From Natrialba taiwanensis DSM 12281 (GTDB lineage Archaea; Halobacteriota; Halobacteria; Halobacteriales; Natrialbaceae): 64,000 nucleotides of DNA. Shown piece by piece: positions 1 through 64,000 of the stretch. The stretch lies in contig NZ_AOIL01000070.1 of assembly GCF_000337595.1 (NCBI RefSeq), positions 1 to 64,000 of the forward strand, given 5' to 3'. Position 1 is the first letter of the stretch. Each line of letters opens with the position of its first letter. The translations under genes were made by a program, and so were the position numbers. The notes beneath the pieces were generated by a model. That model had not been told where the DNA came from and made no database searches. It worked only from the letters and a program-made list of their open reading frames with translations.

Positions 1-366
1 CTCGAAGAGCAGTCCCTCGCCCAAGTACTCGAGGGCCACGTGGGGGACCGACGTGCAGACCTCGGTTCGCTCCCAGTAGGTGTAGACGACGAGCGTATCG
101 ATCGATCGATCGAGGACCTGCACCTCACAATCCGCCCCGCAGTGGTCCTTGACGAGACAGTCCGCAAAGTAGTCGGCCGTCTCGTAGGCCCGTTCGAGTT
201 CGGCGAGCGCCGCGTCGGGTCCGCTCGCGAGGTCGACTCGCCAGAGGCTATCGGCGCTGACGTGACACGACAGCGAGCGGACCGACATCTCGGGGTAGTC
301 CGCGAGCACGTCGGCGACCGGGTTCGTTCCTGGTTCGTACTCCAGTGCGAAGACGAACTCTCTCAT
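1..366 (-). CDS. HTH-10 (bacterio-opsin activator-like) regulator, N-terminal part
   Basis: The reading frame starts at an ATG at 366 and is still open at base 1, so only the first 122 residues are present. They begin MREFVFALEYEPG and contain a Cys cluster (ADCLVKDHCGADCEV), then VVYTYWERTEVCTSVPHVA and YLGEGLLFE. This pattern is typical of the N-terminal sensory domain of haloarchaeal one-component regulators that end in an HTH-10 DNA-binding domain related to the bacterio-opsin activator Bat. The HTH lies outside the window, so the assignment rests on the N-terminus alone. The gene is transcribed away from the Asp-rich membrane protein, with about 60 bp between the two starts. Confidence 0.7.
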   Translation of the reverse strand, partial: MREFVFALEYEPGTNPVADVLADYPEMSVRSLSCHVSADSLWRVDLASGPDAALAELERAYETADYFADCLVKDHCGADCEVQVLDRSIDTLVVYTYWERTEVCTSVPHVALEYLGEGLLFE

Positions 367-425
367 TGTCGGTACTAGGGGTTCACGCGACAAATGGTTT
401 CCCGCTCGATGGCGTACCGAGCGGT

Positions 426-986
426 ATGGGACAACCGGCAGCAGCACGGATCAGAACGGAACTCCGCGAGTTCTGGGAGTTCTACCGCGGCTATACGAAG
501 ACGGCGATCCACGCAGCCACTGCGGCCGGACTCACGATCTTCGGACTGCTCATCTTCATCGACCCCTGGTTTGCCGCGATCGCGATCGCCTGTTACGTCG
601 TTCCGCCGGTCACGTTGTACCTGCTGAAGGTGAACTCGATTTGGGAGGCGGGTGACAGCGAGCGCGACCGTCGCGGTGTGAAAGAATCACGGCGGGATCG
701 GGTTCCCGAGACCGACACCGACGCCGGTTCAGCCGAACCGGAGACGGCGCTGATACACCCGCCGTCCGGAAGCGATGCGACTGCTGGTTCGGCTTCCGGG
801 GACGGTGATACAGATACAGATACAGATACAGATTCGGACTCGGATTCGGACGACGGTGACACCGACACCGACACCGATTCCGGGGGCAATGGCGACACGG
901 ACAGCAATACTGACGATGGCGACACCGACTCGGACACGGATACCGACGACGGGGATACCGATTCGGATTCGGACAGCGACGGATAA
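426..986 (+). CDS. Small membrane protein with Asp/Ser/Thr repeat tail
   Basis: This 186-residue protein has a short cytoplasmic N-terminus (MGQPAAARIRTELREFWEFY), then two closely spaced hydrophobic segments at about residues 28-45 and 48-65. The C-terminal half is almost entirely Asp, Ser, Thr and Gly, dominated by DT and DS dipeptides. The underlying DNA is itself repetitive (GATACA and GACACC units). Start 426 is preferred because upstream in-frame starts would run into the divergent regulator and lack protein-like sequence. The membrane part resembles small two-helix haloarchaeal proteins of unknown function. The tail may be a flexible acidic extension. No enzymatic motif is visible. Confidence 0.7.
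   Translation: MGQPAAARIRTELREFWEFYRGYTKTAIHAATAAGLTIFGLLIFIDPWFAAIAIACYVVPPVTLYLLKVNSIWEAGDSERDRRGVKESRRDRVPETDTDAGSAEPETALIHPPSGSDATAGSASGDGDTDTDTDTDSDSDSDDGDTDTDTDSGGNGDTDSNTDDGDTDSDTDTDDGDTDSDSDSDG
801..985 (+). repeat. Low-complexity Asp/Ser/Thr-coding repeat
   Basis: Degenerate 6-nt units (variants of GACACC, GATACA, GATTCG) are tandemly arranged and encode (DT/DS)n. The tract is likely to vary in length by slippage in multiples of six bases, which would keep the frame. Confidence 0.7.
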
Positions 987-1159
987 TGCCGTCGCACGCC
1001 CGTGAGGCGAACATCCGGAGCGACCAGCGATAGAACGCGATTCGTTCAACACGAGCCGGACGACGGTGGAACCGCCACTGTCGATTACTCAACGCGATAG
1101 TCTGCTCCGCCCGGAGTCGAGAACGAACCGCTTTTGCCGCGATTGCCCCAATCCACGCC

Positions 1160-1717
1160 ATGGACCGACTCCTCGCATCGCTTGATGACGCGCCGATCAT
1201 CGACAAAGACGGCTACGAGTACCTCGTCCACCCGATCAGCAACGGCGTTCCGGTGCTTGACCCCGCGCTGTTGCGGGAGGTCGTCGTCGAAGTCATGCAA
1301 ACTGCCGACCTGAACGTCGACAAGATCGTCGCCCCCGAAGCGATGGGAATCCACCTCGCAACCGCAGTGTCGCTACAGACCGACATTCCGCTCGTCGTGA
1401 TCCGCAAGCGAGAGTACGGCCTCGAGGGCGAGGTATCGCTCCACCAGGAGACGGGCTACTCGGAGTCGGAGATGTACATCAACGACGTCGAACCCGGCGA
1501 CCGCGTCGTCATCATCGACGACATGCTCTCGACCGGCGGCACCCTGGCGGCCATCTGTACGGCGCTCGACGATATCGGGGCCGAAATCGCCGACATCGTC
1601 GTCGTCATGCGAAAGGTCGGCCCGTCCGCCCTCGACGAGACGCCGTTCGAGGCGACGAGCCTCATCGACATCACGGTCGAGGACGGGGAGGTTACCGTTC
1701 ACTCATCGCACTGCTGA
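1160..1717 (+). CDS. hpt: Hypoxanthine/guanine phosphoribosyltransferase
   Basis: This 185-residue type I phosphoribosyltransferase transfers ribose-5-phosphate from PRPP to a purine base in purine salvage. The PRPP-binding loop is clear: [13 protein letters not shown] at about residues 114-126, with the two acidic residues followed by STGGT. The length and the N-terminus ([25 protein letters not shown] reads as one block, beginning at 1160) match the archaeal Hpt/Apt-like family. A nucleobase permease lies about 180 bp downstream on the same strand, so uptake and salvage may be coupled. Exact base preference (hypoxanthine, guanine or adenine) cannot be read from sequence. Confidence 0.9.
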
Positions 1718-1849
1718 ACTCGGCTTCGAGAGCGAACGGCTCCCTTACCATTCGATTTCCGACAGTTCCGTCGAGTAGCTATCCTACTCCTTGTCGCGCC
1801 AAGATACGCATGTTTATGGGTAAAAGTACTGTTGAGGAGGCGTGGTCTG

Positions 1850-1862
1850 AGCGTATATACGA
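1850..1862 (+). promoter_or_regulatory. Probable TATA box for the nucleobase permease
   Basis: The sequence GTATATACGAG lies about 40-50 bp before the permease ATG and is the only TATA-like stretch in this 182-bp gap. It supports separate transcription of the permease from hpt. Confidence 0.45.
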
Positions 1863-1899
1863 GACTTTTTACCTCTCGATTGCAAGCTGATTCCTAGAG

Positions 1900-3294
1900 A
1901 TGTCGAACGAACCCGGGGATGGCATTCAGCTCGAGTACGGACTCGACGAGAAACCACCGTTGCCGAAGTCGATCCTGCTGGGACTCCAGCACGTCGCGGT
2001 CATGATCGTGCCGGCGACGGCGGTGGCGTACATCGTCGCGGGCAGCGTCGGACTGAGCGGTGCCGATACGGCCTACATCGTCCAGATGGTGCTGTTGTTT
2101 TCCGGCCTGGCGACGATCGTCCAAGCCTACACGGTCGGCCCCGTCGGCGCGAAACTGCCGATCGTTATGGGAACGAGCTTTACGTTCCTCGGCGCGATGA
2201 CGACGATCGGTGCCGACTTCGGTATGGCCGCGGTGTTCGGTGCGATCCTCGTTACCGGCTTCACCGTCGAAGGGCTCATCGGCTGGCAGTTCAGCCGCAT
2301 CAAACCCTTCTTCCCGCCGCTCGTCACCGGTCTCGTCGTCGTCATCATCGGACTGTATCTGATCCCAACGGGAATGGACTACGCCGCCGGCGGCACCGCC
2401 GCCCACGAAGCCGGCGAGTTCGGCGCGCTTCACCACATCGGCCTGGCCGCGCTCGTTCTGGCCATCGCCGTCGGACTCAACATGTTGACGCGCGGAATCA
2501 CCCGGCTCCTGAGCATCCTCGTCGCGATCACGGTCGGCTACGTCGCCGCGGTCGCGGTCGGCCTCGTCGACTTCTCGCCGATCGGGACAGCCGCGTGGAT
2601 CGCCGTTCCGTCACCCACTCGCTTCGGATTCGAGTTCGAACCGATCGCGATCCTCGTCTTCGCCTTTCTCTTTCTCGTCTCCGCGATGGAGACCGTCGGC
2701 GACATGTCCGGCGTGACCGCTGCCGAAGGGCGAAACCCCGACACCCGCGAGTTCCGCGGGGCCCTCTTTACCGACGGTCTGCTGAGTTCGCTCGGCTCCG
2801 TCTTCGCCACCTTCCCCGTCACCTCGTTCTCCCAGAACGTCGGCATTATCACCTTTACGGGCGTGATGAGCCGCCACGTCGTCGGCATCAGCGGCGTCAT
2901 CCTCGCGGTGCTCGGTCTCAGTCCGAAAATCGGTGCCGTCGTCACGACCATCCCGAGCGCCGTCTTCGGCGGTGCCACCCTGCTGATGGTCGGCATGGTC
3001 GCCGCCAGCGGCTTCCGATTGATCGTCCTGCACACTGAACTCGACCGGCGGAACATGGTCATCGTGGCCGTCTCGCTCGGTCTGGGCCTCGGCATCGCGA
3101 CGACCCCGGAAGCGATCAGCGGCCTCCCGAATGCGGCCCAGACGTTCTTCGGCGAGCCGGTGATCCTGACCGCGCTGTCGGCGCTCGTTCTCAACACGTT
3201 CGTTCCCGGGGAACAGAGTCCGCTGTTCGATGCCGAGGGTGCAACTCCCGTGGACGACAACCCAAACCCTGCTCCCAGTTCCAGCGACGACTAG
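1900..3294 (+). CDS. NCS2 family xanthine/uracil permease
   Basis: This 464-residue integral membrane protein has about 12-14 hydrophobic helices and belongs to the NCS2 (UraA/XanQ) nucleobase:cation symporter family. Visible family features include ILLGLQHVAVM near the N-terminus, the PIVMGTSFTFLGAM segment, and the conserved SAMETVGDMSGV and SFSQNVGIITFTGVMSRHV motifs. The latter two hold the Glu and Asn/Gln positions that line the substrate site in this fold. The C-terminus is a short hydrophilic Pro/Asp-rich tail. Position after hpt suggests a purine substrate (xanthine, hypoxanthine or guanine), but uracil cannot be excluded. Confidence 0.88.
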   Translation: MSNEPGDGIQLEYGLDEKPPLPKSILLGLQHVAVMIVPATAVAYIVAGSVGLSGADTAYIVQMVLLFSGLATIVQAYTVGPVGAKLPIVMGTSFTFLGAMTTIGADFGMAAVFGAILVTGFTVEGLIGWQFSRIKPFFPPLVTGLVVVIIGLYLIPTGMDYAAGGTAAHEAGEFGALHHIGLAALVLAIAVGLNMLTRGITRLLSILVAITVGYVAAVAVGLVDFSPIGTAAWIAVPSPTRFGFEFEPIAILVFAFLFLVSAMETVGDMSGVTAAEGRNPDTREFRGALFTDGLLSSLGSVFATFPVTSFSQNVGIITFTGVMSRHVVGISGVILAVLGLSPKIGAVVTTIPSAVFGGATLLMVGMVAASGFRLIVLHTELDRRNMVIVAVSLGLGLGIATTPEAISGLPNAAQTFFGEPVILTALSALVLNTFVPGEQSPLFDAEGATPVDDNPNPAPSSSDD

Positions 3295-3485
3295 CGTCTC
3301 TCACGAAGACGGCTCCTTCTACATCCTCGCCCCGGATCGCCTCGAGAAGAAGTTTCGTGCGCGGTCGGTAATTCGAGAGATATCATGAATATTATACTAT
3401 GGGCGAGGTGATGGGGCCCTATATTGTGCGGGATCATCTGTCGGTGAGCGAGCGGTTTGGAGAACCTGAGCGATACCGTTCACCA

Positions 3486-3657
3486 AGCGCTGCGCGTAGC
3501 GCTCGGGCCGACGACTGGCCCGGAAGCCGCGTTTACGCGGCTGAGGGAGGAGGAGTACTTTTCATCAAAGCTAAGCGGGATCGAAGATCCCGCGAGGTAC
3601 GAAAGAGCGTTCCACTCGTTCGATATTTTGCCGAGTGCGGCCGCGAAGCGACCGCAC
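3486..3657. repeat. Array of six consecutive stem-loops in non-coding DNA
   Basis: Six inverted repeats follow one another. Stems are 3486-3491/3498-3503 (AGCGCT), 3504-3509/3517-3522 (CGGGCC), 3525-3531/3536-3542 (AGCCGCG), 3575-3582/3586-3593 (GCGGGATC with a GAA loop), 3600-3607/3615-3622 (one mismatch) and 3635-3644/3648-3657 (one mismatch, GAA loop). The surrounding 3295-3676 gap carries no protein I recognise. Short open frames cross it but show no conserved features. It could be a structured RNA, a decayed mobile-element end or a repeat-family member. No second copy is in this window. Confidence 0.65.
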
Positions 3658-3676
3658 GCTGAGCAAATGTTTGGTT

Positions 3677-4828
3677 CTAGAAGCCCTTGCCGAGCATCTC
3701 GCGCGCGATGACGTTCTTCTGAATTTCGGAGGTGCCCTCGTAGATCTGGGTGATCTTGGCGTCGCGGTAGAACCGCTCGACCGGGAAGTCGTTGACGTAG
3801 CCGGCACCGCCGTGGATCTGGACGGCTTCGTCAGCGGCCTCGACGGCGATTCGGGAGGCGTACTCCTTGGCCATCGAGGCGAGTTTGGTGATGTCGTTGC
3901 CCTGGTCGACGTTCCAGGCCGCCTTGTAGGTCAGGTTGCGGGCCGCCTCGGTGTTCGTCGCCATCTCGGCGAGTTTGTGCTGGATAGCCTGGAACTCCGA
4001 GATCGACTGGCCGAACTGCTCGCGGTCCTGGGCGTACTCGAGTGCAGCGCGGGTGGCACCCTTGGCGATGCCGACGCCCTGTGCGGCGACGGCGGTGCGG
4101 GTCTCGTCGAAGAACTGCATCTGCTGCATGAACGCGGCGTCTTTGGTGCCGATGAGGTTCTCCTCGGGGACGCGCACGTCGTCGAAGACGAGTTCAGCCG
4201 TGTCCGAGGCGCGGATGCCCAGTTTGCCGGTGATCTTCTCGGCGGAGAAGCCGTCCCGGTCGGATTCGACGACGATCTGGCTGAAGCCGTTGTAGCGGCC
4301 CTGTGCGTCGGGGTTGGTCTTACAGAGGACGACGAAGAAGTCGCCGACGGTCCCGTTGGTGATCCACATCTTGTTGCCGTTGATCACCCACTCGTCGCCG
4401 TCCTTCTCGGCGCGGGTCGAGACGGAGGACACGTCGGAGCCGGTGTCGGGCTCGGAGATCGCAGCGCCGGAGATTTTCTCGCCGAGCGCGACGGGTTCGA
4501 GGAAGCGCTCCTTCTGGTCGTCGGTTCCGAAGTTCATGATTGCCTCGCAACCGAAGGAGGTCGAGATGATCGACAGCGCGATTCCAGGGTCGTAGGAGAA
4601 CAGTTCCTCGGTGATGATCGCGGTGTCGAGGATGGAGTAGCCGGCACCGCCGTAGTCGATCGGGATGTACGAGCCGGTCAGGCCCATTTCGGCGGCCTCG
4701 TCGATGACGTCGTGGGGGTACTTCTCCTGTTCGTCGTACTCCTCGGCGATGGGGACGATTTCGTTTTCGGCGAACCGCTGTACCTCTTCGCGGATCTGCT
4801 CCTGTTCTTCGGTGAGACCGAATTCCAT
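3677..4828 (-). CDS. Acyl-CoA dehydrogenase
   Basis: This 383-residue FAD flavoenzyme oxidises acyl-CoA to trans-2-enoyl-CoA, the first step of beta-oxidation. The order is the N-terminal helical domain, the middle beta domain with the signature [13 protein letters not shown] (about 125-137) and MWITNG, then the C-terminal helical domain with [16 protein letters not shown]. The catalytic base is visible as Glu364 in [10 protein letters not shown]. The start is the ATG at 4828; a TTG two codons upstream is in frame but less likely. It is divergent from the fused hydroxyacyl-CoA dehydrogenase/hydratase over a 115-bp shared promoter region, so the two probably act in one fatty-acid or branched-acid degradation pathway. 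Chain-length preference is not readable. Confidence 0.93.
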
Positions 4829-4943
4829 GGTCAATCGTTATTATCCGAGCGATAAAGAGCTTTGTAACCGGCTATAAACGCAAAGAAAGTTTCTAACCCG
4901 GAAGAGGGAAACGTTCAAACGGGTGCCCATTGCATGATTATTC
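4829..4943. promoter_or_regulatory. Shared divergent promoter region for beta-oxidation genes
   Basis: This 115-bp gap separates two divergently transcribed beta-oxidation genes and is markedly more AT-rich than its surroundings (for example GGCTATAAACGC and CGTTATTATCCG). It must hold both promoters and possibly a common operator. I cannot assign a specific regulator site. Confidence 0.5.
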
Positions 4944-6917
4944 ATGGAACTGGAAGACATCAACACCGTCGCAGTTCTCGGCGCGGGGAACATGGGACAC
5001 GGCATCGCGGAGGTCGCCGCGATGGCGGGCTACGAGGTCGCACTTCGCGACATCAAAGACGAGTTCGTCCAGAACGGCTACGAGCAGATCGAGTGGTCGC
5101 TGAACAAGCTCGCGGAGAAAGACCAGCTCAGCCAGGACGACGCCGATGCCGCCCTCGAACGCGTCACGCCGCTGGTCGACGTCGAGGAGGCCGTCGGCAA
5201 TGCGGATGTTATCATCGAGGCCGTCCCGGAGAAGATGGAGATCAAGAAGGACGTCTACGGCGAGGTCGAGGAACACGCACCCGACCGCGCCATCTTCGCG
5301 ACGAACACCTCGAGTCTCTCCATTACCGAACTCGCGGACGTGACGGAGCGTCCCGAGCAGTTCTGCGGGATGCACTTTTTCAACCCGCCGGTCCGGATGC
5401 AACTCGTCGAGGTCATCTCCGGCGCGGAAAGTGCCGAAGACACTCTCGATGTGATCGAGGAACTCGCCGAAGACTTCGGCAAGACGCCGGTCCGCGTCCA
5501 CAAGGACTCGCCCGGCTTCATCGTCAACCGCATCCTCGTCCCCCTGATGAACGAGGCCAGCTGGCTCGTCAGCGAGGACGAGACGACCATCGCCGAGGTT
5601 GACTCGACCACGAAGTACGACATGGGTCTGCCGATGGGGAGCTTCGAACTCGGCGACCAGGTCGGCAACGACGTGAGCTACCACGTCCTCGAATACATGC
5701 ACGAGGTGCTCGGCGACGCCTACGAGCCGGCTCCGCTCCTCGAGACGAAAGTCGAAAACGAAGAACTCGGCAAGAAAACCGGCAAGGGCTTCTACGACTA
5801 CGAGGACGGCAACGGCGTCGATATCCCGACCGACGAACAGTCCGAGTTCGTCAAAGAACGGCTGCTCGCGACGATGGCCAACGAGGCGGCGAAGCTGATC
5901 GGTAACGATGTCGCCCCGCCGGAGTCCATCGACGAGGCCGTCCAGCTCGGTGCCGGCTTCCCCGACGGCCCGGTCAAACTCGTCGACGAGTTCGGTCTCG
6001 AACCGCTCCTCGAAACGCTCGAGGACGCCTACGACGAGACCGGTCACGAGCGCTACGCGCCGGCCGACTACCTCGCGGAGCGCGCGGAAGCCGGTGGCTT
6101 CTACGAGTCCGCTGACGACGAGGCCGGCGTCGACTTCGACGCCATCCACGTCGAGTACCCCGGCGACATGGTCGGACACATCGTCCTCGACCGCCCGCAC
6201 CGCATGAACACCATCAGCGACGACCTGCTGGCCGAACTCTCCGAGGCCATCGACCTGCTCGAGGACGACGAGGAGGTCCGCGCGCTGCTCATCACCGGCG
6301 CGGGCGAGAAGGCCTTCTCGGCCGGTGCCGACGTGCAGAGCATGGCCGCCGGCGGTGCCGACCCCATCGGCGCGGTCGAACTCTCGAAGAAAGGCCAGTC
6401 GACGTTCGGCAAGCTCGAAGCCTGCGACATGCCGGTCGTGGCCGCTATCGACGGCTACTGTCTCGGCGGCGGCATGGAACTGGCCACCTGCGCGGATCTA
6501 CGCGTCGCAAGCGACCGCTCCGAGTTCGGCCAGCCCGAACTCGATCTCGGTCTGCTCCCCGGCTGGGGCGGTACCCAGCGCTTGAAACACATCGTCGGCG
6601 AGGGCCGCGCAAAGGAGATCATCCTCACCGCCGAGCGCTACGAGGCCGCGACGATGGAAGAGTTCGGCTTCGTCAACGAACTCGTCGGCAACGACGAACT
6701 CGTGGACGCGGCGCTCGACCTGGCGACCGACCTCGCCGGCGGGCCGCCGATCGCACAGAAGTTCACCAAGCGCGCGATGCTCGCGGGTCGCGACGACACC
6801 GAGGCGGGTCTCGAGTACGAATCCTCCGCGTTCGGCCACCTGATGGCGACGGACGACCTGATGGAGGGCATCACGGCGTTCATGGGCGACGGTGAGCCGG
6901 AGTTCGAGGGGAAGTGA
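4944..6917 (+). CDS. Fused 3-hydroxyacyl-CoA dehydrogenase / enoyl-CoA hydratase
   Basis: This 657-residue bifunctional enzyme is predicted to hydrate enoyl-CoA and oxidise the resulting L-3-hydroxyacyl-CoA with NAD+. The N-terminal half is the dehydrogenase: a Rossmann motif VLGAGNMGHG at 11-20, NTSSLSITELA, and the catalytic His144 in CGMHFFNPPV, then DSPGFIVNRILVPL. The C-terminal third is a crotonase fold: FSAGADVQSM (oxyanion hole), GYCLGGGMELATC and FGQPELDLGLLPGWGGTQR, which carry the two acidic catalytic positions. The domain order is dehydrogenase first, the reverse of bacterial FadB, and is common in archaea. It sits divergent from an acyl-CoA dehydrogenase. Confidence 0.93.
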   Translation: MELEDINTVAVLGAGNMGHGIAEVAAMAGYEVALRDIKDEFVQNGYEQIEWSLNKLAEKDQLSQDDADAALERVTPLVDVEEAVGNADVIIEAVPEKMEIKKDVYGEVEEHAPDRAIFATNTSSLSITELADVTERPEQFCGMHFFNPPVRMQLVEVISGAESAEDTLDVIEELAEDFGKTPVRVHKDSPGFIVNRILVPLMNEASWLVSEDETTIAEVDSTTKYDMGLPMGSFELGDQVGNDVSYHVLEYMHEVLGDAYEPAPLLETKVENEELGKKTGKGFYDYEDGNGVDIPTDEQSEFVKERLLATMANEAAKLIGNDVAPPESIDEAVQLGAGFPDGPVKLVDEFGLEPLLETLEDAYDETGHERYAPADYLAERAEAGGFYESADDEAGVDFDAIHVEYPGDMVGHIVLDRPHRMNTISDDLLAELSEAIDLLEDDEEVRALLITGAGEKAFSAGADVQSMAAGGADPIGAVELSKKGQSTFGKLEACDMPVVAAIDGYCLGGGMELATCADLRVASDRSEFGQPELDLGLLPGWGGTQRLKHIVGEGRAKEIILTAERYEAATMEEFGFVNELVGNDELVDAALDLATDLAGGPPIAQKFTKRAMLAGRDDTEAGLEYESSAFGHLMATDDLMEGITAFMGDGEPEFEGK

Positions 6918-7258
6918 GGCCGACCGTCGAAAGACGAACACAGCGAGTCTTTCGGTAGCGAACCGGCGTTCGAAGGGCAGTAGAAGACGACGGTGTCCGA
7001 CTGAGAGCGACAAGAAACGCTCTCGCGTGTCTCTTGCGGTTCTTGAACGCTTGCGATTTCGGCGCGTTCGATCCGATCACAGCGTGTGGCGGGCGTCTCG
7101 AGTCGAACTGCGAGCTTCTGTTCGGTGCAGTCGTTCGAGCGCTGCTGTCTGCTTGCATTCATCTCCCGTCGCCCGCGACACGTTGGACACCCGTTCTAGA
7201 CGGATGGTCGCGCAGTCGCGCAGTCCCACCGTTCGTTTGGCGTTGTTGACGACTCCGA
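6918..7258. other. Intergenic region with two terminator-like hairpins
   Basis: This 341-bp gap lies between the fused beta-oxidation gene and the convergent sensor kinase. It holds no recognisable gene. Two perfect inverted repeats are present: CGAAAGAC at 6928-6935 with GTCTTTCG at 6947-6954, 10 bp after the upstream stop codon, and GAGAGCG at 7003-7009 with CGCTCTC at 7018-7024. They could end transcription from the left. Confidence 0.5.
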
Positions 7259-9232
7259 TCACGAACTCGATCGTCCGGCCACCGTCACGAACTCGAACCG
7301 TGCGCCGCCGGCCTCGCTCTCTGTCGCGGTAACGCGCCAGTCGTGGCCCGCCGCGACCTCGCGGACGACCCAGAGTCCGATACCGAGGCCGTCCGCGTCG
7401 GTCGACACCGAGGGATCGAAGAGTTCAGCGGCGGCGGCGAACTCGTCGGGAAGGCCAGCCCCGTCGTCCACGACGAAGAAGCCGCACGGGTCGTCCGCTT
7501 CCAGTTCCCCGCCGGTGCCGTTCTCGATCTCGTCCGCTCCGAGCGAACACGCGCCGCACTCGAGTGTGCCGACCCGGACGGTCAGTTCGTGCTCGGACTC
7601 GTCGCCGTCGCAGCCGTGTTCGATCGCGTTCCGAAACAGGTTCTCGAAGACGCGCAACAGTCGGGAGCGATCGGCTGTGAGCGTCATCGTATCCACGATC
7701 GAGAGCATCGCCCCGCCGGTCGAGACGTGGTTCCAGGCCTCCGTCGCAGCCGATTCGAGATCGACGCGCGTTGTTTCACTCGCCCACGCGCCGTCGCGAG
7801 CGATCGCCAGCACGTCGTCGATAATTGCCTCCATGCGATCGAGACTGCGCCGAGCCGTCGGAAGGTGCTCGAGCGACTCCGTCTCTGCGACGAGTTCGAG
7901 ATAGCCCTGGGCGATGCCGAGGGGGTTGCGCAGGTCGTGGCTGACGATGCGGGCGAACGCGTCGAGGCGCTCGTTCTGCTCGCGAAGGCGGCGCTCGTTT
8001 CGCTTTCGCTCGGTAACGTCTCGGACGACGCCGACGCAGCCGCTGAACTCGTCGTCGTGGACGAGGACGGTGAGTTGGACTTCGCAGGGAATCCGGGTCC
8101 CGGACTTCGTTTCGAGCGGGGCCTCGATCGTTGTCGAACGGTCGTTGCTTCGAAGCAGCGAGCCGATCGCCGTTTCGGCACGGTCGATGGTCGACTCGTC
8201 GAAGAGCAAGTCGGCGTGTTCGCCGAGCAGTCCCTCGCGCGTGTAGCCGGTCATCTCGACGATCGCGTCGTTGATCGTCATGATGTGGCCGGCCGCATCG
8301 AGGACGTAAATGCCGTCCCCTGCTGTCTCGACGAGGCGTTCGTACCGGTGCAGGGTCTGCTCTTGCTGTTCGAGCTGGCCGCGGATCGCGATCGTTTCGA
8401 GGACGTGCGAGGCCACCTCGGCGACCGACCGAATCGTCCCGCGTTCGGCCGCCGACAGCGCCGTGTCCGCGTACACCACGAGCACGCCGTAGCGCTCCTC
8501 AGACGTTGCAAGGGGCGAAACTGCCACCGCCTGCACGTCGCGTTCGCGGGCACGATCGGCAAACGGAATCGGCCGCGTGGAGTCGGTACTGGCGGTCTGT
8601 AAGGTCTGCGTGTACAGCGCGCGTTCGAGCAACGGATTCGCACCGTTGCCGACTCGAAACGTCCGGTGTGTCGGCCAACTGGTCGCATCGGGGTCCGTGA
8701 TCCAGGGCACGACCGACTGCTCACCGCGGTCGTACTCGCCAACCCAGGCGAATACGAACGCATCGCTCGCCGTAAACGTCGTGCGAAGCACCTGCTCGAC
8801 GGTTCGCGGCGACGTCGCATCGGCCAACTCACACCGGATCGTCTCGACGAGTTCAGGACGGCGATCTGCGGTTGAACTCGGGGTGATACTGTCGAGAATC
8901 AGCTGTGCGAGATCCGTTGCGGGAGCCGTCGCCGGGTTGGATGCGGAAAGTTCGGTGAGAACCGGCGTCGTCTCGCCGCCGTCCGCATCCCAGTAGCCGA
9001 ATATCGAGAGATCCGGCGCGACGGATTCGAGGGTGCTGCGGACGGCCGGAACGTCCGAAATCGTTCCCGCATCGATGACGACGGCGTCGACCGGGTCCCG
9101 TTCGAGACGGTCGATAGCTACAGCAGGCTCCCGTGCAACGGCGACGCTAACGGGTGCATCCGTCAGTGCGAGCGTCAGCGTTGCTCGCGTCGACCGATCG
9201 CGACTTATACAGAGGATCTGTCGACGGCTCAT
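7259..9232 (-). CDS. PAS-domain sensor histidine kinase with degenerate receiver
   Basis: This 657-residue soluble sensor kinase starts at ATG 9232 (MSRRQILCISRD). Residues 1-120 resemble a receiver domain with VVIDAG at the strand that normally holds the phospho-acceptor, but the usual acidic pocket is not complete. About 125-290 looks like a GAF domain (VSPLATSEERYGVLVVYAD). A PAS domain spans about 295-405 (GIYVLDAAGHIMTINDAIVEMTGYT). HisKA follows with the phospho-acceptor His432 in IVSHDLRNPLG, then HATPase_c with the N-box NLFRNAIEHG (Asn535) and DDGAGLPDE, GLGIGL. No transmembrane segment is visible. The signal is unknown and no partner response regulator is adjacent. Confidence 0.88.
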   Translation of the reverse strand: MSRRQILCISRDRSTRATLTLALTDAPVSVAVAREPAVAIDRLERDPVDAVVIDAGTISDVPAVRSTLESVAPDLSIFGYWDADGGETTPVLTELSASNPATAPATDLAQLILDSITPSSTADRRPELVETIRCELADATSPRTVEQVLRTTFTASDAFVFAWVGEYDRGEQSVVPWITDPDATSWPTHRTFRVGNGANPLLERALYTQTLQTASTDSTRPIPFADRARERDVQAVAVSPLATSEERYGVLVVYADTALSAAERGTIRSVAEVASHVLETIAIRGQLEQQEQTLHRYERLVETAGDGIYVLDAAGHIMTINDAIVEMTGYTREGLLGEHADLLFDESTIDRAETAIGSLLRSNDRSTTIEAPLETKSGTRIPCEVQLTVLVHDDEFSGCVGVVRDVTERKRNERRLREQNERLDAFARIVSHDLRNPLGIAQGYLELVAETESLEHLPTARRSLDRMEAIIDDVLAIARDGAWASETTRVDLESAATEAWNHVSTGGAMLSIVDTMTLTADRSRLLRVFENLFRNAIEHGCDGDESEHELTVRVGTLECGACSLGADEIENGTGGELEADDPCGFFVVDDGAGLPDEFAAAAELFDPSVSTDADGLGIGLWVVREVAAGHDWRVTATESEAGGARFEFVTVAGRSSS

Positions 9233-9470
9233 AGCGGAGGGGGTGTGACGCGGTTCTGTCTCGGTGTCATCGTCGTCATCTCTATTGTCGGCACTATGAT
9301 CGTCGCCGGCGTCGGCAGCGTCACCAGTAAGTGTCCAACGGGAACCATCACACGACTGCACTCGTGTGAGAACTAATTGTTCTTTCTACATATCTGCCGT
9401 CTCGGTTGTAAGAACCGCACGCAGTGGGTGCCGAAGTGATGGAGGCGGGAAGCGGAGCTACCGACTACAC

Positions 9471-9845
9471 TCACCCGGCAAAACCGGAGAGGGGCCACTC
9501 GCTGTCATCATCGTCGTCCTGGATACTCGGTGCGCTCACGAGGACAAACGCGCTTTCGTCGTCACCGTTTTGGATCTGGCGCGTCGACGTTGGCGGGATC
9601 CAGAGTGCATCGCCGGTTTCCATCGCGACCGGTTCGTCGTCGACGACGACTGTCGCTTCGCCTTCGATGAGGACGTAGACTTCCTCGTGGTCGTTGTCAG
9701 TGTGGTCGTGTGGCTTGCTTTTCCAGCCCGGATCACAGCGGGCAACCGTTACGCCGACCTGTTCCGTTTCGAGCGGATCGCTCAGGAAGTGCATCGCACT
9801 CGACACCTGCTCGACTTCCTCGTAGTTCACTTTCCGATAGGACAT
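9471..9845 (-). CDS. Cupin-fold protein
   Basis: This 124-residue single-domain cupin has motif 1 as G40, His46, His48 and Glu54/55 in CDPGWKSKPHDHTDNDHEE. Motif 2 (G78-D-A-L-W-I-P-P) is conserved in outline, but the usual metal-binding His is replaced by Arg89. A three-ligand metal site is therefore likely. Such small haloarchaeal cupins are generally of unknown substrate. It is on the same strand as the upstream-lying sensor kinase but 238 bp away, so co-transcription is uncertain. The acidic C-terminal tail (IQDDDDDSEW) is typical of halophiles. Confidence 0.85.
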   Translation of the reverse strand: MSYRKVNYEEVEQVSSAMHFLSDPLETEQVGVTVARCDPGWKSKPHDHTDNDHEEVYVLIEGEATVVVDDEPVAMETGDALWIPPTSTRQIQNGDDESAFVLVSAPSIQDDDDDSEWPLSGFAG

Positions 9846-10092
9846 GGCTGTGCCTTGGTGTGGACGACAGTAAAGTTACGCGTTCATCCACCCTGACCGA
9901 TCAGGTCGAACCCGTCGACCGGCGCGACCGCACCCTCGACCGGCAGGTGCACGCGCCATTCACAACTCGACCGAACAACATGGGTCCACCCCCGCCGGGG
10001 GACCGATCACCTGATTGTCCCGGTTCGACGCGCATCACCGCCGTATCCCCGTCAGTGCGCCCGTCTATCACACTGGTATACCGGAGCCAACA

Positions 10093-10102
10093 GCTATATA
10101 GC
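10093..10102 (+). promoter_or_regulatory. Palindromic TATA element
   Basis: GCTATATAGC is a perfect 10-bp palindrome 28 bp before the GTG at 10130, with a second partial copy (AGCTATAG) beginning at 10108. The spacing fits a leaderless haloarchaeal promoter and supports the GTG start. Confidence 0.55.
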
Positions 10103-10129
10103 CACCCAGCTATAGGTGCCAGCAAAGCG

Positions 10130-10588
10130 GTGCACGACGTGATCCTGACACCAACACGTTCGGATCGACTCCTGGTCGCCGTCTCGCTCGCCCTGTTCGG
10201 CGTCGCGGGCGCTTTGAGCGCCTCCGTCGACGAACTCGGCCCAACGCTTGGCGCGACGACACTCGCCATTGCGGGCGTCTACACGCTCGCCAAGTACGCA
10301 AACAGCGTTTCTCGACGCACGCTTGCTTCCCTTGCACTCGTCCTCTGGACCGGATTCCTCGCCGTCGCTACCCTGCACGTCATCGGGCTCCAGACGATCG
10401 GTGCCGCCGTTCCCGGTCCGACCGCCGTGCTCGTCATCGCGGTCACCGCGGCGACGTGGGCACTGCTCCTGACTGCCTGCTCGACGACCGCGTTCCTCGG
10501 GTTCCGCGAGTACGGGACAACCGTCAGTACCGAGACCCTCGACGAGCAAAGCATCGAGAGCGAGCCGTCCGACTACTCGACGCGATAG
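10130..10588 (+). CDS. Small multi-pass membrane protein of unknown function
   Basis: This is a predicted 152-residue protein with four hydrophobic segments (about 11-30, 34-50, 60-82 and 92-120) and a hydrophilic Glu/Ser-rich C-terminus. The start is a GTG (reads MHDVILTPTRSD), chosen because a TATA palindrome lies 28 bp upstream. The frame extends far upstream but without protein-like composition. No family motif is recognised. The 3' end overlaps the end of the convergent O-methyltransferase gene by 16 bp. Confidence 0.6.
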   Translation: MHDVILTPTRSDRLLVAVSLALFGVAGALSASVDELGPTLGATTLAIAGVYTLAKYANSVSRRTLASLALVLWTGFLAVATLHVIGLQTIGAAVPGPTAVLVIAVTAATWALLLTACSTTAFLGFREYGTTVSTETLDEQSIESEPSDYSTR

Positions 10589-11268
10589 CTCACCGCGATT
10601 CCCTCGCCGAGGGGCACGACGACCGTCTCGAACGACGGGTCTTCTCGAACGCGCTCTAGATACGCCGCGATTCCGCGCGTATGCTCGTTGCTTTCATCCC
10701 CAGTGTTTGCATGCTCTTTCTCACCCTCTGCCGTCGCCTCAACCATCTCCAGCAGCGCCTCGAACTCGATACTGCTGGCCGAAATTGCATTATCCGCAAT
10801 GACGACGCCACCGACCGGAACCTTCGAGCGGACGGCCTCGAACGCCGCTTCGTACCGATTCTTCTCGAGGTCGAGCAACACCACGTCGAACGGCCCCTCG
10901 TATCGCTCGACCGTCTCCAGTGCGTCGCCGAGTTCATATCGCGCAACGTCGTCGTATCTACCAGCAGTCATATACTCGCGGGCCTGCTCGAGTTCAGCCT
11001 CGTCGACTTCGGTGAGGACGATTTCGCCGTCAGCAGAGAGTGCCTCGGCGAACCAGTACGCGGAGTAGCCGTAGCCCGAGCCGAACTCGAAGATGCGCTC
11101 GGCGTCGGTGAGACGGGCGACGAACCGGAGGAACGCGCCGACCTCGGGACCAACGTGGGGAAAGCCCTCCTCGCGGGCGAACTCGTCCATCTCGGCGAGC
11201 GTGTCGTCGGGGTCGGGACCGGCTGCACGAACGAAGCGACTGAGCTCGGTTGTGAGTACGTCAACCAT
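10573..11268 (-). CDS. Class I SAM-dependent O-methyltransferase
   Basis: This 231-residue enzyme of the caffeoyl-CoA/catechol O-methyltransferase type (Methyltransf_24 or Methyltransf_3-like) starts at ATG 11268. The SAM-binding glycine motif is IFEFGSGYGYSAYWFA, the acidic ribose-binding residue is in VLTEVDEAE, and the motif VVLLDLEKNRYEAAF carries the metal/substrate Asp position. VGGVVIADNAI follows. Substrates of the haloarchaeal members are unknown. It is convergent with the small membrane protein gene, with 3' ends overlapping by 16 bp. Confidence 0.85.
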   Translation of the reverse strand: MVDVLTTELSRFVRAAGPDPDDTLAEMDEFAREEGFPHVGPEVGAFLRFVARLTDAERIFEFGSGYGYSAYWFAEALSADGEIVLTEVDEAELEQAREYMTAGRYDDVARYELGDALETVERYEGPFDVVLLDLEKNRYEAAFEAVRSKVPVGGVVIADNAISASSIEFEALLEMVEATAEGEKEHANTGDESNEHTRGIAAYLERVREDPSFETVVVPLGEGIAVSYRVE

Positions 11269-11369
11269 GGCTAGTGGTACGGGAGCGAGAATATCAAGTT
11301 CGGGGGACGATGCCACGCCGTGCGGTCACCCCTGTGAACCGTTCCGGAACCGAGATTCGGGGGCGACTC

Positions 11370-12539
11370 TCAGCCGACCGTGGCGGGGACGAGCAACACC
11401 AGCACCTTCGCGTACAGGACCATGAACAGGAGGGCGAAGGGGTAGGTGTTGCCGTAGGCGGCACCGACCTCGTCGGCGTCGGTAGCGTCGATCGCCGCGG
11501 CGAGGCCTTTCGTGTCGGTGTGGCCGCCGCAGATACCGCCGGCGGCCGTGATCCAGTCCTGGCCCCAGAGCCGTCGCGTGACGGCCAGTCCGACGAGAAT
11601 CGCGGCGAGGCTCGTCAGCGCCGATGCCAGGACGATCTGAACGCCGTACTCGGCGACCGTTTGAACGAGCCCGCTGCCGGCCTCGATACCGACCGTTGCG
11701 AGGAACAGGCCGAGCGTGAGCGAGCGGAGTTCCGAGAGGATCGTCCGGTCCATCCGCAGCGTGATCGGCCCGAGCTCGCCGACGTAGCCGAGCACCAGCG
11801 CGGCGATGATGACGCCGCCGGTCGTTCCGAGCGTCGGCGCGCCGAGCGGACCGAGCGGCAGCGGGATCGACCCGAGCACGACGCCGAGTGCGAGCACGAG
11901 TCCGAATCCGACGAGGCTGAACGGTACCCGCTCGATCGACGAGCCGTCGGTATTCGACTCCGTTTCGCCGACATCGGCTTCGTACTGTCGACGCTCCGTA
12001 TCCATCTCGAGGCCGGCGAATCGAGGATAGAGTTGCTGAAAGAGGACGATGAGGACGGCACCGACAACGTAGCCGATCGAGTGGCCGATCTGGTATGACG
12101 CCTGTGCGCTACCGGACAGACCGTCAAGGGCGGACGCGAGACCGGGGCTGCTCGTCAGCGCGCCGGTGAACGCACCCATGAGCAACGGCGTATTCGTCTC
12201 GGGGAACAGGACCGTCGCCGAGATGGCGGTAACCGCGAAACCCGATGCGGTCATGACGGCCGCGAGGACGACGAAGTACGGGCCGTAGGTCCGGATAACG
12301 CCGGAAATATCCTCGGCGGCGATCAACCCGACGCAGGCGACGAACAGCGCGAGTGCGAGGCCGGAGTACGACGGCGGGACCGTCAGTCCGAGGTGACCGA
12401 GCACCAATCCCGCAAAGAGCGGGCCGGCGACCCCGAACGAGACGCCTCGAACGGTGACGCGCCCGACCGCCATGCCGACGACGAGCGCCAGAAAGACGAC
12501 GAAAATTCCGTTACCGAGCACGTCGCTCACGACGGACAC
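11370..12539 (-). CDS. AspT/YidE-type transporter
   Basis: This 389-residue membrane protein has about ten hydrophobic helices in two halves separated by a hydrophilic loop (about 178-205, DTERRQYEADVGETESNTDG). Each half carries a glycine-rich signature of the aspartate:alanine exchanger family (Asp-Al_Ex; AspT, YidE, YbjL): GAFTGALTSSPGLASALD in the first half and TAAGGICGGHTDTKGLAAA in the second. It lacks the central TrkA-C (RCK_C) domains that YidE and AspT usually carry between the halves, so it is a compact version. The substrate is unknown; a dicarboxylate or amino acid is likely from the family. Confidence 0.72.
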   Translation of the reverse strand: MSVVSDVLGNGIFVVFLALVVGMAVGRVTVRGVSFGVAGPLFAGLVLGHLGLTVPPSYSGLALALFVACVGLIAAEDISGVIRTYGPYFVVLAAVMTASGFAVTAISATVLFPETNTPLLMGAFTGALTSSPGLASALDGLSGSAQASYQIGHSIGYVVGAVLIVLFQQLYPRFAGLEMDTERRQYEADVGETESNTDGSSIERVPFSLVGFGLVLALGVVLGSIPLPLGPLGAPTLGTTGGVIIAALVLGYVGELGPITLRMDRTILSELRSLTLGLFLATVGIEAGSGLVQTVAEYGVQIVLASALTSLAAILVGLAVTRRLWGQDWITAAGGICGGHTDTKGLAAAIDATDADEVGAAYGNTYPFALLFMVLYAKVLVLLVPATVG

Positions 12540-12871
12540 GGCCGCTCACCTCCCTCGAGTGCCGTCGCGTTCGTCCGACCGATACCGAGAACGTTCCGCC
12601 GATACAGCGATAATACCTGTCTGATGGGTAGTAGCACCTCCTAAGCGGCGCTTCTCTCGTTCCGGCCGGTCGAGCGTCGCGGAGCGATGCCCGGCCGTGC
12701 CACTCAAAAATTACTACCCAACGAGTAAGGTCTCATCGATATGGAGAGAATGTCCGTATCGTCAATTATGATAGCCACTACTGCGGATTAGACGCTCTGA
12801 ATTGCCTCTCCCACACTCACAGCGGGTGTAGGATCAACGAATTTCGCTTTCAGTGCAGCGCAGTAGAGCCG
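12540..12871. other. Intergenic region with distant inverted repeat
   Basis: This 332-bp gap should hold the promoter of the AspT-like gene and the 3' end of the acyl-CoA ligase gene. It contains TGGGTAGTA at 12625-12633 and its exact complement TACTACCCA at 12712-12720. I see no coding sequence or RNA gene. Confidence 0.4.
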
Positions 12872-14455
12872 TCAGTTCGTCTCTGCTTCCGCCGTCTCCT
12901 CGCGCTCACGAAGCTTGAACTTCTGGACCTTCCCCGTCGTCGTCCGCGGGAGTTCCTCGACGAACTCGATTTCGCGCGGGTGCTTGTACTCCGCCAGATT
13001 AGTCAGGCAGTACTCTCGGAGTTCATCGTCCGTCACGTCGGCGTCGGGCGTCGGCACGACGAATGCCTTGACCGTCTCCCCCCGTCGATCGTCCGGAATG
13101 CCGGCGACCGCGGCGTCAGCAACGGCCTCGTGTTCGAACAGCAATTCCTCGACTTCGCGCGGATAGACGTTGTACCCGCCCGTGACGATCATGTGCTTCT
13201 CGCGGTCGACGACGTAGAAGAAGCCGTCTTCGTCGTGGTAGCCCACGTCGCCGGTGTGGAACCACGTCGTGCCCGCTGCCTCGGTGAAGGCCTTCTCGTT
13301 CGCCTCGGGCAGGCCGTAGTAGCCTTTCATCACGTTCGGCCCGGAGACGACGATTTCGCCGATGATCTCGGTTAAGTCCGCTTCGTCCTCGTCGACTGGC
13401 CCTTCCTCGACGGGCGAGACATCCTCGAACTCGTCATTGACGACCTTCGAGTCGACGCCGGGGACGGTCTTGCCGATGCTACCGACGCGCCGCCCGTCGA
13501 TCGGACTGTTGAAGTGCGTGATCGGGCTGGTCTCGGTGAGCCCGTATCCCTCGTAGACCATCGGTTCGTAGCGGTCTTCGAACTGCCGGAGGACTTCGGT
13601 CGGAATGCCGGACCCGCCGACGCCGCACAGCCGGACCGAGGAGAAATCGAACTCGTCGGCGTTGGGCTGGTTGATCACGTCGTTGTACATCGCCGGCACG
13701 CCGTGGAAGACCGTGAGTTCCTCGCTCTCGACGAGCGAGACGGCGTCCTGGGCGTCCCAGTCGGCCATCGGGTAGTAGGCCGCACCGTTGAACAACGCGG
13801 CGTTCATCGTGACGGTCATCCCGTAGATGTGAAACAGCGGTAGAACGCCGAGTTGCCTGTCGTCGGACCGAATTCCGTCCGGAACGAGTTTCGCCGCCGC
13901 CGTCGCATTCGAGGCGAGATTTTCGTGCGTTAGCTGGACGCCTTTCGGCTGACCCGTCGTCCCCGACGTGTACGGCTGGACCGCCACGTCGTCGTCGGCG
14001 CGGTCGACGATATCGGGTTCACCGCGCTCGAGGAACGCCTCGAACGTCGTCGCACCCTCGGCTTCGCCGTCAATACTGACGACGTGTTCGACGCTCGTCT
14101 CGTCCTGGACCGCCGTGACGAACGGGACGAGATCGGAGAGCGTGACGACCACCCTGGCCTCGCTGTCGCCGAGTAAGTGGCTGATCTCCCGTGACTTGTA
14201 CTGCGGGTTCATCGGTACGACGACACCACCGGCACGGAGCGTCCCGTGGAAGGCGATCAGAAACGGCGGGACGTTCGGCAGATAGAGCGCAATACGGTCG
14301 TCCACCCCGATCCCCCGCTCGTTGAGCGCGGTCGCGAACGCACCAGTCTGTGCCCAGAACTCGTCGTAACTGGTTTCTTCCCCCCGGAATCCGATCGCGG
14401 TGTTGTCCCCGTGCTCCTCGACGGCTGCCGCGACATTCGTGACAAGGTTTGCCAT
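12872..14455 (-). CDS. Acyl-CoA synthetase (AMP-forming)
   Basis: This 527-residue member of the adenylate-forming (ANL) superfamily activates a carboxylic acid to acyl-CoA through an acyl-adenylate. The P-loop-like core is YTSGTTGQPKG at 162-172. YEGYGLTETSP and TTWFHTGDVGYHDEDGF give the A5 and A7 cores, and VDREKHMIVTGGYNVYP the hinge. The catalytic lysine is Lys509 in PRTTTGKVQKF. Overall it resembles medium/long-chain fatty acid:CoA ligases. It is divergent from a universal stress protein gene across a 201-bp region with a 26-bp palindrome. Length is normal for the family. Confidence 0.92.
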   Translation of the reverse strand: MANLVTNVAAAVEEHGDNTAIGFRGEETSYDEFWAQTGAFATALNERGIGVDDRIALYLPNVPPFLIAFHGTLRAGGVVVPMNPQYKSREISHLLGDSEARVVVTLSDLVPFVTAVQDETSVEHVVSIDGEAEGATTFEAFLERGEPDIVDRADDDVAVQPYTSGTTGQPKGVQLTHENLASNATAAAKLVPDGIRSDDRQLGVLPLFHIYGMTVTMNAALFNGAAYYPMADWDAQDAVSLVESEELTVFHGVPAMYNDVINQPNADEFDFSSVRLCGVGGSGIPTEVLRQFEDRYEPMVYEGYGLTETSPITHFNSPIDGRRVGSIGKTVPGVDSKVVNDEFEDVSPVEEGPVDEDEADLTEIIGEIVVSGPNVMKGYYGLPEANEKAFTEAAGTTWFHTGDVGYHDEDGFFYVVDREKHMIVTGGYNVYPREVEELLFEHEAVADAAVAGIPDDRRGETVKAFVVPTPDADVTDDELREYCLTNLAEYKHPREIEFVEELPRTTTGKVQKFKLREREETAEAETN

Positions 14456-14500
14456 TGCTCACGCAAACTGTTGTCGCACTGTGTGAAAAACATTTACATT

Positions 14501-14515
14501 GTTTATACTATATTG
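14501..14515. promoter_or_regulatory. AT-rich promoter element between divergent genes
   Basis: A TTTATACTATATTG stretch lies about 45-60 bp upstream of the acyl-CoA ligase start (14455) on the minus strand and about 140 bp from uspA. It is the only TATA-like run in the gap and probably serves the ligase. Confidence 0.4.
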
Positions 14516-14535
14516 AGTCATCCTTACCAGACCGA

Positions 14536-14561
14536 CGAGTTCAGCGCCGGCGCTGAACTCG
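14536..14561. promoter_or_regulatory. 26-bp perfect palindrome between acyl-CoA ligase and uspA
   Basis: The left arm CGAGTTCAGCGCC is followed without a gap by its exact complement GGCGCTGAACTCG. The element lies 80 bp from the ligase start and 95 bp from the uspA start. It may be an operator for a dimeric regulator or a strong hairpin in a leader transcript. The half-site GAGTTCAGC recurs elsewhere in the window. Confidence 0.7.
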
Positions 14562-14656
14562 AGAGCAAGCGGGTGAGACAGACACTGAACGCGGCCGTCT
14601 CGGTGGCCCAGATGGGAGTCGAGCCTATTTACGTTCGTGCGCCAAACGTCCGAGCG

Positions 14657-15283
14657 ATGTACGATCACGTCCTCATTCCGACGGACGGGAGCGATGGAAC
14701 TCGGCGGTCGATCACGCACGGATTAGCCATCGCCGACCAGTTCGACGCAACGGTTCACGCACTCTCGGTCGTCCCGGAAGGCCCGTTTGGAACGTTCGAG
14801 AGCGAGGCCGCAACCGAGGCCGCCCGGCGCGCCGTCGACCGGGTCGCAATGGAAACGAGGGCCGCCGATCTCGAAACCGTTACCACCGTCGCACAGGGTG
14901 TCCCTCACGAGGAGATCCTCGCCTACGCGGACGACAACGAGATCGATCTCATCGTCATGGGGACCCAGGGGCGGACCGGCCTCGACCGCGTCCTCGTCGG
15001 GAGCGTCACCGAACGCGTCGTCCGCATGGCCGACGTGCCGGTCGTCACCGTCCGACTGACGGACGACATCCGAATCACCGACGCCGAGGAGGCGCGTGAA
15101 CTCGCGCACGAACAGGCCGAACAGGAGGGGTACGAGGACGTAACGAGTGTCAGCGAGCCACATCGAACCAGCGCCTCCTGGATCGTTCCGCTCGAAGCGA
15201 ACGGCCACTCGATGCAAGTCCACATCGACGCGGTATCCGGCGAGGGTCGAATTGCAGACCGAACTCGCGACGAGGACCGATAA
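14657..15283 (+). CDS. Universal stress protein with C-terminal PepSY-like extension
   Basis: This is a 208-residue protein. Residues 1-133 are a UspA domain: VLIPTDGSDG at the N-terminus and the ATP-binding signature GTQGRTGLDRVLVGSVTERVV (G-x2-G-x9-G-S/T) at about 102-122. Residues 141-200 form an extra module with a helix (AEEARELAHEQAEQEGY), then strands ending SWIVPLEANGHSMQVHIDAVSGEG. This layout (helix, then W-x-V and a V-x-I-D-A-x-S-G ending) resembles a PepSY domain. Start ATG 14657 is chosen because the UspA fold begins there. The role is presumably stress-related nucleotide binding, possibly in connection with the adjacent ligase. Confidence 0.85.
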   Translation: MYDHVLIPTDGSDGTRRSITHGLAIADQFDATVHALSVVPEGPFGTFESEAATEAARRAVDRVAMETRAADLETVTTVAQGVPHEEILAYADDNEIDLIVMGTQGRTGLDRVLVGSVTERVVRMADVPVVTVRLTDDIRITDAEEARELAHEQAEQEGYEDVTSVSEPHRTSASWIVPLEANGHSMQVHIDAVSGEGRIADRTRDEDR

Positions 15284-15330
15284 GAATCGATGCGGCGGTG
15301 TCTCCGTGCTGGCCACCGTGCGAACGAGTG

Positions 15331-16596
15331 CTATTCAGCCGATCCGAGACGATCGACGACCGGCGTCGCAGTGATCCCGTGGACGACGACCGAGAGCAGG
15401 ACGACCGCACCGACCAGCGCCCACACCAGGTCCGCGTTGGCGAAGACGGCCTCGTTGAGGCCGTGTGAGAGGTAGTAAAACGAGCCGATTCCACGGATAC
15501 CGAAGAAGGCGATCGTGCCACGTTCGGCCCAGTCGCGATCGAACCCGAGCAAACCGATGAGCCCTGCGACCGGTCGAACGACGAAGACGATCACGACAGC
15601 AGCGATTGCGGCCTCGATCGTCAACGGCGCGAGAAGGCCGCCGACGATCGCACCGCCGAAAAAGACCATAATAATCGCCATCACGGCCTGCTCTGCCAAC
15701 TCGCTGATCTCGTGTAACGCCTCGTTGTACTCGTGCGAGCGCTCGTAGTCACGAATCAGTAGCGCCGCGATGAAGACGGCGATGAACCCGTAGCCGCCGA
15801 CGAGTTCAGTGAGGCCGTAGACGAGCAGCGTCCCGGCGACGGCTTCGAGGCCCTGTACCGATTCGGCGATCTGGGTGGTCGGGTTCGTCAGGAAGACGAT
15901 GCGAGCCGTCACTGCCCCGAGAACGGCACCGAGTGCGACGCCGACGGCGATTTTGTAGGCGACGGCGACGAGGAGCCACTCGCCGAGCCAGTTGCCGGGA
16001 GCGATACCGACGAGGGCGATCGCGATGGCAAGATTCGTAAACGGGAACGCGAGGCCGTCGTTCAGGCCGGCTTCGGAGGAGAGTGCGAATCGGACCTCCG
16101 CCTCGTCTTCGCGGGCAGGCGGGGCCTCGATCTGTTCGTTGGTTCCCGAGCCGGGTTCGTCGACCTGGACTTCCGCGGCGAGGACCGGGTCCGTCGGCGC
16201 GATGCACGCCCCGAGCAGGACGGCCGTGGGGAGAACCAGACCCGCGAGCCCCCAGCCGAGCAGCGCTGCGCCGATAATCGACAGCGGCATCGTGATCGCG
16301 AGGAGTCGCCACGTCGACGCCCAGGCGCGAAGTCCGGGCGGGCGGTCGAGTTTCAGCCCGACTCCCATGAGCGCGAGGATCACGCCGAGTTCGGCGAGGC
16401 GTTCGGTCGTCTCGCTCTGTTCGAGCGGGTCCGGTGGTGGGAGATCGATCGGGAGGCCAAACACCAGCAAGCCGAAGGCGACGAAGAAAAGCGGCAGCGA
16501 AATCGATCGGTTCGCGACGAGACGGGGCAAGATCGCGACCCCGAAGAGTACGATTCCGATGAAAACGAGGCCGATGTCGTACAACTCGAGTACCAT
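15331..16596 (-). CDS. NhaP/CPA1-type cation:proton antiporter
   Basis: This 421-residue membrane protein with about 12 helices belongs to the CPA1 monovalent cation:proton antiporters (Na+/H+ exchange, pH and sodium homeostasis). Key features are GACIAPTDPVLAAEVQVDEPG (the conserved TDP around the ion-binding helix), SSEAGLNDGLAFPF and FFGIRGIGSFYYLSHG. The start is taken as ATG 16596 (MVLELYDIGLVF); a longer frame upstream would overlap the divergent lipoprotein gene. The 50-bp gap to that gene must contain both promoters. Confidence 0.88.
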   Translation of the reverse strand: MVLELYDIGLVFIGIVLFGVAILPRLVANRSISLPLFFVAFGLLVFGLPIDLPPPDPLEQSETTERLAELGVILALMGVGLKLDRPPGLRAWASTWRLLAITMPLSIIGAALLGWGLAGLVLPTAVLLGACIAPTDPVLAAEVQVDEPGSGTNEQIEAPPAREDEAEVRFALSSEAGLNDGLAFPFTNLAIAIALVGIAPGNWLGEWLLVAVAYKIAVGVALGAVLGAVTARIVFLTNPTTQIAESVQGLEAVAGTLLVYGLTELVGGYGFIAVFIAALLIRDYERSHEYNEALHEISELAEQAVMAIIMVFFGGAIVGGLLAPLTIEAAIAAVVIVFVVRPVAGLIGLLGFDRDWAERGTIAFFGIRGIGSFYYLSHGLNEAVFANADLVWALVGAVVLLSVVVHGITATPVVDRLGSAE

Positions 16597-16646
16597 CAGG
16601 GACCAGTAACTACCGACAACGGAAGTCTTGAAGCCGATGCAGGCAG

Positions 16647-17321
16647 ATGCAGAACGAATCCCTATGGCGGCCGCCACCCCAGGCCGAGACGATGATGCGA
16701 CGCGGCGATTCCTCGGACCGTCAGGCCCAGCCTCGCGACCGTCCCCGAACCGAGACGTGCCGCCGGCGGCTCCTCCGATGGGGCAGTCTCGTCGGCCTCA
16801 CTTCCCTGAGCGGCTGTACCGCAGATATCGGCGAGGAGTTCCCGCCGAACGAAAAGTGGCCGACCGCCGACCTCGCACCCTCGCTCCCCGTGAGCGAACG
16901 ATCCACCGTCCTGGAAAACGGAATCGAAGCGATGGCTCCCGAATCGATCGCCGACGAAGCCGAGTTCGAGACGGCGATCGACGAGTACGGAATCGACGTC
17001 GAGACGGTCGAGCGAGACCGGGACGTGCTGACGATCGAGTACGCCGCGACGGAGCGCTACGAGACGAGTACGCTCCACACCCTCGGCCCGATTGCAGGCG
17101 CGTTCGCAGCCCTCGTCGACGCCGGCTACGACGCCACCGCGCTCGCCGTTACCATCCTCGATCCTGCCCCCGACTCGTTCGGCGAAGCCTCGATCGAACG
17201 CCCGTGGGCCGAGGCCTACCTCGACGGCGACCTGTCCGCGGCGGAATACGGTGAACTCGTCGCCACGACGGTCGCCTCCGAACGTCACCCACCGGATGTC
17301 GAAGTCTCACCGTCAGAATAG
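16647..17321 (+). CDS. Predicted Tat-exported lipoprotein of unknown function
   Basis: This is a 224-residue protein with a long basic N-region, a twin-arginine motif (CRRRLLRWGSLVG) and a haloarchaeal lipobox (SLSGC). It is probably exported folded and lipid-anchored on the outside. The mature part is acidic and includes a patterned segment (TLHTLGPIAGAFAALVDAGYDA) suggestive of an alpha/beta domain. Alternative starts at 16692 and 16695 are closer to the RR motif. No known family is recognised. It is divergent from the antiporter and convergent with pccA. Confidence 0.65.
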   Translation: MQNESLWRPPPQAETMMRRGDSSDRQAQPRDRPRTETCRRRLLRWGSLVGLTSLSGCTADIGEEFPPNEKWPTADLAPSLPVSERSTVLENGIEAMAPESIADEAEFETAIDEYGIDVETVERDRDVLTIEYAATERYETSTLHTLGPIAGAFAALVDAGYDATALAVTILDPAPDSFGEASIERPWAEAYLDGDLSAAEYGELVATTVASERHPPDVEVSPSE

Positions 17322-17384
17322 CGTTCTCGCGGTACCGACCCGTTGTTTCCCGTGGTTTCTGCCTCCCGATACGCCCGAATTTCC

Positions 17385-19241
17385 TTATTCGAGCACGACC
17401 AGCACGTCACCCATATCGACGCTCTGTTCCTCCTCGACGGCGATCTCCGTCACCGTCCCGCCGCGGGAAGCCACGATGTCGTTTTCCATCTTCATCGCTT
17501 CGAGCACGACCAGCACGTCACCCGCCGCGACCTCGTCGCCCTCCTCGACTGCAACGTCGAGGATCGTCCCCTGCATCTCGGCGTCGACGGTCTCGCCGTC
17601 GCCGGCGAACTCGTCGCTGCTACCGCTGTCGCCGCCGGCCGGCTGTGGCGGACTTGCCGCCCCAGTTCCAGTGCCGGCCGCCGCCCCGTCACCGACCGGA
17701 ATCGCCGGCGCGCCGTGCTCTGCGAGTTCAACTTCGAAGCGCTTGCCGTTGACCTCGACGGTGAACTCGCGTTCGACGGTCTCTTCATCGTCTTCGTCTT
17801 CGCCCTTGGCCCCGCCGTCGCCGGTGTCGCCGCCCCACTGCGCCTGGGCCTCCTCGATCCGGCTCTCGTCGAGTTCGTTGTCGAGGTACTTCGTCGTGTG
17901 CGTGCTCGCGACGAACTGTTCGTCGGTGAGCATGAGCCGGTGGAAGGGGATGATCGTCGGGATGCCCGCAACGTCGTACTCGCGCAGGGCGCGAAGCGAG
18001 CGGGCGATACACTCCTCGCGGTCCTCGCCCCAGACGACCAGTTTGGCGATCATCGAGTCGTAGTCGGTCACGAGGTCGTCTCCCTGTCGGAGCGCGTCGT
18101 CGAGGCGGACGCCGACGCCGCCCGGCGGATCGTAGGTCTCTAGCTGGCCGCCGGTTGCGGGTGCGAAGTCCTCGGCCGCGTTCTCGGCGTTGATCCGGAA
18201 CTCCATTGCGTGGCCGTCGACCTCGACGTCGTCCTGGTCGAAGTCGACTTCCTCGCCCGCGGCGATCTGAATCTGGCGTTTGACGATGTCGTAGCCGGTG
18301 ATCTCCTCCGTGACGGTGTGTTCGACCTGGATCCGCGTGTTAACCTCGAGGAAGTAGAAGTTCGCGTCCGGCCCGAGCGGCCCGTCGCGGCCCGACTCTT
18401 CCTCGACGAGGAACTCGACGGTGCCGGCGTTGGTGTAGTCGGCGGCAGCGACCCCGCGGCGGGCGGCCTCGCCGATCTGTTCGCGGAGTTCGTCGGAGAG
18501 GGCCGCGGATGGACCTTCTTCGATGACCTTCTGGTGTCGGCGCTGAAGCGAGCAGTCCCGTTCGCCGAGGTGGCGGACGTTACCGTGCTCGTCCGCGAGA
18601 ATCTGGATCTCGATGTGGCGGGGCTGTTCGAGGTAGCGCTCGAGATAGACCGAGTCGTTGTCGAAGTAGGCCTCGCCCTCGCGCTGTGCGCTCTCTAACT
18701 GGTCCTCGATCTCGCTTTCGTCCCAGACGACCTTCATTCCGCGCCCGCCGCCGCCACCCTCGGCCTTGATGGCGATCGGATAGCCGTGTTCCTCGCCGAA
18801 CGCCGCGACCTCCTCGGGATCGGTAACGGGGTCCGTGGTCCCGGGAACGATCGGCACGTCGGCTTCGGACATGATCTCGCGGGCCTTCGTCTTCTCGCCG
18901 AGCGATTCCATCGCGTCGCTCGACGGGCCGATCCAGGTGATCCCGTCCGCGGCTTCGACCTTCTCCGCGAACTCGGCGTTCTCCGCGAGGAAGCCGTAGC
19001 CGGGGTGGATCGCGTCGGCGTCGGCCTGCTGTGCGGCCTCGATGACAGCCTCGTGATCGAGATACGAGTCCGCCGCGCGAGCGGGGCCGACATTGTACGC
19101 TTCGTCCGCGTATCGGACGTGACCGCTATCCGCGTCGGCCTCGGAGTAAATCGCGACAGTTCCGACGTTTAACTCCTCGCACGCCCGCATCACTCGAACG
19201 GCGATCTCGCCGCGGTTCGCCACGAGAACCTTCCTGAACAT
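17385..19241 (-). CDS. pccA: Acetyl/propionyl-CoA carboxylase, biotin carboxylase-BCCP subunit
   Basis: This 618-residue protein carries biotin carboxylase followed by biotin carrier domain. The N-terminus is [19 protein letters not shown]. The ATP-grasp glycine loop [11 protein letters not shown] is at about 160-170, with [30 protein letters not shown] and [14 protein letters not shown] further on. An acidic linker (about 465-535) precedes the carrier domain, whose biotin acceptor is Lys584 in [10 protein letters not shown]. It is the last of three minus-strand genes pccB-pccX-pccA, with 127 bp before its start. The complex carboxylates propionyl-CoA to methylmalonyl-CoA or acetyl-CoA to malonyl-CoA. 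Confidence 0.93.
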
Positions 19242-19368
19242 TCCTGTGAGAACGGTTGCGTGGCCACTACCTTACTTTTTCGCAACGAGGCGAGTACTCC
19301 TCACGAATAACCGGGAAAGACAGACAGTACCGCGGGAACGCAGTCCCGTCGAACCACCTGCCCGTCGC

Positions 19369-21313
<1,945 letters not shown>

Positions 21314-21430
21314 GCAGGAACCACCCCGCTTGGATTCATACGCCGTTGTGCGAGGACCAATAGGAAAAGGATTCCGTAACTCCATCACGATTAATAGACA
21401 CCTAGGTGACATTTCAGGAGTCTCACGGAA

Positions 21431-21443
21431 AGTTATATATAAG
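21431..21443 (+). promoter_or_regulatory. TATA box of the NSS transporter gene
   Basis: AGTTATATATAAG is centred about 28 bp upstream of the ATG at 21465, the distance expected for a leaderless archaeal transcript. Confidence 0.65.
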
Positions 21444-21464
21444 TCCTATTTAAACAGCGTAGGC

Positions 21465-22823
21465 ATGGAACAACGTGAGTCATGGGCAACGAGGACAGGG
21501 TTTATTCTCGCTGCCGTGGGTAGTGCTGTTGGGCTTGGAAATATCTGGCGGTTCCCATTCCAGGTTGGGGAGGGTGGTGGGTCGACGTTCCTATTCGTCT
21601 ACCTGCTGTTTATCGCACTTGTCGGATTCCCGGCGATGCTGGTCGAGTTCGTCGTCGGCCGCCGCACCAATCGGAATCCGGTCGGTGCGCTCAGTGAACT
21701 CGGGCAAGGTCTCTGGCAGAAAGTGGGCTGGTTGTTCGTCGCAACCGGCTTCCTGATTCTTTCCTACTACAGTGTCGTTGCTGGATGGACGATTCGATAC
21801 GTGCTAATCGGCCTGCAGGACGGTTATGTGGGGAATGTTGCCGGAGCTAACGAACAGTTTGGATCCGTCGCTAGCGGGCTTGATGCCGTCCTTTTGCACG
21901 CGATCTTCATGGCTGCAGTGATCGGTATCGTTGCCCTTGGCATTCAGAAAGGGATCGAGTTCTCGGTGAAGCTCATGGTCCCAGCAATTATCGCGATCAC
22001 GATCGGCCTTGCAGCCTACGCGTTCACGCTCGACGGCGCGGGTGAAGCGTACGCGTACTACCTGTCGCCGGACATCTCGGTAATTGTAAACGAGTTCACA
22101 TCCGTACTTCCGGGTGCTGCGGGACAGGCGTTCTTCACGCTCTCGCTCGGGATGGGTGTGATGATTACCTACGCGTCCTATCTGGATGAGGATCGGAATC
22201 TGGTCGAGGACGGCCTCGCAATCGTCGGTCTCGACACGCTGATCGCATTCACTGTGGGACTGATCGTGTTCCCCATTCTCTTTACGGCCGGTATCGATCC
22301 GGGCGATCCTGGTGCAGGGGCGATTTTCGTCAGTCTGGCCGCTGCGTTCGCTGAACTGCCATTCGGAGGGATCATCGGGGCCGTCTTCTTCGCGACGGTC
22401 GCGATTGCGGCGCTCTCGAGTGCGATCAGTATCATGGAAGTGGTCGTCTCGTACCTGATCGACGAGTGGGATGTCGGCCGCGTTCCTGCGACCGTCGTGC
22501 TGGGCGTCGGGCTCTTTATCGTCGGCCTGCCAGCTGCGCTCGACATCATCTTCGTGGACGTTTACGACTTATTCGTGAACAACGTGTTACTCGTTCTGGG
22601 TGCACTGCTGGTCTCGATCTTCGTCGGGTGGATCGTCCCCGAACTGGGACGCAGTGAACTCCGCAAGGGGATCGGTGATCTCGGTATCTGGGGAACGGGC
22701 TGGATTTGGCTCGTCCGTATTCCAGTGATCATCACGCTGCTTGTGACGATTGCACTCGGGGCCATGGGGTACTATGACTTCCTCACGACTGACTTCGCTG
22801 ACTGGCTCAACGAGACGCTGTAA
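21465..22823 (+). CDS. Neurotransmitter:sodium symporter (SNF) family transporter
   Basis: This 452-residue membrane protein with the LeuT fold imports an amino acid or related solute with Na+. TM1 holds the family signature SAVGLGNIWRFPFQVGEGGGS (G-L-G-N-x-W-R-F-P), which forms the sodium and substrate site. Further on are LSLGMGVMITYASYL (TM6-7 region) and FFATVAIAALSSAISIME (TM8). About 11 helices are visible. Codon use appears slightly less GC-biased than neighbours (many T-ending codons), which may reflect a different history. The ATG is placed by the TATA box at 21431-21443. Substrate is unknown. Confidence 0.9.
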   Translation: MEQRESWATRTGFILAAVGSAVGLGNIWRFPFQVGEGGGSTFLFVYLLFIALVGFPAMLVEFVVGRRTNRNPVGALSELGQGLWQKVGWLFVATGFLILSYYSVVAGWTIRYVLIGLQDGYVGNVAGANEQFGSVASGLDAVLLHAIFMAAVIGIVALGIQKGIEFSVKLMVPAIIAITIGLAAYAFTLDGAGEAYAYYLSPDISVIVNEFTSVLPGAAGQAFFTLSLGMGVMITYASYLDEDRNLVEDGLAIVGLDTLIAFTVGLIVFPILFTAGIDPGDPGAGAIFVSLAAAFAELPFGGIIGAVFFATVAIAALSSAISIMEVVVSYLIDEWDVGRVPATVVLGVGLFIVGLPAALDIIFVDVYDLFVNNVLLVLGALLVSIFVGWIVPELGRSELRKGIGDLGIWGTGWIWLVRIPVIITLLVTIALGAMGYYDFLTTDFADWLNETL

Positions 22824-22942
22824 GTCAGTCAACGGATCGATCTTGTGTCCCACCAATAACTAACGCTTACTCCGAATTTTTTGACCGTCTCCCGTTACGA
22901 TATCTCATGAGGGATCTCTCCAGCCGTCAGTTCACCTAAACT

Positions 22943-22951
22943 CTTTTATAT
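22943..22951 (+). promoter_or_regulatory. TATA box of the binding-protein gene
   Basis: TTTTATATG lies about 25 bp upstream of the ATG at 22972, consistent with a leaderless transcript for the permuted binding protein. Confidence 0.55.
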
Positions 22952-22971
22952 GTGCAGTGTGATCATGTACC

Positions 22972-24249
22972 ATGGTTGGGGAACTCAACCGACGGCGGGT
23001 ACTGAGTGGTATCGGTGCAGCAGGTGTGGCCGGACTAGCCGGTTGTATCGGTGACGAAGGTGATGTCACAGAAGGCGGGCCGGACGTCCTGAACATCATC
23101 GGCTATCCCGAAAGCGGCATCCAGATCTTTCGGGACTACTACTCGAACTACGACAACGGAACCGACATTATCGTCCCGGACGGGCTTCAAGACGGCGATC
23201 TTCCCGGCGAAGTCGACAACGACATGGAAAACGTCATCGGGACAGCACCAGCCTCGGAAGGACCGAACGAGGATGCCTTCAACGAACTCTACGAGGACGA
23301 GTTCGGCGACTCGCCGGGCGTCTTCAACTCGCACACGTTCGACGCGGTCGCAGTCTGTATCCTCGCGAACATCGCAGCCGGCGATAACGACGGCGAGGCG
23401 GTCCGCGACCAGATGCGCCGGGTCGCAAACCCCGGTGGCGACGAGTACGGCCCCGGTGACCTCCAGGAGGCCGCGGAAGCCGTCGCCGACGGCGACGAAA
23501 TCTCGTATCAGGGGGCCTCGAGCAGCATCACCTTCGACGATATCGGCGATCCGGCGGACGCCGGCTACGACGTTTGGGAGTTCGCGGACGGTGGGACCGA
23601 GACGATCGATACGGTCACATTCGAGGGCGAGGGGCCCGGCGGCGAGATGGCAGACGATTCTCCCGGTGGAACGGATCGCGAGGTAATGGTCGCGATGTTG
23701 CTCCCCGAAACCGGCGACCTGGGTGAACTCGGCAGCCCGATGATCCAGGCCGGCGAACTCGCTGCCGCCCAGTTCGAGGGGACCAGTTTCGAAATCGATC
23801 TCGCGATCGAAGACACCGAAACCGACGAAGATCAGACGATTTCCAACGGTGGCGCGCTTATCGACGCCGGCTATCCGGCGATCGTCGGCGCAGCCTCATC
23901 CGGGAACTCGGTGCCGCTCGTCGGGGAGACAAGCAGCGCGAACGTCGTCCAGTGCTCACCGGCGAGTACGGCACTTTCGCTGTCAGAAGTCGACGACGAC
24001 GACTACTTCTTCCGCACGGCACCGAGTGACTTGCTCCAGGGCCAGGTTATGGCCCAGGTCTCGGCCGAGCGCCTCGAGGCCGGCACCGTCGGCACGCTGT
24101 ACGTCAACAACGACTACGGCCAGCAACTCTCCGAGCAGTACGTCAGCTCGTTCACCGAGGAACAGGGCGGGGACGCGCTCAACGAAGTCTCGTTCGAACC
24201 CGAGCAGGGCTCGTACACCGGTGAACTCGAGTCGGCACTTGCCGAGTAA
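22972..24249 (+). CDS. Branched-chain amino-acid-type binding lipoprotein, apparently circularly permuted
   Basis: This is a 425-residue protein with a Tat-type signal (ELNRRRVLSGIG) and lipobox LAGC (Cys25), a type I periplasmic-binding protein. In the usual family order, the N-terminal block (VMVAMLLPETGDLGELGSP, then DAGYPAIVGAASSG, CSPASTALSLS, YFFRTAPSDLLQGQ, LYVNNDYGQQLSE, EQGSYTGELESALAE) comes first and the block from PDVLNIIGYPESG onward follows. Here the second block (about 37-220: GIQIFRDYYSNYDNG, TFDAVAVCILANIAAG, QMRRVANPGG, YQGASSSITFDD) directly follows the signal, and the first block (about 236-425) ends the protein. A Gly/Asp linker (218-235) joins them. The frame is continuous. 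It is convergent with livHMGF, whose transporter it may serve. Confidence 0.85.
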   Translation: MVGELNRRRVLSGIGAAGVAGLAGCIGDEGDVTEGGPDVLNIIGYPESGIQIFRDYYSNYDNGTDIIVPDGLQDGDLPGEVDNDMENVIGTAPASEGPNEDAFNELYEDEFGDSPGVFNSHTFDAVAVCILANIAAGDNDGEAVRDQMRRVANPGGDEYGPGDLQEAAEAVADGDEISYQGASSSITFDDIGDPADAGYDVWEFADGGTETIDTVTFEGEGPGGEMADDSPGGTDREVMVAMLLPETGDLGELGSPMIQAGELAAAQFEGTSFEIDLAIEDTETDEDQTISNGGALIDAGYPAIVGAASSGNSVPLVGETSSANVVQCSPASTALSLSEVDDDDYFFRTAPSDLLQGQVMAQVSAERLEAGTVGTLYVNNDYGQQLSEQYVSSFTEEQGGDALNEVSFEPEQGSYTGELESALAE

Positions 24250-24378
24250 GGCTGCGCCGGTTCGAGGGCACCTCACCGTCCTCGCGATCGTCACGTCTTG
24301 TTTTTGCTGCCACCCGATCGATGCTCTCGACCCTCGACTGCTGTAGTGGCGAAACCGCGCCACGCGCTGAAAAATGAG

Positions 24379-25083
24379 TTACCCGCCGAGAAACTGCTGG
24401 CGAACCTCCTCGTCGTGGAGCAACGCATCCCCGTCATCGACGTACCGGTTTCGCCCCTGGACGAGAACGTATCCCCGGTCACAGCGACGCAACGCCTCCT
24501 TGGCGTTTTGCTCGACCACCAGCACGGCCGTCCCGTTGTCGTTGATCATATCGACGTGGTCGAACATCTCGTCGACCAAATCCGGCGCGAGGCCGGCACT
24601 CGGTTCGTCGAGCAACAACAGATCCGGATCGAGCATCAGCGCCCGCCCCATCGCGACCATCTGCTGTTGCCCCCCGCTCATCGACCCCGTCTTCTGGTCC
24701 CGTCGCTCCCGCAAAATCGGGAACTGGTCGAACACCGCCTCGAGTGCATCCCCCGGGACCTCATCGAGGATGTACGCTCCCATCTCGAGATTCTCCTGCA
24801 CCGTCAGCGACGGGAAGACGTTCTCCGTCTGGGGAACGTAGCCGATGCCCTTGTGAATGATCTCGTCGGGCGAATGACCCGTGATGTCCTCGTCGTTGAA
24901 CTCGATCGAGCCGTCCATGTAGGTCGCCAGGCCAAATACTGACTTCATCGCGGTCGACTTGCCGGCCCCGTTCGGCCCAACGATGACGACATACTCATCC
25001 TCGGCAACCTCGAGATCCACATCGCTCAGGACCTGCAGGTCGCCGTACCCGGCATCGAGCCCGGACACGTCGAGCATCGCCAT
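24379..25083 (-). CDS. livF: Branched-chain amino-acid ABC transporter ATP-binding protein LivF
   Basis: This 234-residue ABC ATPase has Walker A GPNGAGKST, ABC signature SMSGGQQQM, Walker B LLLLDEPSAG and the switch region VLVVEQNAKEAL, which is characteristic of LivF. Its ATG (25083) overlaps the livG stop codon as TGATG, so the two are translationally coupled. It is the last gene of a four-gene operon. The ATPase couples ATP hydrolysis in the cytoplasm to import through LivH/LivM. It ends 129 bp from the convergent binding-protein gene. Confidence 0.92.
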   Translation of the reverse strand: MAMLDVSGLDAGYGDLQVLSDVDLEVAEDEYVVIVGPNGAGKSTAMKSVFGLATYMDGSIEFNDEDITGHSPDEIIHKGIGYVPQTENVFPSLTVQENLEMGAYILDEVPGDALEAVFDQFPILRERRDQKTGSMSGGQQQMVAMGRALMLDPDLLLLDEPSAGLAPDLVDEMFDHVDMINDNGTAVLVVEQNAKEALRRCDRGYVLVQGRNRYVDDGDALLHDEEVRQQFLGG

Positions 25084-25955
25084 CAAACCTCACCTCCGAG
25101 ATAGGCCTCGATGACCCGTTCGTTAGACGTAATCTGCCCGGGAACGCCCTCCGCCAGGACCGACCCCTGGTGCATGACGATCACGTGCTCGCAGTTGTCC
25201 ATAATGAGATCCATATCGTGTTCGACGATCAGGAAGGTGTACCCGTCCGCTCGCAGTTCGTGGATATGCTCGAGCAACTTCTTCTCGAGCGTCGGATTGA
25301 CGCCCGCGAACGGCTCGTCGAGCAGCAACATCTCCGGCTCCGTCATCAGCGCCCGCGCCATCTCGAGCAACTTCCGCTGACCGCCGGAGAGCGTCCCTGC
25401 CTTCTCCTCGGCAATGTGCTCTATCTCGAAGAACTCGAGTGTGTCCCAGACGCGTTCAAGGAGTTCTCGTTCCTGTTGTTCGACCTCGCGTCTGGCAACC
25501 GGCATGACCGACCGCCAGAGGGCCTCGCCCTGCTGGTGTTTCGCCGGGAGCATCAGGTTCTCGAGGACGGTCATGTTCGCCATCTCGCGAGCGATCTGAA
25601 ACGTCCTGACGAGGCCGTAGTCGACACACTCGTACGGATTGATGCCGGTGATGTCCCGGCCCTGAAACGTGACGGTACCGGCATCGGGTTGGTGGATACC
25701 GGTGATGCAGTTGAACGTGGTCGACTTGCCGGCCCCGTTCGGCCCGATCAACCCCGTCATCGAGCCGGATTCGACCGTGAACGAAGCACCGTCGACAGCC
25801 GTAATCCCACCGAAGCGCTTGCCGAGCCTGTTGACCGCGAGTTCAACGTCGTCACTGTATTCGGTCGCCGGTCTCGAGACGGATTCGGTGTCCGTGCCAG
25901 TGTCGATGTTCGTTCCCGTTTCGGCTGACCGGACGTTTGCTGAGCTGTCACTCAT
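25083..25955 (-). CDS. livG: Branched-chain amino-acid ABC transporter ATP-binding protein LivG
   Basis: This 290-residue ABC ATPase of the LivG type has Walker A GPNGAGKST, signature TLSGGQRKL, Walker B MLLLDEPFAGVNP and the His switch in LIVEHDMDLIM. The first 35 residues are a Thr/Ser/Asp-rich extension not needed for the fold. The ATG at 25955 overlaps the livM stop (ATGA). The motif FGGITAVDGASFTVE near the start and GLVRTFQIAREM (LivG-type RTFQ) support LivG rather than LivF. Confidence 0.92.
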   Translation of the reverse strand: MSDSSANVRSAETGTNIDTGTDTESVSRPATEYSDDVELAVNRLGKRFGGITAVDGASFTVESGSMTGLIGPNGAGKSTTFNCITGIHQPDAGTVTFQGRDITGINPYECVDYGLVRTFQIAREMANMTVLENLMLPAKHQQGEALWRSVMPVARREVEQQERELLERVWDTLEFFEIEHIAEEKAGTLSGGQRKLLEMARALMTEPEMLLLDEPFAGVNPTLEKKLLEHIHELRADGYTFLIVEHDMDLIMDNCEHVIVMHQGSVLAEGVPGQITSNERVIEAYLGGEV

Positions 25956-27487
25956 GGTTTCTCACCGCCGGTGTGGGTCGTCTCGTTCGTTTCGCTCGTT
26001 TCGCTTGTCTCGCTCGTCGCGTCTGTAGTCGTTCTCGGTTCGATATCGTGGTCGTGGTCAGGTGCGTCAGTACTGGCACTGTTCGAGTGGCCATGAGTGC
26101 GGTTGTGATCGACGCCTGTCCCGGGATCGTCACCGGTATCGTTACTGTTGCCACCACTGCTATTGCCCCCGCCACGACTGCCACCACCACCGCTACCGCC
26201 GGTTCCGGCACCACTCGGGCGACTTCCCAGTGGAATCGCAGCCGCCGTTTCCTCGCGATGGCCGAGCAATCCCTCCGGCCGCCGTTGCATGAGGAGGATT
26301 AATGCGACACCCATGATCACGAACTGGAGCGTCAGGAACTCGTCAAACGTGTACCGAACCAGCGGCGCGGGGTCCGCAGAGAGCAGCGGTCCGACCGCGC
26401 CCGCGAAGGTATTCGGGGCGTCGTCGACTGCCACGACCTGATCGATCACCCGTCGGAGGTACTGCGGCCCCTCAAACAGGATGGCGACGAAGAGCCCGGA
26501 CCCGAGAACGCTTCCCGTGTTCGAGCCTGCACCACCGATGATCAGCGCGATCCAGATGTAGAACGTGACGTGCGGACGGAACGCCGTGGGCGTCACGCCA
26601 GTCCGTCGGAATCGCCACAAAATTCCGGCGAGTCCCATCAGCGCACAGCCGAGCACGAACACCTTTATCTTGAACCGGTTCGTGTTCTTGCCGAGGGACT
26701 GGGCCGCCTCCTCGTCCTCGCGGATCGCCTTCAGCACGCGCCCGAACGGCGACCGGCTCGTCCGCTGGATGAGCCAGTAAAAGCCCGCCAGAACGAGTAC
26801 GAGCACGATCGAATACGCGAGCGCCCGCGCCTGCGTCGGCCCGAACCCGAACAGACTGTTCGTCAGATCGACGAACGAACTGAACGCTCCGAGTTCGAAG
26901 ATGGCATTCATCGGGTCGCCGTAGTTCCGGATGAGTCCGCGGCCGCCGCCCGTCCCGAGTTCAGCACCGAGAACGGTGAACTCCTGGAGCGCACCGGAGG
27001 TGACCCCGAGACGGACGATTTCTGCGAACGCGATGGTCGTGATGGCGAAGTAGTCGGCCCGCAACCGCAGTGCGGGAAGGGCGACGACGAGGCCGGCGAG
27101 GCCAGCGATGACGACGCCACCGACGATGGCGATGGGAACCGGAAGACCGAGACCGGAGTATTGTGCGGCCCCGCTCGGGTCGGCCGGCTTCGCGAGCATC
27201 ATGGTGGCGTACAGTCCGATCGCCATGAAGCCGGCGATGCCGATGTTGAACAGTCCGGTGTAGCCCCAGTGGAGGTTCAACGCCAGCGTCACCATCCCGT
27301 AGACCGCGATCAGGTAGGTCATCCGCCGGAGCGTGTTGATGATCCCGTCCAGCGAGTAGCCGAGGACGAGGCCGATCGCGGCGTATATGAGGTAGATCGC
27401 CCCGATAACCGCGACGATCTTGAGGGCGTCGTGTTCCCACAGCGTTTCCAGTTGTGCTCGGTAATCGGAGTGCGGTGTCGCGCTCAT
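25952..27487 (-). CDS. livM: Branched-chain amino-acid ABC transporter permease LivM
   Basis: This is a 511-residue permease. Residues about 20-410 form the LivM fold with about ten hydrophobic helices and the EAA-like segment FGRVLKAIREDEEAAQSLGKN plus IGGAGSNTGSVLGSGLFV. Residues about 414-511 are an unusual low-complexity tail: a Gly/Ser/Asn-rich run, a His/Asp-rich part (GVDHNRTHGHS, DHDHDIE) and a Thr/Ser/Glu repeat (TSETSETSETNET). The tail may be cytoplasmic. The start ATG 27487 overlaps the livH stop as ATGA. Substrate is inferred only from family. Confidence 0.9.
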   Translation of the reverse strand: MSATPHSDYRAQLETLWEHDALKIVAVIGAIYLIYAAIGLVLGYSLDGIINTLRRMTYLIAVYGMVTLALNLHWGYTGLFNIGIAGFMAIGLYATMMLAKPADPSGAAQYSGLGLPVPIAIVGGVVIAGLAGLVVALPALRLRADYFAITTIAFAEIVRLGVTSGALQEFTVLGAELGTGGGRGLIRNYGDPMNAIFELGAFSSFVDLTNSLFGFGPTQARALAYSIVLVLVLAGFYWLIQRTSRSPFGRVLKAIREDEEAAQSLGKNTNRFKIKVFVLGCALMGLAGILWRFRRTGVTPTAFRPHVTFYIWIALIIGGAGSNTGSVLGSGLFVAILFEGPQYLRRVIDQVVAVDDAPNTFAGAVGPLLSADPAPLVRYTFDEFLTLQFVIMGVALILLMQRRPEGLLGHREETAAAIPLGSRPSGAGTGGSGGGGSRGGGNSSGGNSNDTGDDPGTGVDHNRTHGHSNSASTDAPDHDHDIEPRTTTDATSETSETSETNETTHTGGEKP

Positions 27488-28596
27488 GCTGTCGTCTTCC
27501 CTCCGAAGAGCCCGGATGGCCTGATTAGCAAGACCAGGATCATCATCAGGAACGCCGTGATGGTCGTAAAGTCGCCGCCGGGAAGCCAGATCATTGACAT
27601 GTGCATGGTGACGCCGATGACGAGACCGCCGAAGATCGCACCGTAGATCGAGCCGATCCCGCCGAGGATCACGGCGGCGAAGATCAACAGCAAGAGCAGC
27701 CAGCCGAACTGCCAGTCGATCGTCCCCGTCCACAGCACCATGAGGTATCCCGCGCTGCCGGCGAGTCCCCCGCCGATCATCCAGGTCCAGCGGATCACGC
27801 GCTCGGTCGGAATCCCGGTTACAAGGGCCAGGTCCTTGTTATCCGACATCGCCCGCATGGCCTTCCCGAGTTTCGTTCGCTGGAGCAGCAGGTGGACACC
27901 GATCATCAGCGCCGCTGCCGCCGCGATCAACGTCCCGTCGTGGGCGTCGATCGACACGTAGCCGTCGACGAGCAACAGATCGGCCGACGGGACGCTCGCG
28001 GTAGTCCCCCGAGACTGGCTCGAATACACGAACACGATGAGGTAGCGCAGCGCGAAGGCGACGCCGATACTGGTGATCAACAGCGGGATGCCGTCGGAAC
28101 CGCGCATCGGCTTGTAGGCGAGGCGGTCGATCAGCACTGCGAGTAGTGCGGTCCCGACGCCAGCGAGCAGGAGGCCGCCGAAAATCGCGATCGGCGTCGA
28201 CATAACCGAAATGCCGAACTGTGGCCCCCCAATGCCCCGCTGTGGACCGACGAGGGCCAGATGACCGATACTCGCCGCACCCCAGCCGCCGATGAGATAC
28301 GTGCCGCCCCAGCCGATGAACGCGCCGACAGTAATCGTATCACCGTGTGCGAAGTTTGCGAAATTGAGGATACTATAGGTCATCGAGAGACCGATTCCCG
28401 CGAGACCGATAATCAGTCCGTACAGAACCCCTTGCATCACGTATCGCCCGATACGTGAGATGTTATACGTCCCGTCAAAGACGCCGAGGATGAGATCTCC
28501 CACCAGGAGTAAAGCACCAGTCCCAACAGCGAGCAACAGGAGTTGCTCGACTGTGAGATTTCTCCCCCGTGTAACGGCGTCATCTACAGTCGACAT
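27484..28596 (-). CDS. livH: Branched-chain amino-acid ABC transporter permease LivH
   Basis: This 370-residue inner-membrane permease of the LivH type is the first gene of livHMGF. Motifs include LAGIGLSMTYSILNFANFAHGD, the cytoplasmic loop TKLGKAMRAMSDNKDLALVTGI that contacts the ATPases, and ILGGIGSIYGAIFGGL. An insertion around residues 100-130 (GGWGAASIGHLALVGPQRGI) makes it longer than many bacterial homologues. It has a Shine-Dalgarno-like GGAGG about 8 bp before the ATG, unusual in this window. Confidence 0.92.
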   Translation of the reverse strand: MSTVDDAVTRGRNLTVEQLLLLAVGTGALLLVGDLILGVFDGTYNISRIGRYVMQGVLYGLIIGLAGIGLSMTYSILNFANFAHGDTITVGAFIGWGGTYLIGGWGAASIGHLALVGPQRGIGGPQFGISVMSTPIAIFGGLLLAGVGTALLAVLIDRLAYKPMRGSDGIPLLITSIGVAFALRYLIVFVYSSQSRGTTASVPSADLLLVDGYVSIDAHDGTLIAAAAALMIGVHLLLQRTKLGKAMRAMSDNKDLALVTGIPTERVIRWTWMIGGGLAGSAGYLMVLWTGTIDWQFGWLLLLLIFAAVILGGIGSIYGAIFGGLVIGVTMHMSMIWLPGGDFTTITAFLMMILVLLIRPSGLFGGKTTA

Positions 28597-28924
28597 TCAT
28601 TCCCCTCCGTAATGCCACTGTTACCCATGTTACCATGATATATGTTATGGTGCCACATCCAGAAGATCCGAGCGAGCGAGACGAGGCTTCTCCGTCCCAC
28701 TTCATCCGCTGAACTCGCCGAAAACCGCAGTTGGACTGTTGAGAACAGGACCGAACGCGCGTTCACTCGATCGCAATCGCCCTGCCAGTGCGAACAGGGC
28801 GAGAATTGGGAGGCAATGGGTCGCTCTGCCAAGCACTACTCATGCCGGTTAACTCCGTTCCCAACCAGTCCGAGAGATAGTACAGTCCGACTCACAGAAA
28901 CCGAGAAATGCCTCCAGACGCTGC
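28597..28924. other. Upstream region of livHMGF
   Basis: This 328-bp gap holds the livH ribosome site (CCTCC on the plus strand, 28604-28608) and an AT-rich ACATATATC element on the minus strand, about 45 bp from the ATG, as a probable TATA box. The remaining 200 bp towards the hypothetical gene show no coding sequence or clear repeat. Confidence 0.45.
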
Positions 28925-29227
28925 TCAATCCACCACCCACTCCGCATCATCCGCCCGGACGGTCGCTACCTCCTCCCGATCGCCGAGCACGCGAAAGACG
29001 AACCCCGCATCGTCCCGTTCGAACTGCAGATCGATCGTCGTGACATCCGTACTGAACTCTGCTACCTCAGATGGTGATCCGTCCCGCGATGCAGGCGCTT
29101 CGAGGCCGTAGTCCTCGTATGCGACCTGTGTCGAGGCGACGATCATGTCTTCCGCATCGTATACGTCCGCATCGATCCCGCTTGTATCCGTCTCTCGAAT
29201 CTCGAGTCGGTACGTCTGAATCGGCAT
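28925..29227 (-). CDS. Conserved-looking hypothetical protein
   Basis: This is a predicted 100-residue soluble acidic protein starting MPIQTYRLEIRETD at 29227. It reads as alternating beta strands (YRLEIRETD, TTIDLQFERDDAGFVFRVLGDREEVATVRA), ending in EWVVD. It has no membrane segment, signal or cysteine. An in-frame start further upstream adds a Cys-rich stretch that does not look genuine. No family is recognised. It lies 90 bp downstream of the rpa operon on the same strand and might be read with it. Confidence 0.6.
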   Translation of the reverse strand: MPIQTYRLEIRETDTSGIDADVYDAEDMIVASTQVAYEDYGLEAPASRDGSPSEVAEFSTDVTTIDLQFERDDAGFVFRVLGDREEVATVRADDAEWVVD

Positions 29228-29317
29228 AGTGACCGTTCTCCCGGGCATCAGATGGCGATACGGCTTACATGCGCATGCGTCACAGCTCAGACAGCACAGG
29301 CACAACTGACGGCCAGA

Positions 29318-30199
29318 TCACACCGACTCGTAGGGGCCAAGCCGGGTCCCATCGAGGAGATACGCCTCACCGTCGGCGAGTCCGTCCGGAAGAAACGGCG
29401 AGAGGAACGACTGCTCCGGCAGGTTCACCCACGTTCCGCCGACGAGTTCATTGAACGCCGGGAGGACGATAATCTGCGGCGGCTCAGCCCGTGAATCGTC
29501 CGCAAGCCACGGCAGCGTCGTTCCAAAGTGGTCGCGAAACGGGTCCGGATCGAGCCGACCGCGGAGCCAGACGCGTTCGACGCGACTCCCGCCGACTTCG
29601 TCTTCGAGGCGGACGCACGGGTGTTCGTGACCAAGACAGACGACTGATGAGTCGAGAACGGCGCGTGAGGGCCAGGTGTGTCCGTGACAGACGCCGACGG
29701 AACGTTCAGAATCATCGGGGCCGAGCGCGATCCCGTCGCCGGAAACGATAGTGAGCGACCCTGTCTGCGAGTCCGTCGAGGGAGCCGCCCCATCAGCTGG
29801 CTCTAGCCACGTCTCGATCACACCGTCGTGATTACCTTTCACGATCGTCACGTCGAGCGATCGCAACGGTTCGGATTCGAAGAGCACCTCGAGTTCACCG
29901 CGCTCGGCACCGCCGGGATCGACGATCGAATGCATGAGATCGCCGAGGACGACGAGGCGGTCGGGATCGGTGCGCTCGATGAGCGAAGAGAGGCGGTCGC
30001 GGCGCTCGGGGGCGTGACTGGGGACGTCGACGCCGCGTTCGTACCGCAAGCCGGCTTCATAGCCGGCGTGGTAGTCTGCAACGAGAAGCGCCCGCTCGGT
30101 CCCGAGATCGGCGAGTGCGGCCGGCTGGCCGGGGACGGGTTCGACGTGGGTGGCCGGAGTCTCGTTCTCGTGGATATCGGGCGGGCGGGAGTCTCGCAT
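29318..30199 (-). CDS. Calcineurin-like phosphoesterase of the rpa1 operon (COG1407 type)
   Basis: This 293-residue metallophosphoesterase carries the complete metal-binding signature set: VADYHAG (D-x-H), VLGDLMHS (G-D), VKGNHDG (G-N-H-D), GVCHGHTW and GHEHP. The family (COG1407, ICC-like) is found in haloarchaea as the third gene of the RPA operons (rpe). It lies 11 bp downstream of rpap1, which indicates co-transcription. A role in DNA or nucleotide end-processing together with the single-stranded DNA-binding complex is plausible but unproven. The start at 30199 is the first Met of the open frame; a later start would lose only a disordered N-terminus. Confidence 0.88.
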   Translation of the reverse strand: MRDSRPPDIHENETPATHVEPVPGQPAALADLGTERALLVADYHAGYEAGLRYERGVDVPSHAPERRDRLSSLIERTDPDRLVVLGDLMHSIVDPGGAERGELEVLFESEPLRSLDVTIVKGNHDGVIETWLEPADGAAPSTDSQTGSLTIVSGDGIALGPDDSERSVGVCHGHTWPSRAVLDSSVVCLGHEHPCVRLEDEVGGSRVERVWLRGRLDPDPFRDHFGTTLPWLADDSRAEPPQIIVLPAFNELVGGTWVNLPEQSFLSPFLPDGLADGEAYLLDGTRLGPYESV

Positions 30200-30210
30200 G
30201 CCGAACTCGA

Positions 30211-32058
30211 TCAGATCGCTTTGAGCGTTTCGTCACCCGATTCGTAGCACTGCCCGCCCATCAATGCATCCTGAATCGCGTCTTCGATGTCTGCCTCGGA
30301 CGTGCCGGTGTCGGCGGCGACGGTTTCGATCAGTTCCGTGCGGTCCGCCCCGTCGCCGTCGTCTAAGTCTTCCATCGTGTCCACGACGTGCGCCTGGAGG
30401 TCGACAGTTTCTGCCTCCTCGGTTTCTTCGGCCTCAGCCTCGTCCGCATCGGCCGCGGCCGCGTCACTCGTGCCATCGTCCGGTTCCGGCTCTGGCTCCG
30501 GTTCCGCTTCGTCGTCTTCCTCGGATTCGGTCTCGAGATTCGACGCCGGCGGTGCACCGAGATCGTCGCTCGAACTCGAACTCGTCCCCGTATCCGTCTC
30601 CGCTTCCGTCGCTGTCGCCGCTTCGCTCGATTCACCATCGCCAGCCGTCGCATCGGCGTCGGCGTCGGTGACATCCGCAGCGTCCGGCACATCGATGTCC
30701 GCTTCGCCCGGATCGTCGACTTCGGTTCCCGTCGTGAACTCGGTCCCGAACTCGTCTTCGATCTGCTCGCGCTCTTCGTCGTCCATCTCGTACATGCCGC
30801 TGTCACCGGGATCGGGATCGGGACCGGAACTGGAACCGGTATCGACATCAGCATCAGCATCGGCATCGAAGTCGCCGAGCGATTCGGACCCTACATCATC
30901 GGCTTCGGTCGATTCGGCCGTGTCATCCGCGGTATCCTCGGAATCTACAGTCCCTTCGGTACCGGTAGTCTCCTCGGGATCCGTCGTACCGGCTTCAGTC
31001 GCCGCCCCCTCGGAGGCATCCGTTTTTTCGCTCGCTGCAGCCGTCTTACTCTCGTCCGACTCGAGTTCATCGTCCGTCGTCGCCTCGGCAGTGGCCTCGT
31101 CACCGGACTCGTCGAGATCGACGCTTGTCGTTTCCGTCTCGGTCGCCGTGCCGGTGGCGGCCGCCGTCTCGTCGGTGCTTGCCGGTCCGTCGCCCGCTGT
31201 TGCCGTTGCCGCGGTGGCCGTGTCGGCTGTCTCCGACTCGGCGTCCGTCGCTCCACCAGCGCCACCAACGAGTTCATGCTCGTCGATATCGAGGCCGTCG
31301 CTGGCGGTAAGCGACGCGAGCGAGTCGAAAGTCGCGTCCCCGCCCGTCTCGTTCGGTCGAACGGTGAACTCGCCGACCTCGTCGCGGTCGTTCGCGACGA
31401 CTTCGACCGCCTCTATCGCACAGTCGCAAAGCGCGGCGAGGTACGACGGCGTCGTGCCGTAGTGGTCCCGTGCGAGCGGGATGCCCGCCGCGAGGCCGAA
31501 CTCGACGCCGGCCTCGCGCAGGGCGTCGGTCACTCCGTCGTCGCTCGCGTCCGGCAGCGAGTCGAGCGTCGCGGCCTCGGCGTAGGTGCCGATGCGATCG
31601 ATGGTCTGTTCGGCCGTGGTGACGACCCACCGGTCGCGCGTTGCGGCGTCGACCGCGGCGATGCTCTCCGGCCGAATCGACGTGTAGACGCGGTCGCCGT
31701 CGTCGGGTTCGAACGTGCGAGCTTTGCCGGTCACCGCGACGAACGCCGGCGGTTCGACCTGCTCTAAGAAGGCCAGCGCATCGGGCTGGTACTGCCCGGC
31801 GTAGACGACGAACGCACCCGACGGATCGACGACGCGGGCGCGAACCATCTCGTCGTTGACCGCCGTGACCTCGGTGAGCGTCCCGACGGCGAAGACGCGG
31901 TTGACCCGGGCACCGGTCGGTGAAACGACGTAGTTCGGCGCGCGCTCCTCGTCGCTCTCCGCGTACGACAGCGAGCCATCGTCGTACTCCGCCGCGAAGA
32001 GCCGATAGGCGATCTCGCGGCCCGGAATCTCCTCGTCGTCGGAGCCGTTTGCGCTCAT
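30211..32058 (-). CDS. rpap1: RPA-associated protein
   Basis: This is a 615-residue protein. Residues about 10-140 form an OB-fold-like domain (REIAYRLFAAEYDDG, VNRVFAVGTLTEVTAV, ARVVDPSGAFVVYAGQYQP, FVAVTGKARTF), followed by a helical segment to about 240. Residues about 260-540 are low complexity and extremely rich in Asp, Glu, Ser, Thr and Ala. A short folded C-terminal domain (DLQAHVVDTMEDLDDG, then TGTSEADIEDAIQDALMGGQCYE) ends the protein. The layout matches haloarchaeal Rpap1, which binds RPA1 and is co-encoded with it. Its ATG overlaps the rpa1 stop (ATGA). Confidence 0.87.
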   Translation of the reverse strand: MSANGSDDEEIPGREIAYRLFAAEYDDGSLSYAESDEERAPNYVVSPTGARVNRVFAVGTLTEVTAVNDEMVRARVVDPSGAFVVYAGQYQPDALAFLEQVEPPAFVAVTGKARTFEPDDGDRVYTSIRPESIAAVDAATRDRWVVTTAEQTIDRIGTYAEAATLDSLPDASDDGVTDALREAGVEFGLAAGIPLARDHYGTTPSYLAALCDCAIEAVEVVANDRDEVGEFTVRPNETGGDATFDSLASLTASDGLDIDEHELVGGAGGATDAESETADTATAATATAGDGPASTDETAAATGTATETETTSVDLDESGDEATAEATTDDELESDESKTAAASEKTDASEGAATEAGTTDPEETTGTEGTVDSEDTADDTAESTEADDVGSESLGDFDADADADVDTGSSSGPDPDPGDSGMYEMDDEEREQIEDEFGTEFTTGTEVDDPGEADIDVPDAADVTDADADATAGDGESSEAATATEAETDTGTSSSSSDDLGAPPASNLETESEEDDEAEPEPEPEPDDGTSDAAAADADEAEAEETEEAETVDLQAHVVDTMEDLDDGDGADRTELIETVAADTGTSEADIEDAIQDALMGGQCYESGDETLKAI

Positions 32059-33374
32059 GCGTCCACCTCCTCGGCGTCCGCGCCATCATCGATCTCCGCT
32101 ACCTTCTCAACCGCCTCGAGGAAGGTGCGTGCACGCGCCTGCGGATCGTCGTCGCTCTCCCCGAAGCGTTCCGCGTCGAGATTCGCCCCGTACTCATCAA
32201 CCGAGAGGTGTCCGCGCACGCTGAACTCGCGGCCGACGATGCGCTCGCGGATCGTGTCGGCGACGACCGACTGGTCCATCGCCTCGCGCGCTTGCTCGAG
32301 GGCGTCATCGAGGGTGCCGCCGTAGACATCTGCGGTCAGTTCGTCGTCCAGTACGACCGTGACGGTGCCGGTGCCGTCGTCGAGGATCGCCTTCACGCGA
32401 AGGTCGTCGATCCCGTCGACGTCGCCGTGGGTCCGGCACTGCCCTTTCTGAATGACGCGGTAGCACTCCGGACAGCGCTGGATAATTCCGGAGCCGTCCC
32501 GCACCGCGATCACGTTGCCGACGAGTTCAACGTCGTAGATGCCACCGGTTTCGACGGCCTCGCGGATCGCCATCGTCGTCGTATCAGCGCCGACCTCGAT
32601 CTCACGGTCGAGTTCGGTGACCGTCGAGAACTCGGAGACGTTGATCTCGGGGACGCCGCGGAACTCCTGGACGTAGGCGTTCTCAATGCGAACGGGGCCG
32701 CCGTCCTCGATTTCGGGGGCGGGGTCCCAGTTCGTGAACGGGAGGCGGCCGCTCTCGTCGCCGACGACGCCGCTCAGGATTTCCGTCTCGCCGTCCCGGC
32801 CGTCGATCGTCCGGCGTTCGCACTCGAGGACGGCGACCTCGACGGCTCTCGCGCGGTCTCCCGTCTGGAGGTCGGCGAGCGTCGCGTCGCCACCGATTTC
32901 CTGCGTGAGCTGCAGCGACTCGTCGACGAACGAAAGCGAGGTGCTTTCCCCGAGGTTGAGTTCGGGTTCGCCGTCCCACTCGCGGACGCCAGCGTTGCCG
33001 GCGGTGATCGTGTCGCCCGGTGAGAGCCCGAAGTCCTCCCAGGCGGTGTAGTCGATGGTGCCGGTCTCGTCGGCGAGTTCGCCTTCGACGATGACGTGGT
33101 CCGATCCCTGGTAGCGGATCGATCGCTTGCCGGCGGTCAGGACGGTACCCGTGACGGTGACGTTGCCGTCGTCGGGCGTGATATCGCCGATTTGCTTGCT
33201 CGAGGGGGAACCGCTGCCGCCGCTCGAGCCGTCGCCGTACTTTCGGCGGAGGCTCTGTTTGGCTTCGTCGACCGGAACGCTGTACTCCACGAGATTCTGC
33301 AGGTCGGATTTGACCTCCTCTTTGTCAACGCCGAGGTCGGAGGCGAGATCCTCGGCATGATCGTCGAGTTCCAT
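32055..33374 (-). CDS. rpa1: Replication protein A (single-stranded DNA-binding), RPA1 type
   Basis: This 439-residue protein starts at ATG 33374 (MELDDHAEDLASDLGV). It has three OB-fold segments: about 70-160 (GNVTVTGTVLTAGKRS, GTIDYTAWEDFGL), about 175-270 (RARAVEVAVLECERR, SGRLPFTNWDPAPE) and about 285-400. A zinc finger is embedded in the last (CPECYRVIQKGQCRTHG, C-x2-C with a downstream C-x2-H). This is the haloarchaeal RPA1 layout. It coats single-stranded DNA in replication, repair and recombination. It is the first gene of the operon rpa1-rpap1-phosphoesterase, with overlapping or closely spaced genes. Confidence 0.92.
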   Translation of the reverse strand: MELDDHAEDLASDLGVDKEEVKSDLQNLVEYSVPVDEAKQSLRRKYGDGSSGGSGSPSSKQIGDITPDDGNVTVTGTVLTAGKRSIRYQGSDHVIVEGELADETGTIDYTAWEDFGLSPGDTITAGNAGVREWDGEPELNLGESTSLSFVDESLQLTQEIGGDATLADLQTGDRARAVEVAVLECERRTIDGRDGETEILSGVVGDESGRLPFTNWDPAPEIEDGGPVRIENAYVQEFRGVPEINVSEFSTVTELDREIEVGADTTTMAIREAVETGGIYDVELVGNVIAVRDGSGIIQRCPECYRVIQKGQCRTHGDVDGIDDLRVKAILDDGTGTVTVVLDDELTADVYGGTLDDALEQAREAMDQSVVADTIRERIVGREFSVRGHLSVDEYGANLDAERFGESDDDPQARARTFLEAVEKVAEIDDGADAEEVDA

Positions 33375-33501
33375 CACTTGCCTTTCGTGTGGGGGCTTCA
33401 AAAGCGTTCCCGCAACGGGGTGAAAGTAAAGTGTTTGAGCGGATTTCGGCGGGCCGAGTTCGTCGGCGGACCGCGAACGTGACCGGATGAGGAAGCCGTT
33501 G

Positions 33502-34491
33502 TTAGTCCGCGTAGCCGAGCGCGGAGAGCCGTTCCTCGACGTCGCTCTCGTCTGATTCGGCCGATTCGTCGGCTGCGGTCGGCGTCTCGATCGTCTCCTC
33601 GGGGGCGTCGCCCGATCGCACAATCTGTTTTCGCTCCGTATACGGCGGAACGAACCACGGGACGGTGTTCAGTTCCGGCATCCGGATGTTCGTCGGGTGG
33701 AAGTAAACCGGGACCGGGAACGGCGTGGCCCACTCACCGAGCGCGTTTCCGTGATCGGCCGTGATTACCGTCTTTCCCGGGAGATCCTCGGCGAGCGGAA
33801 CGGCTTCCTCGAGCACCCGGATCAGGTTGTCGCGATAGGCTTCCCAGAAGACGCCTTCCTCGATCTCGCCGTTTTGCAACTCCTCCCAGGCGAATCCGGG
33901 CGCATCGTCCATCGAATCTTCGAGCATCATATCCCGAAGTCCGCTCGTGATTTCGCTGTCGACATCGAGTTGCGTTTCGCCGATGAACGGGACGTGGGGC
34001 TGCATGAAGTGAGCGATCAACCGCTTGTTCGGGTAGGTGTCGTGAGCGGACCGAGCGCGTTCGGAAAGAACCGCCGGGAGAACGGTCCCTGCCTCGTCGT
34101 CCCAGTCGTCGATCCAGGCGCGATCCGTGTCGTAGAACGTGTCGTCAAGGATTCGTTTTTCGTGGGGGTTCGCGGTGACGTAGACGGTGTCGTTGTGGGT
34201 TCGCCCCTCGAAGTTCTCGGAGAGGAACTCCGGCGACGAACTGCCGCGAGACTGAAACCGGGAGAGTTCGCCGTCTAACGAGTTCTTGGTATAGATCTGC
34301 GTGAACAGATCGTATCGACAGCCGTCGAGAATAATCAGGTTGTCCCAGTCCGCATCCATGACGTACTCGCCGTCGTTTCCCCGAATCCGCTTCTGGATCG
34401 GACCGAGAACGGAGGACAGCAGAAGTTGCCGTCGCATAAAGGGAGTCGTCAGTGTTCCCTTTGCCATAGTCAGTTTTTCCTGTAGGGCCAT
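33502..34491 (-). CDS. Sulfatase-like / alkaline phosphatase-superfamily protein
   Basis: This is a predicted 329-residue protein with the alkaline-phosphatase fold signatures: NLIILDGCRYDLF (metal-binding Asp), LIAHFMQPHVPFIG (His) and KTVITADHGNALGEW (DHG). A position equivalent to the sulfatase formylglycine Cys is in LDGCRYD. Similar haloarchaeal proteins usually sit in surface-glycan clusters; no glycosyltransferase is near here. Possible starts are 34491 (MALQEKLTMAKG) and 34467. No signal peptide is evident, so it may be cytoplasmic. The C-terminus is a disordered acidic stretch ending VEERLSALGYAD. Confidence 0.75.
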   Translation of the reverse strand: MALQEKLTMAKGTLTTPFMRRQLLLSSVLGPIQKRIRGNDGEYVMDADWDNLIILDGCRYDLFTQIYTKNSLDGELSRFQSRGSSSPEFLSENFEGRTHNDTVYVTANPHEKRILDDTFYDTDRAWIDDWDDEAGTVLPAVLSERARSAHDTYPNKRLIAHFMQPHVPFIGETQLDVDSEITSGLRDMMLEDSMDDAPGFAWEELQNGEIEEGVFWEAYRDNLIRVLEEAVPLAEDLPGKTVITADHGNALGEWATPFPVPVYFHPTNIRMPELNTVPWFVPPYTERKQIVRSGDAPEETIETPTAADESAESDESDVEERLSALGYAD

Positions 34492-34642
34492 GAATGACTG
34501 TTCATTCACAGCAGTTAAAAAATCACCGAATACGATTTCCGAAAACAACAAATCGGGTGAAAATTGGGGGTGTATACATCAAACCAGGAACAGGACGACG
34601 ACTCATCCGCAGTGATTATCAGTAGTTGGTAGCGCGGTTTCT

Positions 34643-35047
34643 TTATTCAGTCTGCCCTCTAAATTGAGATCGGCGGTTCGTAAGGGCGTTGAGCCATGGG
34701 AAACAGGACTCTTCACAGACGCTGAGATATCCAGCAACTTCGGTAGCAATTTTTTCTGTCGTCGCTTCGACGAGATGCCCCTCTTTGCGCTCCATATCGG
34801 CATGCCGAATCGTGACGACTGTCCACGGATTTACGTAGCTCTCCCTCGGTAGACCGCCTGAAACAAAATCATCATCAGTGAGCGGGATAGCAACCGCTCG
34901 TCACGTCGTCGTGGCCGCCGCGTAGAGCGCTTCCTCGTCGTGGAACGGGTGTGTGCGATCACTCAGGCAAATGTACGGCCGGTAATCGTGGTCCGCGAGA
35001 AGGTCGGGGTCTTTTACGACCGCGCCGCGCTCGTAGACGTCTGTCAT
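34643..35047 (-). pseudogene. MazF/PemK-like toxin gene interrupted by an in-frame TGA
   Basis: From ATG 35047 the frame reads 48 residues (MTDVYERGAVVKDPD, DYRPYICLSDRTHPF, LYAAATTT) and hits TGA at 34901-34903. Beyond that stop the same frame continues with clearly related sequence (AVAIPLTDDDFVSGGLP, ESYVNPWTVVTIRHAD, EGHLVEATTEKIATEVAGYL) to a TAA at 34643. The whole matches the length and layout of haloarchaeal PemK/MazF-like toxins, so a single nonsense change (for example CGA to TGA) has broken the gene. The start overlaps the stop of the wHTH partner by ATGA. A functional truncated peptide or readthrough cannot be excluded. Confidence 0.78.
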
Positions 35048-35364
35048 TCCTCGTCGTTGTAGTAATCGTCCGTCGTCGAAGCGGAACTGGCGTTCATCTG
35101 TGCAGCGTAGGAGGCGAGACGGTCGTCCTCGGCGATGGCCCAGTATCGGCCCCGGTGGCGAACGAGGCCGCGATCTTCAAGGCGGGAAAGTGCAGCGCCG
35201 ACGCTCCCGCGCTTGATGCCGGTCGCTTCGTGGAGTTCCGTCTGCGTGAAGGCCTGATCGCTGTGGTCCGTGAGGAATTGCAGCAGCCGATACGGGTGCG
35301 TCCCTTCCTGGAGACCGAGCGCGTCCACAGGTTCTTCGTCGAACCGGTCGATGCTGATTGGCAT
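35044..35364 (-). CDS. Winged-helix (MarR-like) protein, probable antitoxin partner
   Basis: This 106-residue DNA-binding protein starts at ATG 35364 (MPISIDRFDEEP). A winged helix spans about 22-80: YRLLQFLTDHSDQAFTQTEL, then ATGIKRGSVGAALSRLEDRG as recognition helix, and LVRHRGRYWAIAE as wing. The tail is Ser/Thr/Asp-rich. Haloarchaeal genes of this kind precede PemK/MazF-like toxin genes and are annotated as their regulators or antitoxins. Here the toxin gene is interrupted while this gene is intact, so it may persist as a regulator or protect against a related toxin elsewhere. Confidence 0.75.
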   Translation of the reverse strand: MPISIDRFDEEPVDALGLQEGTHPYRLLQFLTDHSDQAFTQTELHEATGIKRGSVGAALSRLEDRGLVRHRGRYWAIAEDDRLASYAAQMNASSASTTDDYYNDEE

Positions 35365-35656
35365 GTGAAATAGAACGCAATATAGTGCAATAAGTCTGTG
35401 AGGAAATCCTTCGGCATCGACGGCCAGCAGGGTGAGTAGTCGCTCAACCAGCCACCAGACCACGGCTGAACGTTTCAGTGGATACGCTGGATAAAAACCA
35501 TATTGCCGACTATTGTCACGGATTACGGATCACAAATCACGAGTTCACTGTGCCACCATCGGCTCGCCACTCGTGGCGGACGGATCGCCCGCCGTGGCTG
35601 CCGCCAACGGCGACGGACACCGTAGCTTCTTGGGGACTCCCGCCAGAGGAGGGCGT

Positions 35657-36331
35657 ATGCACGTCGTCGTCAACGCCGCCACGAGTGCGGACGGCAAACT
35701 CTCCTCGCGCCGGCGCGAACAGGTCGCCATCAGCGGCGAGGCGGATTTCGACCGCGTCGACCGACTCCGGGCCGACAGCGACGCCGTCGTCGTCGGCGTC
35801 GGCACCGTGCTCGCAGACGACCCCCATCTTACCGTCAAGGACGACGCCCTGCGCGAGCAGCGCCGCGACGCAGGCGAACCGGCGAACCCCGCCCGCGTCG
35901 TCGTCGACTCCACCGGTCGAACGCCGCTCGACGCCGCCGTCCTCGACGATGCCGCGACAACGTACGTCTGCCTGACCGAATCCGCACCCGTCGAACAGCG
36001 ACTGGATCTCGCCGACCGCGCCGAACTCGTGACCGCGGGCGACGAACGAGTCGACCTCCTGCGCGCCTTCGCCGCGCTCCAGAACCAGGGCCTCGAGCAG
36101 CTCATGGTCGAAGGCGGCGGCGAACTCATCTTCTCGCTGTTCGACGCCGGCCTCGTCGACGAACTCTCCGTCTTCGTCGGCCCGACGATCATCGGCGGTC
36201 GGGACGCACCGACGCTGGCCGACGGCGACGGCTTCGTCGCGGACTTTCCCGAACTTGAACTCGCGGACATCGAACGGCTTGACAACGGCGTGCTGTTACG
36301 ATGGCACGTCGCGGACGAAGCCGAAACGTAA
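35657..36331 (+). CDS. arfC: 2,5-diamino-6-(ribosylamino)pyrimidinone 5'-phosphate reductase
   Basis: This 224-residue RibD_C-type NADPH reductase of archaeal riboflavin biosynthesis reduces the ribosyl side chain to ribityl. It starts at ATG 35657 (MHVVVNAATSADGKLSSR). Motifs are SADGKLS, DAVVVGVGTVLADDPHLT, ARVVVDSTGR, and the C-terminal MVEGGGELIFSLFDAGLVDEL and FVGPTIIGGRDAPT. It has no deaminase domain, as expected for archaea. Flanking genes are unrelated, so it is probably a single-gene unit. Confidence 0.9.
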   Translation: MHVVVNAATSADGKLSSRRREQVAISGEADFDRVDRLRADSDAVVVGVGTVLADDPHLTVKDDALREQRRDAGEPANPARVVVDSTGRTPLDAAVLDDAATTYVCLTESAPVEQRLDLADRAELVTAGDERVDLLRAFAALQNQGLEQLMVEGGGELIFSLFDAGLVDELSVFVGPTIIGGRDAPTLADGDGFVADFPELELADIERLDNGVLLRWHVADEAET

Positions 36332-36381
36332 GGCCGTTCAGCACCCGCAGATCGAAATCGGCGATACAGTCGTCGTGCTGC

Positions 36382-37386
36382 TCACCGAGTTCGGTCGAGC
36401 GCCGCGAGCGTTTCGTCGGCGAGTTCACGCACGAGTTCAGTTGCGGGAAGAACATCGCGCGTGATGCCTGCACTCTGGCCCGCATACAGCGGCAGTTGCT
36501 CAACCTCGCCGCGTAGCTCTGGAGTGGCAAGCGAATCTTCGTATCGGCGGACTGGCGTTCCGTCTCCGGTTTCCGCGACGGTTTCGTTCGAGCCCGGACG
36601 GTCGGTTTCGGGTTCCCCTGCGGCCCGCCAGTCTGCGACGGTTTCGTTTTCGAGCACTCGGTGTGGGGCGTTCGGCCATCCCTCGTCGTAGAGGGTGGCG
36701 TAGACGGTCTCGGTTTCGCTCGCGTCGAGCACTCGCTGCCGATAGAGCCGGTGAACGCGGGCTTCGGGGGTCGCCAGGAACCGCGTACCGAGCCACGCAC
36801 CGGCCGCGCCGAGCGTGAGCACGGCACCGATTCCGCGCCCGTCCGCGATGCCGCCGGCGGCGATAACCGGCGTGTCCGGCACGGCGTCGACCACGCGGGG
36901 AACCAGCGGGAGCGTCGCAACGTTGCTCTGGACGTGACCGCCGGCCTCCCAACCCTGTGCGACGATACTGTCGACCCCTGCGTCGACGGCGGCCCTCGCT
37001 TCGTCGGCGCTTCCGACGGACTGCAGTACCGTCCCGCCGTGGTCGTGAATCCGCTCGACGTAGGGTGCGGCGTCGCCGAACGAGAAGGAGAAGACATCGA
37101 CTCCTTCCTCGAGACAGCATTGGATGTGCGTCTCGGTTGGAACCGTCTTCGCGTCCGGATCGACGACGATATTCACGCCGAAGACGCCGTCCGTTCGGCG
37201 GGCGGTTTCGGCGGCGACCTCGCGGGTCTGAGCTTCGTCCCGCCAGGTGACGGCTAGCATACCGAGGGCGCCGGCATCGGCGACGGCAGCAGCGAGTTCG
37301 GGACAGGTTGCACTGCCGATGGGCGCTTGCACGAGCGGCACGTCGAGGTCGAGCATTTCGGTGAGCGAGGTTTCCAGGTTCGACAT
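36382..37386 (-). CDS. Nitronate monooxygenase-like flavoprotein
   Basis: This 334-residue TIM-barrel FMN protein belongs to the 2-nitropropane dioxygenase / nitronate monooxygenase family. It starts at ATG 37386 (MSNLETSLTEMLDLDVPLVQAP). The FMN-binding features are PLVQAPIGSATCPELAAAV, ADAGALGMLA, IVAQGWEAGGHVQ (with the conserved His-bearing A-G-G-H), VIAAGGIADGRGIGAVLTLGA and WLGTRFLATPEA. It would oxidise nitronates or a related substrate with O2. It is divergent from msrA with a 172-bp gap. The last 80 residues vary and include a Pro/Glu-rich loop. Confidence 0.88.
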   Translation of the reverse strand: MSNLETSLTEMLDLDVPLVQAPIGSATCPELAAAVADAGALGMLAVTWRDEAQTREVAAETARRTDGVFGVNIVVDPDAKTVPTETHIQCCLEEGVDVFSFSFGDAAPYVERIHDHGGTVLQSVGSADEARAAVDAGVDSIVAQGWEAGGHVQSNVATLPLVPRVVDAVPDTPVIAAGGIADGRGIGAVLTLGAAGAWLGTRFLATPEARVHRLYRQRVLDASETETVYATLYDEGWPNAPHRVLENETVADWRAAGEPETDRPGSNETVAETGDGTPVRRYEDSLATPELRGEVEQLPLYAGQSAGITRDVLPATELVRELADETLAALDRTR

Positions 37387-37558
37387 AGACGAAGGGAAAC
37401 GGTTCGTCGGACCGCCGCTTGAATCTGGTGCTCCCTGCGTTCGTCCGGTTGTCGGTCGATCGTCGCCCGATCGCATTCGTCCGGCCGTCGTCGTCCGGTC
37501 ATCATCGTCCGCGTCCACACCCGTCACATCTATCCACCCACAGCACCTACGAGCGGGT

Positions 37559-38092
37559 ATGGAACGAGCTACGTTCGGCGGCGGCTGTTTCTGGTGCGTC
37601 GAAGCGGCACTCGAAGCGCTCGACGGCGTCGAATCGGTCACCTCCGGCTACGCGGGCGGCCACACCGAGAACCCGACCTACGAGGAGGTCTGTTCCGGAC
37701 GCACCGGCCACGCGGAGGTCGTCCAGGTCGAATACGATCCGGCCGACATCGCCTACGAGGACCTGCTCGAGGTCTTCTTTACGATCCACGACCCGACGAC
37801 GAAAGACCGCGAGGGGCCCGACGTGGGCTCGCAGTACCGCTCGGCGATCTACGCCCACGACGACGAGCAACTCGAGACGGCCGAGGCCTTCGCGGCTGAA
37901 CTCGAGAACGAAGGACTCTACGAGGGGATCGTCACCGAAATCGAGCCGCTCGAGACCTTCTACGAGGCCGAAGAGTACCACCAAAACTACTTCGAGAAGA
38001 ACCCCAACGACGCCTACTGCTCGATGCACGCGGCACCGAAAGTCGAGAAGGTCCGCGAGAAGTTCGGCCCCGACGCAACCGCGGAGCACTGA
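37559..38092 (+). CDS. msrA: Peptide methionine sulfoxide reductase MsrA
   Basis: This 177-residue enzyme reduces methionine-S-sulfoxide in proteins. The catalytic Cys10 is in the signature FGGGCFWCVEA, with Cys13 nearby. Other conserved blocks are VTSGYAGGHTENPTYEEVCSG, YDPADIAYEDLLEVFF, HDPTTKDREGPDVGSQYRSAI and the C-terminal EEYHQNYFEKNP. A further Cys near the end (AYCSMHAAPK) could recycle the enzyme. The start is fixed at ATG 37559 by the family N-terminus. It is a stand-alone gene, next to a CBS protein on the same strand. Confidence 0.95.
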   Translation: MERATFGGGCFWCVEAALEALDGVESVTSGYAGGHTENPTYEEVCSGRTGHAEVVQVEYDPADIAYEDLLEVFFTIHDPTTKDREGPDVGSQYRSAIYAHDDEQLETAEAFAAELENEGLYEGIVTEIEPLETFYEAEEYHQNYFEKNPNDAYCSMHAAPKVEKVREKFGPDATAEH

Positions 38093-38200
38093 TTTTCCGA
38101 CGGAGCCGAACCGGCAGTCTCGGAGCCTACTGCCTACTGCGGTGCGCTCATTCGAAAGCTTCGGTTTGAATACCGGATCCGTGGTGGCATTCACCGAACA

Positions 38201-38638
38201 ATGCCCGTTGGAAGCCTCGGTCCGGACGACGTTATCACGGCGAATCGAGACGCTGAACTCGGCGAAATAGCGCGGCTGCTCGCGGAGGAAAACGTCGGCG
38301 CGATCGTCGTTACCGACGACGGCGGCACCGAACCCGTGGGGATCGTCACCGATCGCGACGCGGCACTTGCGATATACGACCACGACGGCGAGGATGTCGC
38401 GTCCGTGACGGTCGACGAGGCGATGACGGCCGATCCGGCGACGATCCGCGAGGACGCGGAGTCGATCGAAATCTCGAGGGCGATCGACGAACACGGGGCT
38501 CGTCGGTTCCCGGTCGTCGACGACACCGGCGAACTGACCGGAATCGTCACGCTCGACGATCTCGTCGCGACGATCGGCGAACAGCTCGACAACGTCGCCA
38601 ATACGATCGAACAGCAGTCGCCGGAGTACAGTCCGTAA
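38201..38638 (+). CDS. Two-CBS-domain protein
   Basis: This 145-residue protein is composed of two CBS motifs (Bateman module). The first spans about 5-65 (DDVITANRDAELGEIARLL, VGAIVVTDDGGTEPVGIVTDRD) and the second about 70-130 (EAMTADPATIREDAESIEI, ARRFPVVDDTGELTGIVTLDDL). Bateman modules bind adenine nucleotides and regulate partner proteins. No effector domain is fused, and no partner is evident in the neighbourhood. The C-terminus has a short amphipathic helix (IGEQLDNVANTIEQQ). Confidence 0.9.
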   Translation: MPVGSLGPDDVITANRDAELGEIARLLAEENVGAIVVTDDGGTEPVGIVTDRDAALAIYDHDGEDVASVTVDEAMTADPATIREDAESIEISRAIDEHGARRFPVVDDTGELTGIVTLDDLVATIGEQLDNVANTIEQQSPEYSP

Positions 38639-38721
38639 CGCCGCTTGGTCCACAACCGTCGTTTCCAAGCGGGATTCCCCGGCAGTGAAACATACGTCCC
38701 GCTGGAGCACCTGGCTCGAGT

Positions 38722-39954
38722 ATGGCCATCTCCACCTCGACTTCGGTTCTCGTCATCGGCGGCGGTGCAACCGGCACCGGAATCGCCCGCGACCTCGCAC
38801 TCCGCGGCGTCGACGTAACGCTCGCCGAAGGCGGCGGCCTCTCGGCGGGCGCATCCGGGCGTTCACACGGCCTGCTCCACAGCGGCGCTCGCTACGCCGA
38901 GTCCGACGCGGCAGGCGCGCGCGAATGTATCGAGGAAAACCGCATTCTGCGAGATATCGCCGGCGAGTGTATTCGGGAGACGCGCGGCCTCTTCGTCCAA
39001 CTGACCGACGACGACCCGGCCTACTTCGACGCGAAACGCGACGCCTGCGAGGAACTCGGTATCCCGGTCGACGTCATCGACGGCGATCTCGCACGGGACG
39101 CCGTTCCAGAACTCTCAGCCGACATCGAACGGGCGATGTGGGTCCCCGACGCCGTCGTCCTCCCCTCCCGACTCGTCGCGGCCAACGCCGCCGATGCGCG
39201 CGACCATGGCGGCGACATCCTGACCCACGCCCCGGTGAACTCGATGACCGTCGAGGACGGTCGGATCACAAGCGTCTCCCTCGGCGGCGAGTTCAGCGAG
39301 ACGATCGAGCCGACGGTCGTGGTGAACGCGGCCGGCGCTCATGCGGGTGGGGTCGCCGAACTGGCGGATGTCTCGGTCGAAATGCGGCCGACACGGGGCG
39401 TGATGGTCGCGATCGAACACGGCGGGCTCGGCCCGGTGCTCAACCGCTGTCGAGAACCCGCGGACGGGGATATCGTCGTTCCCCACGAGGACGAGGTCGT
39501 TCTCGGGACGACGAGCGTCCCGGTGTCCGATCCCGACGAGTTCAGCCGCGAGGAGTGGGAGGTCGAGCAGACGATCCAGGAGTGTGCGGCGATGCTGCCG
39601 TCGGTGGCCGACGAACCACAGCTCCGGACCTGGTGGGGTGTTCGCCCGTTGTACGAGCCGGACGAGGCGGCCCGCGGGGGCCGCGGAATTTCGCGCGGCT
39701 TCTTCGAACTCGACCACGCTCACGCGGACGATGGCGTCGAGAATTTCGTCAGTATCGTCGGCGGTAAGTTGACGACGTACCGGCGGATGGCCGAATCCGT
39801 CGCTGATCTGGTCTGTGAGCGACTCGGCGTCGACGAGTCGAGTTCGACTGCAGAACGCGAGTTACCCGGCGCGTCGGAGCCGGCTGAACTCGACGCGTTC
39901 GTTCGGGAGTTCGACGGACAGGGGCCAACGGATACGGATCTCGTTGGGCGATAG
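38722..39954 (+). CDS. FAD-dependent glycerol-3-phosphate dehydrogenase-like protein (short GlpA paralogue)
   Basis: This 410-residue DAO-fold flavoprotein has the dinucleotide-binding motif VLVIGGGATGTGIARDLALRG at the N-terminus, GASGRSHGLLHSGARYA, EVRP-type segment VEMRPTRGVMVAIEHGG, WWGVRPLYEP and SIVGGKLTTYRRMAE. These closely follow GlpA, the catalytic subunit of the anaerobic glycerol-3-phosphate dehydrogenase. It ends at about the FAD domain and lacks the C-terminal 2Fe-2S/BFD-like region of full GlpA. No glpB, glpC or glpK is adjacent. It may be a stand-alone dehydrogenase for glycerol-3-phosphate or another 2-hydroxy compound. Confidence 0.82.
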   Translation: MAISTSTSVLVIGGGATGTGIARDLALRGVDVTLAEGGGLSAGASGRSHGLLHSGARYAESDAAGARECIEENRILRDIAGECIRETRGLFVQLTDDDPAYFDAKRDACEELGIPVDVIDGDLARDAVPELSADIERAMWVPDAVVLPSRLVAANAADARDHGGDILTHAPVNSMTVEDGRITSVSLGGEFSETIEPTVVVNAAGAHAGGVAELADVSVEMRPTRGVMVAIEHGGLGPVLNRCREPADGDIVVPHEDEVVLGTTSVPVSDPDEFSREEWEVEQTIQECAAMLPSVADEPQLRTWWGVRPLYEPDEAARGGRGISRGFFELDHAHADDGVENFVSIVGGKLTTYRRMAESVADLVCERLGVDESSSTAERELPGASEPAELDAFVREFDGQGPTDTDLVGR

Positions 39955-39980
39955 GTTACTGTACCGTCTACAGGAGGCAG

Positions 39981-40370
39981 CTACTGGTCTCGAAGCCATG
40001 CCTCGGCGTCGTCTCGGTTGTCGAAGATCCGCGAAGTCGTGTTCTCGCCGACTTCCGAAACCATGTCTTCGACGGACATGTTGGCGACGACGCTCTCGGG
40101 TTGGACAATCGCCATGTTCCGCAAAGACGAATCGAACGCGCGTGGATGCCACTCGTCCTGGGTCCACTCGCGATCCTCCGGGGTGACCGTTCCCATTTCT
40201 CGCAGGTCGGCGAGCCAGTTCCGGGCGTTCTTCTGGATTACGAGGTCGAGCCCTTCGTCGAGGCCCTCGCGGTAGGTATCGCCCTTCGCGAAGTCCTGCC
40301 AGTTCATGACGACCGCATCGAGCGTTCGATTCCATTCGACGGTCAGCGAATCCGATTCGTAGTGTGCCAT
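39981..40370 (-). CDS. SpoIIAA/STAS-like domain protein
   Basis: This 129-residue protein starts at ATG 40370 (MAHYESDSLTVEWN). It reads as a mixed alpha/beta fold: LTVEWNRTLDAVVMNWQDF, a helical stretch, NARNWLADLREMGTVTPED, WTQDEWHPRAF, then RNMAIVQPESVVANM and DNRDDAEAWLRDQ. The order of a strand, DDAEAWL helix and 'ADLREMG' strand is typical of small STAS/SpoIIAA-like haloarchaeal proteins. Its function is unknown. An upstream AT-rich gap to the divergent SDR gene (40371-40536) carries both promoters. Confidence 0.6.
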   Translation of the reverse strand: MAHYESDSLTVEWNRTLDAVVMNWQDFAKGDTYREGLDEGLDLVIQKNARNWLADLREMGTVTPEDREWTQDEWHPRAFDSSLRNMAIVQPESVVANMSVEDMVSEVGENTTSRIFDNRDDAEAWLRDQ

Positions 40371-40536
40371 CACAGTAGTGGAGACATATATGATTTATAA
40401 GTATTTTCGCCACCTCTCCAATAGAAAACAGAATAATCGATCGTTCATATATCCCTGTGAGGTATTATATGCCGAGATATGACGGAATGACAGGTGCCCA
40501 AAATAGATATCTCTCGGCGGACCGATAGAATGACTG

Positions 40537-41295
40537 ATGCGACTAGTCGAAGATCAGGTGGCAGTTATCACCGGCGCGGGTTCCGGAATCGGGCGCACGA
40601 CTGCAAAGACGTTCGCCGACCAGGGAGCAGCCGTCGTCGTCGCGGACGTGGATACGGACGGCGGGGAGGCGACTGTCGACGCGATCACCGACGACGGCGG
40701 GGAGGCGACATTCGTTCACGCGGACGTTTCCGATCCCGAGGACGCCGAGGGGATGATCGAAACCGCCGTCAGCGAGTTCGGCGGGATCGACGTGCTCTTT
40801 AACAACGCGGCGATCGAGGGGCCCGTGTCGCGACTCGACGAGTACGACAACGACGCCTTCGAGCAGGTCATCGACGTGAACCTGAAAGGCGTCTGGTACG
40901 GAATGAAGTACGGCATCGAGGCGATGCTGGCCGACGACGGCGGCTCGATCATCAGCGCCTCCTCGATCGGCGGCGAGGTCGCCGTGCCCCAATACAGCGG
41001 CTACGGCGCGGCCAAGGCGGCCGTCGGCCAACTCACGAAGTACGCGGCGATCGAGTACGCCGAAGAGGACATCCGCGCGAACGCGATCGCTCCCGGTATC
41101 GTCCGCACGGAGATGATCGAACGGACGATCGACGAGCACCCGGAAATGGAAGCGCAGTTCCAGGAAACCGAGCCGATGCCCGGCCTCGCGGACCCGGAGG
41201 AGATCGCAAACGCCGTGCTCTTCCTCGGCTCCGACCTCTCCTCGCGCGTGACCGGGGTCACGCTCCCCGTCGAAGGCGGCTACCTCGCACAATAA
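40537..41295 (+). CDS. Short-chain dehydrogenase/reductase
   Basis: This 252-residue classical SDR has the NAD(P)-binding TGxxxGxG motif VITGAGSGIGRTTA, VVVADVDTDGGE (an Asp after the second strand, which favours NAD over NADP), LFNNAAIEG, the catalytic Ser in IISASSIGGEVA and the Tyr/Lys pair in YSGYGAAKAAV. The C-terminus ends GVTLPVEGGYLAQ. It resembles glucose/3-oxoacyl-type dehydrogenases (FabG-like), but the substrate is not readable. It overlaps nothing and lies beside a divergent STAS-like gene. Confidence 0.9.
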   Translation: MRLVEDQVAVITGAGSGIGRTTAKTFADQGAAVVVADVDTDGGEATVDAITDDGGEATFVHADVSDPEDAEGMIETAVSEFGGIDVLFNNAAIEGPVSRLDEYDNDAFEQVIDVNLKGVWYGMKYGIEAMLADDGGSIISASSIGGEVAVPQYSGYGAAKAAVGQLTKYAAIEYAEEDIRANAIAPGIVRTEMIERTIDEHPEMEAQFQETEPMPGLADPEEIANAVLFLGSDLSSRVTGVTLPVEGGYLAQ

Positions 41296-41352
41296 GCCGG
41301 CCGCACCGTTTCGTCGCTACGTTTCTCGCTGCGAGTCGTTCGTTCTCGATCC

Positions 41353-41712
41353 TCACTGCTGTCGCAACCGTTCCCGTAGCTCGAGCGACTGCGTCGCTTC
41401 CTGACCGAGATCGACGCTGAACTCGTGGTCGTCGTCGAGTTCGATATCGATCCGGTCGAAGGTAGCGACGTAGTGGGTGCTGTCGTGGCGACCGCGGTGG
41501 TGTTCGGTCGTCTCGGCGATGAGTGCCGCGTCGCGGAGACGGTCGAGTTTGCGGTAGGCGGTCGACAGCGGAAGATCGGTTTCTTCTGCGATTTCGCGGG
41601 CGGTCTGTGGGGTTTCCAGGAGGGCAATGATCGCTCGACAGTCGGGATCGTCGAGGGCATCGATGATCGCCGCGAGCGGTGGCGTCTCACCGGTCGAGCA
41701 GTCGAGAGACAT
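41353..41712 (-). CDS. ArsR-type winged-helix transcriptional regulator
   Basis: This 119-residue DNA-binding protein has a winged helix at about 13-75: LAAIIDALDDPDCRAIIALL, TAREIAEETDLPLSTAYRKLDRL, DAALIAETTEHHRGRHDSTHYV. The C-terminal part (ATFDRIDIELDDDHEFSVDL) forms the trailing strand, with a final helix. This is a common haloarchaeal HTH-20/ArsR-like layout. The gene is 97 bp from and divergent to cobO, so it might regulate it; that is inference. A His pair in EHHRGRH could bind metal but may be only the wing. Confidence 0.82.
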   Translation of the reverse strand: MSLDCSTGETPPLAAIIDALDDPDCRAIIALLETPQTAREIAEETDLPLSTAYRKLDRLRDAALIAETTEHHRGRHDSTHYVATFDRIDIELDDDHEFSVDLGQEATQSLELRERLRQQ

Positions 41713-41809
41713 CGCAACTGGGTAGGGATCGAGGACTCAAGACGGTTGTGTCGGATTCTGGCGGGGCGGCAGGAATAGCTACATGTACGGTCGGGTCGAC
41801 GGCTGGGAT

Positions 41810-42535
41810 ATGAGCGAGGATCGGACGCCGGAGACGACAGATACGCCGGAATCGGTTGCATCGTCTGAGACCGTCATCGAAAACACGCCAGGACAGGGCC
41901 GAACACCGGAGGCGGAGCGGATCGAGCCGGCAGCGCCCGAGGAGTTCGGCCTCGTGCAGGTCTGGTGGGGTGACGGCAAGGGAAAGACGACGGCGACGCT
42001 CGGGATGGGGATGCGCGCCGCGGGCCACGGCTATCGCGTGCACGTCCTGCAGTTCATGAAAGGCGGGGCATCGAGCGTCGAGGCCGTTCGCGGCGAGTAC
42101 AACGCGATCGACGCGCTGCCGGGAATGAGTTACGAGAACCTCGGCCACTACGGCTGGCACGGCATGGCAGACGGCAGCGACGAAGCACAGCACGAGGCCG
42201 AAGCGCAGGCGGGCCTCGAACGCGCCCGCGAGGTCCTCACCGCAGCGAGCGAAGCCGACCTCGGCGCACCGCTCGACCTCGACGGCGATCCCGTGGACGG
42301 CGTCCACATGCTCGTCCTCGACGAGGTACTCTACGCCGTCGAACGCGACCTGTTCTCCGCGGACGACGTGCACGACCTGCTCGATGCGAAGCCGGCCGAT
42401 CTCGAACTCGTACTCTCCGGCGGGCACGACGAGCCGACGTATCTCGAGGAGCGTGCGGATCTGATCACGAACGTCCGAAAGGAGAAACACCCGATCGAAG
42501 ACGGCCAGCGAGCGCGTCGCGGAACTGAATTCTGA
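41810..42535 (+). CDS. cobO: Cob(I)yrinic acid a,c-diamide adenosyltransferase
   Basis: This 241-residue enzyme (CobO/BtuR/CobA type) adenosylates corrinoids in cobalamin synthesis and salvage. The P-loop is VWWGDGKGKTTATLGMGMRAAGHG. It is followed by VHVLQFMKGG, NLGHYGWHG, a helical AREVLTAASEAD block, LVLDEVLYAVERDL and LVLSGGHDEPTYLEERADL. The first 40 residues are a Thr/Glu/Pro-rich extension. The start is ATG 41810 (MSEDRTPETT), with an alternative at 41783. Cobyric acid synthase (cbiP) lies 5 kb downstream, separated by an ABC exporter pair. Confidence 0.9.
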   Translation: MSEDRTPETTDTPESVASSETVIENTPGQGRTPEAERIEPAAPEEFGLVQVWWGDGKGKTTATLGMGMRAAGHGYRVHVLQFMKGGASSVEAVRGEYNAIDALPGMSYENLGHYGWHGMADGSDEAQHEAEAQAGLERAREVLTAASEADLGAPLDLDGDPVDGVHMLVLDEVLYAVERDLFSADDVHDLLDAKPADLELVLSGGHDEPTYLEERADLITNVRKEKHPIEDGQRARRGTEF

Positions 42536-42607
42536 TTCTGCTCTCCGCCGCTTTCACCGCCCGCGGTGGCAGGTGGGCGCCAGCACAGTTATTACCAGCC
42601 ACTGTGA

Positions 42608-43381
42608 ATGCCCGTTCAACTGATGGGTATCCTCCGAGTCGATGAGTTGCGCAAGTCGTACGGAGCCGTCCGGGCGGTCGACGGAATGTCTTTCGACGTC
42701 GAACGCGGGGAACTGTTCGGCTTTCTCGGGCCGAACGGTGCCGGCAAGACGACGACGATTCGGTCGCTGACCGGCCAGATCGTCCCCGATGCAGGCACGA
42801 TCAGCGTGCTGGGAACGGACCCGACGACAGCCCCGCTCGAGACGAGACGGCGGGTCGGTATCCTTCCGGAACAGGCCTCGCCACCGAGTTTTCTCACGCC
42901 GCGGGAGTACCTCGAGTTCGTCGGCGACGTGCGCGAGTTAGACGAGGCGACTGTCGCGGCGGGTATCGAGCACTGGGCGGAGCGACTCGGCTTCGCGAGC
43001 AAACTCGAGACGCTGCATACGGACCTCTCTCGGGGCCAGCAACAGAAGGTGATGATCGCGCAGGCGTTCATCCACGAACCCGCTGTGGTGTTGATCGACG
43101 AGCCGCTTGCGAACCTGGACCCGCTCGTTCAGGAGCAGGTCAAGCAGTTCCTGACCGCGTACGCGGCCGACGATAACGCCGTCTTCGTTTCGACGCACAA
43201 CATCGACGTTGCGGCCGACATCTGCACGCGAGTCGGCATCGTTGCGGACGGCCGGATCGTTACCGAGCGGTCGCTCGTCGACGAAACCGGCGACTCGCTG
43301 CTCGAGACCTTCCTCGAGCACGTCGACGACGCGGACGCTCGCGACATGCCGGCGCTCGAACGGACCGAAATCGAAGCATGA
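42608..43381 (+). CDS. ABC transporter ATP-binding protein
   Basis: This 257-residue (or 252 from ATG 42623) ABC ATPase of the ABC-2/drug-exporter type has Walker A GFLGPNGAGKTTTI, a signature read as LSRGQQQK (Arg replacing the usual Gly), Walker B VLIDEPLANLDPL and the switch His in VSTHNID. The motif FLGPNGAGKTTTIRSLTG with the DAGTISVLG segment is typical of exporters. Its stop overlaps the start of the membrane partner (ATGA). It probably exports a lipid, antibiotic or solute, but no substrate can be assigned. Confidence 0.88.
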   Translation: MPVQLMGILRVDELRKSYGAVRAVDGMSFDVERGELFGFLGPNGAGKTTTIRSLTGQIVPDAGTISVLGTDPTTAPLETRRRVGILPEQASPPSFLTPREYLEFVGDVRELDEATVAAGIEHWAERLGFASKLETLHTDLSRGQQQKVMIAQAFIHEPAVVLIDEPLANLDPLVQEQVKQFLTAYAADDNAVFVSTHNIDVAADICTRVGIVADGRIVTERSLVDETGDSLLETFLEHVDDADARDMPALERTEIEA

Positions 43382-44940
43382 GCGGGGAACAGACCGGGCA
43401 AGACGAGCCACAAACCGGCCAACTGGAGCGTGTTAGCGATATCGGCGGCGGCATCGGCAGCGGTGGCGTCGACAGCGGCCGCGTTGGTGGCATCGGGAAC
43501 GGCACGAACCGCCTCCTGTTTACCACCCTCCTGCGCGAGGAGTGGCGGCTCCACACGCGACTGTTCGGCGGCTGGCGCTTTGCCTCCTTTCCCCTCCTGA
43601 TCGTCCTCCTCGCCGCCGGCGCGACCGTCGCGCTCCTCGAGACCGGCACAGCCCCCTCAACCATCGTCCTCGGCCTCCACGTTCTCGCGCTCGGGTTCGG
43701 CCTCTACAGCGGCACCGCCGGCTTCGCCGGCTCGAACATGCTCGAAAACGTCTTCGGCCGGCTCTCGCTTGTCCTCTCGTCGGCATCCACGCTTCCCCTC
43801 TCCCGACGGCGGCTCCTCGGGATTTTTCTGGTGAAAGACGCGCTATTCTACGCCGTCGTCTTCGTCCTCCCGATGGCCACCGCCGCAGTCCCGATCGGCG
43901 GCCGCTCGGCGACGACACCGACCGACCTCCTCGCGCTCTGGTTCTCGCTCTCGCTCGTCTTCGCCGCCGGCATGACGGCGACCGTCGCCCTGATCGCCGT
44001 CCGAACTCGCGGCGTGCCGACCTGGGCAATTGCGTTGGCTCTCGTCAGCGCTGCCGCCGGCACCTGGGCGCTGGACGGATCTGCCGCGATCGAATCCGTC
44101 CGCACGCTGATCGTCCCGCTGTCGGGTTCCCTTCCCGCGGCGGTCGGACTGGCGGGCGGAACGGCTCTCGTCGCCGCCGCGTCGCTCGCGCTGTACGACC
44201 CGACCTACGGCCGGCCGACGCGAACGGCGAGCGATCGGTTTTCCCAGCTACGGGCTGCCGGCGACCGGCTGCCGTTCGCGGACGATCCCCTCGTTGTCAA
44301 AACGCTGCTCGACCTCTCGCGCTCTGCCGGCGGCGTCTGGAAGCCGTTCGTCTCCGCGGGCATCCTACTGGCGCTGGTCGCCGCACTCGTCGGCGTCGTC
44401 CGCGAAATCACGGGCATCGAACCCGCGCCCGGCATCTTCTTCGGTGGCGTGCTGGGTCTCGCCGCGTTTACGACCTACAACTGGCTCACGCAGTTCGACT
44501 CGCTCGAGTTCTACCTCACCTATCCGGTCGCCATCGACGACGTCTTCCGCGCCAAGCGGGCGGCGTTCGTCCTCGTGGGAACGCCGGCAGTCGCCGTGCC
44601 GTACCTCGCCGCCGTCATCCGGTTCGAGGCGACGCTCGTCGACGCCGCCGTCGGCGCGATACTGCTCGCCGGCTACGGCCTGTACTACTACGGCCTGACG
44701 GTCTCCATCGCCGGCTTCGATCCGAACGAGTTCCTCTTCGATTCGGTCCGCTTCGGAACCTTCACTGTCGGCGTCGCGGTCGCGATCGTCCCGACGCTGG
44801 TCGCGGGGTTCGTCGTGGTCCCGCCGACACCGACGCTCGCGGCGGCCCTGGCCGTCGCCGGAATCGGCTTCGGCGCGCTCGGCATCGTGCTTTCGGGCCG
44901 GGCGGGGCCGAAGTGGGCCGAGCGGTACCGGAACGAGTAA
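43378..44940 (+). CDS. ABC exporter permease
   Basis: This is a 520-residue membrane protein with about 12 hydrophobic segments after an N-terminal Gly/Asp-rich extension (about 1-45). Its ATG overlaps the ATPase stop by four bases, which indicates a two-gene exporter. The segments include FASFPLLIVLLAAGATVAL, LSRRRLLGIFLVKDALFYAV and TVALIAVRTRGVPTWAIALAL. The cytoplasmic loop TASDRFSQLRAAGDRLPFADDP divides the protein. It does not carry a FtsX or MacB signature and looks like a haloarchaeal-specific ABC-2-like permease. The gene is convergent with the 5'-nucleotidase-like gene, 30 bp away. Confidence 0.78.
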   Translation: MSGEQTGQDEPQTGQLERVSDIGGGIGSGGVDSGRVGGIGNGTNRLLFTTLLREEWRLHTRLFGGWRFASFPLLIVLLAAGATVALLETGTAPSTIVLGLHVLALGFGLYSGTAGFAGSNMLENVFGRLSLVLSSASTLPLSRRRLLGIFLVKDALFYAVVFVLPMATAAVPIGGRSATTPTDLLALWFSLSLVFAAGMTATVALIAVRTRGVPTWAIALALVSAAAGTWALDGSAAIESVRTLIVPLSGSLPAAVGLAGGTALVAAASLALYDPTYGRPTRTASDRFSQLRAAGDRLPFADDPLVVKTLLDLSRSAGGVWKPFVSAGILLALVAALVGVVREITGIEPAPGIFFGGVLGLAAFTTYNWLTQFDSLEFYLTYPVAIDDVFRAKRAAFVLVGTPAVAVPYLAAVIRFEATLVDAAVGAILLAGYGLYYYGLTVSIAGFDPNEFLFDSVRFGTFTVGVAVAIVPTLVAGFVVVPPTPTLAAALAVAGIGFGALGIVLSGRAGPKWAERYRNE

Positions 44941-44970
44941 CGCCCCGCTGAACTCGCGCTCGCGTCGCCG

Positions 44971-46878
44971 TCACCGCCGGCGATTCACCGCCTCGTCGGG
45001 CATCGCGTACCGATCCGGAATCAGCCGCGTCTCACAGTACTTCTCGCCGCCCGCGTAGTCGACCCCCGGCTGCACGAACGGATACGGGCCGTCTGCGGGC
45101 GTGTTCTGGACGGTGCCGCCGTCGTCCGGCGTCGTGACCAGACCGTCGGTATCGATGTCGAGCGGGGATTCGTCTGCGAGATACTCGACGAGCACGTCGA
45201 CCGCCGTCGTTCCCTCCTCGATCTCGACGTTCCGGGACGGGAAGTTACAGCCGCCGAGTTCGCGCGCGGCCGAGCCCGGCTTGTCGAGGGCCGCAACGGT
45301 GTAGGAGTCGTCCGGATCGATCGGCTCGCCGTCGATCGTGAACGCGACGAGGCGGCGCTCGCGCTTTGCCGTCGGATCGATCGTCAGCGAGACGTTCGGG
45401 GAGAACGACCGGACGCGGCCGTTTTCCTGCTCGTAGACGTGCGGCGAGAAGTTGTCGTTCAGGGACGCTTCCACGTGGTTCGCGAGCTGTTTACCGTAGG
45501 CGTCGCCCGTCGCGACCGGCGAGATCATCGGAAACGCACCATAGCAGTCGTCGAGTGTGATCTCTCCCGGCGGTACCGCGAAGCCAAACCGGTAGCCGTT
45601 CACGACAGCCAGATCCGCGCCGGTGAACTCGACGAGGGCGTCGGTCAGGGCCGCGTTCCACGAGTTCACCAGGAACGATCGCCGGGCGAGCCGGGTGGCC
45701 GTCTCGCCGACGACGGTATCGAGCGGCTGCTCGAGCGTGCCGTGGCCCTGCTCGAACTCGGGATCGTCGGCGAGGAACGGCTCGCGAACGCGCTCGATGG
45801 CGTTGTGAGCGGCGGCGTCCGGGTCGGGCGTGTACTCGTGGTCGGGGGCGAGACAGTAGAGGACGTGGCGGACGGCGAACTCGTGGGCGTCGTGGTCGCC
45901 CTTGGTATCAGCGCCGTCCTTATCGCCGCCGTCGGCGTCCGCATCCGCATCCGCGTCCGCGTTCCCGCCGATCCGACGAATATCGAGCCGTCCGAGGGCA
46001 TCGCCCATTCCCGATTCGACGACCACCGTTCCGTCGACCACGATCGGCTCGTGGGTGTACTCGTGCGTGTGCGAACTTAGTGCCACGTCGATCGAGGGGC
46101 AGTCTTTCGCCGCCTGGACCATCCACTGGAGGCCGATTTCAGTGACCGCGATCACGAGTTCAGCGCCGTCGGCTTTCGCCTCCCGAGCGGCCGCCTCGAG
46201 CAGCGCGGGGTGCTTGCCGAACTCGTACTTGTCCTCGTGGAGGGCGGGTGCCATCCGGTCCATGTAGACGTTCGTCATGCCGACGACGCCGACGCTGATA
46301 CCGTTTCGCTCGATGATCGTGTACGGGTCGTACAGCGAGTCGGTCGTCCCGGCGTCGTAGAGGTTGTTCGCGAGGACCGTCGTTCCCCGCGTTTCGAGCC
46401 GATCCAGGTACTCCCGGAGCGCGCCATCGTCGCTGCTCTCGTCGGCGACATCCCAGTTTCCCGGGACGTAGACGTCCGGGCCGAGGTGGTCGGCGACGAG
46501 ATCACAGAGGTCCCGGCCGTCCCCGTAGGTCGCGACGGCGGACCCGTGGAAGGTATCGCCGCTCATCAGGGTCAGCGTCGCATCGGCCGCCGATCGAATT
46601 TCACCGAGCTTCGCCGAGAGGATCGGGATACCGCCGGCTCGTTTCACGAGTTCGTCCGCGTCGCCGAACTCGAAGGCCGCTCGCGAGTTGGAGCGGAGGG
46701 TGTCGTAATAGACGTGGTGGCGCGGCGTGAGTTGGCCGTGGAGGTCGCTGACGTGGGCGACGGTGAGTTCGTCCGCGTCGCCGTCGCTATCTGTATCGCT
46801 ATCGTCGGCGTCGACGGCCGAGTCTCCGGCGAGGACGCGCCAGTCGCTCACGTACTCGTTGTCGAGTGTCGGTGGCAT
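44971..46878 (-). CDS. 5'-nucleotidase / 2',3'-cyclic phosphodiesterase-like metallophosphatase
   Basis: This is a 635-residue two-domain enzyme. The N-terminal calcineurin-like domain has VAHVSDLHGQLTP, LMSGDTFHGSAV, VPGNWDVAD (GNWD as in SoxB rather than GNHE), LVIAVTEIG and LSSHTHEYTHEP. The C-terminal 5_nucleotid_C domain has VNSWNAALTDALVEFTGADLAVVNGYRFG and PVATGDAYGKQLANHVE. No signal peptide is seen at the chosen start (MPPTLDNEYVSDW), which is surprising for a family usually exported. A low-complexity (DA)n stretch is inserted near residue 325. The start is uncertain because the frame extends upstream into cbiP's 5' region. Confidence 0.82.
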   Translation of the reverse strand: MPPTLDNEYVSDWRVLAGDSAVDADDSDTDSDGDADELTVAHVSDLHGQLTPRHHVYYDTLRSNSRAAFEFGDADELVKRAGGIPILSAKLGEIRSAADATLTLMSGDTFHGSAVATYGDGRDLCDLVADHLGPDVYVPGNWDVADESSDDGALREYLDRLETRGTTVLANNLYDAGTTDSLYDPYTIIERNGISVGVVGMTNVYMDRMAPALHEDKYEFGKHPALLEAAAREAKADGAELVIAVTEIGLQWMVQAAKDCPSIDVALSSHTHEYTHEPIVVDGTVVVESGMGDALGRLDIRRIGGNADADADADADGGDKDGADTKGDHDAHEFAVRHVLYCLAPDHEYTPDPDAAAHNAIERVREPFLADDPEFEQGHGTLEQPLDTVVGETATRLARRSFLVNSWNAALTDALVEFTGADLAVVNGYRFGFAVPPGEITLDDCYGAFPMISPVATGDAYGKQLANHVEASLNDNFSPHVYEQENGRVRSFSPNVSLTIDPTAKRERRLVAFTIDGEPIDPDDSYTVAALDKPGSAARELGGCNFPSRNVEIEEGTTAVDVLVEYLADESPLDIDTDGLVTTPDDGGTVQNTPADGPYPFVQPGVDYAGGEKYCETRLIPDRYAMPDEAVNRRR

Positions 46879-47045
46879 CGGATCGGGGGACGCTCCACCG
46901 GCAATGTACGTAGTTGTCGGGCCTGCGACGGAACGGTCCGTGGCGTCGGTGAACTCGGTCCGGTTGTGGCGGTTCAAGAACGGCGGTGGGGAGCCGGAGA
47001 TGGAATCGACAGGACGATACGCTGGGGCGCAGCAGGGACGTGTGA

Positions 47046-48638
47046 ATGACGCGGACGCTTCTGGTCGCCGGGACTGCGAGCCACGTCGGCAAATCGACCG
47101 TCGTCGCGGGACTCTGTCGCCTGCTCGCGGATCGGGGCGTCTCGGTCGCACCGTTCAAAGCGCAGAACATGAGCAACAACGCCCGCGTCGTCGTCCGCGA
47201 GGCGGGGGAAGACAGCGGCAACCCGTCGGCTGTGACCGCCGAAGCGAACTCGAACGAGGCCGACAACCGGTGGGGCGAAATCGGCGTCTCGCAGTTCACG
47301 CAGGCCCGCGCGGCGCGGCTCACGCCGACGACGGATTGCAATCCCGTCCTCCTGAAACCGCGCGGCGACGGTGAGAGTCAACTGGTCGTGCAGGGTCGAG
47401 CCCGCGAGCACGTTCCCGCCGGCAGCTACTACGAGAACCACTGGGAGGATGCCCGTGTCGCCGCAGAGAAATCCTACCGGCGGCTGGCGGCCGACCACGA
47501 CGTGATCGTCGCCGAGGGCGCGGGCAGCATCGCCGAGATCAACCTTCACGACCGCGACCTCGCGAACGTCGAAACCGCCCGGTTTGCCGACGCCGATATC
47601 CTCCTGCTCGTCGACATCGAGCGCGGCGGCGCGTTCGCCAGTCTCTACGGAACGATCGAACTCCTGCCCGACGACATCCGCGAGCGCGTCGTCGGCGCGC
47701 TCATCACCAAGTTCAGAGGCGACCCGTCGCTGCTCGATCCCGGAATCGAGGAGATCGAATCGCGGACCGGCGTCCCGATCCTGGGTGTATTGCCCTACGA
47801 CGACCCCGGCCTACCCGAAGAGGACAGCGTCGGCCTCCCCGGCATCGAAGAACGAGGAGTTCGCGGCGACGACGACGGCGTTCCGGGAGAGCAGCGGCTT
47901 CGAATTGCCGTCCCACGTCTCCCCCGCATCTCCAACGCGACCGATCTCGAGGCGCTCGCCGCGGAACCTGGCGTGTCGGTCGTCTACGTGCCGATCGACG
48001 ATGGAGCGAGCGATACCCCTCTGGACGCAGTTGCGGCCGACGCCGTCGTTCTCCCGGGGACCAAAAACACGGTCGACGACCTCCGCGCTCTCCACGCCGC
48101 CGAGTTCGGCGACGCACTGCACGCCTTCGACGGCCCCATCGTCGGCATCTGTGGCGGCTACCAACTCCTCGGCGAGCGACTCACCAACGCCTCGCTCGAA
48201 GGGACCGGCACCGACGATACACTCGACGGGCTCGGATTGCTCCCCGTTGAAACGCGGTTCGACGAGAACAAGCGACTCGAGCAGACGACGGTCCCCGTCG
48301 ACGGATCGGCGACGCCGCTGCTCGCCGGCGTAGATGGGACTGCTTCAGGGTACGAAATTCACGCCGGCCGAACGCGGGCGCTCGAACCGGTCCAGCGACC
48401 GCTCGGTGACGCAAGTGCAGCACGCGGGCAAGTACTCGGAACCTACCTCCACGGCGTTTTCGACAATACGGGCGTCCGCACGGCGTTTCTTGACGCCGTG
48501 GCGCGGTCTGCAGGTGTCGAGTTGCCAGCCCACGACGCGAACTTGTCCGGAGAGACAGCGACGGCACCCGCAGATCGGGCTGCAACATTGCTTCGACAGC
48601 ATGTTGACGCGGCGTTTCTCGAGTCGATTCGACCCTGA
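47046..48638 (+). CDS. cbiP: Cobyric acid synthase
   Basis: This 530-residue glutamine-dependent amidotransferase (CbiP/CobQ) amidates adenosyl-cobyrinic acid a,c-diamide to adenosyl-cobyric acid. The N-terminal synthetase domain has a P-loop-like [17 protein letters not shown] and [12 protein letters not shown], then [13 protein letters not shown] and [11 protein letters not shown]. The GATase domain has the nucleophile Cys in [12 protein letters not shown] and the His in [10 protein letters not shown]. Length is normal. It stops exactly one base before the end of a convergent RHH gene. It complements cobO in the same region, while the rest of the cobalamin pathway is not here. Confidence 0.94.
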
Positions 48639-49037
48639 TTACGGTTGATTTGGCGTCCCCTCTCGGTACGTTCCGAGCAACTCCTCCAAGATGATACACT
48701 CCTGATCGGTCGCTTCGTAGTGGGTGTCGATAAACCGCTCTGCAGCCTCGTAGTTGCCCCGCAACCCCTGTTTGCGGACTGTAATCACAGCATCGAGGAA
48801 GAACGTTCCACCGTCCGTGCCCAGCGCCTTCGCGTGATCTTCCTCAGTGATATCGAGTTCGGATTTGATCTCGTCGAAGTTGAACGTCTCGACGTCGTGA
48901 TCGGGGTCGATGAGCGTGAGTACGTACTCCGCAGAGAAGCGATAGAACTCGGATTTGCTCTCGAACATACCGTCGTCGACGAGGGTGTCGATCTCTTCGA
49001 CGACCTCGTCGGGGTACCTGACGGTATCTTTCGCCAT
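48639..49037 (-). CDS. Ribbon-helix-helix regulator with C-terminal extension
   Basis: This is a 132-residue protein starting at ATG 49037. An N-terminal ribbon-helix-helix (DTVRYPDEVVEEIDTLVDDG, FESKSEFYRFSAEYVLTLI) is followed by a distinct C-terminal part (EEDHAKALGTDGGTFFLDAV, then AERFIDTHYEATDQEC). The RHH is very like haloarchaeal CdrS/CdrL cell-division regulators. The extension makes it closer in length to the long form. It is alone here, convergent with cbiP. DNA target is unknown. The AT-rich region after 49037 should contain its promoter. Confidence 0.82.
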   Translation of the reverse strand: MAKDTVRYPDEVVEEIDTLVDDGMFESKSEFYRFSAEYVLTLIDPDHDVETFNFDEIKSELDITEEDHAKALGTDGGTFFLDAVITVRKQGLRGNYEAAERFIDTHYEATDQECIILEELLGTYREGTPNQP

Positions 49038-49241
49038 GGGTCGATATGCAGTCCGGGGCATAATTACTGTTTCGGAGCTGTCGGCATTGGTGATTATCTT
49101 CCGGCCAGCGAATACGCTAGACAGACACTATCAGTGCTATGAGAGCGGAAGAAACCCCAGCGAAGGGAAGAATTACGCTCTCACGCTGAACGCGCAACTA
49201 CCTACAAATTTATTATTTATCGGACGTAACGGAGTCACGCA

Positions 49242-49493
49242 ATGGCAGACGAAGACGAAATCCGTGAGCAGATGATCGACGCGTTCGAAGCCGCTGACTA
49301 CCCAATCTCGAGTCCGATGGACCTCGTCCCGGCGCTGCCGAACGGTCCGGGGACGAAGTTCGAGTCCGGGGATTTTTCGATGACCGCGATGGAACTAAAC
49401 ACGAAAATATCCGGCGGCGACTTCCCGTACGACGATCCGGAATCGTTCGTCGACGACGTCATCGGCGAACTGAAAGCAGCAGACGAGCTCTAA
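49242..49493 (+). CDS. MTH865-family protein
   Basis: This 83-residue soluble protein reads as the small helical MTH865 family found across archaea: EIREQMIDAFEAADYPISSPMDL reads as one block beginning near residue 5, with VPALPNGPGTKFESGDF and FPYDDPESFVDDVI. No function is established. It follows a short leader with an AAATTTATTATTTAT stretch, a probable promoter, about 35 bp before the ATG. It is not obviously in an operon. Confidence 0.85.
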   Translation: MADEDEIREQMIDAFEAADYPISSPMDLVPALPNGPGTKFESGDFSMTAMELNTKISGGDFPYDDPESFVDDVIGELKAADEL

Positions 49494-49673
49494 CCGGTTC
49501 GGAGACGGGCAGGTGCGACAGCAGCACAGCCGTCGTTCACTCGCACGGCCACCTGTTGGCCGACCGTCGAATCATTACCGACCCCTATGTTTTATTGCAG
49601 GTCGCGGTGTTGGGTAGAAAGTATACCGGCTCGGAGCACTGGCGTGGTAACGAATAGCCGATACCCCGGACAC

Positions 49674-52100
49674 ATGGAGCACTCACAGGAAACCGTCTCA
49701 CTCGTCTGTGTAACGACCGCACCGGCGAGCGAACACCGACTCTGCACGGAACTCGAGGCGACGGATCGTGATCCGCCGGTGGAGACTACCGTTCGGTCGC
49801 TGGCCGAACTCCGATCAACGGATCGATCTGGGGCCTCGTTCGCGTTCAAACCGGACGGGATCGTCATCGATGTGGATCGGCCCGCGTCGTTGCAAACGGC
49901 TATTGGTCAGGTTGAGGACGTGAGAACGGAAGCGCAGACGCAGACACGGACACAAGAGTCCAACCGGGACACGACGCAAGACGACGCCGGCGAACAGCCG
50001 ATCGTCGTCACACCACAGAACGGCAGCGAAACGCTCGCTGCAGCGGCACTCCGGGCCGATGTGAGCGAGTACGTTCCGGCGACCGATAACGCTGTCACCC
50101 GCGTGCTCGACGTGATTCGAGAAGAGACGGCGGCGACTGGTAGCCACGGGACCGACTCCGAGGGGGAGGAAGGCGAGGAGAGAGACGGAGACGAAGAGGA
50201 AACGGAAGAAAAACAGGAACAAGAACAGGAACAGCGACAGAAGCAGGCGAGCGCAAACACCGACCCAACCGACGGTACCAGCACCGACCCCGACTTCGGC
50301 CCCAACCCCGACTCCGAACAGCACGTGGAACGTGACGCCGAATCGACGCCCGCACCGACCCACGACGATACCTATCACCGAATCATCGCCAACGAACTGC
50401 CAGACGAGGCGTTCGTCATCAGTGCAGACGGAACGTATCTGGAGTCCAAAATCCGACCGAGTTCAGCTGAACTCTACACCATCTCCGCGGCCGAACTCGT
50501 CGGCAAGCACCTCACCGATGCGTTCCCGGAAGAGACCGCGACACAACTGCAGGACTGTCTCGACCGCACACTCCGAACCGGCGAGGTCCAATCCGTCGAG
50601 TACAGCGTCGAGACCACCGAAGGCCGCCGTCGCTACGAAGCGCGTGTCGTCCCAGTCGACGAACGCATCGACGGCCAGCGCGCCGTCATCTGGCTCGCCC
50701 GCGACATCACCGAGCGCGCACAGCGCGAACGCAGACTGCGGGCCAGGCAGGCCAACCTGGAGACGCTCAACCGTATCAACGCCGTTATTCGGCAAGTAAT
50801 CGAGACACTCGTCGACGCCCCTACCCGGGATGCGATCGAACGAGAGGTCTGCGCTGAACTCGTCGATTCGGATCTCTACTGTGCGTGCTGGATCGCCGAA
50901 CGTACCACGAACGGCGAGTTCAGCTACCGAACGGGCGCGGGCGAGGCGACGACGTACCTCGACGCCGTTCGGAACATCGACGATGCGCAGTATGAGCACT
51001 CACAGGCGCAGATACAGGCGGAAGCAACTGGCGAGTCCGAGGCCGACACGGCAACGGCGTCGGAGACGGAAGTGGGAGGTGAGGACGTTCCCGGCGGGAC
51101 TGCTGATGAGGATAACAGCGGGTCTCAAACGGACAGCCAGAGACCGGTCGAACGAACCGGAACCACGGGGGAAATACTGACGGCAAACCACATCCTCGAA
51201 CGAGAGCCCTTACCCGAGCCGATACAGGCCGCCGCCAGCGAAGACACCGTTCGGGCGGCGATCACCGTTCCGATCGTCCACGAGCAAACCATCTACGGCG
51301 TGTTGACCGTCCTCGCGAGTCGCGCCGATGCGTTCTCGGACACCGAACAGGAAGCGTTCAAACTCCTCGGGGAAACCATGGGCTTTTCGATCATGGCAGT
51401 CAAAAGCCGCCAGTTGCTGTTCGCCGATACCGTCACTGAACTCGAGTTCAGGATCGACGGCGGAGAGTCGTTTTCGTTCGATCTGACGGCGGAGTACGAC
51501 TGTACGTGTTCTCTCGAATGGTCGGGGACGACCTCGGACGGCCGGCCGATCCAGTACGTGACCGTCGACGGACTCGACGGGGAGACGGTGATCGAGGCGG
51601 CATCGGAACACGAGTCGATCGAGTCGTGTCGGCTCATCCACGACGGGCGGGATCACTGTACGATCGAGATGCGACTGGTCAAGTCCGGCGTTCGGACGAT
51701 TGCGAATCACGGGGGAACGATCCGGGACGTGACGGTCACAGACGGGGTCGGAACCTGCATCGTCGAGGTGCCCCAGCACGGCGACGTCCGGGAGGTCGCT
51801 GAGGCGCTGTCCGCGATCTACGAAAGTACGGAACTCATGGCGCGTCGCGAAGTTGACCGGCCGGTTCACACGGCAGTCGAACGCCGCAATCGAATCCACG
51901 AGGAGCTTACAGACCGGCAGTTGACGACGCTGCGGCTCGCCTACTTCAGCGGCTTCTTCGAGTGGCCGCGCTCGAGCACCGGCGAGGAGATCTCCGAGAC
52001 CATGGGTGTGACCCCACCGACGATGCACCAACACCTCCGAAAGGGGCTCAAGACGGTCCTTTCCGAATTCTTCGAAGAGGGAAGTAGTCCGATAGAGTGA
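49674..52100 (+). CDS. PAS/GAF sensor with bacterio-opsin-activator HTH-10 output
   Basis: This is an 808-residue one-component regulator starting at ATG 49674 (MEHSQETVSLVCV). Residues 1-150 look receiver-like and lead into a low-complexity Glu/Gln/Asp-rich linker (about 155-220). A PAS domain follows (about 240-350: NELPDEAFVISADGTYLES, VIWLARDITERAQRE), then a GAF domain (about 365-580) interrupted by a Glu/Thr/Ser insertion (about 445-495). The bacterio-opsin activator region precedes the C-terminal HTH-10 (ELTDRQLTTLRLAYFSGFFE, TMGVTPPTMHQHLRKGLKTV). It likely senses light, redox or a small ligand and controls transcription. The target is unknown. Confidence 0.88.
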   Translation: MEHSQETVSLVCVTTAPASEHRLCTELEATDRDPPVETTVRSLAELRSTDRSGASFAFKPDGIVIDVDRPASLQTAIGQVEDVRTEAQTQTRTQESNRDTTQDDAGEQPIVVTPQNGSETLAAAALRADVSEYVPATDNAVTRVLDVIREETAATGSHGTDSEGEEGEERDGDEEETEEKQEQEQEQRQKQASANTDPTDGTSTDPDFGPNPDSEQHVERDAESTPAPTHDDTYHRIIANELPDEAFVISADGTYLESKIRPSSAELYTISAAELVGKHLTDAFPEETATQLQDCLDRTLRTGEVQSVEYSVETTEGRRRYEARVVPVDERIDGQRAVIWLARDITERAQRERRLRARQANLETLNRINAVIRQVIETLVDAPTRDAIEREVCAELVDSDLYCACWIAERTTNGEFSYRTGAGEATTYLDAVRNIDDAQYEHSQAQIQAEATGESEADTATASETEVGGEDVPGGTADEDNSGSQTDSQRPVERTGTTGEILTANHILEREPLPEPIQAAASEDTVRAAITVPIVHEQTIYGVLTVLASRADAFSDTEQEAFKLLGETMGFSIMAVKSRQLLFADTVTELEFRIDGGESFSFDLTAEYDCTCSLEWSGTTSDGRPIQYVTVDGLDGETVIEAASEHESIESCRLIHDGRDHCTIEMRLVKSGVRTIANHGGTIRDVTVTDGVGTCIVEVPQHGDVREVAEALSAIYESTELMARREVDRPVHTAVERRNRIHEELTDRQLTTLRLAYFSGFFEWPRSSTGEEISETMGVTPPTMHQHLRKGLKTVLSEFFEEGSSPIE

Positions 52101-52101
52101 C

Positions 52102-52182
52102 CGGCTCCGAATCGGAGCCGCGAATAGCTGTCTTTCCGGTGAACTCGCCGCTGTAATACCCTGTACCCGACCGAGTTCACCG
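52102..52182 (+). terminator. Two hairpins immediately after the HTH-10 regulator gene
   Basis: The first hairpin has stem CGGCTCCGA at 52102-52110 and TCGGAGCCG at 52112-52120, directly after the stop codon. The second is CGGTGAACTCG at 52137-52147 paired with CGAGTTCACCG at 52172-52182 (11 perfect base pairs, 24-nt loop). Together they look like a structured 3' end. No long T-run follows, so termination is inferred. Confidence 0.5.
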
Positions 52183-52322
52183 CGGTCTCGAAGACTCGAA
52201 GGGTCGTCCACCGGGAAGGCAGGACGACTCGCTACGATGACCGCTGATGGGAGGGCGCAAATAAAATGCGGTTTAACGCCGCGGATGATCCGATCGATCG
52301 CGGCTGAGCGGTGGAAAAGGGA

Positions 52323-52700
52323 TTACTCGTCGGCGTCTGTGTTGGCGTTTTCGTCGTCTACGTCACCGTTTTCCCCGCGGACGAAGGCTGCCTGGCTGTC
52401 ACCGTCCTGATCGAGATCGCCCGCGCTGGGGCCCTCGATGAGGTCTTCGAAGTCGTCGGCCTCGCCGTACTGATCCTGATAGACGAGTGCTGCTTTGCCT
52501 GTCGAGGAAATCTCGTAGAGGCCGGATCGTTCTGCTGGGCCGATCTTCTCGACTAGGCCGTAGTCTTCGAGGACGGGGAGACGGGTGTTGATGTTCTTTC
52601 GACTCTTTCCCGTGTGGGCGGCGAGATTCGTCGCGACGTTTCGCCCCTTATCCTCGAGCGCTTCGAGGATCAGGAAATCAGTTGGCTGGCGTAGCTTCAC
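52323..52700 (-). CDS. Winged-helix DNA-binding protein, PhiH1-repressor-like
   Basis: This 125-residue protein starts with a GTG at 52700 (MKLRQPTDFLILEALEDKG). The winged helix spans about 5-70: DFLILEALEDKGRNVATNLA, HTGKSRKNINTRLPVLEDYG and LVEKIGPAERSGLYEISSTG. The family is common in haloarchaea and resembles the halovirus PhiH1 repressor. The C-terminal 45 residues are disordered and acidic (DLDQDGDSQAAF, DVDDENANTDADE). An AT-rich region upstream is consistent with its own promoter. It may regulate the neighbouring trehalose genes or act elsewhere; nothing in the sequence decides this. Confidence 0.82.
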   Translation of the reverse strand: MKLRQPTDFLILEALEDKGRNVATNLAAHTGKSRKNINTRLPVLEDYGLVEKIGPAERSGLYEISSTGKAALVYQDQYGEADDFEDLIEGPSAGDLDQDGDSQAAFVRGENGDVDDENANTDADE

Positions 52701-52903
52701 TCTCTGTCACTCTCGTACCGAACCTTTATTTCCACTGGTAACTAATACTTTCGGCTTGTCCCGGAGAGTTTGTTTTGGAAATCACTATCGGCAACAATAT
52801 ATGTGGTCACGCGTAACGATGGCGTGGGGCCAGCAAACCCCCGCTGAACGCCGACCGTAAGCCATCGGAGTCGGCGATTGTCAGCGCCAGCAGCCATCGG
52901 TAT

Positions 52904-53920
52904 TTATTCATTCGCCACGGGCGTCGGCCAGCGTTCCGGGATCGGCCCGACACGCGGGTCGTCGCTCCATAGCTCAGTTCCAGACAGCAACTGCGTTCGC
53001 TGCCCGACGAGTTCGACGCCGGCGGTCCCGAGCCAGTCGAGAACGCGGGCGACCGCGGCGGGCGACTGGACGCGGTAGGATGCCGTGGAGGGATCGTCAT
53101 CGCCAACGCGAATACTGATGCCGTCGGCGTCGATGGCGCGGAACGCGGACTCGTCGGTCACGTCGTCGCCGATGTAGAGTGGAACGGTTCCCTCCGGGAG
53201 CGTCGACGTGATGAGGTCGACGGCGTCGCCTTTTCCCCAGTCGATCGTCGGTCCGATTTCGAGGATGCGTTTGCCGGGAGAGACCTCGAGTTCGTCGCCG
53301 CCGAATCGGTCGACGACGGTCCGTGTGAGTCGGCGAACGGTGGGGCGAGCAGCGGGTGGGACGGTGCGCACGTGGACGGTGCCGGTCAGGCGCTTGTTTT
53401 CGATTCGAACGTTTGGGATCGGGTCGAGGACAGTTTCGAGCAGTTCGCAGACGGTTTCGAGCCGGGCGGCGCGTTCGTGTGCAACTGGGTGAACGGCGAC
53501 GGTCTCGTTCCAGGCGAGTTCGAGGCCGTGGTTGCCGGCGTAGATACGCGGCCCGTCGATGCGGGCCCGCACGTCGGCGAGACTCCGTCCGCTGACGATA
53601 GCCGTCGTGACGGGAGCGGCATCGACGAGCCCCGCGACGGCGGTTTCGTTTGCCGTCGTCGGCGCGGCTGCATCGGGCTCGTCGACGATGGGGGCGAGCG
53701 TCCCATCGAAGTCGAGACAGACCAGCAGATGCGTTGCGTTGGCGAGGGTAGCCCGGAACTGTGGCAAGTGCTCGCCCGTCAGGAGTGGAGGCGGTTGCAG
53801 TGGTGTCTCGTGTGGGGAGTCGTCTGTAGTGGTCTCGTCGGTATCGGTGTCGGTGTCGGCGTCGGCGCTTTCGATACTGGTGTCGGAACCGTCGTCGCTG
53901 GCCGCTGACTGGTCGGACAT
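52904..53920 (-). CDS. otsB: Trehalose-6-phosphate phosphatase
   Basis: This 338-residue HAD-superfamily phosphatase removes phosphate from trehalose-6-phosphate. The nucleophile Asp is in LVCLDFDGTLAPIV. Further motifs are TTAIVSGRSLADV, IYAGNHGLELAW, KRILEIGPTIDWGKGDAV (Lys motif) and LYIGDDVTDESAFRAI. The first 50 residues are an Asp/Thr/Ser-rich extension. It is 95 bp downstream of otsA on the same strand, so the two probably form one operon that makes the compatible solute trehalose. The start is ATG 53920. Confidence 0.93.
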   Translation of the reverse strand: MSDQSAASDDGSDTSIESADADTDTDTDETTTDDSPHETPLQPPPLLTGEHLPQFRATLANATHLLVCLDFDGTLAPIVDEPDAAAPTTANETAVAGLVDAAPVTTAIVSGRSLADVRARIDGPRIYAGNHGLELAWNETVAVHPVAHERAARLETVCELLETVLDPIPNVRIENKRLTGTVHVRTVPPAARPTVRRLTRTVVDRFGGDELEVSPGKRILEIGPTIDWGKGDAVDLITSTLPEGTVPLYIGDDVTDESAFRAIDADGISIRVGDDDPSTASYRVQSPAAVARVLDWLGTAGVELVGQRTQLLSGTELWSDDPRVGPIPERWPTPVANE

Positions 53921-54015
53921 AGTTCGCAAATCGGGTGTGGGTGAGGTTCGGATAGTGGATCGAGACTCGTTCCGTCACGGGAAGCGAGTGCAGAGACGTT
54001 CGAACGCACACGAGT

Positions 54016-55620
54016 TCAGACGAGCGAGGTTCGTTCGTGCGAGCCGGAGTCGGAATCCGATTCGGAGTCGGCACCCGAATCGACGTTGTCCGCTCCGGAC
54101 TGTGAATTCGGCGCGGTCCACTGGCCGTCATGGACCCGGGACAGCCACTCGAACTGCGTTTCCATCCAGGCGTCGATATCGTTCTCGAAGATCGTCGTTC
54201 GAAGGGCATTCATTCGGCGGGTACGGTCCTGTGGCGACAGTGTAAGTGCGTCTTCGATCCGATCGGCGAACTCGTCGACGGCTGTCGGGTTGATCGAAAT
54301 CGCGTTCTCGCCCAATCGTTCGTGTGCGCCCGTGCGGTCGCTCAACAGCAGGGTGCCGTCGCCGTCGACGCTCGCGGCCACGTACTCCTGAGCGACCAGG
54401 TTCATCCCGTCACACAGCGAACTGACGATCAGCAGATCGGCGTGCCGGTACAGCGCACAGAGGTCGGCCGCCGGCAGAATATCTTCCGTGTAGACGATCG
54501 GCTGCCAGTCGTCGGTCCCGAAGCGGCGGTTGATCCGGTCGACCTCGCTCCGGACGAGGTCGCCGTGACGAGCGTAGGCCGGAATCTCCGTGCGCGACGG
54601 GGTGGCCTTCTGGACGAAGGTGAACTCGCCGCGCCAGCTCGGATTCGCCTCGAAGAATCGCTCGAGTGCGGTCAGTCGTTCCGGAATGCCCTTCGTGTAG
54701 TCGAGGCGGTCGACGCCGAGTCCGAGCGTCACGTTCTGTGGAATATCGTAGCGCTCGAAGAGCGCGTGGAGCTGGTCCGCATCCGCGGTGCGTGCGTGCT
54801 GATCGTAGGAGTCGGCATCGACCCCCATCGGCGTCGCAACGGCGCGGGTCGTGTGGCCCGCATAGCGGATCGTTCGCCGCTCGCGGTCGACCACCGCGTC
54901 CGGCAGGTACCGGCGGACACAATCGAGGAAGGCGTCGGCGTATCGCCCGACGTGGAAGCCGAGCAAATCGTTGCCGAGCAGTCCTTCGAGTACCTGCTCG
55001 CCTTCGGGGCAGTACTCGAACGTCGCCGGCGAGGGCCACGGGATGTGCCAGAACTGCGCGACCGTCGCCGACGACGGAATCGACTCGCGGATCATCCGCG
55101 GCGCGAGCGCGAAGTGATAGTCCTGCAGCCAGACGACCGAATCCGAACTCGCATGCTCGGCGACCGCGTCTGCGAACGTCGCGTTGACCGTCCGATACCA
55201 CTCGAAGTCATCGGCTCGCTCCTCGACGAGTTCAGCGAAGCCGTGACAGAGCGGCCAGAGGACGCGGTTGCTGAAGCCGCGGTAGTAGGCGTCGACGGCG
55301 TCGTCGGAGAGGTCGATCCGCCGAAGCGTGTAGCACTCCTCCTCGGGCGGGACGCCGACGCAGTCGCGCGCGTCGGTGACATCGAAGTCGGCGTCGCCGT
55401 CGCCCCAGGCGATCCAGGTGCCGCTCGTTTCCTGCAGAACGGGATCGAGACCGGCGGTGAGGCCGCCGGTGGGTTCGTCGACCGAAATCGCTGCCGTGTC
55501 CGATCCTGTCTCCGTGTCGGCCTCCGTTTCCGCGTTTCCGTTCGTCTCCGCCTCCGTGTCGTACTCGTGGCGATACGGTTGCCGATTCGAAACGACAGTG
55601 AGAGAGTCGGGAACTCGCAT
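54016..55620 (-). CDS. otsA: Trehalose-6-phosphate synthase
   Basis: This is a 534-residue GT20 glycosyltransferase that joins UDP-glucose (or another NDP-glucose) and glucose-6-phosphate. The start is ATG 55620 (MRVPDSLTVVSNRQPY). Family features are the N-loop VSNRQPY, FWHIPWPSPATFEYCP, DLLGFHVGRYADAF, DRLDYTKGIPERLTALERF, and VSSLCDGMNLVAQEYVAA. An Asp/Thr/Glu-rich insertion at about 20-50 interrupts the N-terminal loop, and the C-terminus is an Asp/Ser-rich tail. It precedes otsB. Synthesis of trehalose fits an osmoadapted haloarchaeon. Confidence 0.93.
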   Translation of the reverse strand: MRVPDSLTVVSNRQPYRHEYDTEAETNGNAETEADTETGSDTAAISVDEPTGGLTAGLDPVLQETSGTWIAWGDGDADFDVTDARDCVGVPPEEECYTLRRIDLSDDAVDAYYRGFSNRVLWPLCHGFAELVEERADDFEWYRTVNATFADAVAEHASSDSVVWLQDYHFALAPRMIRESIPSSATVAQFWHIPWPSPATFEYCPEGEQVLEGLLGNDLLGFHVGRYADAFLDCVRRYLPDAVVDRERRTIRYAGHTTRAVATPMGVDADSYDQHARTADADQLHALFERYDIPQNVTLGLGVDRLDYTKGIPERLTALERFFEANPSWRGEFTFVQKATPSRTEIPAYARHGDLVRSEVDRINRRFGTDDWQPIVYTEDILPAADLCALYRHADLLIVSSLCDGMNLVAQEYVAASVDGDGTLLLSDRTGAHERLGENAISINPTAVDEFADRIEDALTLSPQDRTRRMNALRTTIFENDIDAWMETQFEWLSRVHDGQWTAPNSQSGADNVDSGADSESDSDSGSHERTSLV

Positions 55621-55817
55621 TCGCTGAAACAGAACAGGGCCGCCACTGGTTGCTTCGCGGCCTGCAGCCGCAGGGGGGTTAACAGTCCGCTGGTAGCGTT
55701 TCCACCGTCCGGACAGTCCGGTTTCTCGATGGCTCTGTCCACGAGCGGCAGCGAGCAACTGCACCCGGCGATATCGAAGGCGACGGCAGTTCGAGGTGAA
55801 CTCGTTTCCCCGGCCCA

Positions 55818-55994
55818 TCAGTAGAAGTACAGTTCGAGTTCGTGACCGCAGTTGCGACAGGCAGTTTCGGTGCCGCGTAATCGGTCGGCCGTGCGGTCGT
55901 CAACGAGTCCGGGACCAGCAGGGACGGCGGTGATGACGGTTGTATCACACTCCGGGCAGCCGATCTGCATGGTTGCGTTTTCCGAGCGAGACAT
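55818..55994 (-). CDS. Small two-CxxC zinc-ribbon protein
   Basis: This 58-residue protein starts at ATG 55994 (or 55970, MQIGCPECDTT). Two metal-binding knuckles are visible: GCPECDTTV and ACRNCGHELELYFY, so it should bind one zinc. The ending 'NCGHELELYFY' is similar to many haloarchaeal small zinc fingers of unknown function. The gene is 198 bp upstream of the otsA start, on the same strand. It is too short for a specific assignment. Confidence 0.7.
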   Translation of the reverse strand: MSRSENATMQIGCPECDTTVITAVPAGPGLVDDRTADRLRGTETACRNCGHELELYFY

Positions 55995-56159
55995 GCGCAT
56001 GGAGTAGCCCGGATCGGGGGTTAGTTATCATCGGCATAATGGGTTTGTTTCCGACCGTTCGTGACCGTTCCGATCGATACGGATTCGTTTACGAACCGTT
56101 CGTCGCGGTAGTTGGGCCGTTCCGCCAGTTCGTCGTACCTCGGGGACGGTTCGGCTGGC

Positions 56160-57329
56160 TCAACGCTGGGCTCGGAAGCGAACGTCGTCGAACGTGCGAA
56201 ACGCCGTCTCGTAGCCATCGTGGCGGGCGACCTGTGGCGGCGTCTCGACGCTGATCGTGATCATCGTCTCTCGCTCGTCCGCGGTGGACTGGCCTGTACT
56301 AAGCACGTCGCTCTCGGCTCCGTAATGATGGCCGAGCGTCGGATCGACGGCTTCGGTGAGCGTCAGCGATTCTCGGGGTTCGGTCCCGCCGCCGTCTCCG
56401 TCGCCGCCGGTGCGTTCACTACCACCGCCATCACCGCCGCTATCGACGGTCGCGGAGAGCCCAGCAAACGGCAACATCACGTCGTTGTACGGCGTTCGGA
56501 GCGTCACCGCAAGATACGCACGCTCCGATGAGCCACCGACCCGCTCCGCGTCGAGCACGAGCGCCCCCACGCGCGCATCACCACTCTCATCCCTCTCGGC
56601 CGTTCCGAGGTGATCGCCGGGCAACTCAGCGAGCGGTTGGCCGCGCGAGGACGGCATCGAATCGTTCGTCCGCAAGTCAAGGGCTTCCTGGGTGCCCCGC
56701 CGCTGGGTGCCGATATACTCGACGCCGAGGTCATGAACGTCCTCCCGGGCGTGGGTGAACTCGACCGTGAGCGTCTCGGTGCCGTCGAGACGATCCCCGA
56801 ACGCCCCGGTTCGATCGGTGTCGAGGGGACCGACCTGCACGCGCGCCGTGTACGTCCCGTCACCGGATAACTCGACGTTATCGCCGTAGTGAAAGCCCAT
56901 CTGCTGGGAGATCATCGGCCACAACGAACCGACGGGCGTCGCCCGTTCTCCCTCCTGTACCAGTTCGAGACGGACCGTCGCCGGAACCACGAGTTCAGTC
57001 TCCCGATCCCAGACCGTCACCATGAGATGCAGACTGTCCGACGGCTGCACGTCGACCTGATTCGACTCGCCGGCGAGCAGCCAGAATCGATGCGGGATCG
57101 TGTACCCGAGAGCGATCCCGAACTCGTCGCCGGTCGCGGTGCCGAGTCGGGCCATTTTCTCGGTCGATGCGGGGAGGTAGACTGCGTCGGGACGGTCCTG
57201 GACGAGCGGCGGGTTCGACCAGGCGGATTCTTCCTCGAACCCGAGTCGCTCGAGGCAGCCGGCGAGGGAGAGCGTGCCGATTCCGCTCCCGGCGAGGGCT
57301 GTCCGACGGAGGAGACTCCGGCGATGCAT
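56160..57329 (-). CDS. P19/Tp34-like iron/copper-binding lipoprotein
   Basis: This is a 389-residue exported protein with a Tat signal (MHRRSLLRRTALAGSG) and lipobox SLAGC. Its middle has the layout of the P19/Tp34 periplasmic metal-binding family: HRFWLLAGESNQVDVQPSD, LHLMVTVWDRETELVVP, MISQQMGFHYGDNVELSGDG and TYTARVQVGPLD. The conserved Met and HYGDN elements are consistent with metal binding. Haloarchaeal proteins of this kind are labelled iron transporter or DUF7350. A Gly/Asp-rich linker lies near residue 305-325. It is the second gene after a large membrane protein, 103 bp apart, suggesting a metal-uptake pair. Confidence 0.7.
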   Translation of the reverse strand: MHRRSLLRRTALAGSGIGTLSLAGCLERLGFEEESAWSNPPLVQDRPDAVYLPASTEKMARLGTATGDEFGIALGYTIPHRFWLLAGESNQVDVQPSDSLHLMVTVWDRETELVVPATVRLELVQEGERATPVGSLWPMISQQMGFHYGDNVELSGDGTYTARVQVGPLDTDRTGAFGDRLDGTETLTVEFTHAREDVHDLGVEYIGTQRRGTQEALDLRTNDSMPSSRGQPLAELPGDHLGTAERDESGDARVGALVLDAERVGGSSERAYLAVTLRTPYNDVMLPFAGLSATVDSGGDGGGSERTGGDGDGGGTEPRESLTLTEAVDPTLGHHYGAESDVLSTGQSTADERETMITISVETPPQVARHDGYETAFRTFDDVRFRAQR

Positions 57330-57432
57330 TGTCTGCGTGTGCACTCCCGGAAACAAAACAACTATCGCAATCGATCGCGGTTCGATTGCGGTTCGATTGG
57401 GTCCGGAGGGTGGGTTTGGTTTTGACGGGCAG

Positions 57433-59031
57433 TTATCCCGCAAGCGTCGGGGGCTGGACCGTCGGTAACGTCAGCAACCAGAGACTAACCGCCGTATAAC
57501 AGACCATCACCGCGATAAGTGGGTATTGACTCCGGATCGCCTGTAGTCGGCCCGGGAAGCAATCGAACGCGGTCGCGTGGGCGACCCAGACTGCGAGCAG
57601 GTGGCCCGCGAGCAACGCACCGATCTCGAGCGTTCCAACCCACCCCGGTAGCGCCAGTGTCGTCGGATTGAGCGGCGGTGAGAGCGGACTCGTCACGACC
57701 GCGACCGCTGCAGGCGACAGCGAGAGGACGACCCCGACGTAGTGGGCGACGTGATAGCCCGCCGCGATCGCGAGTAACGGCGGGGCGAACCGCCGAGCCA
57801 GGGTCGCCGTCGAGAGATACGTCGGCGCGGTTCGACGGGCCGTAGACGCAGCGAGCCAGTACAGCCCCAGGGCGACAGCGTACCCGCCGACGAAGACCAC
57901 GAGCGTTGCAACGGCGACTGGTACCCCAGCGCCGACGAGTTCAGCAAGCAGTTGGCTGCCGGGCGGGGTGACGACGAAGCCGTTGAACGTGAGTTCCCAG
58001 ACCAGGAGGAGAACGAACGCGACCTCGCTGGCGTCGGTGACGAGATCGGGGTCGCGAAGCCGGGAGCCGGGGAGGACGAGGGTGAGGCCGTGCCCGTCGC
58101 GCCGGCGCTGAATCGGGGCCACAGCGCCGTAGAACCGAAAGACTGTCGCCAGCGGATCGGCATGGCGGAGCCACGACTGAAGCCCGAAGAGCGTTCCGCC
58201 GGCCACCGTATAGACCGTATAGCCGACGGCGAGTCGGGCGAGGAGGGCGGGATCGGACGTAACGGGAAGGACGAGTTCGAGCCAGACGAGCGCGCCGAGG
58301 CCGACGACGGCGGGCCACGAGGCGAGGGCAGAGGGATATGTGAATAGCACCGGTCCGGCGCGAGGTGTTTCGCCACTGGCGGCCGAAGTCGGTGATCGCA
58401 GGTGCTTGACGCTCGTCACGAGCAGCGTCAGAAGCGCGGAAACCGCGCGAGTGAGTCGGCGAAACGGATCGAGCGCGGGCCAGGGGTTCCCAACCAGGAA
58501 CGCGACCATCGGAAGCAGCGACCGGAGACCAACGAACGAGAGGATGATCGCGAGGTTCGCGGTCGGCGCGACGCGGCCGGGCCCGGTCAGGCCGACGACG
58601 ACGGTCCCGACGAGCGCGGCGACGCCGACCAGTCCGGTGAGCCACCACAACCCACTCGCGAGTTCACTGCGGCGAGCGGACGGTACTGAACTCGTTCTGG
58701 AGCGGTTCGACGTGTCGGGACCGGTGGGTGAGAGCGGCAGCGACCAGGTGTGGAGGGCGTCGACGAGTTGCCGGTCGGTGACTAGGGCGGCGAGCAGTGC
58801 CGAGGCACCGATGGCGACGCCGCCGGTGAACACTGTCAGCCAGGCTGGAACGGTGAGTTCGCGGTCGTCACCGAGTCCGGCGGCGGCGTTCGACGCGCTG
58901 GCGGTATCGGCGGCCGCACCGATGCCGAGACAGACGATTGTGAGGACCGTGGCGATGGCAACGAGCGTACGTATTGAACGCCACTGCCGTCGGAGACGGG
59001 ACGGGGGTGTCGATGACAGCCACGAGCGCAT
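57433..59031 (-). CDS. Polytopic membrane protein of unknown function
   Basis: This is a predicted 532-residue protein with about 12 hydrophobic segments, starting at ATG 59031 (MRSWLSSTPPSRLRRQW). The first helix (RTLVAIATVLTIVCLGIGAA) may be a signal-anchor. Notable segments are FVGLRSLLPMVAFLVGNPWPALDPFRRL and the later AIAAGYHVAHYVGVVLSLSP, which has two His in a helix (YHVAH) that could bind heme or metal. GALLAGHLLAVWVAHATAFD adds two more His. The upstream neighbour is the divergent SCO gene, and the P19-like lipoprotein follows, so a metal or electron-transport role is possible. No family is recognised. Confidence 0.7.
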   Translation of the reverse strand: MRSWLSSTPPSRLRRQWRSIRTLVAIATVLTIVCLGIGAAADTASASNAAAGLGDDRELTVPAWLTVFTGGVAIGASALLAALVTDRQLVDALHTWSLPLSPTGPDTSNRSRTSSVPSARRSELASGLWWLTGLVGVAALVGTVVVGLTGPGRVAPTANLAIILSFVGLRSLLPMVAFLVGNPWPALDPFRRLTRAVSALLTLLVTSVKHLRSPTSAASGETPRAGPVLFTYPSALASWPAVVGLGALVWLELVLPVTSDPALLARLAVGYTVYTVAGGTLFGLQSWLRHADPLATVFRFYGAVAPIQRRRDGHGLTLVLPGSRLRDPDLVTDASEVAFVLLLVWELTFNGFVVTPPGSQLLAELVGAGVPVAVATLVVFVGGYAVALGLYWLAASTARRTAPTYLSTATLARRFAPPLLAIAAGYHVAHYVGVVLSLSPAAVAVVTSPLSPPLNPTTLALPGWVGTLEIGALLAGHLLAVWVAHATAFDCFPGRLQAIRSQYPLIAVMVCYTAVSLWLLTLPTVQPPTLAG

Positions 59032-59194
59032 GGACGATACGGTGAGTGACGGTGGCGAGACCGAAGTAGGTACTGACTTCGATAGTGTCGGTGGCGGTCG
59101 AAAACGATAGCGACGGAGAATACTGCGTGATAGTACATGTTGCTTCGGCAGGTGAACCAACGAACCTTTGCTCGCTCCGTTCGACGTACCCCAT

Positions 59195-59950
59195 ATGGAG
59201 CGACGCACGTATCTCGGCTCGTTTGGCGCGGTGGGGGCTGCCGGACTGACCGGGCTTGCCGGCTGTCTCGGTGAGGTCGGCATCGGCGACAACGCTGACA
59301 ACGACAATGGCGACAATGCTGACAACGACGATGGAACGATCCTCGGTTCGCCGGACCGCCCCGGCGATCCCGAGGCGATTTCACATCCCACCCACGGCCA
59401 AGAGTTCCCCGACTTCTCGCTCCCGGATCCGTTGAACGGCGAGACGATCGATACCGCCGATTTCGCCGGCGAGAAGTCGTTCCTGCTGACGTTCTTCTTT
59501 ACGTCGTGTCCCGACGGGAAATGTCCCGCCCTGCTCTTGCGTCTCCGGCGCGCCCAGGCGGACGCCAAGGAAAACGGCTACACGGACGATCTCAACTTGC
59601 TCGCGATGACGTTCGATCCCGAACGCGACACCGCGGACACGCTCGAGAGCTACGCGCACGAACAGGGCGTCGACCTCGAGGCCGGCAACTGGCACTTCCT
59701 TCGCCCGGAGAGCTACGAGAGCGGCAAGGAACTTCTCCACGATCAGATCGGGATGCGAATCGAAAAGGTTCCCGAGGAGGAGACCGAACACGAGAACCAC
59801 GACGGCTACTCGTTTACCCACCTGAACCTGATCCTGTTGGTTAACCAGGACGGCATCGTCGAACGATCCTATCCGCAGGCGCTCAATCCCGAACTCGGCG
59901 GTAGCGTCGAACAGATCGTCGAAGACACGAGCACCGTCGCCCAACAGTAA
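59195..59950 (+). CDS. SCO1/SenC-family lipoprotein
   Basis: This is a 251-residue exported protein with N-terminus ERRTYLGSFGAVG and lipobox LAGC (Cys24), followed by an (ADND)n linker. The thioredoxin-like domain has FLLTFFFTSCPDGKCPALLL, where Cys105 and Cys110 correspond to the SCO copper-binding Cys pair but are separated by four residues rather than three. LLAMTFDPERDTADTLESYA and the downstream FTHLNLILLVNQDG (with the conserved His) complete the SCO layout. SCO proteins deliver copper to cytochrome c oxidase CuA. It heads a cluster SCO-TlpA-CcdA with 2-bp to 4-bp spacings or overlaps. Confidence 0.85.
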   Translation: MERRTYLGSFGAVGAAGLTGLAGCLGEVGIGDNADNDNGDNADNDDGTILGSPDRPGDPEAISHPTHGQEFPDFSLPDPLNGETIDTADFAGEKSFLLTFFFTSCPDGKCPALLLRLRRAQADAKENGYTDDLNLLAMTFDPERDTADTLESYAHEQGVDLEAGNWHFLRPESYESGKELLHDQIGMRIEKVPEEETEHENHDGYSFTHLNLILLVNQDGIVERSYPQALNPELGGSVEQIVEDTSTVAQQ

Positions 59951-59952
59951 CC

Positions 59953-60549
59953 ATGCGCCGACGAGACGTTCTCGCCGGGCTCGGAAGCGCGGGCGTGCTC
60001 GCCGGCGCGGGAGCGGTCGCCGTCTACGGTGTCCCCTCTCCCGACGAGTTCAGTTCCGGCGGTGGCGGCGGAGAGACTGACGAGGCCGACGCGTCCGACC
60101 CGCCCGAGCCGATAGAGATCGAAACGGTCGACGCCCCGGGCAGCGAGGCGGGAACCGCTCTGGTGCCGTCGCCGTCCGAGCCGACGTTCATCGACCTCTT
60201 CGGCACCTGGTGTGGACCCTGCATCGAGCAGATGCCGGCCCTGGCCGAGGCGCACGCGCAGGTCGGCGACCGGGTGCAGTTCGTCTCGGCGACCAGCGAG
60301 GCGGTCGGCGAGGGCCGATCGATCACCGAGGACGAACTCGTCTCGTGGTGGGACGAACACGACGGCAACTGGACGCTCGGACTCGACCGCAACGCCGAAC
60401 TCACCGTGCGCTACGGTGGGAACGGCTACCCGTCCGCGGCCGTCGTCGACGCCTCGGGTCGCCTGCAGTGGTCGGACAGCGGCGTCAAGAGCGCGGACGA
60501 ACTCGTCTCGAAGATCGAACTGGTACTCGACGGTGATGCGGACCAATGA
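59953..60549 (+). CDS. TlpA-like thioredoxin-fold protein
   Basis: This 198-residue exported thioredoxin has a Tat-type N-terminus (MRRRDVLAGLGSAGVLAGAG) and no lipobox, so it may be anchored by an uncleaved signal. A Gly/Asp linker leads to the thioredoxin domain, with FIDLFGTWCGPCIEQMP (Cys87 and Cys90), the cis-Pro region in NGYPSAAVVDASG, and KIELVLDG at the end. It starts 3 bp after the SCO stop and overlaps the CcdA start by ATGA. TlpA/ResA-type proteins reduce disulfides for cytochrome c or CuA maturation outside the cell. Confidence 0.9.
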   Translation: MRRRDVLAGLGSAGVLAGAGAVAVYGVPSPDEFSSGGGGGETDEADASDPPEPIEIETVDAPGSEAGTALVPSPSEPTFIDLFGTWCGPCIEQMPALAEAHAQVGDRVQFVSATSEAVGEGRSITEDELVSWWDEHDGNWTLGLDRNAELTVRYGGNGYPSAAVVDASGRLQWSDSGVKSADELVSKIELVLDGDADQ

Positions 60550-61232
60550 CGGGGATCGCGGGCGATGCGACGCTGCTCTCGACGATCACGTTCTCGCTGC
60601 TCGCCGGCGTCTCGACGTTTTTCTCGGCCTGCGCGTATCCGCTGTTGCCGGGGTACGTCGGCTTCTACGCCAGCCAGACCGACGGTGACGAGGCCTCGTT
60701 GTCGGGGTCGCTCATCAGGGGTCTCGTCGCCGGTCTCGGCGTCTTGGTGACGCTCGCGCTCATTATCGGCGCGACCTACTGGATCGGTCACTCGACGCTG
60801 TCGCGCGTGACGATTTTCGAGCCGATCGCCGGTGTGTTACTCATCGGCTTCGGCCTGCTCATCGTCTTCGATCGGGCACCCTCGATATCGATTCCGCTGC
60901 CCAAACGACGATCGAGCATCCTCGGCTTCGGGATTTTCGGCGTCGGCTATGCGCTCGCCGCTGCAGGCTGTGTCGCCCCGATTTTCATTTCGGTGACCTC
61001 CTATTCGCTGACGCTGCCGGTCGGCGAAGCGGCGCTCCTCGTCGGCACGTACGTCGGTACCGTCACGCTCCTCATGGTCTCGTTGACCGTCGCGACGGGG
61101 GTCGGCCTCATTGCCAGCGGTGGCCGGCTCACCGCACACACAAAGTTACTCGAACGGATCGCCGGCGCAGTCATGATCGTTGCCGGACTCGGGCAGCTCT
61201 ACCTCTCGATTTTCGTCTTCAACGTGATCTGA
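60546..61232 (+). CDS. CcdA-type cytochrome c biogenesis / thiol-redox membrane protein
   Basis: This 228-residue protein has six hydrophobic helices and the CcdA/DsbD-like signature. The first Cys is in FFSACAYPLLPGYVGFY and the second in ALAAAGCVAPIFISV. CcdA transfers electrons from cytoplasmic thioredoxin across the membrane to extracytoplasmic thiol proteins such as the TlpA encoded next to it. Translation is coupled through the ATGA overlap. The third helix cluster (ASGGRLTAHTKLLERIAGAV) and the ending LYLSIFVFNVI match the family. Confidence 0.92.
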   Translation: MTGIAGDATLLSTITFSLLAGVSTFFSACAYPLLPGYVGFYASQTDGDEASLSGSLIRGLVAGLGVLVTLALIIGATYWIGHSTLSRVTIFEPIAGVLLIGFGLLIVFDRAPSISIPLPKRRSSILGFGIFGVGYALAAAGCVAPIFISVTSYSLTLPVGEAALLVGTYVGTVTLLMVSLTVATGVGLIASGGRLTAHTKLLERIAGAVMIVAGLGQLYLSIFVFNVI

Positions 61233-61323
61233 TGCGGCAACTCCTTCGATACCGAACGGGGACTGATCAAGACCGCCGCTACCGGCGCATACATATCGGC
61301 CGTTCCGTTCAGTACCGCTCGTC

Positions 61324-61455
61324 GTGTGCCAGTACCAGTGTCCCAACTGCCTCGAGGAAGCCGGCGTCGAACGGTGCCGGGAGGTCACGGCCGACGGACT
61401 CGAGCGAACGTTCGTGTGTCGAAACTGCGAGTACGAGTGGACGGTCATCTTCTAA
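61324..61455 (+). CDS. Tiny zinc-ribbon protein
   Basis: This 43-residue frame opens with GTG and reads VCQYQCPNCLEEAGVERCRE, then ends VCRNCEYEWTVIF. The paired CPNC and CRNC knuckles define a zinc ribbon, and the compact length and 'CEYEWTVIF' ending resemble other small haloarchaeal zinc fingers. It lies 91 bp after CcdA. Without a homology search this call rests on the metal-binding pattern alone. A different, longer frame overlaps it but is basic and lacks structure, so I prefer this one. Confidence 0.6.
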   Translation: MCQYQCPNCLEEAGVERCREVTADGLERTFVCRNCEYEWTVIF

Positions 61456-61516
61456 CAGAGGCCCGGCAACAGCAAGTCAGACACGTATCCCGCTCTCTCT
61501 TGAATCGCTTGATGTA

Positions 61517-61957
61517 ATGTACCAAGACCTGCTACTGGCGACCGACGGCAGCGAGGGCGCACAACTGGCGACCGATCATGCGATCGAACTCGCCTACCGC
61601 CTCGATGCGACGCTACACATCCTCTCGGTCGCCGAAAAGGGGCCACACGGCAGCGAAAAGCGCGATCGGTTACGGACCGAGCCGGAAAACGAGGCCGACG
61701 AGGCCATCACCGAGGCCGTCACCGAAGCCGAGCAGGCTGCCACAGACACCGGGCTCGAGGTGACAACAACCGTCCGAGAGGGCGTCCCGCAGGACGAAAT
61801 CGTCGAGTTTGCAACGATGAACGACATGGATATGATCGTCGTCGGGACGGCGGGTCGCTCCGGGCTCGACAAACTGATCGTCGGCAGCGTCGCCGAAGAA
61901 GTCGTCCAAAACGCACCCGTGCCGGTCGTTACAGTCAGAGAACACGAGACCGAGTGA
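61517..61957 (+). CDS. Universal stress protein
   Basis: This 146-residue UspA-fold protein has LLLATDGSEGAQLATDHAIE at the N-terminus and the nucleotide-binding signature VVGTAGRSGLDKLIVGSVAEEVV (G-x2-G-x9-G-S) near the C-terminus. It has normal length and no extension, unlike the UspA at 14657-15283. It starts at ATG 61517 and is probably a stand-alone gene. The ligand is likely ATP or another nucleotide. Its specific stress role is unknown. Confidence 0.92.
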   Translation: MYQDLLLATDGSEGAQLATDHAIELAYRLDATLHILSVAEKGPHGSEKRDRLRTEPENEADEAITEAVTEAEQAATDTGLEVTTTVREGVPQDEIVEFATMNDMDMIVVGTAGRSGLDKLIVGSVAEEVVQNAPVPVVTVREHETE

Positions 61958-62177
61958 CAGTCACGGCAGCGACGAAAGTCATCGTTACCCATCGGTACGG
62001 CATCGATACTTACCTCTTCAGCCCCGAACGGACATCCGTGACCGCGTGTGCCAACCGTCGGCGCCGTGTATTCGCCGATCAGCCCCGACGAACCGGCCAC
62101 CGTCACCCACGCATAGTGGACGGACAGGGACGGGTCGACTGGTTCTCGACCGGACGGTTCCCGGCGGTGATCGGCCG

Positions 62178-64000
62178 ATGAGCGACCAGCCCGCGATGAG
62201 TGCCGGCGAACCGCGTTCCGTCCTCGTCGTTGGCTCGTCGCCGCCAGTCGAGCGCACGGCGGCCACGCTTTCGGCAACCCTTGACTCGACTGCGCTCCTC
62301 CGCGCGCGGACCGTCTCGGCCGCGCGCGAGCACCTCGCGTCCGCGTCACAAGCCGCGTCTTCGTCACAACACCGTGGGATCCACTGCCTCGTCTGCGAGT
62401 TCAGTCCCGAGTCGGAGACCGACACTGTGCAACCGACACCGCTCGCCGAACTCGTGTCACTGGCGGCGGACGGGGATATCGGCTCGCTGCCGCCGATCGT
62501 CGCCATCACCGACGACGAGCGGGTGGACGACGCGCTCGATCACGGGGCTACCGACGTGATTTCGCCGGCGGACTCGCGGGCGACGATCGCGGCCCGGGTT
62601 CGAAACGTCGCAGAACTGCGCCACCACCGAGACAGTGCGCCGGATTCGGGGACAGCCGGTTCCCCGACGTTCAGTGGCGCGCAACTGGATGCTGCACTGG
62701 ATCTCCTCCCCACTGCGGTATTCACGCTCGGACCCGCCGGTGAGCTCAAGTACGCGAACGCGGCCGCCCACGAGTTCTTTCACGGTGCATCGGACGCGAC
62801 CGTTCGAAACCGGGAGGAGACGCCGCTCGAGGGGACCGTCGTCTGGGAACTGTTCCCCGCAGAGATTCGGGAGACCGTCGTCGACCGCTGTGCCGAGGCG
62901 CGGGCGACCGGCTCCGTCGTCCAATTCGAGACCCCACTGCCCGAGCGACTCCCCACTCTCGCTCCCCCATCTGACAGCCCGTCCACGGCAGAGCGCCGCC
63001 TCGTGGTGACCGCCGCTCCCGACGAGAACAGCCTCACAGTACTCGCTCGCGAGTTCAGGAGTGACCCGGAATCCGACGACGGTGTGGAGCGCGACCGGCT
63101 CGCGTTGCTCGAGGAGACGGTCGACGCGCTCGAAGACGGCATCGCCGTTCTCGAGGACGGGACGATCCGAATCGCGAATACGACGCTGTGTGATCTCGCC
63201 GGTACCGGGACGCTCGTCGGCACGGCCGTCGGCGCGCTGTTCGACGATGAACTCGCGGCGATGGTCCGCGAGCGCGCCGATTCTCCGGTCAGCAGGTGGA
63301 CGGACCCCATCCAGGGTGAACTCGACGGCGGCGGATCGGCACAGTCGGTCCCCGTCGACGTGGTCGTCGCGCCGCTGTCGGTCGCGAATCGAACGCTCTG
63401 TGTGGTTCGCGACAGACGACGCTCGGCGGCGGGGACGCTCTCGACGGTCCGTCGGACGATCGATTCGCTCTCGACGGCAGCGTCCCGATCTGCCGTGCGT
63501 CACGCCGTCGTTTCCGGGATTCGAGAGTATACCGGAGCCGAGTTCACCGGCTGGTACCGACCCGCCGACGATGGCGACCTGCTCAGCCCCGCGGCGGTCA
63601 CAACGGCCGAGTCGGTTCCCCGAATCGAGCCGCCGGCAGTCGAACGCGAGGACGTGCCGCTGCAAGTCGGTCGTGACGGTGACGGCCGTCGCGACGACAC
63701 CGACGGCGATAGGTACCGCGACACCGTTCACGCCACGCTCGTCGATCGAGCCGCGGCCGATCCGTTCCTCGCCCGCTCGGGCCTGCGCGCGGAGCGCGTG
63801 CTCGTCGTTCCTCTCGCGGAGCGCGGTGTCATCGTTGCGACGAGCAGCGATCCGATGGCGTTCGACGCGCTCGAGACTGCGCCGGTCGAGACGGTGTCCG
63901 CCGCCGGAGCCGCCGCTCTCGATCGAATCGCCGCTCGGGAACGCGTTCGAACGTCCCGCTACGAGCGCACGCGCCTCGAATCGGAACTGGATACGGCCGC
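62178..64000 (+). CDS. PAS-containing sensor protein, N-terminal part (runs off the window)
   Basis: The frame opens at ATG 62178 (MSDQPAMSAGEPRSVLVVGSS) and is still open at 64000, giving 607 complete codons. Residues about 10-150 look like a degenerate receiver domain: the acidic pocket is lost (LVVGSSPPVE), and the phospho-acceptor strand reads LVCEFSPES, but PPIVAITDDERVDDALDHGA is normal. A PAS domain follows (DLLPTAVFTLGPAGELKYAN), then a second PAS-like region (VDALEDGIAVLEDGTIRIAN). A bacterio-opsin-activator/GAF-like region starts near 440. The output domain (histidine kinase or HTH-10) lies beyond the window. Confidence 0.75.
   Translation, partial: MSDQPAMSAGEPRSVLVVGSSPPVERTAATLSATLDSTALLRARTVSAAREHLASASQAASSSQHRGIHCLVCEFSPESETDTVQPTPLAELVSLAADGDIGSLPPIVAITDDERVDDALDHGATDVISPADSRATIAARVRNVAELRHHRDSAPDSGTAGSPTFSGAQLDAALDLLPTAVFTLGPAGELKYANAAAHEFFHGASDATVRNREETPLEGTVVWELFPAEIRETVVDRCAEARATGSVVQFETPLPERLPTLAPPSDSPSTAERRLVVTAAPDENSLTVLAREFRSDPESDDGVERDRLALLEETVDALEDGIAVLEDGTIRIANTTLCDLAGTGTLVGTAVGALFDDELAAMVRERADSPVSRWTDPIQGELDGGGSAQSVPVDVVVAPLSVANRTLCVVRDRRRSAAGTLSTVRRTIDSLSTAASRSAVRHAVVSGIREYTGAEFTGWYRPADDGDLLSPAAVTTAESVPRIEPPAVEREDVPLQVGRDGDGRRDDTDGDRYRDTVHATLVDRAAADPFLARSGLRAERVLVVPLAERGVIVATSSDPMAFDALETAPVETVSAAGAAALDRIAARERVRTSRYERTRLESELDTA

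Follow-up and report, generated by a model that had tools for sequence, protein, structure and literature searches.

In the window, by which we mean the whole stretch of 64,000 nucleotides of Natrialba taiwanensis DSM 12281 that was analysed, the forward-strand open reading frame at 22972..24249 encodes a LivJ/LivK-type substrate-binding protein (SBP) with Tat signal and lipobox in which the half that is late in the family precedes the half that is early in the family. The product very probably is a working, circularly permuted, lipid-anchored and Tat-exported type I SBP with the normal flytrap fold, which would probably feed an amino acid to a LivHMGF importer. Support for the circular permutation of this Peripla_BP_6-type protein, as proposed in a previous sequence-only reading, comes from the order of the profile matches and from orthologues with the same order.

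Segments of the window gene and order of its halves

The protein of 425 aa has the order C - linker - N1 - N23, designated permA, and all of its segments are encoded on the forward strand. The open reading frame, the Tat signal (NRRRVL, with the motif arginines R7-R9) and the lipobox LAGC with Cys25 (22972..23046) were found in the sequence as previously described. The subsequent C segment, the family-late half (residues 37-217, 23080..23622), is supported by profile positions 223-312 and by mapping on LivK, and is followed by a junction linker (residues 218-235, 23623..23676) with a conserved motif, which connects the original C- and N-termini. The N1 segment (residues 236-281, 23677..23814), the family's first strand and helix, is located C-terminally in the permB relatives introduced below, while the N23 segment (residues 282-425, 23815..24246), assigned by profile and LivK mapping, ends exactly at the permutation cut. 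The junctions of the gene are placed at 23080 (residue 37) and approximately 23677 (residue 236).

Searched with Peripla_BP_6, the whole protein scored 81.3 bits (cut-off 31.7) in two stretches. Positions 2-187 of the profile match residues 238-423, and positions 223-312 match approximately residues 68-152 when the first part is searched alone (its residues 32-116), so that the early profile positions fall into the second half and the order is non-collinear. The expectation that residues 37-217 would match late and residues 236-425 early positions was hence borne out; the second block is present as described, with its start at V238 instead of residue 236, a trivial offset. Two canonical paralogs in the same genome are equally matched in two pieces, which have the opposite order and directly abut each other (C50:85910-87082, E 9e-43 and 6e-29; C18:27887-29050, E 3e-41 and 1e-25), E-values which exclude a chance origin of the matches.

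In the linker, F217, G219, P222, G224, A227, D228, P231, G232, G233 and R236 are invariant or at least 90% conserved, and the AlphaFold2 confidence of the linker blocks is 84-91. Its previously noted resemblance to the spacer that follows a lipobox proved not to be informative, since the linker is conserved as an element in its own right.

Rotations of the family and their origins

With the family cut into three segments, N1 (the first ~46 residues), N23 and C, all three possible rotations exist among the fetched loci, namely N1-N23-C (canonical), C-N1-N23 (permA, 78 distinct) and N23-C-N1 (permB, 3). Of the previous view of one odd gene, the order thus stands and the singularity does not, since the family is widespread and includes a second permutation variant. 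In permB, found in three genomes (G016, G017 and G366), the first ~46 residues have moved to the C-terminus, the linker between C and N1 is of the same kind as in permA, and the predicted model (pTM 0.84) aligns to 3TD9 over 331 columns, as the permB order predicts. Along nearly its whole length permB is nearest to permA, so that an origin of permB by fusion of canonical and permA pieces is not supported. Trees built on sequences rotated into a common register place permB at two positions within permA, one with L026/L060 (100/98) and the other with L087 (98/97), a double nesting seen again in the enlarged tree.

The initial sample gave a single clade of permuted genes (100/99). Upon addition of more distant permA and more canonical genes, the main clade of permA and permB stays (100/97), clade iii (L144, L146-L148, L154) is embedded in canonical genes (100/98 and 100/95), and separate positions are taken by clade ii (L143, L152, L156) and L155. 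It is quite possible, if somewhat short of an even chance, that the permA genes nevertheless descend from one permutation event and that later recombination with canonical paralogs swapped the N halves in some lineages, giving the polyphyletic look. In agreement with such a history, clade iii falls among canonical genes in the N-half tree while clades ii and iii weakly join the main permA clade in the C-half tree (aLRT 82); all permuted clades also share one cut site. Against it, the linkers of the permuted clades (main, ii, iii, L155) are strongly unlike one another, and the C half of L155 groups with canonical L136/L168 (aLRT 96). Approximately unbiased (AU) tests on the full-length tree with enlarged canonical sampling reject one clade comprising every permuted gene (p=0.0005) and the main clade together with clade iii as one clade (p=0.0135), while one clade is not rejected with fewer canonical rows (p 0.06), p-values to be read in the light of the sampling having been enlarged after the first tree had been seen.

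The strongest individual case for a permutation of separate origin is L155 (L155:4279-5676, genome G311), a lone permA gene with a linker unlike the others. A canonical SBP near clade iii (L124:1906-3183, genome G007), with a shared GFPQSG motif and an acidic C-terminal tail, could be the unpermuted sister of this clade or a reversion. It is possible, at rather less than an even chance, that this haloarchaeal SBP family has been permuted repeatedly and convergently, with the same mid-protein cut arising independently in at least two lineages, the second cut twice inside the permuted clade, and every rotation beside the same kind of importer; transfer of the anchor out of lobe 1 into lobe 2, reversed in permB, may in this case be selected.

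As to the mechanism, duplication or fission would have joined the old ends via the conserved linker of ~18 residues, and new ends would have opened in the loop that leads from the final N-half helix to the GYP strand with which the C half begins its fold in canonical order. An origin by tandem duplication with partial deletions, as previously suggested, is plausible, although a duplicated or partly duplicated SBP intermediate (a fused N-C-N-C gene) was not found among the loci examined. The same lack would be expected if gene fission and re-fusion had taken the place of duplication and trimming, a route that we consider rather unlikely: free-standing half genes were not noted in an unsystematic look, and at the permB termini a small number of residues around strand 2 seem redundant (L131 ends ...LDIS and starts SGLEIN...), the kind of remnant expected of a trimmed duplicate, though short and not decisive. 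An apparent duplication intermediate in genome G120 (residues 153-425 followed by 36-219 in a 592-aa frame) turned out to be canonical, the match upstream of it being of low complexity, and two long frames considered as fusions (G312, 1241 aa; G327, 924 aa) are single permA SBPs with stop-free upstream DNA.

The permutation cut maps to approximately LivK residue 194. According to the LivK/LivJ structures, we take this loop to be part of lobe 2 and the original N-terminus to be part of lobe 1; the lipid-anchored end would consequently have moved from lobe 1 to lobe 2, through which the anchor would now enter, while the permB chain would open in lobe 1 again. Tethering has been raised as a possible reason for the permutation of the treponemal SBP TpMglB-2 by its authors (PMC4990184); extended to the haloarchaeal permutation, it is an idea, not a result.

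Predicted fold, ligand site and probable partner importer

From an alignment of 54 permuted sequences, permuted homologues only, AlphaFold2 predicts permA as one confident globule (pLDDT 88.8, pTM 0.88). Its best Foldseek matches in the PDB are leucine and aliphatic amino-acid SBPs (3TD9, 4GNR, 1Z15 and 3IPC), with only ~190 of 401 residues aligning sequentially to any PDB SBP (TMq ~0.4), as expected for a sequential aligner that meets a permuted chain. Equivalents of LivK S79, T102, Y150, E226 (here D) and Y276 (here F), which we take to be the amino-acid-contact residues, are fixed in 26/26 permA proteins and nearly fixed in canonical homologues; the LivK reference sequence used matches 1USG over its full length. 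In the window protein, the C segment contributes Y44 (Y202, by motif), D70 (E226) and F118 (Y276), and N23 contributes S310 (S79), T333 (T102) and Y382 (Y150). With contact residues derived from both halves, the cleft can form only when the two halves are packed together as they are in unpermuted SBPs. The single-globule model and the conserved ligand positions support the prediction that the permuted protein could still bind ligand, most likely an aliphatic or branched-chain L-amino acid, and the contact pattern would argue against a sugar such as glucose.

Circular permutation can favour domain swapping, which would be compatible with the permuted chain forming a domain-swapped dimer; the high single-chain pTM and the ordered linker speak against this arrangement. 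A sensory instead of a transport role has a parallel in SBPs that serve chemosensing, for example BasB (PMC12240190), and is opposed by the constantly adjacent livFGMH genes, in a neighbourhood queried with Liv, SNF and Pcc only. A swapped dimer or a sensor is consequently improbable. In the preferred reading, the permuted chain would fold into a normal two-lobed flytrap and, as a lipid-anchored, Tat-exported type I SBP, capture an aliphatic or branched-chain L-amino acid and pass it to LivHMGF, the same job as performed by the unpermuted SBPs in that genomic slot.

The importer genes are all located on the reverse strand, with the LivF-type ATPase (24379..25086) as the convergent neighbour of the SBP in a conserved pairing, followed by a LivG-type ATPase (25083..25955), a LivM-type permease in an open reading frame with an upstream extension (25952..27733) and a LivH-type permease (27484..28596). 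The convergent pairing of SBP and livFGMH was observed at nearly all permuted loci with enough flank. The window SBP most likely hands its substrate to this adjacent ABC importer; as the SBP gene converges on livFGMH and is not co-transcribed with it, the partnership rests on conserved adjacency. Depending on the genome, the slot between PccB and LivF is filled by a canonical, a permA or a permB SBP. In other genomes a canonical SBP occupies the LivF-side slot, in several cases (L115, L118, L120, L124 and L126) with PccB also adjacent as in the window, and a permB SBP occupies it in L116/L117, which makes permuted and ordinary SBPs appear exchangeable at one locus. Trees of LivF and LivG do not split cleanly by SBP permutation at modest support, and a clean LivF/LivG partner clade for permuted SBPs was not found.

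On the other side, a sodium-dependent (SNF-type) transporter gene (21213-22823, forward strand) and PccB/biotin carboxylase genes (17385-21412, reverse strand) are located beside the SBP and have been kept there in Natrialba relatives. This adjacency could point to a connection of amino-acid uptake with propionyl-CoA metabolism.

Occurrence of the permuted order and relation to known binding proteins

Orthologues with the same order are present in many independent assemblies, single-contig genomes included. Single full-length matches to the 425-aa query were obtained in ~24 of 125 genomes of the family, and among the matches listed for the order, roughly 140 of 392 genomes possess the permA order, closed chromosomes included; the tally of 163 genomes (of 392) at E<=1e-70 takes in a few that are not permA. 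The permuted order was seen at about 70 loci of named genomes, with carriers including Natrialba, Natronorubrum, Haloterrigena, Halorussus, Halorubrum, Haloferax, Halobellus, Haladaptatus and the complete chromosome of Halostella pelagica. When the fetched loci were classed by script, 90 open reading frames came out as permuted and 25 as not, a classification that counted duplicates, placed permB among the 25 and was later refined. Twin arginines are present in 78/78 and a lipobox in 76/78 permuted homologues examined. The dN/dS ratio of the window gene against five relatives is 0.08-0.12, with nonsynonymous change low in both halves, and the permuted gene is, judged from these substitutions, kept under selection. 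Apart from the location of the window gene on a draft contig (assembly of 70 contigs), nothing was found in favour of an assembly or sequencing chimera of two canonical SBP genes, an explanation of practically negligible probability, since other genera as well as closed or near-closed assemblies show this order at 95-75% identity and the gene is under purifying selection; full-length collinear matches in the independent and single-contig genomes rule out an assembly join.

In a profile search of the phylum, the matches listed for relatives outside the order Halobacteriales were all split, and canonical where both pieces were listed. Equally, the full-coverage matches listed for PLSDB plasmids were all in two pieces, as given by canonical genes.

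In Natrialba aegyptia (genome G042; L091:6001-7108 / L127:1286-2822) the permuted gene is seemingly broken, with matches in two overlapping frames that end at approximately residue 266 of the query, and in genome G265 (L149:3567-4670) a permA gene is truncated within N23, apparently as a pseudogene or by a frameshift. Two tandem permA SBPs occur in Haladaptatus sp. DYF46 (L045:5791-8616) and in similar genomes (L184, L185, L186 and L187); in every pair read, the Tat-type arginines of the second copy are kept, while its lipobox is lost together with most of the spacer.

Both halves of the window protein are homologous to those of LivJ/LivK-type SBPs (Peripla_BP_6, HAAT; 1USG, 1Z15, 3TD9, 4GNR), which it resembles in the conserved amino-acid-contact positions, the pairing with livFGMH and the matching half-folds. 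The export signal and linked ABC importer of HAAT proteins are equally present, as Tat signal with lipobox and as adjacent livFGMH. It differs in the order C-linker-N, the extra conserved linker and termini at a new site; it would work like LivJ/LivK and is homologous to them, yet departs from their collinear order. Canonical haloarchaeal SBPs of this locus, located either next to LivF or with PccB and LivF as flanking genes (for example L126, L118, L120, L093), are unpermuted and share ~40-68% identity with the permuted proteins in corresponding segments.

TpMglB-2 (Tp0684) of Treponema pallidum is the only natural precedent found in the open-access literature searched, in which no report of a haloarchaeal SBP permutation was met with, an absence that is weak evidence. 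This bacterial sugar binder, a lipid-tethered type I SBP for which 'Type Ic / Cluster Bc' has been proposed, is a natural circular permutation with binding retained by experiment; the first three N-lobe strands are at the C-terminus, the moved part shows little sequence similarity, and a fourth inter-lobe crossover has been described (PMC4990184). Shared with the window protein is the natural permutation of a lipid-tethered type I SBP. In the window protein, however, the cut is mid-protein, the whole N half (190 residues) has moved, homology is clear in both halves, and the protein is archaeal with an amino acid as its likely ligand; the cut sites were compared by description (PMC4990184) and not by superposition. 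PermB is closer to the TpMglB-2 layout than permA, but only the first strand and helix (~46 residues) have moved. While natural SBP permutation itself is known from TpMglB-2, the permuted haloarchaeal family and its second rotation appear to be new.

Each half receives collinear HMM and Foldseek matches of good coverage, and routine annotation can therefore miss such a rearrangement. Circular permutation is mostly known from isolated protein pairs. Here, one family in one genomic slot with one kind of partner transporter presents three rotations and many replicate lineages, and the interest of the permuted SBP lies in these replicate rotations at one locus. They allow tests of duplication versus fission, of reversal and of recombination of permutations, and equally of a possible effect of lipid-anchor position on substrate handover from the flytrap to an importer.
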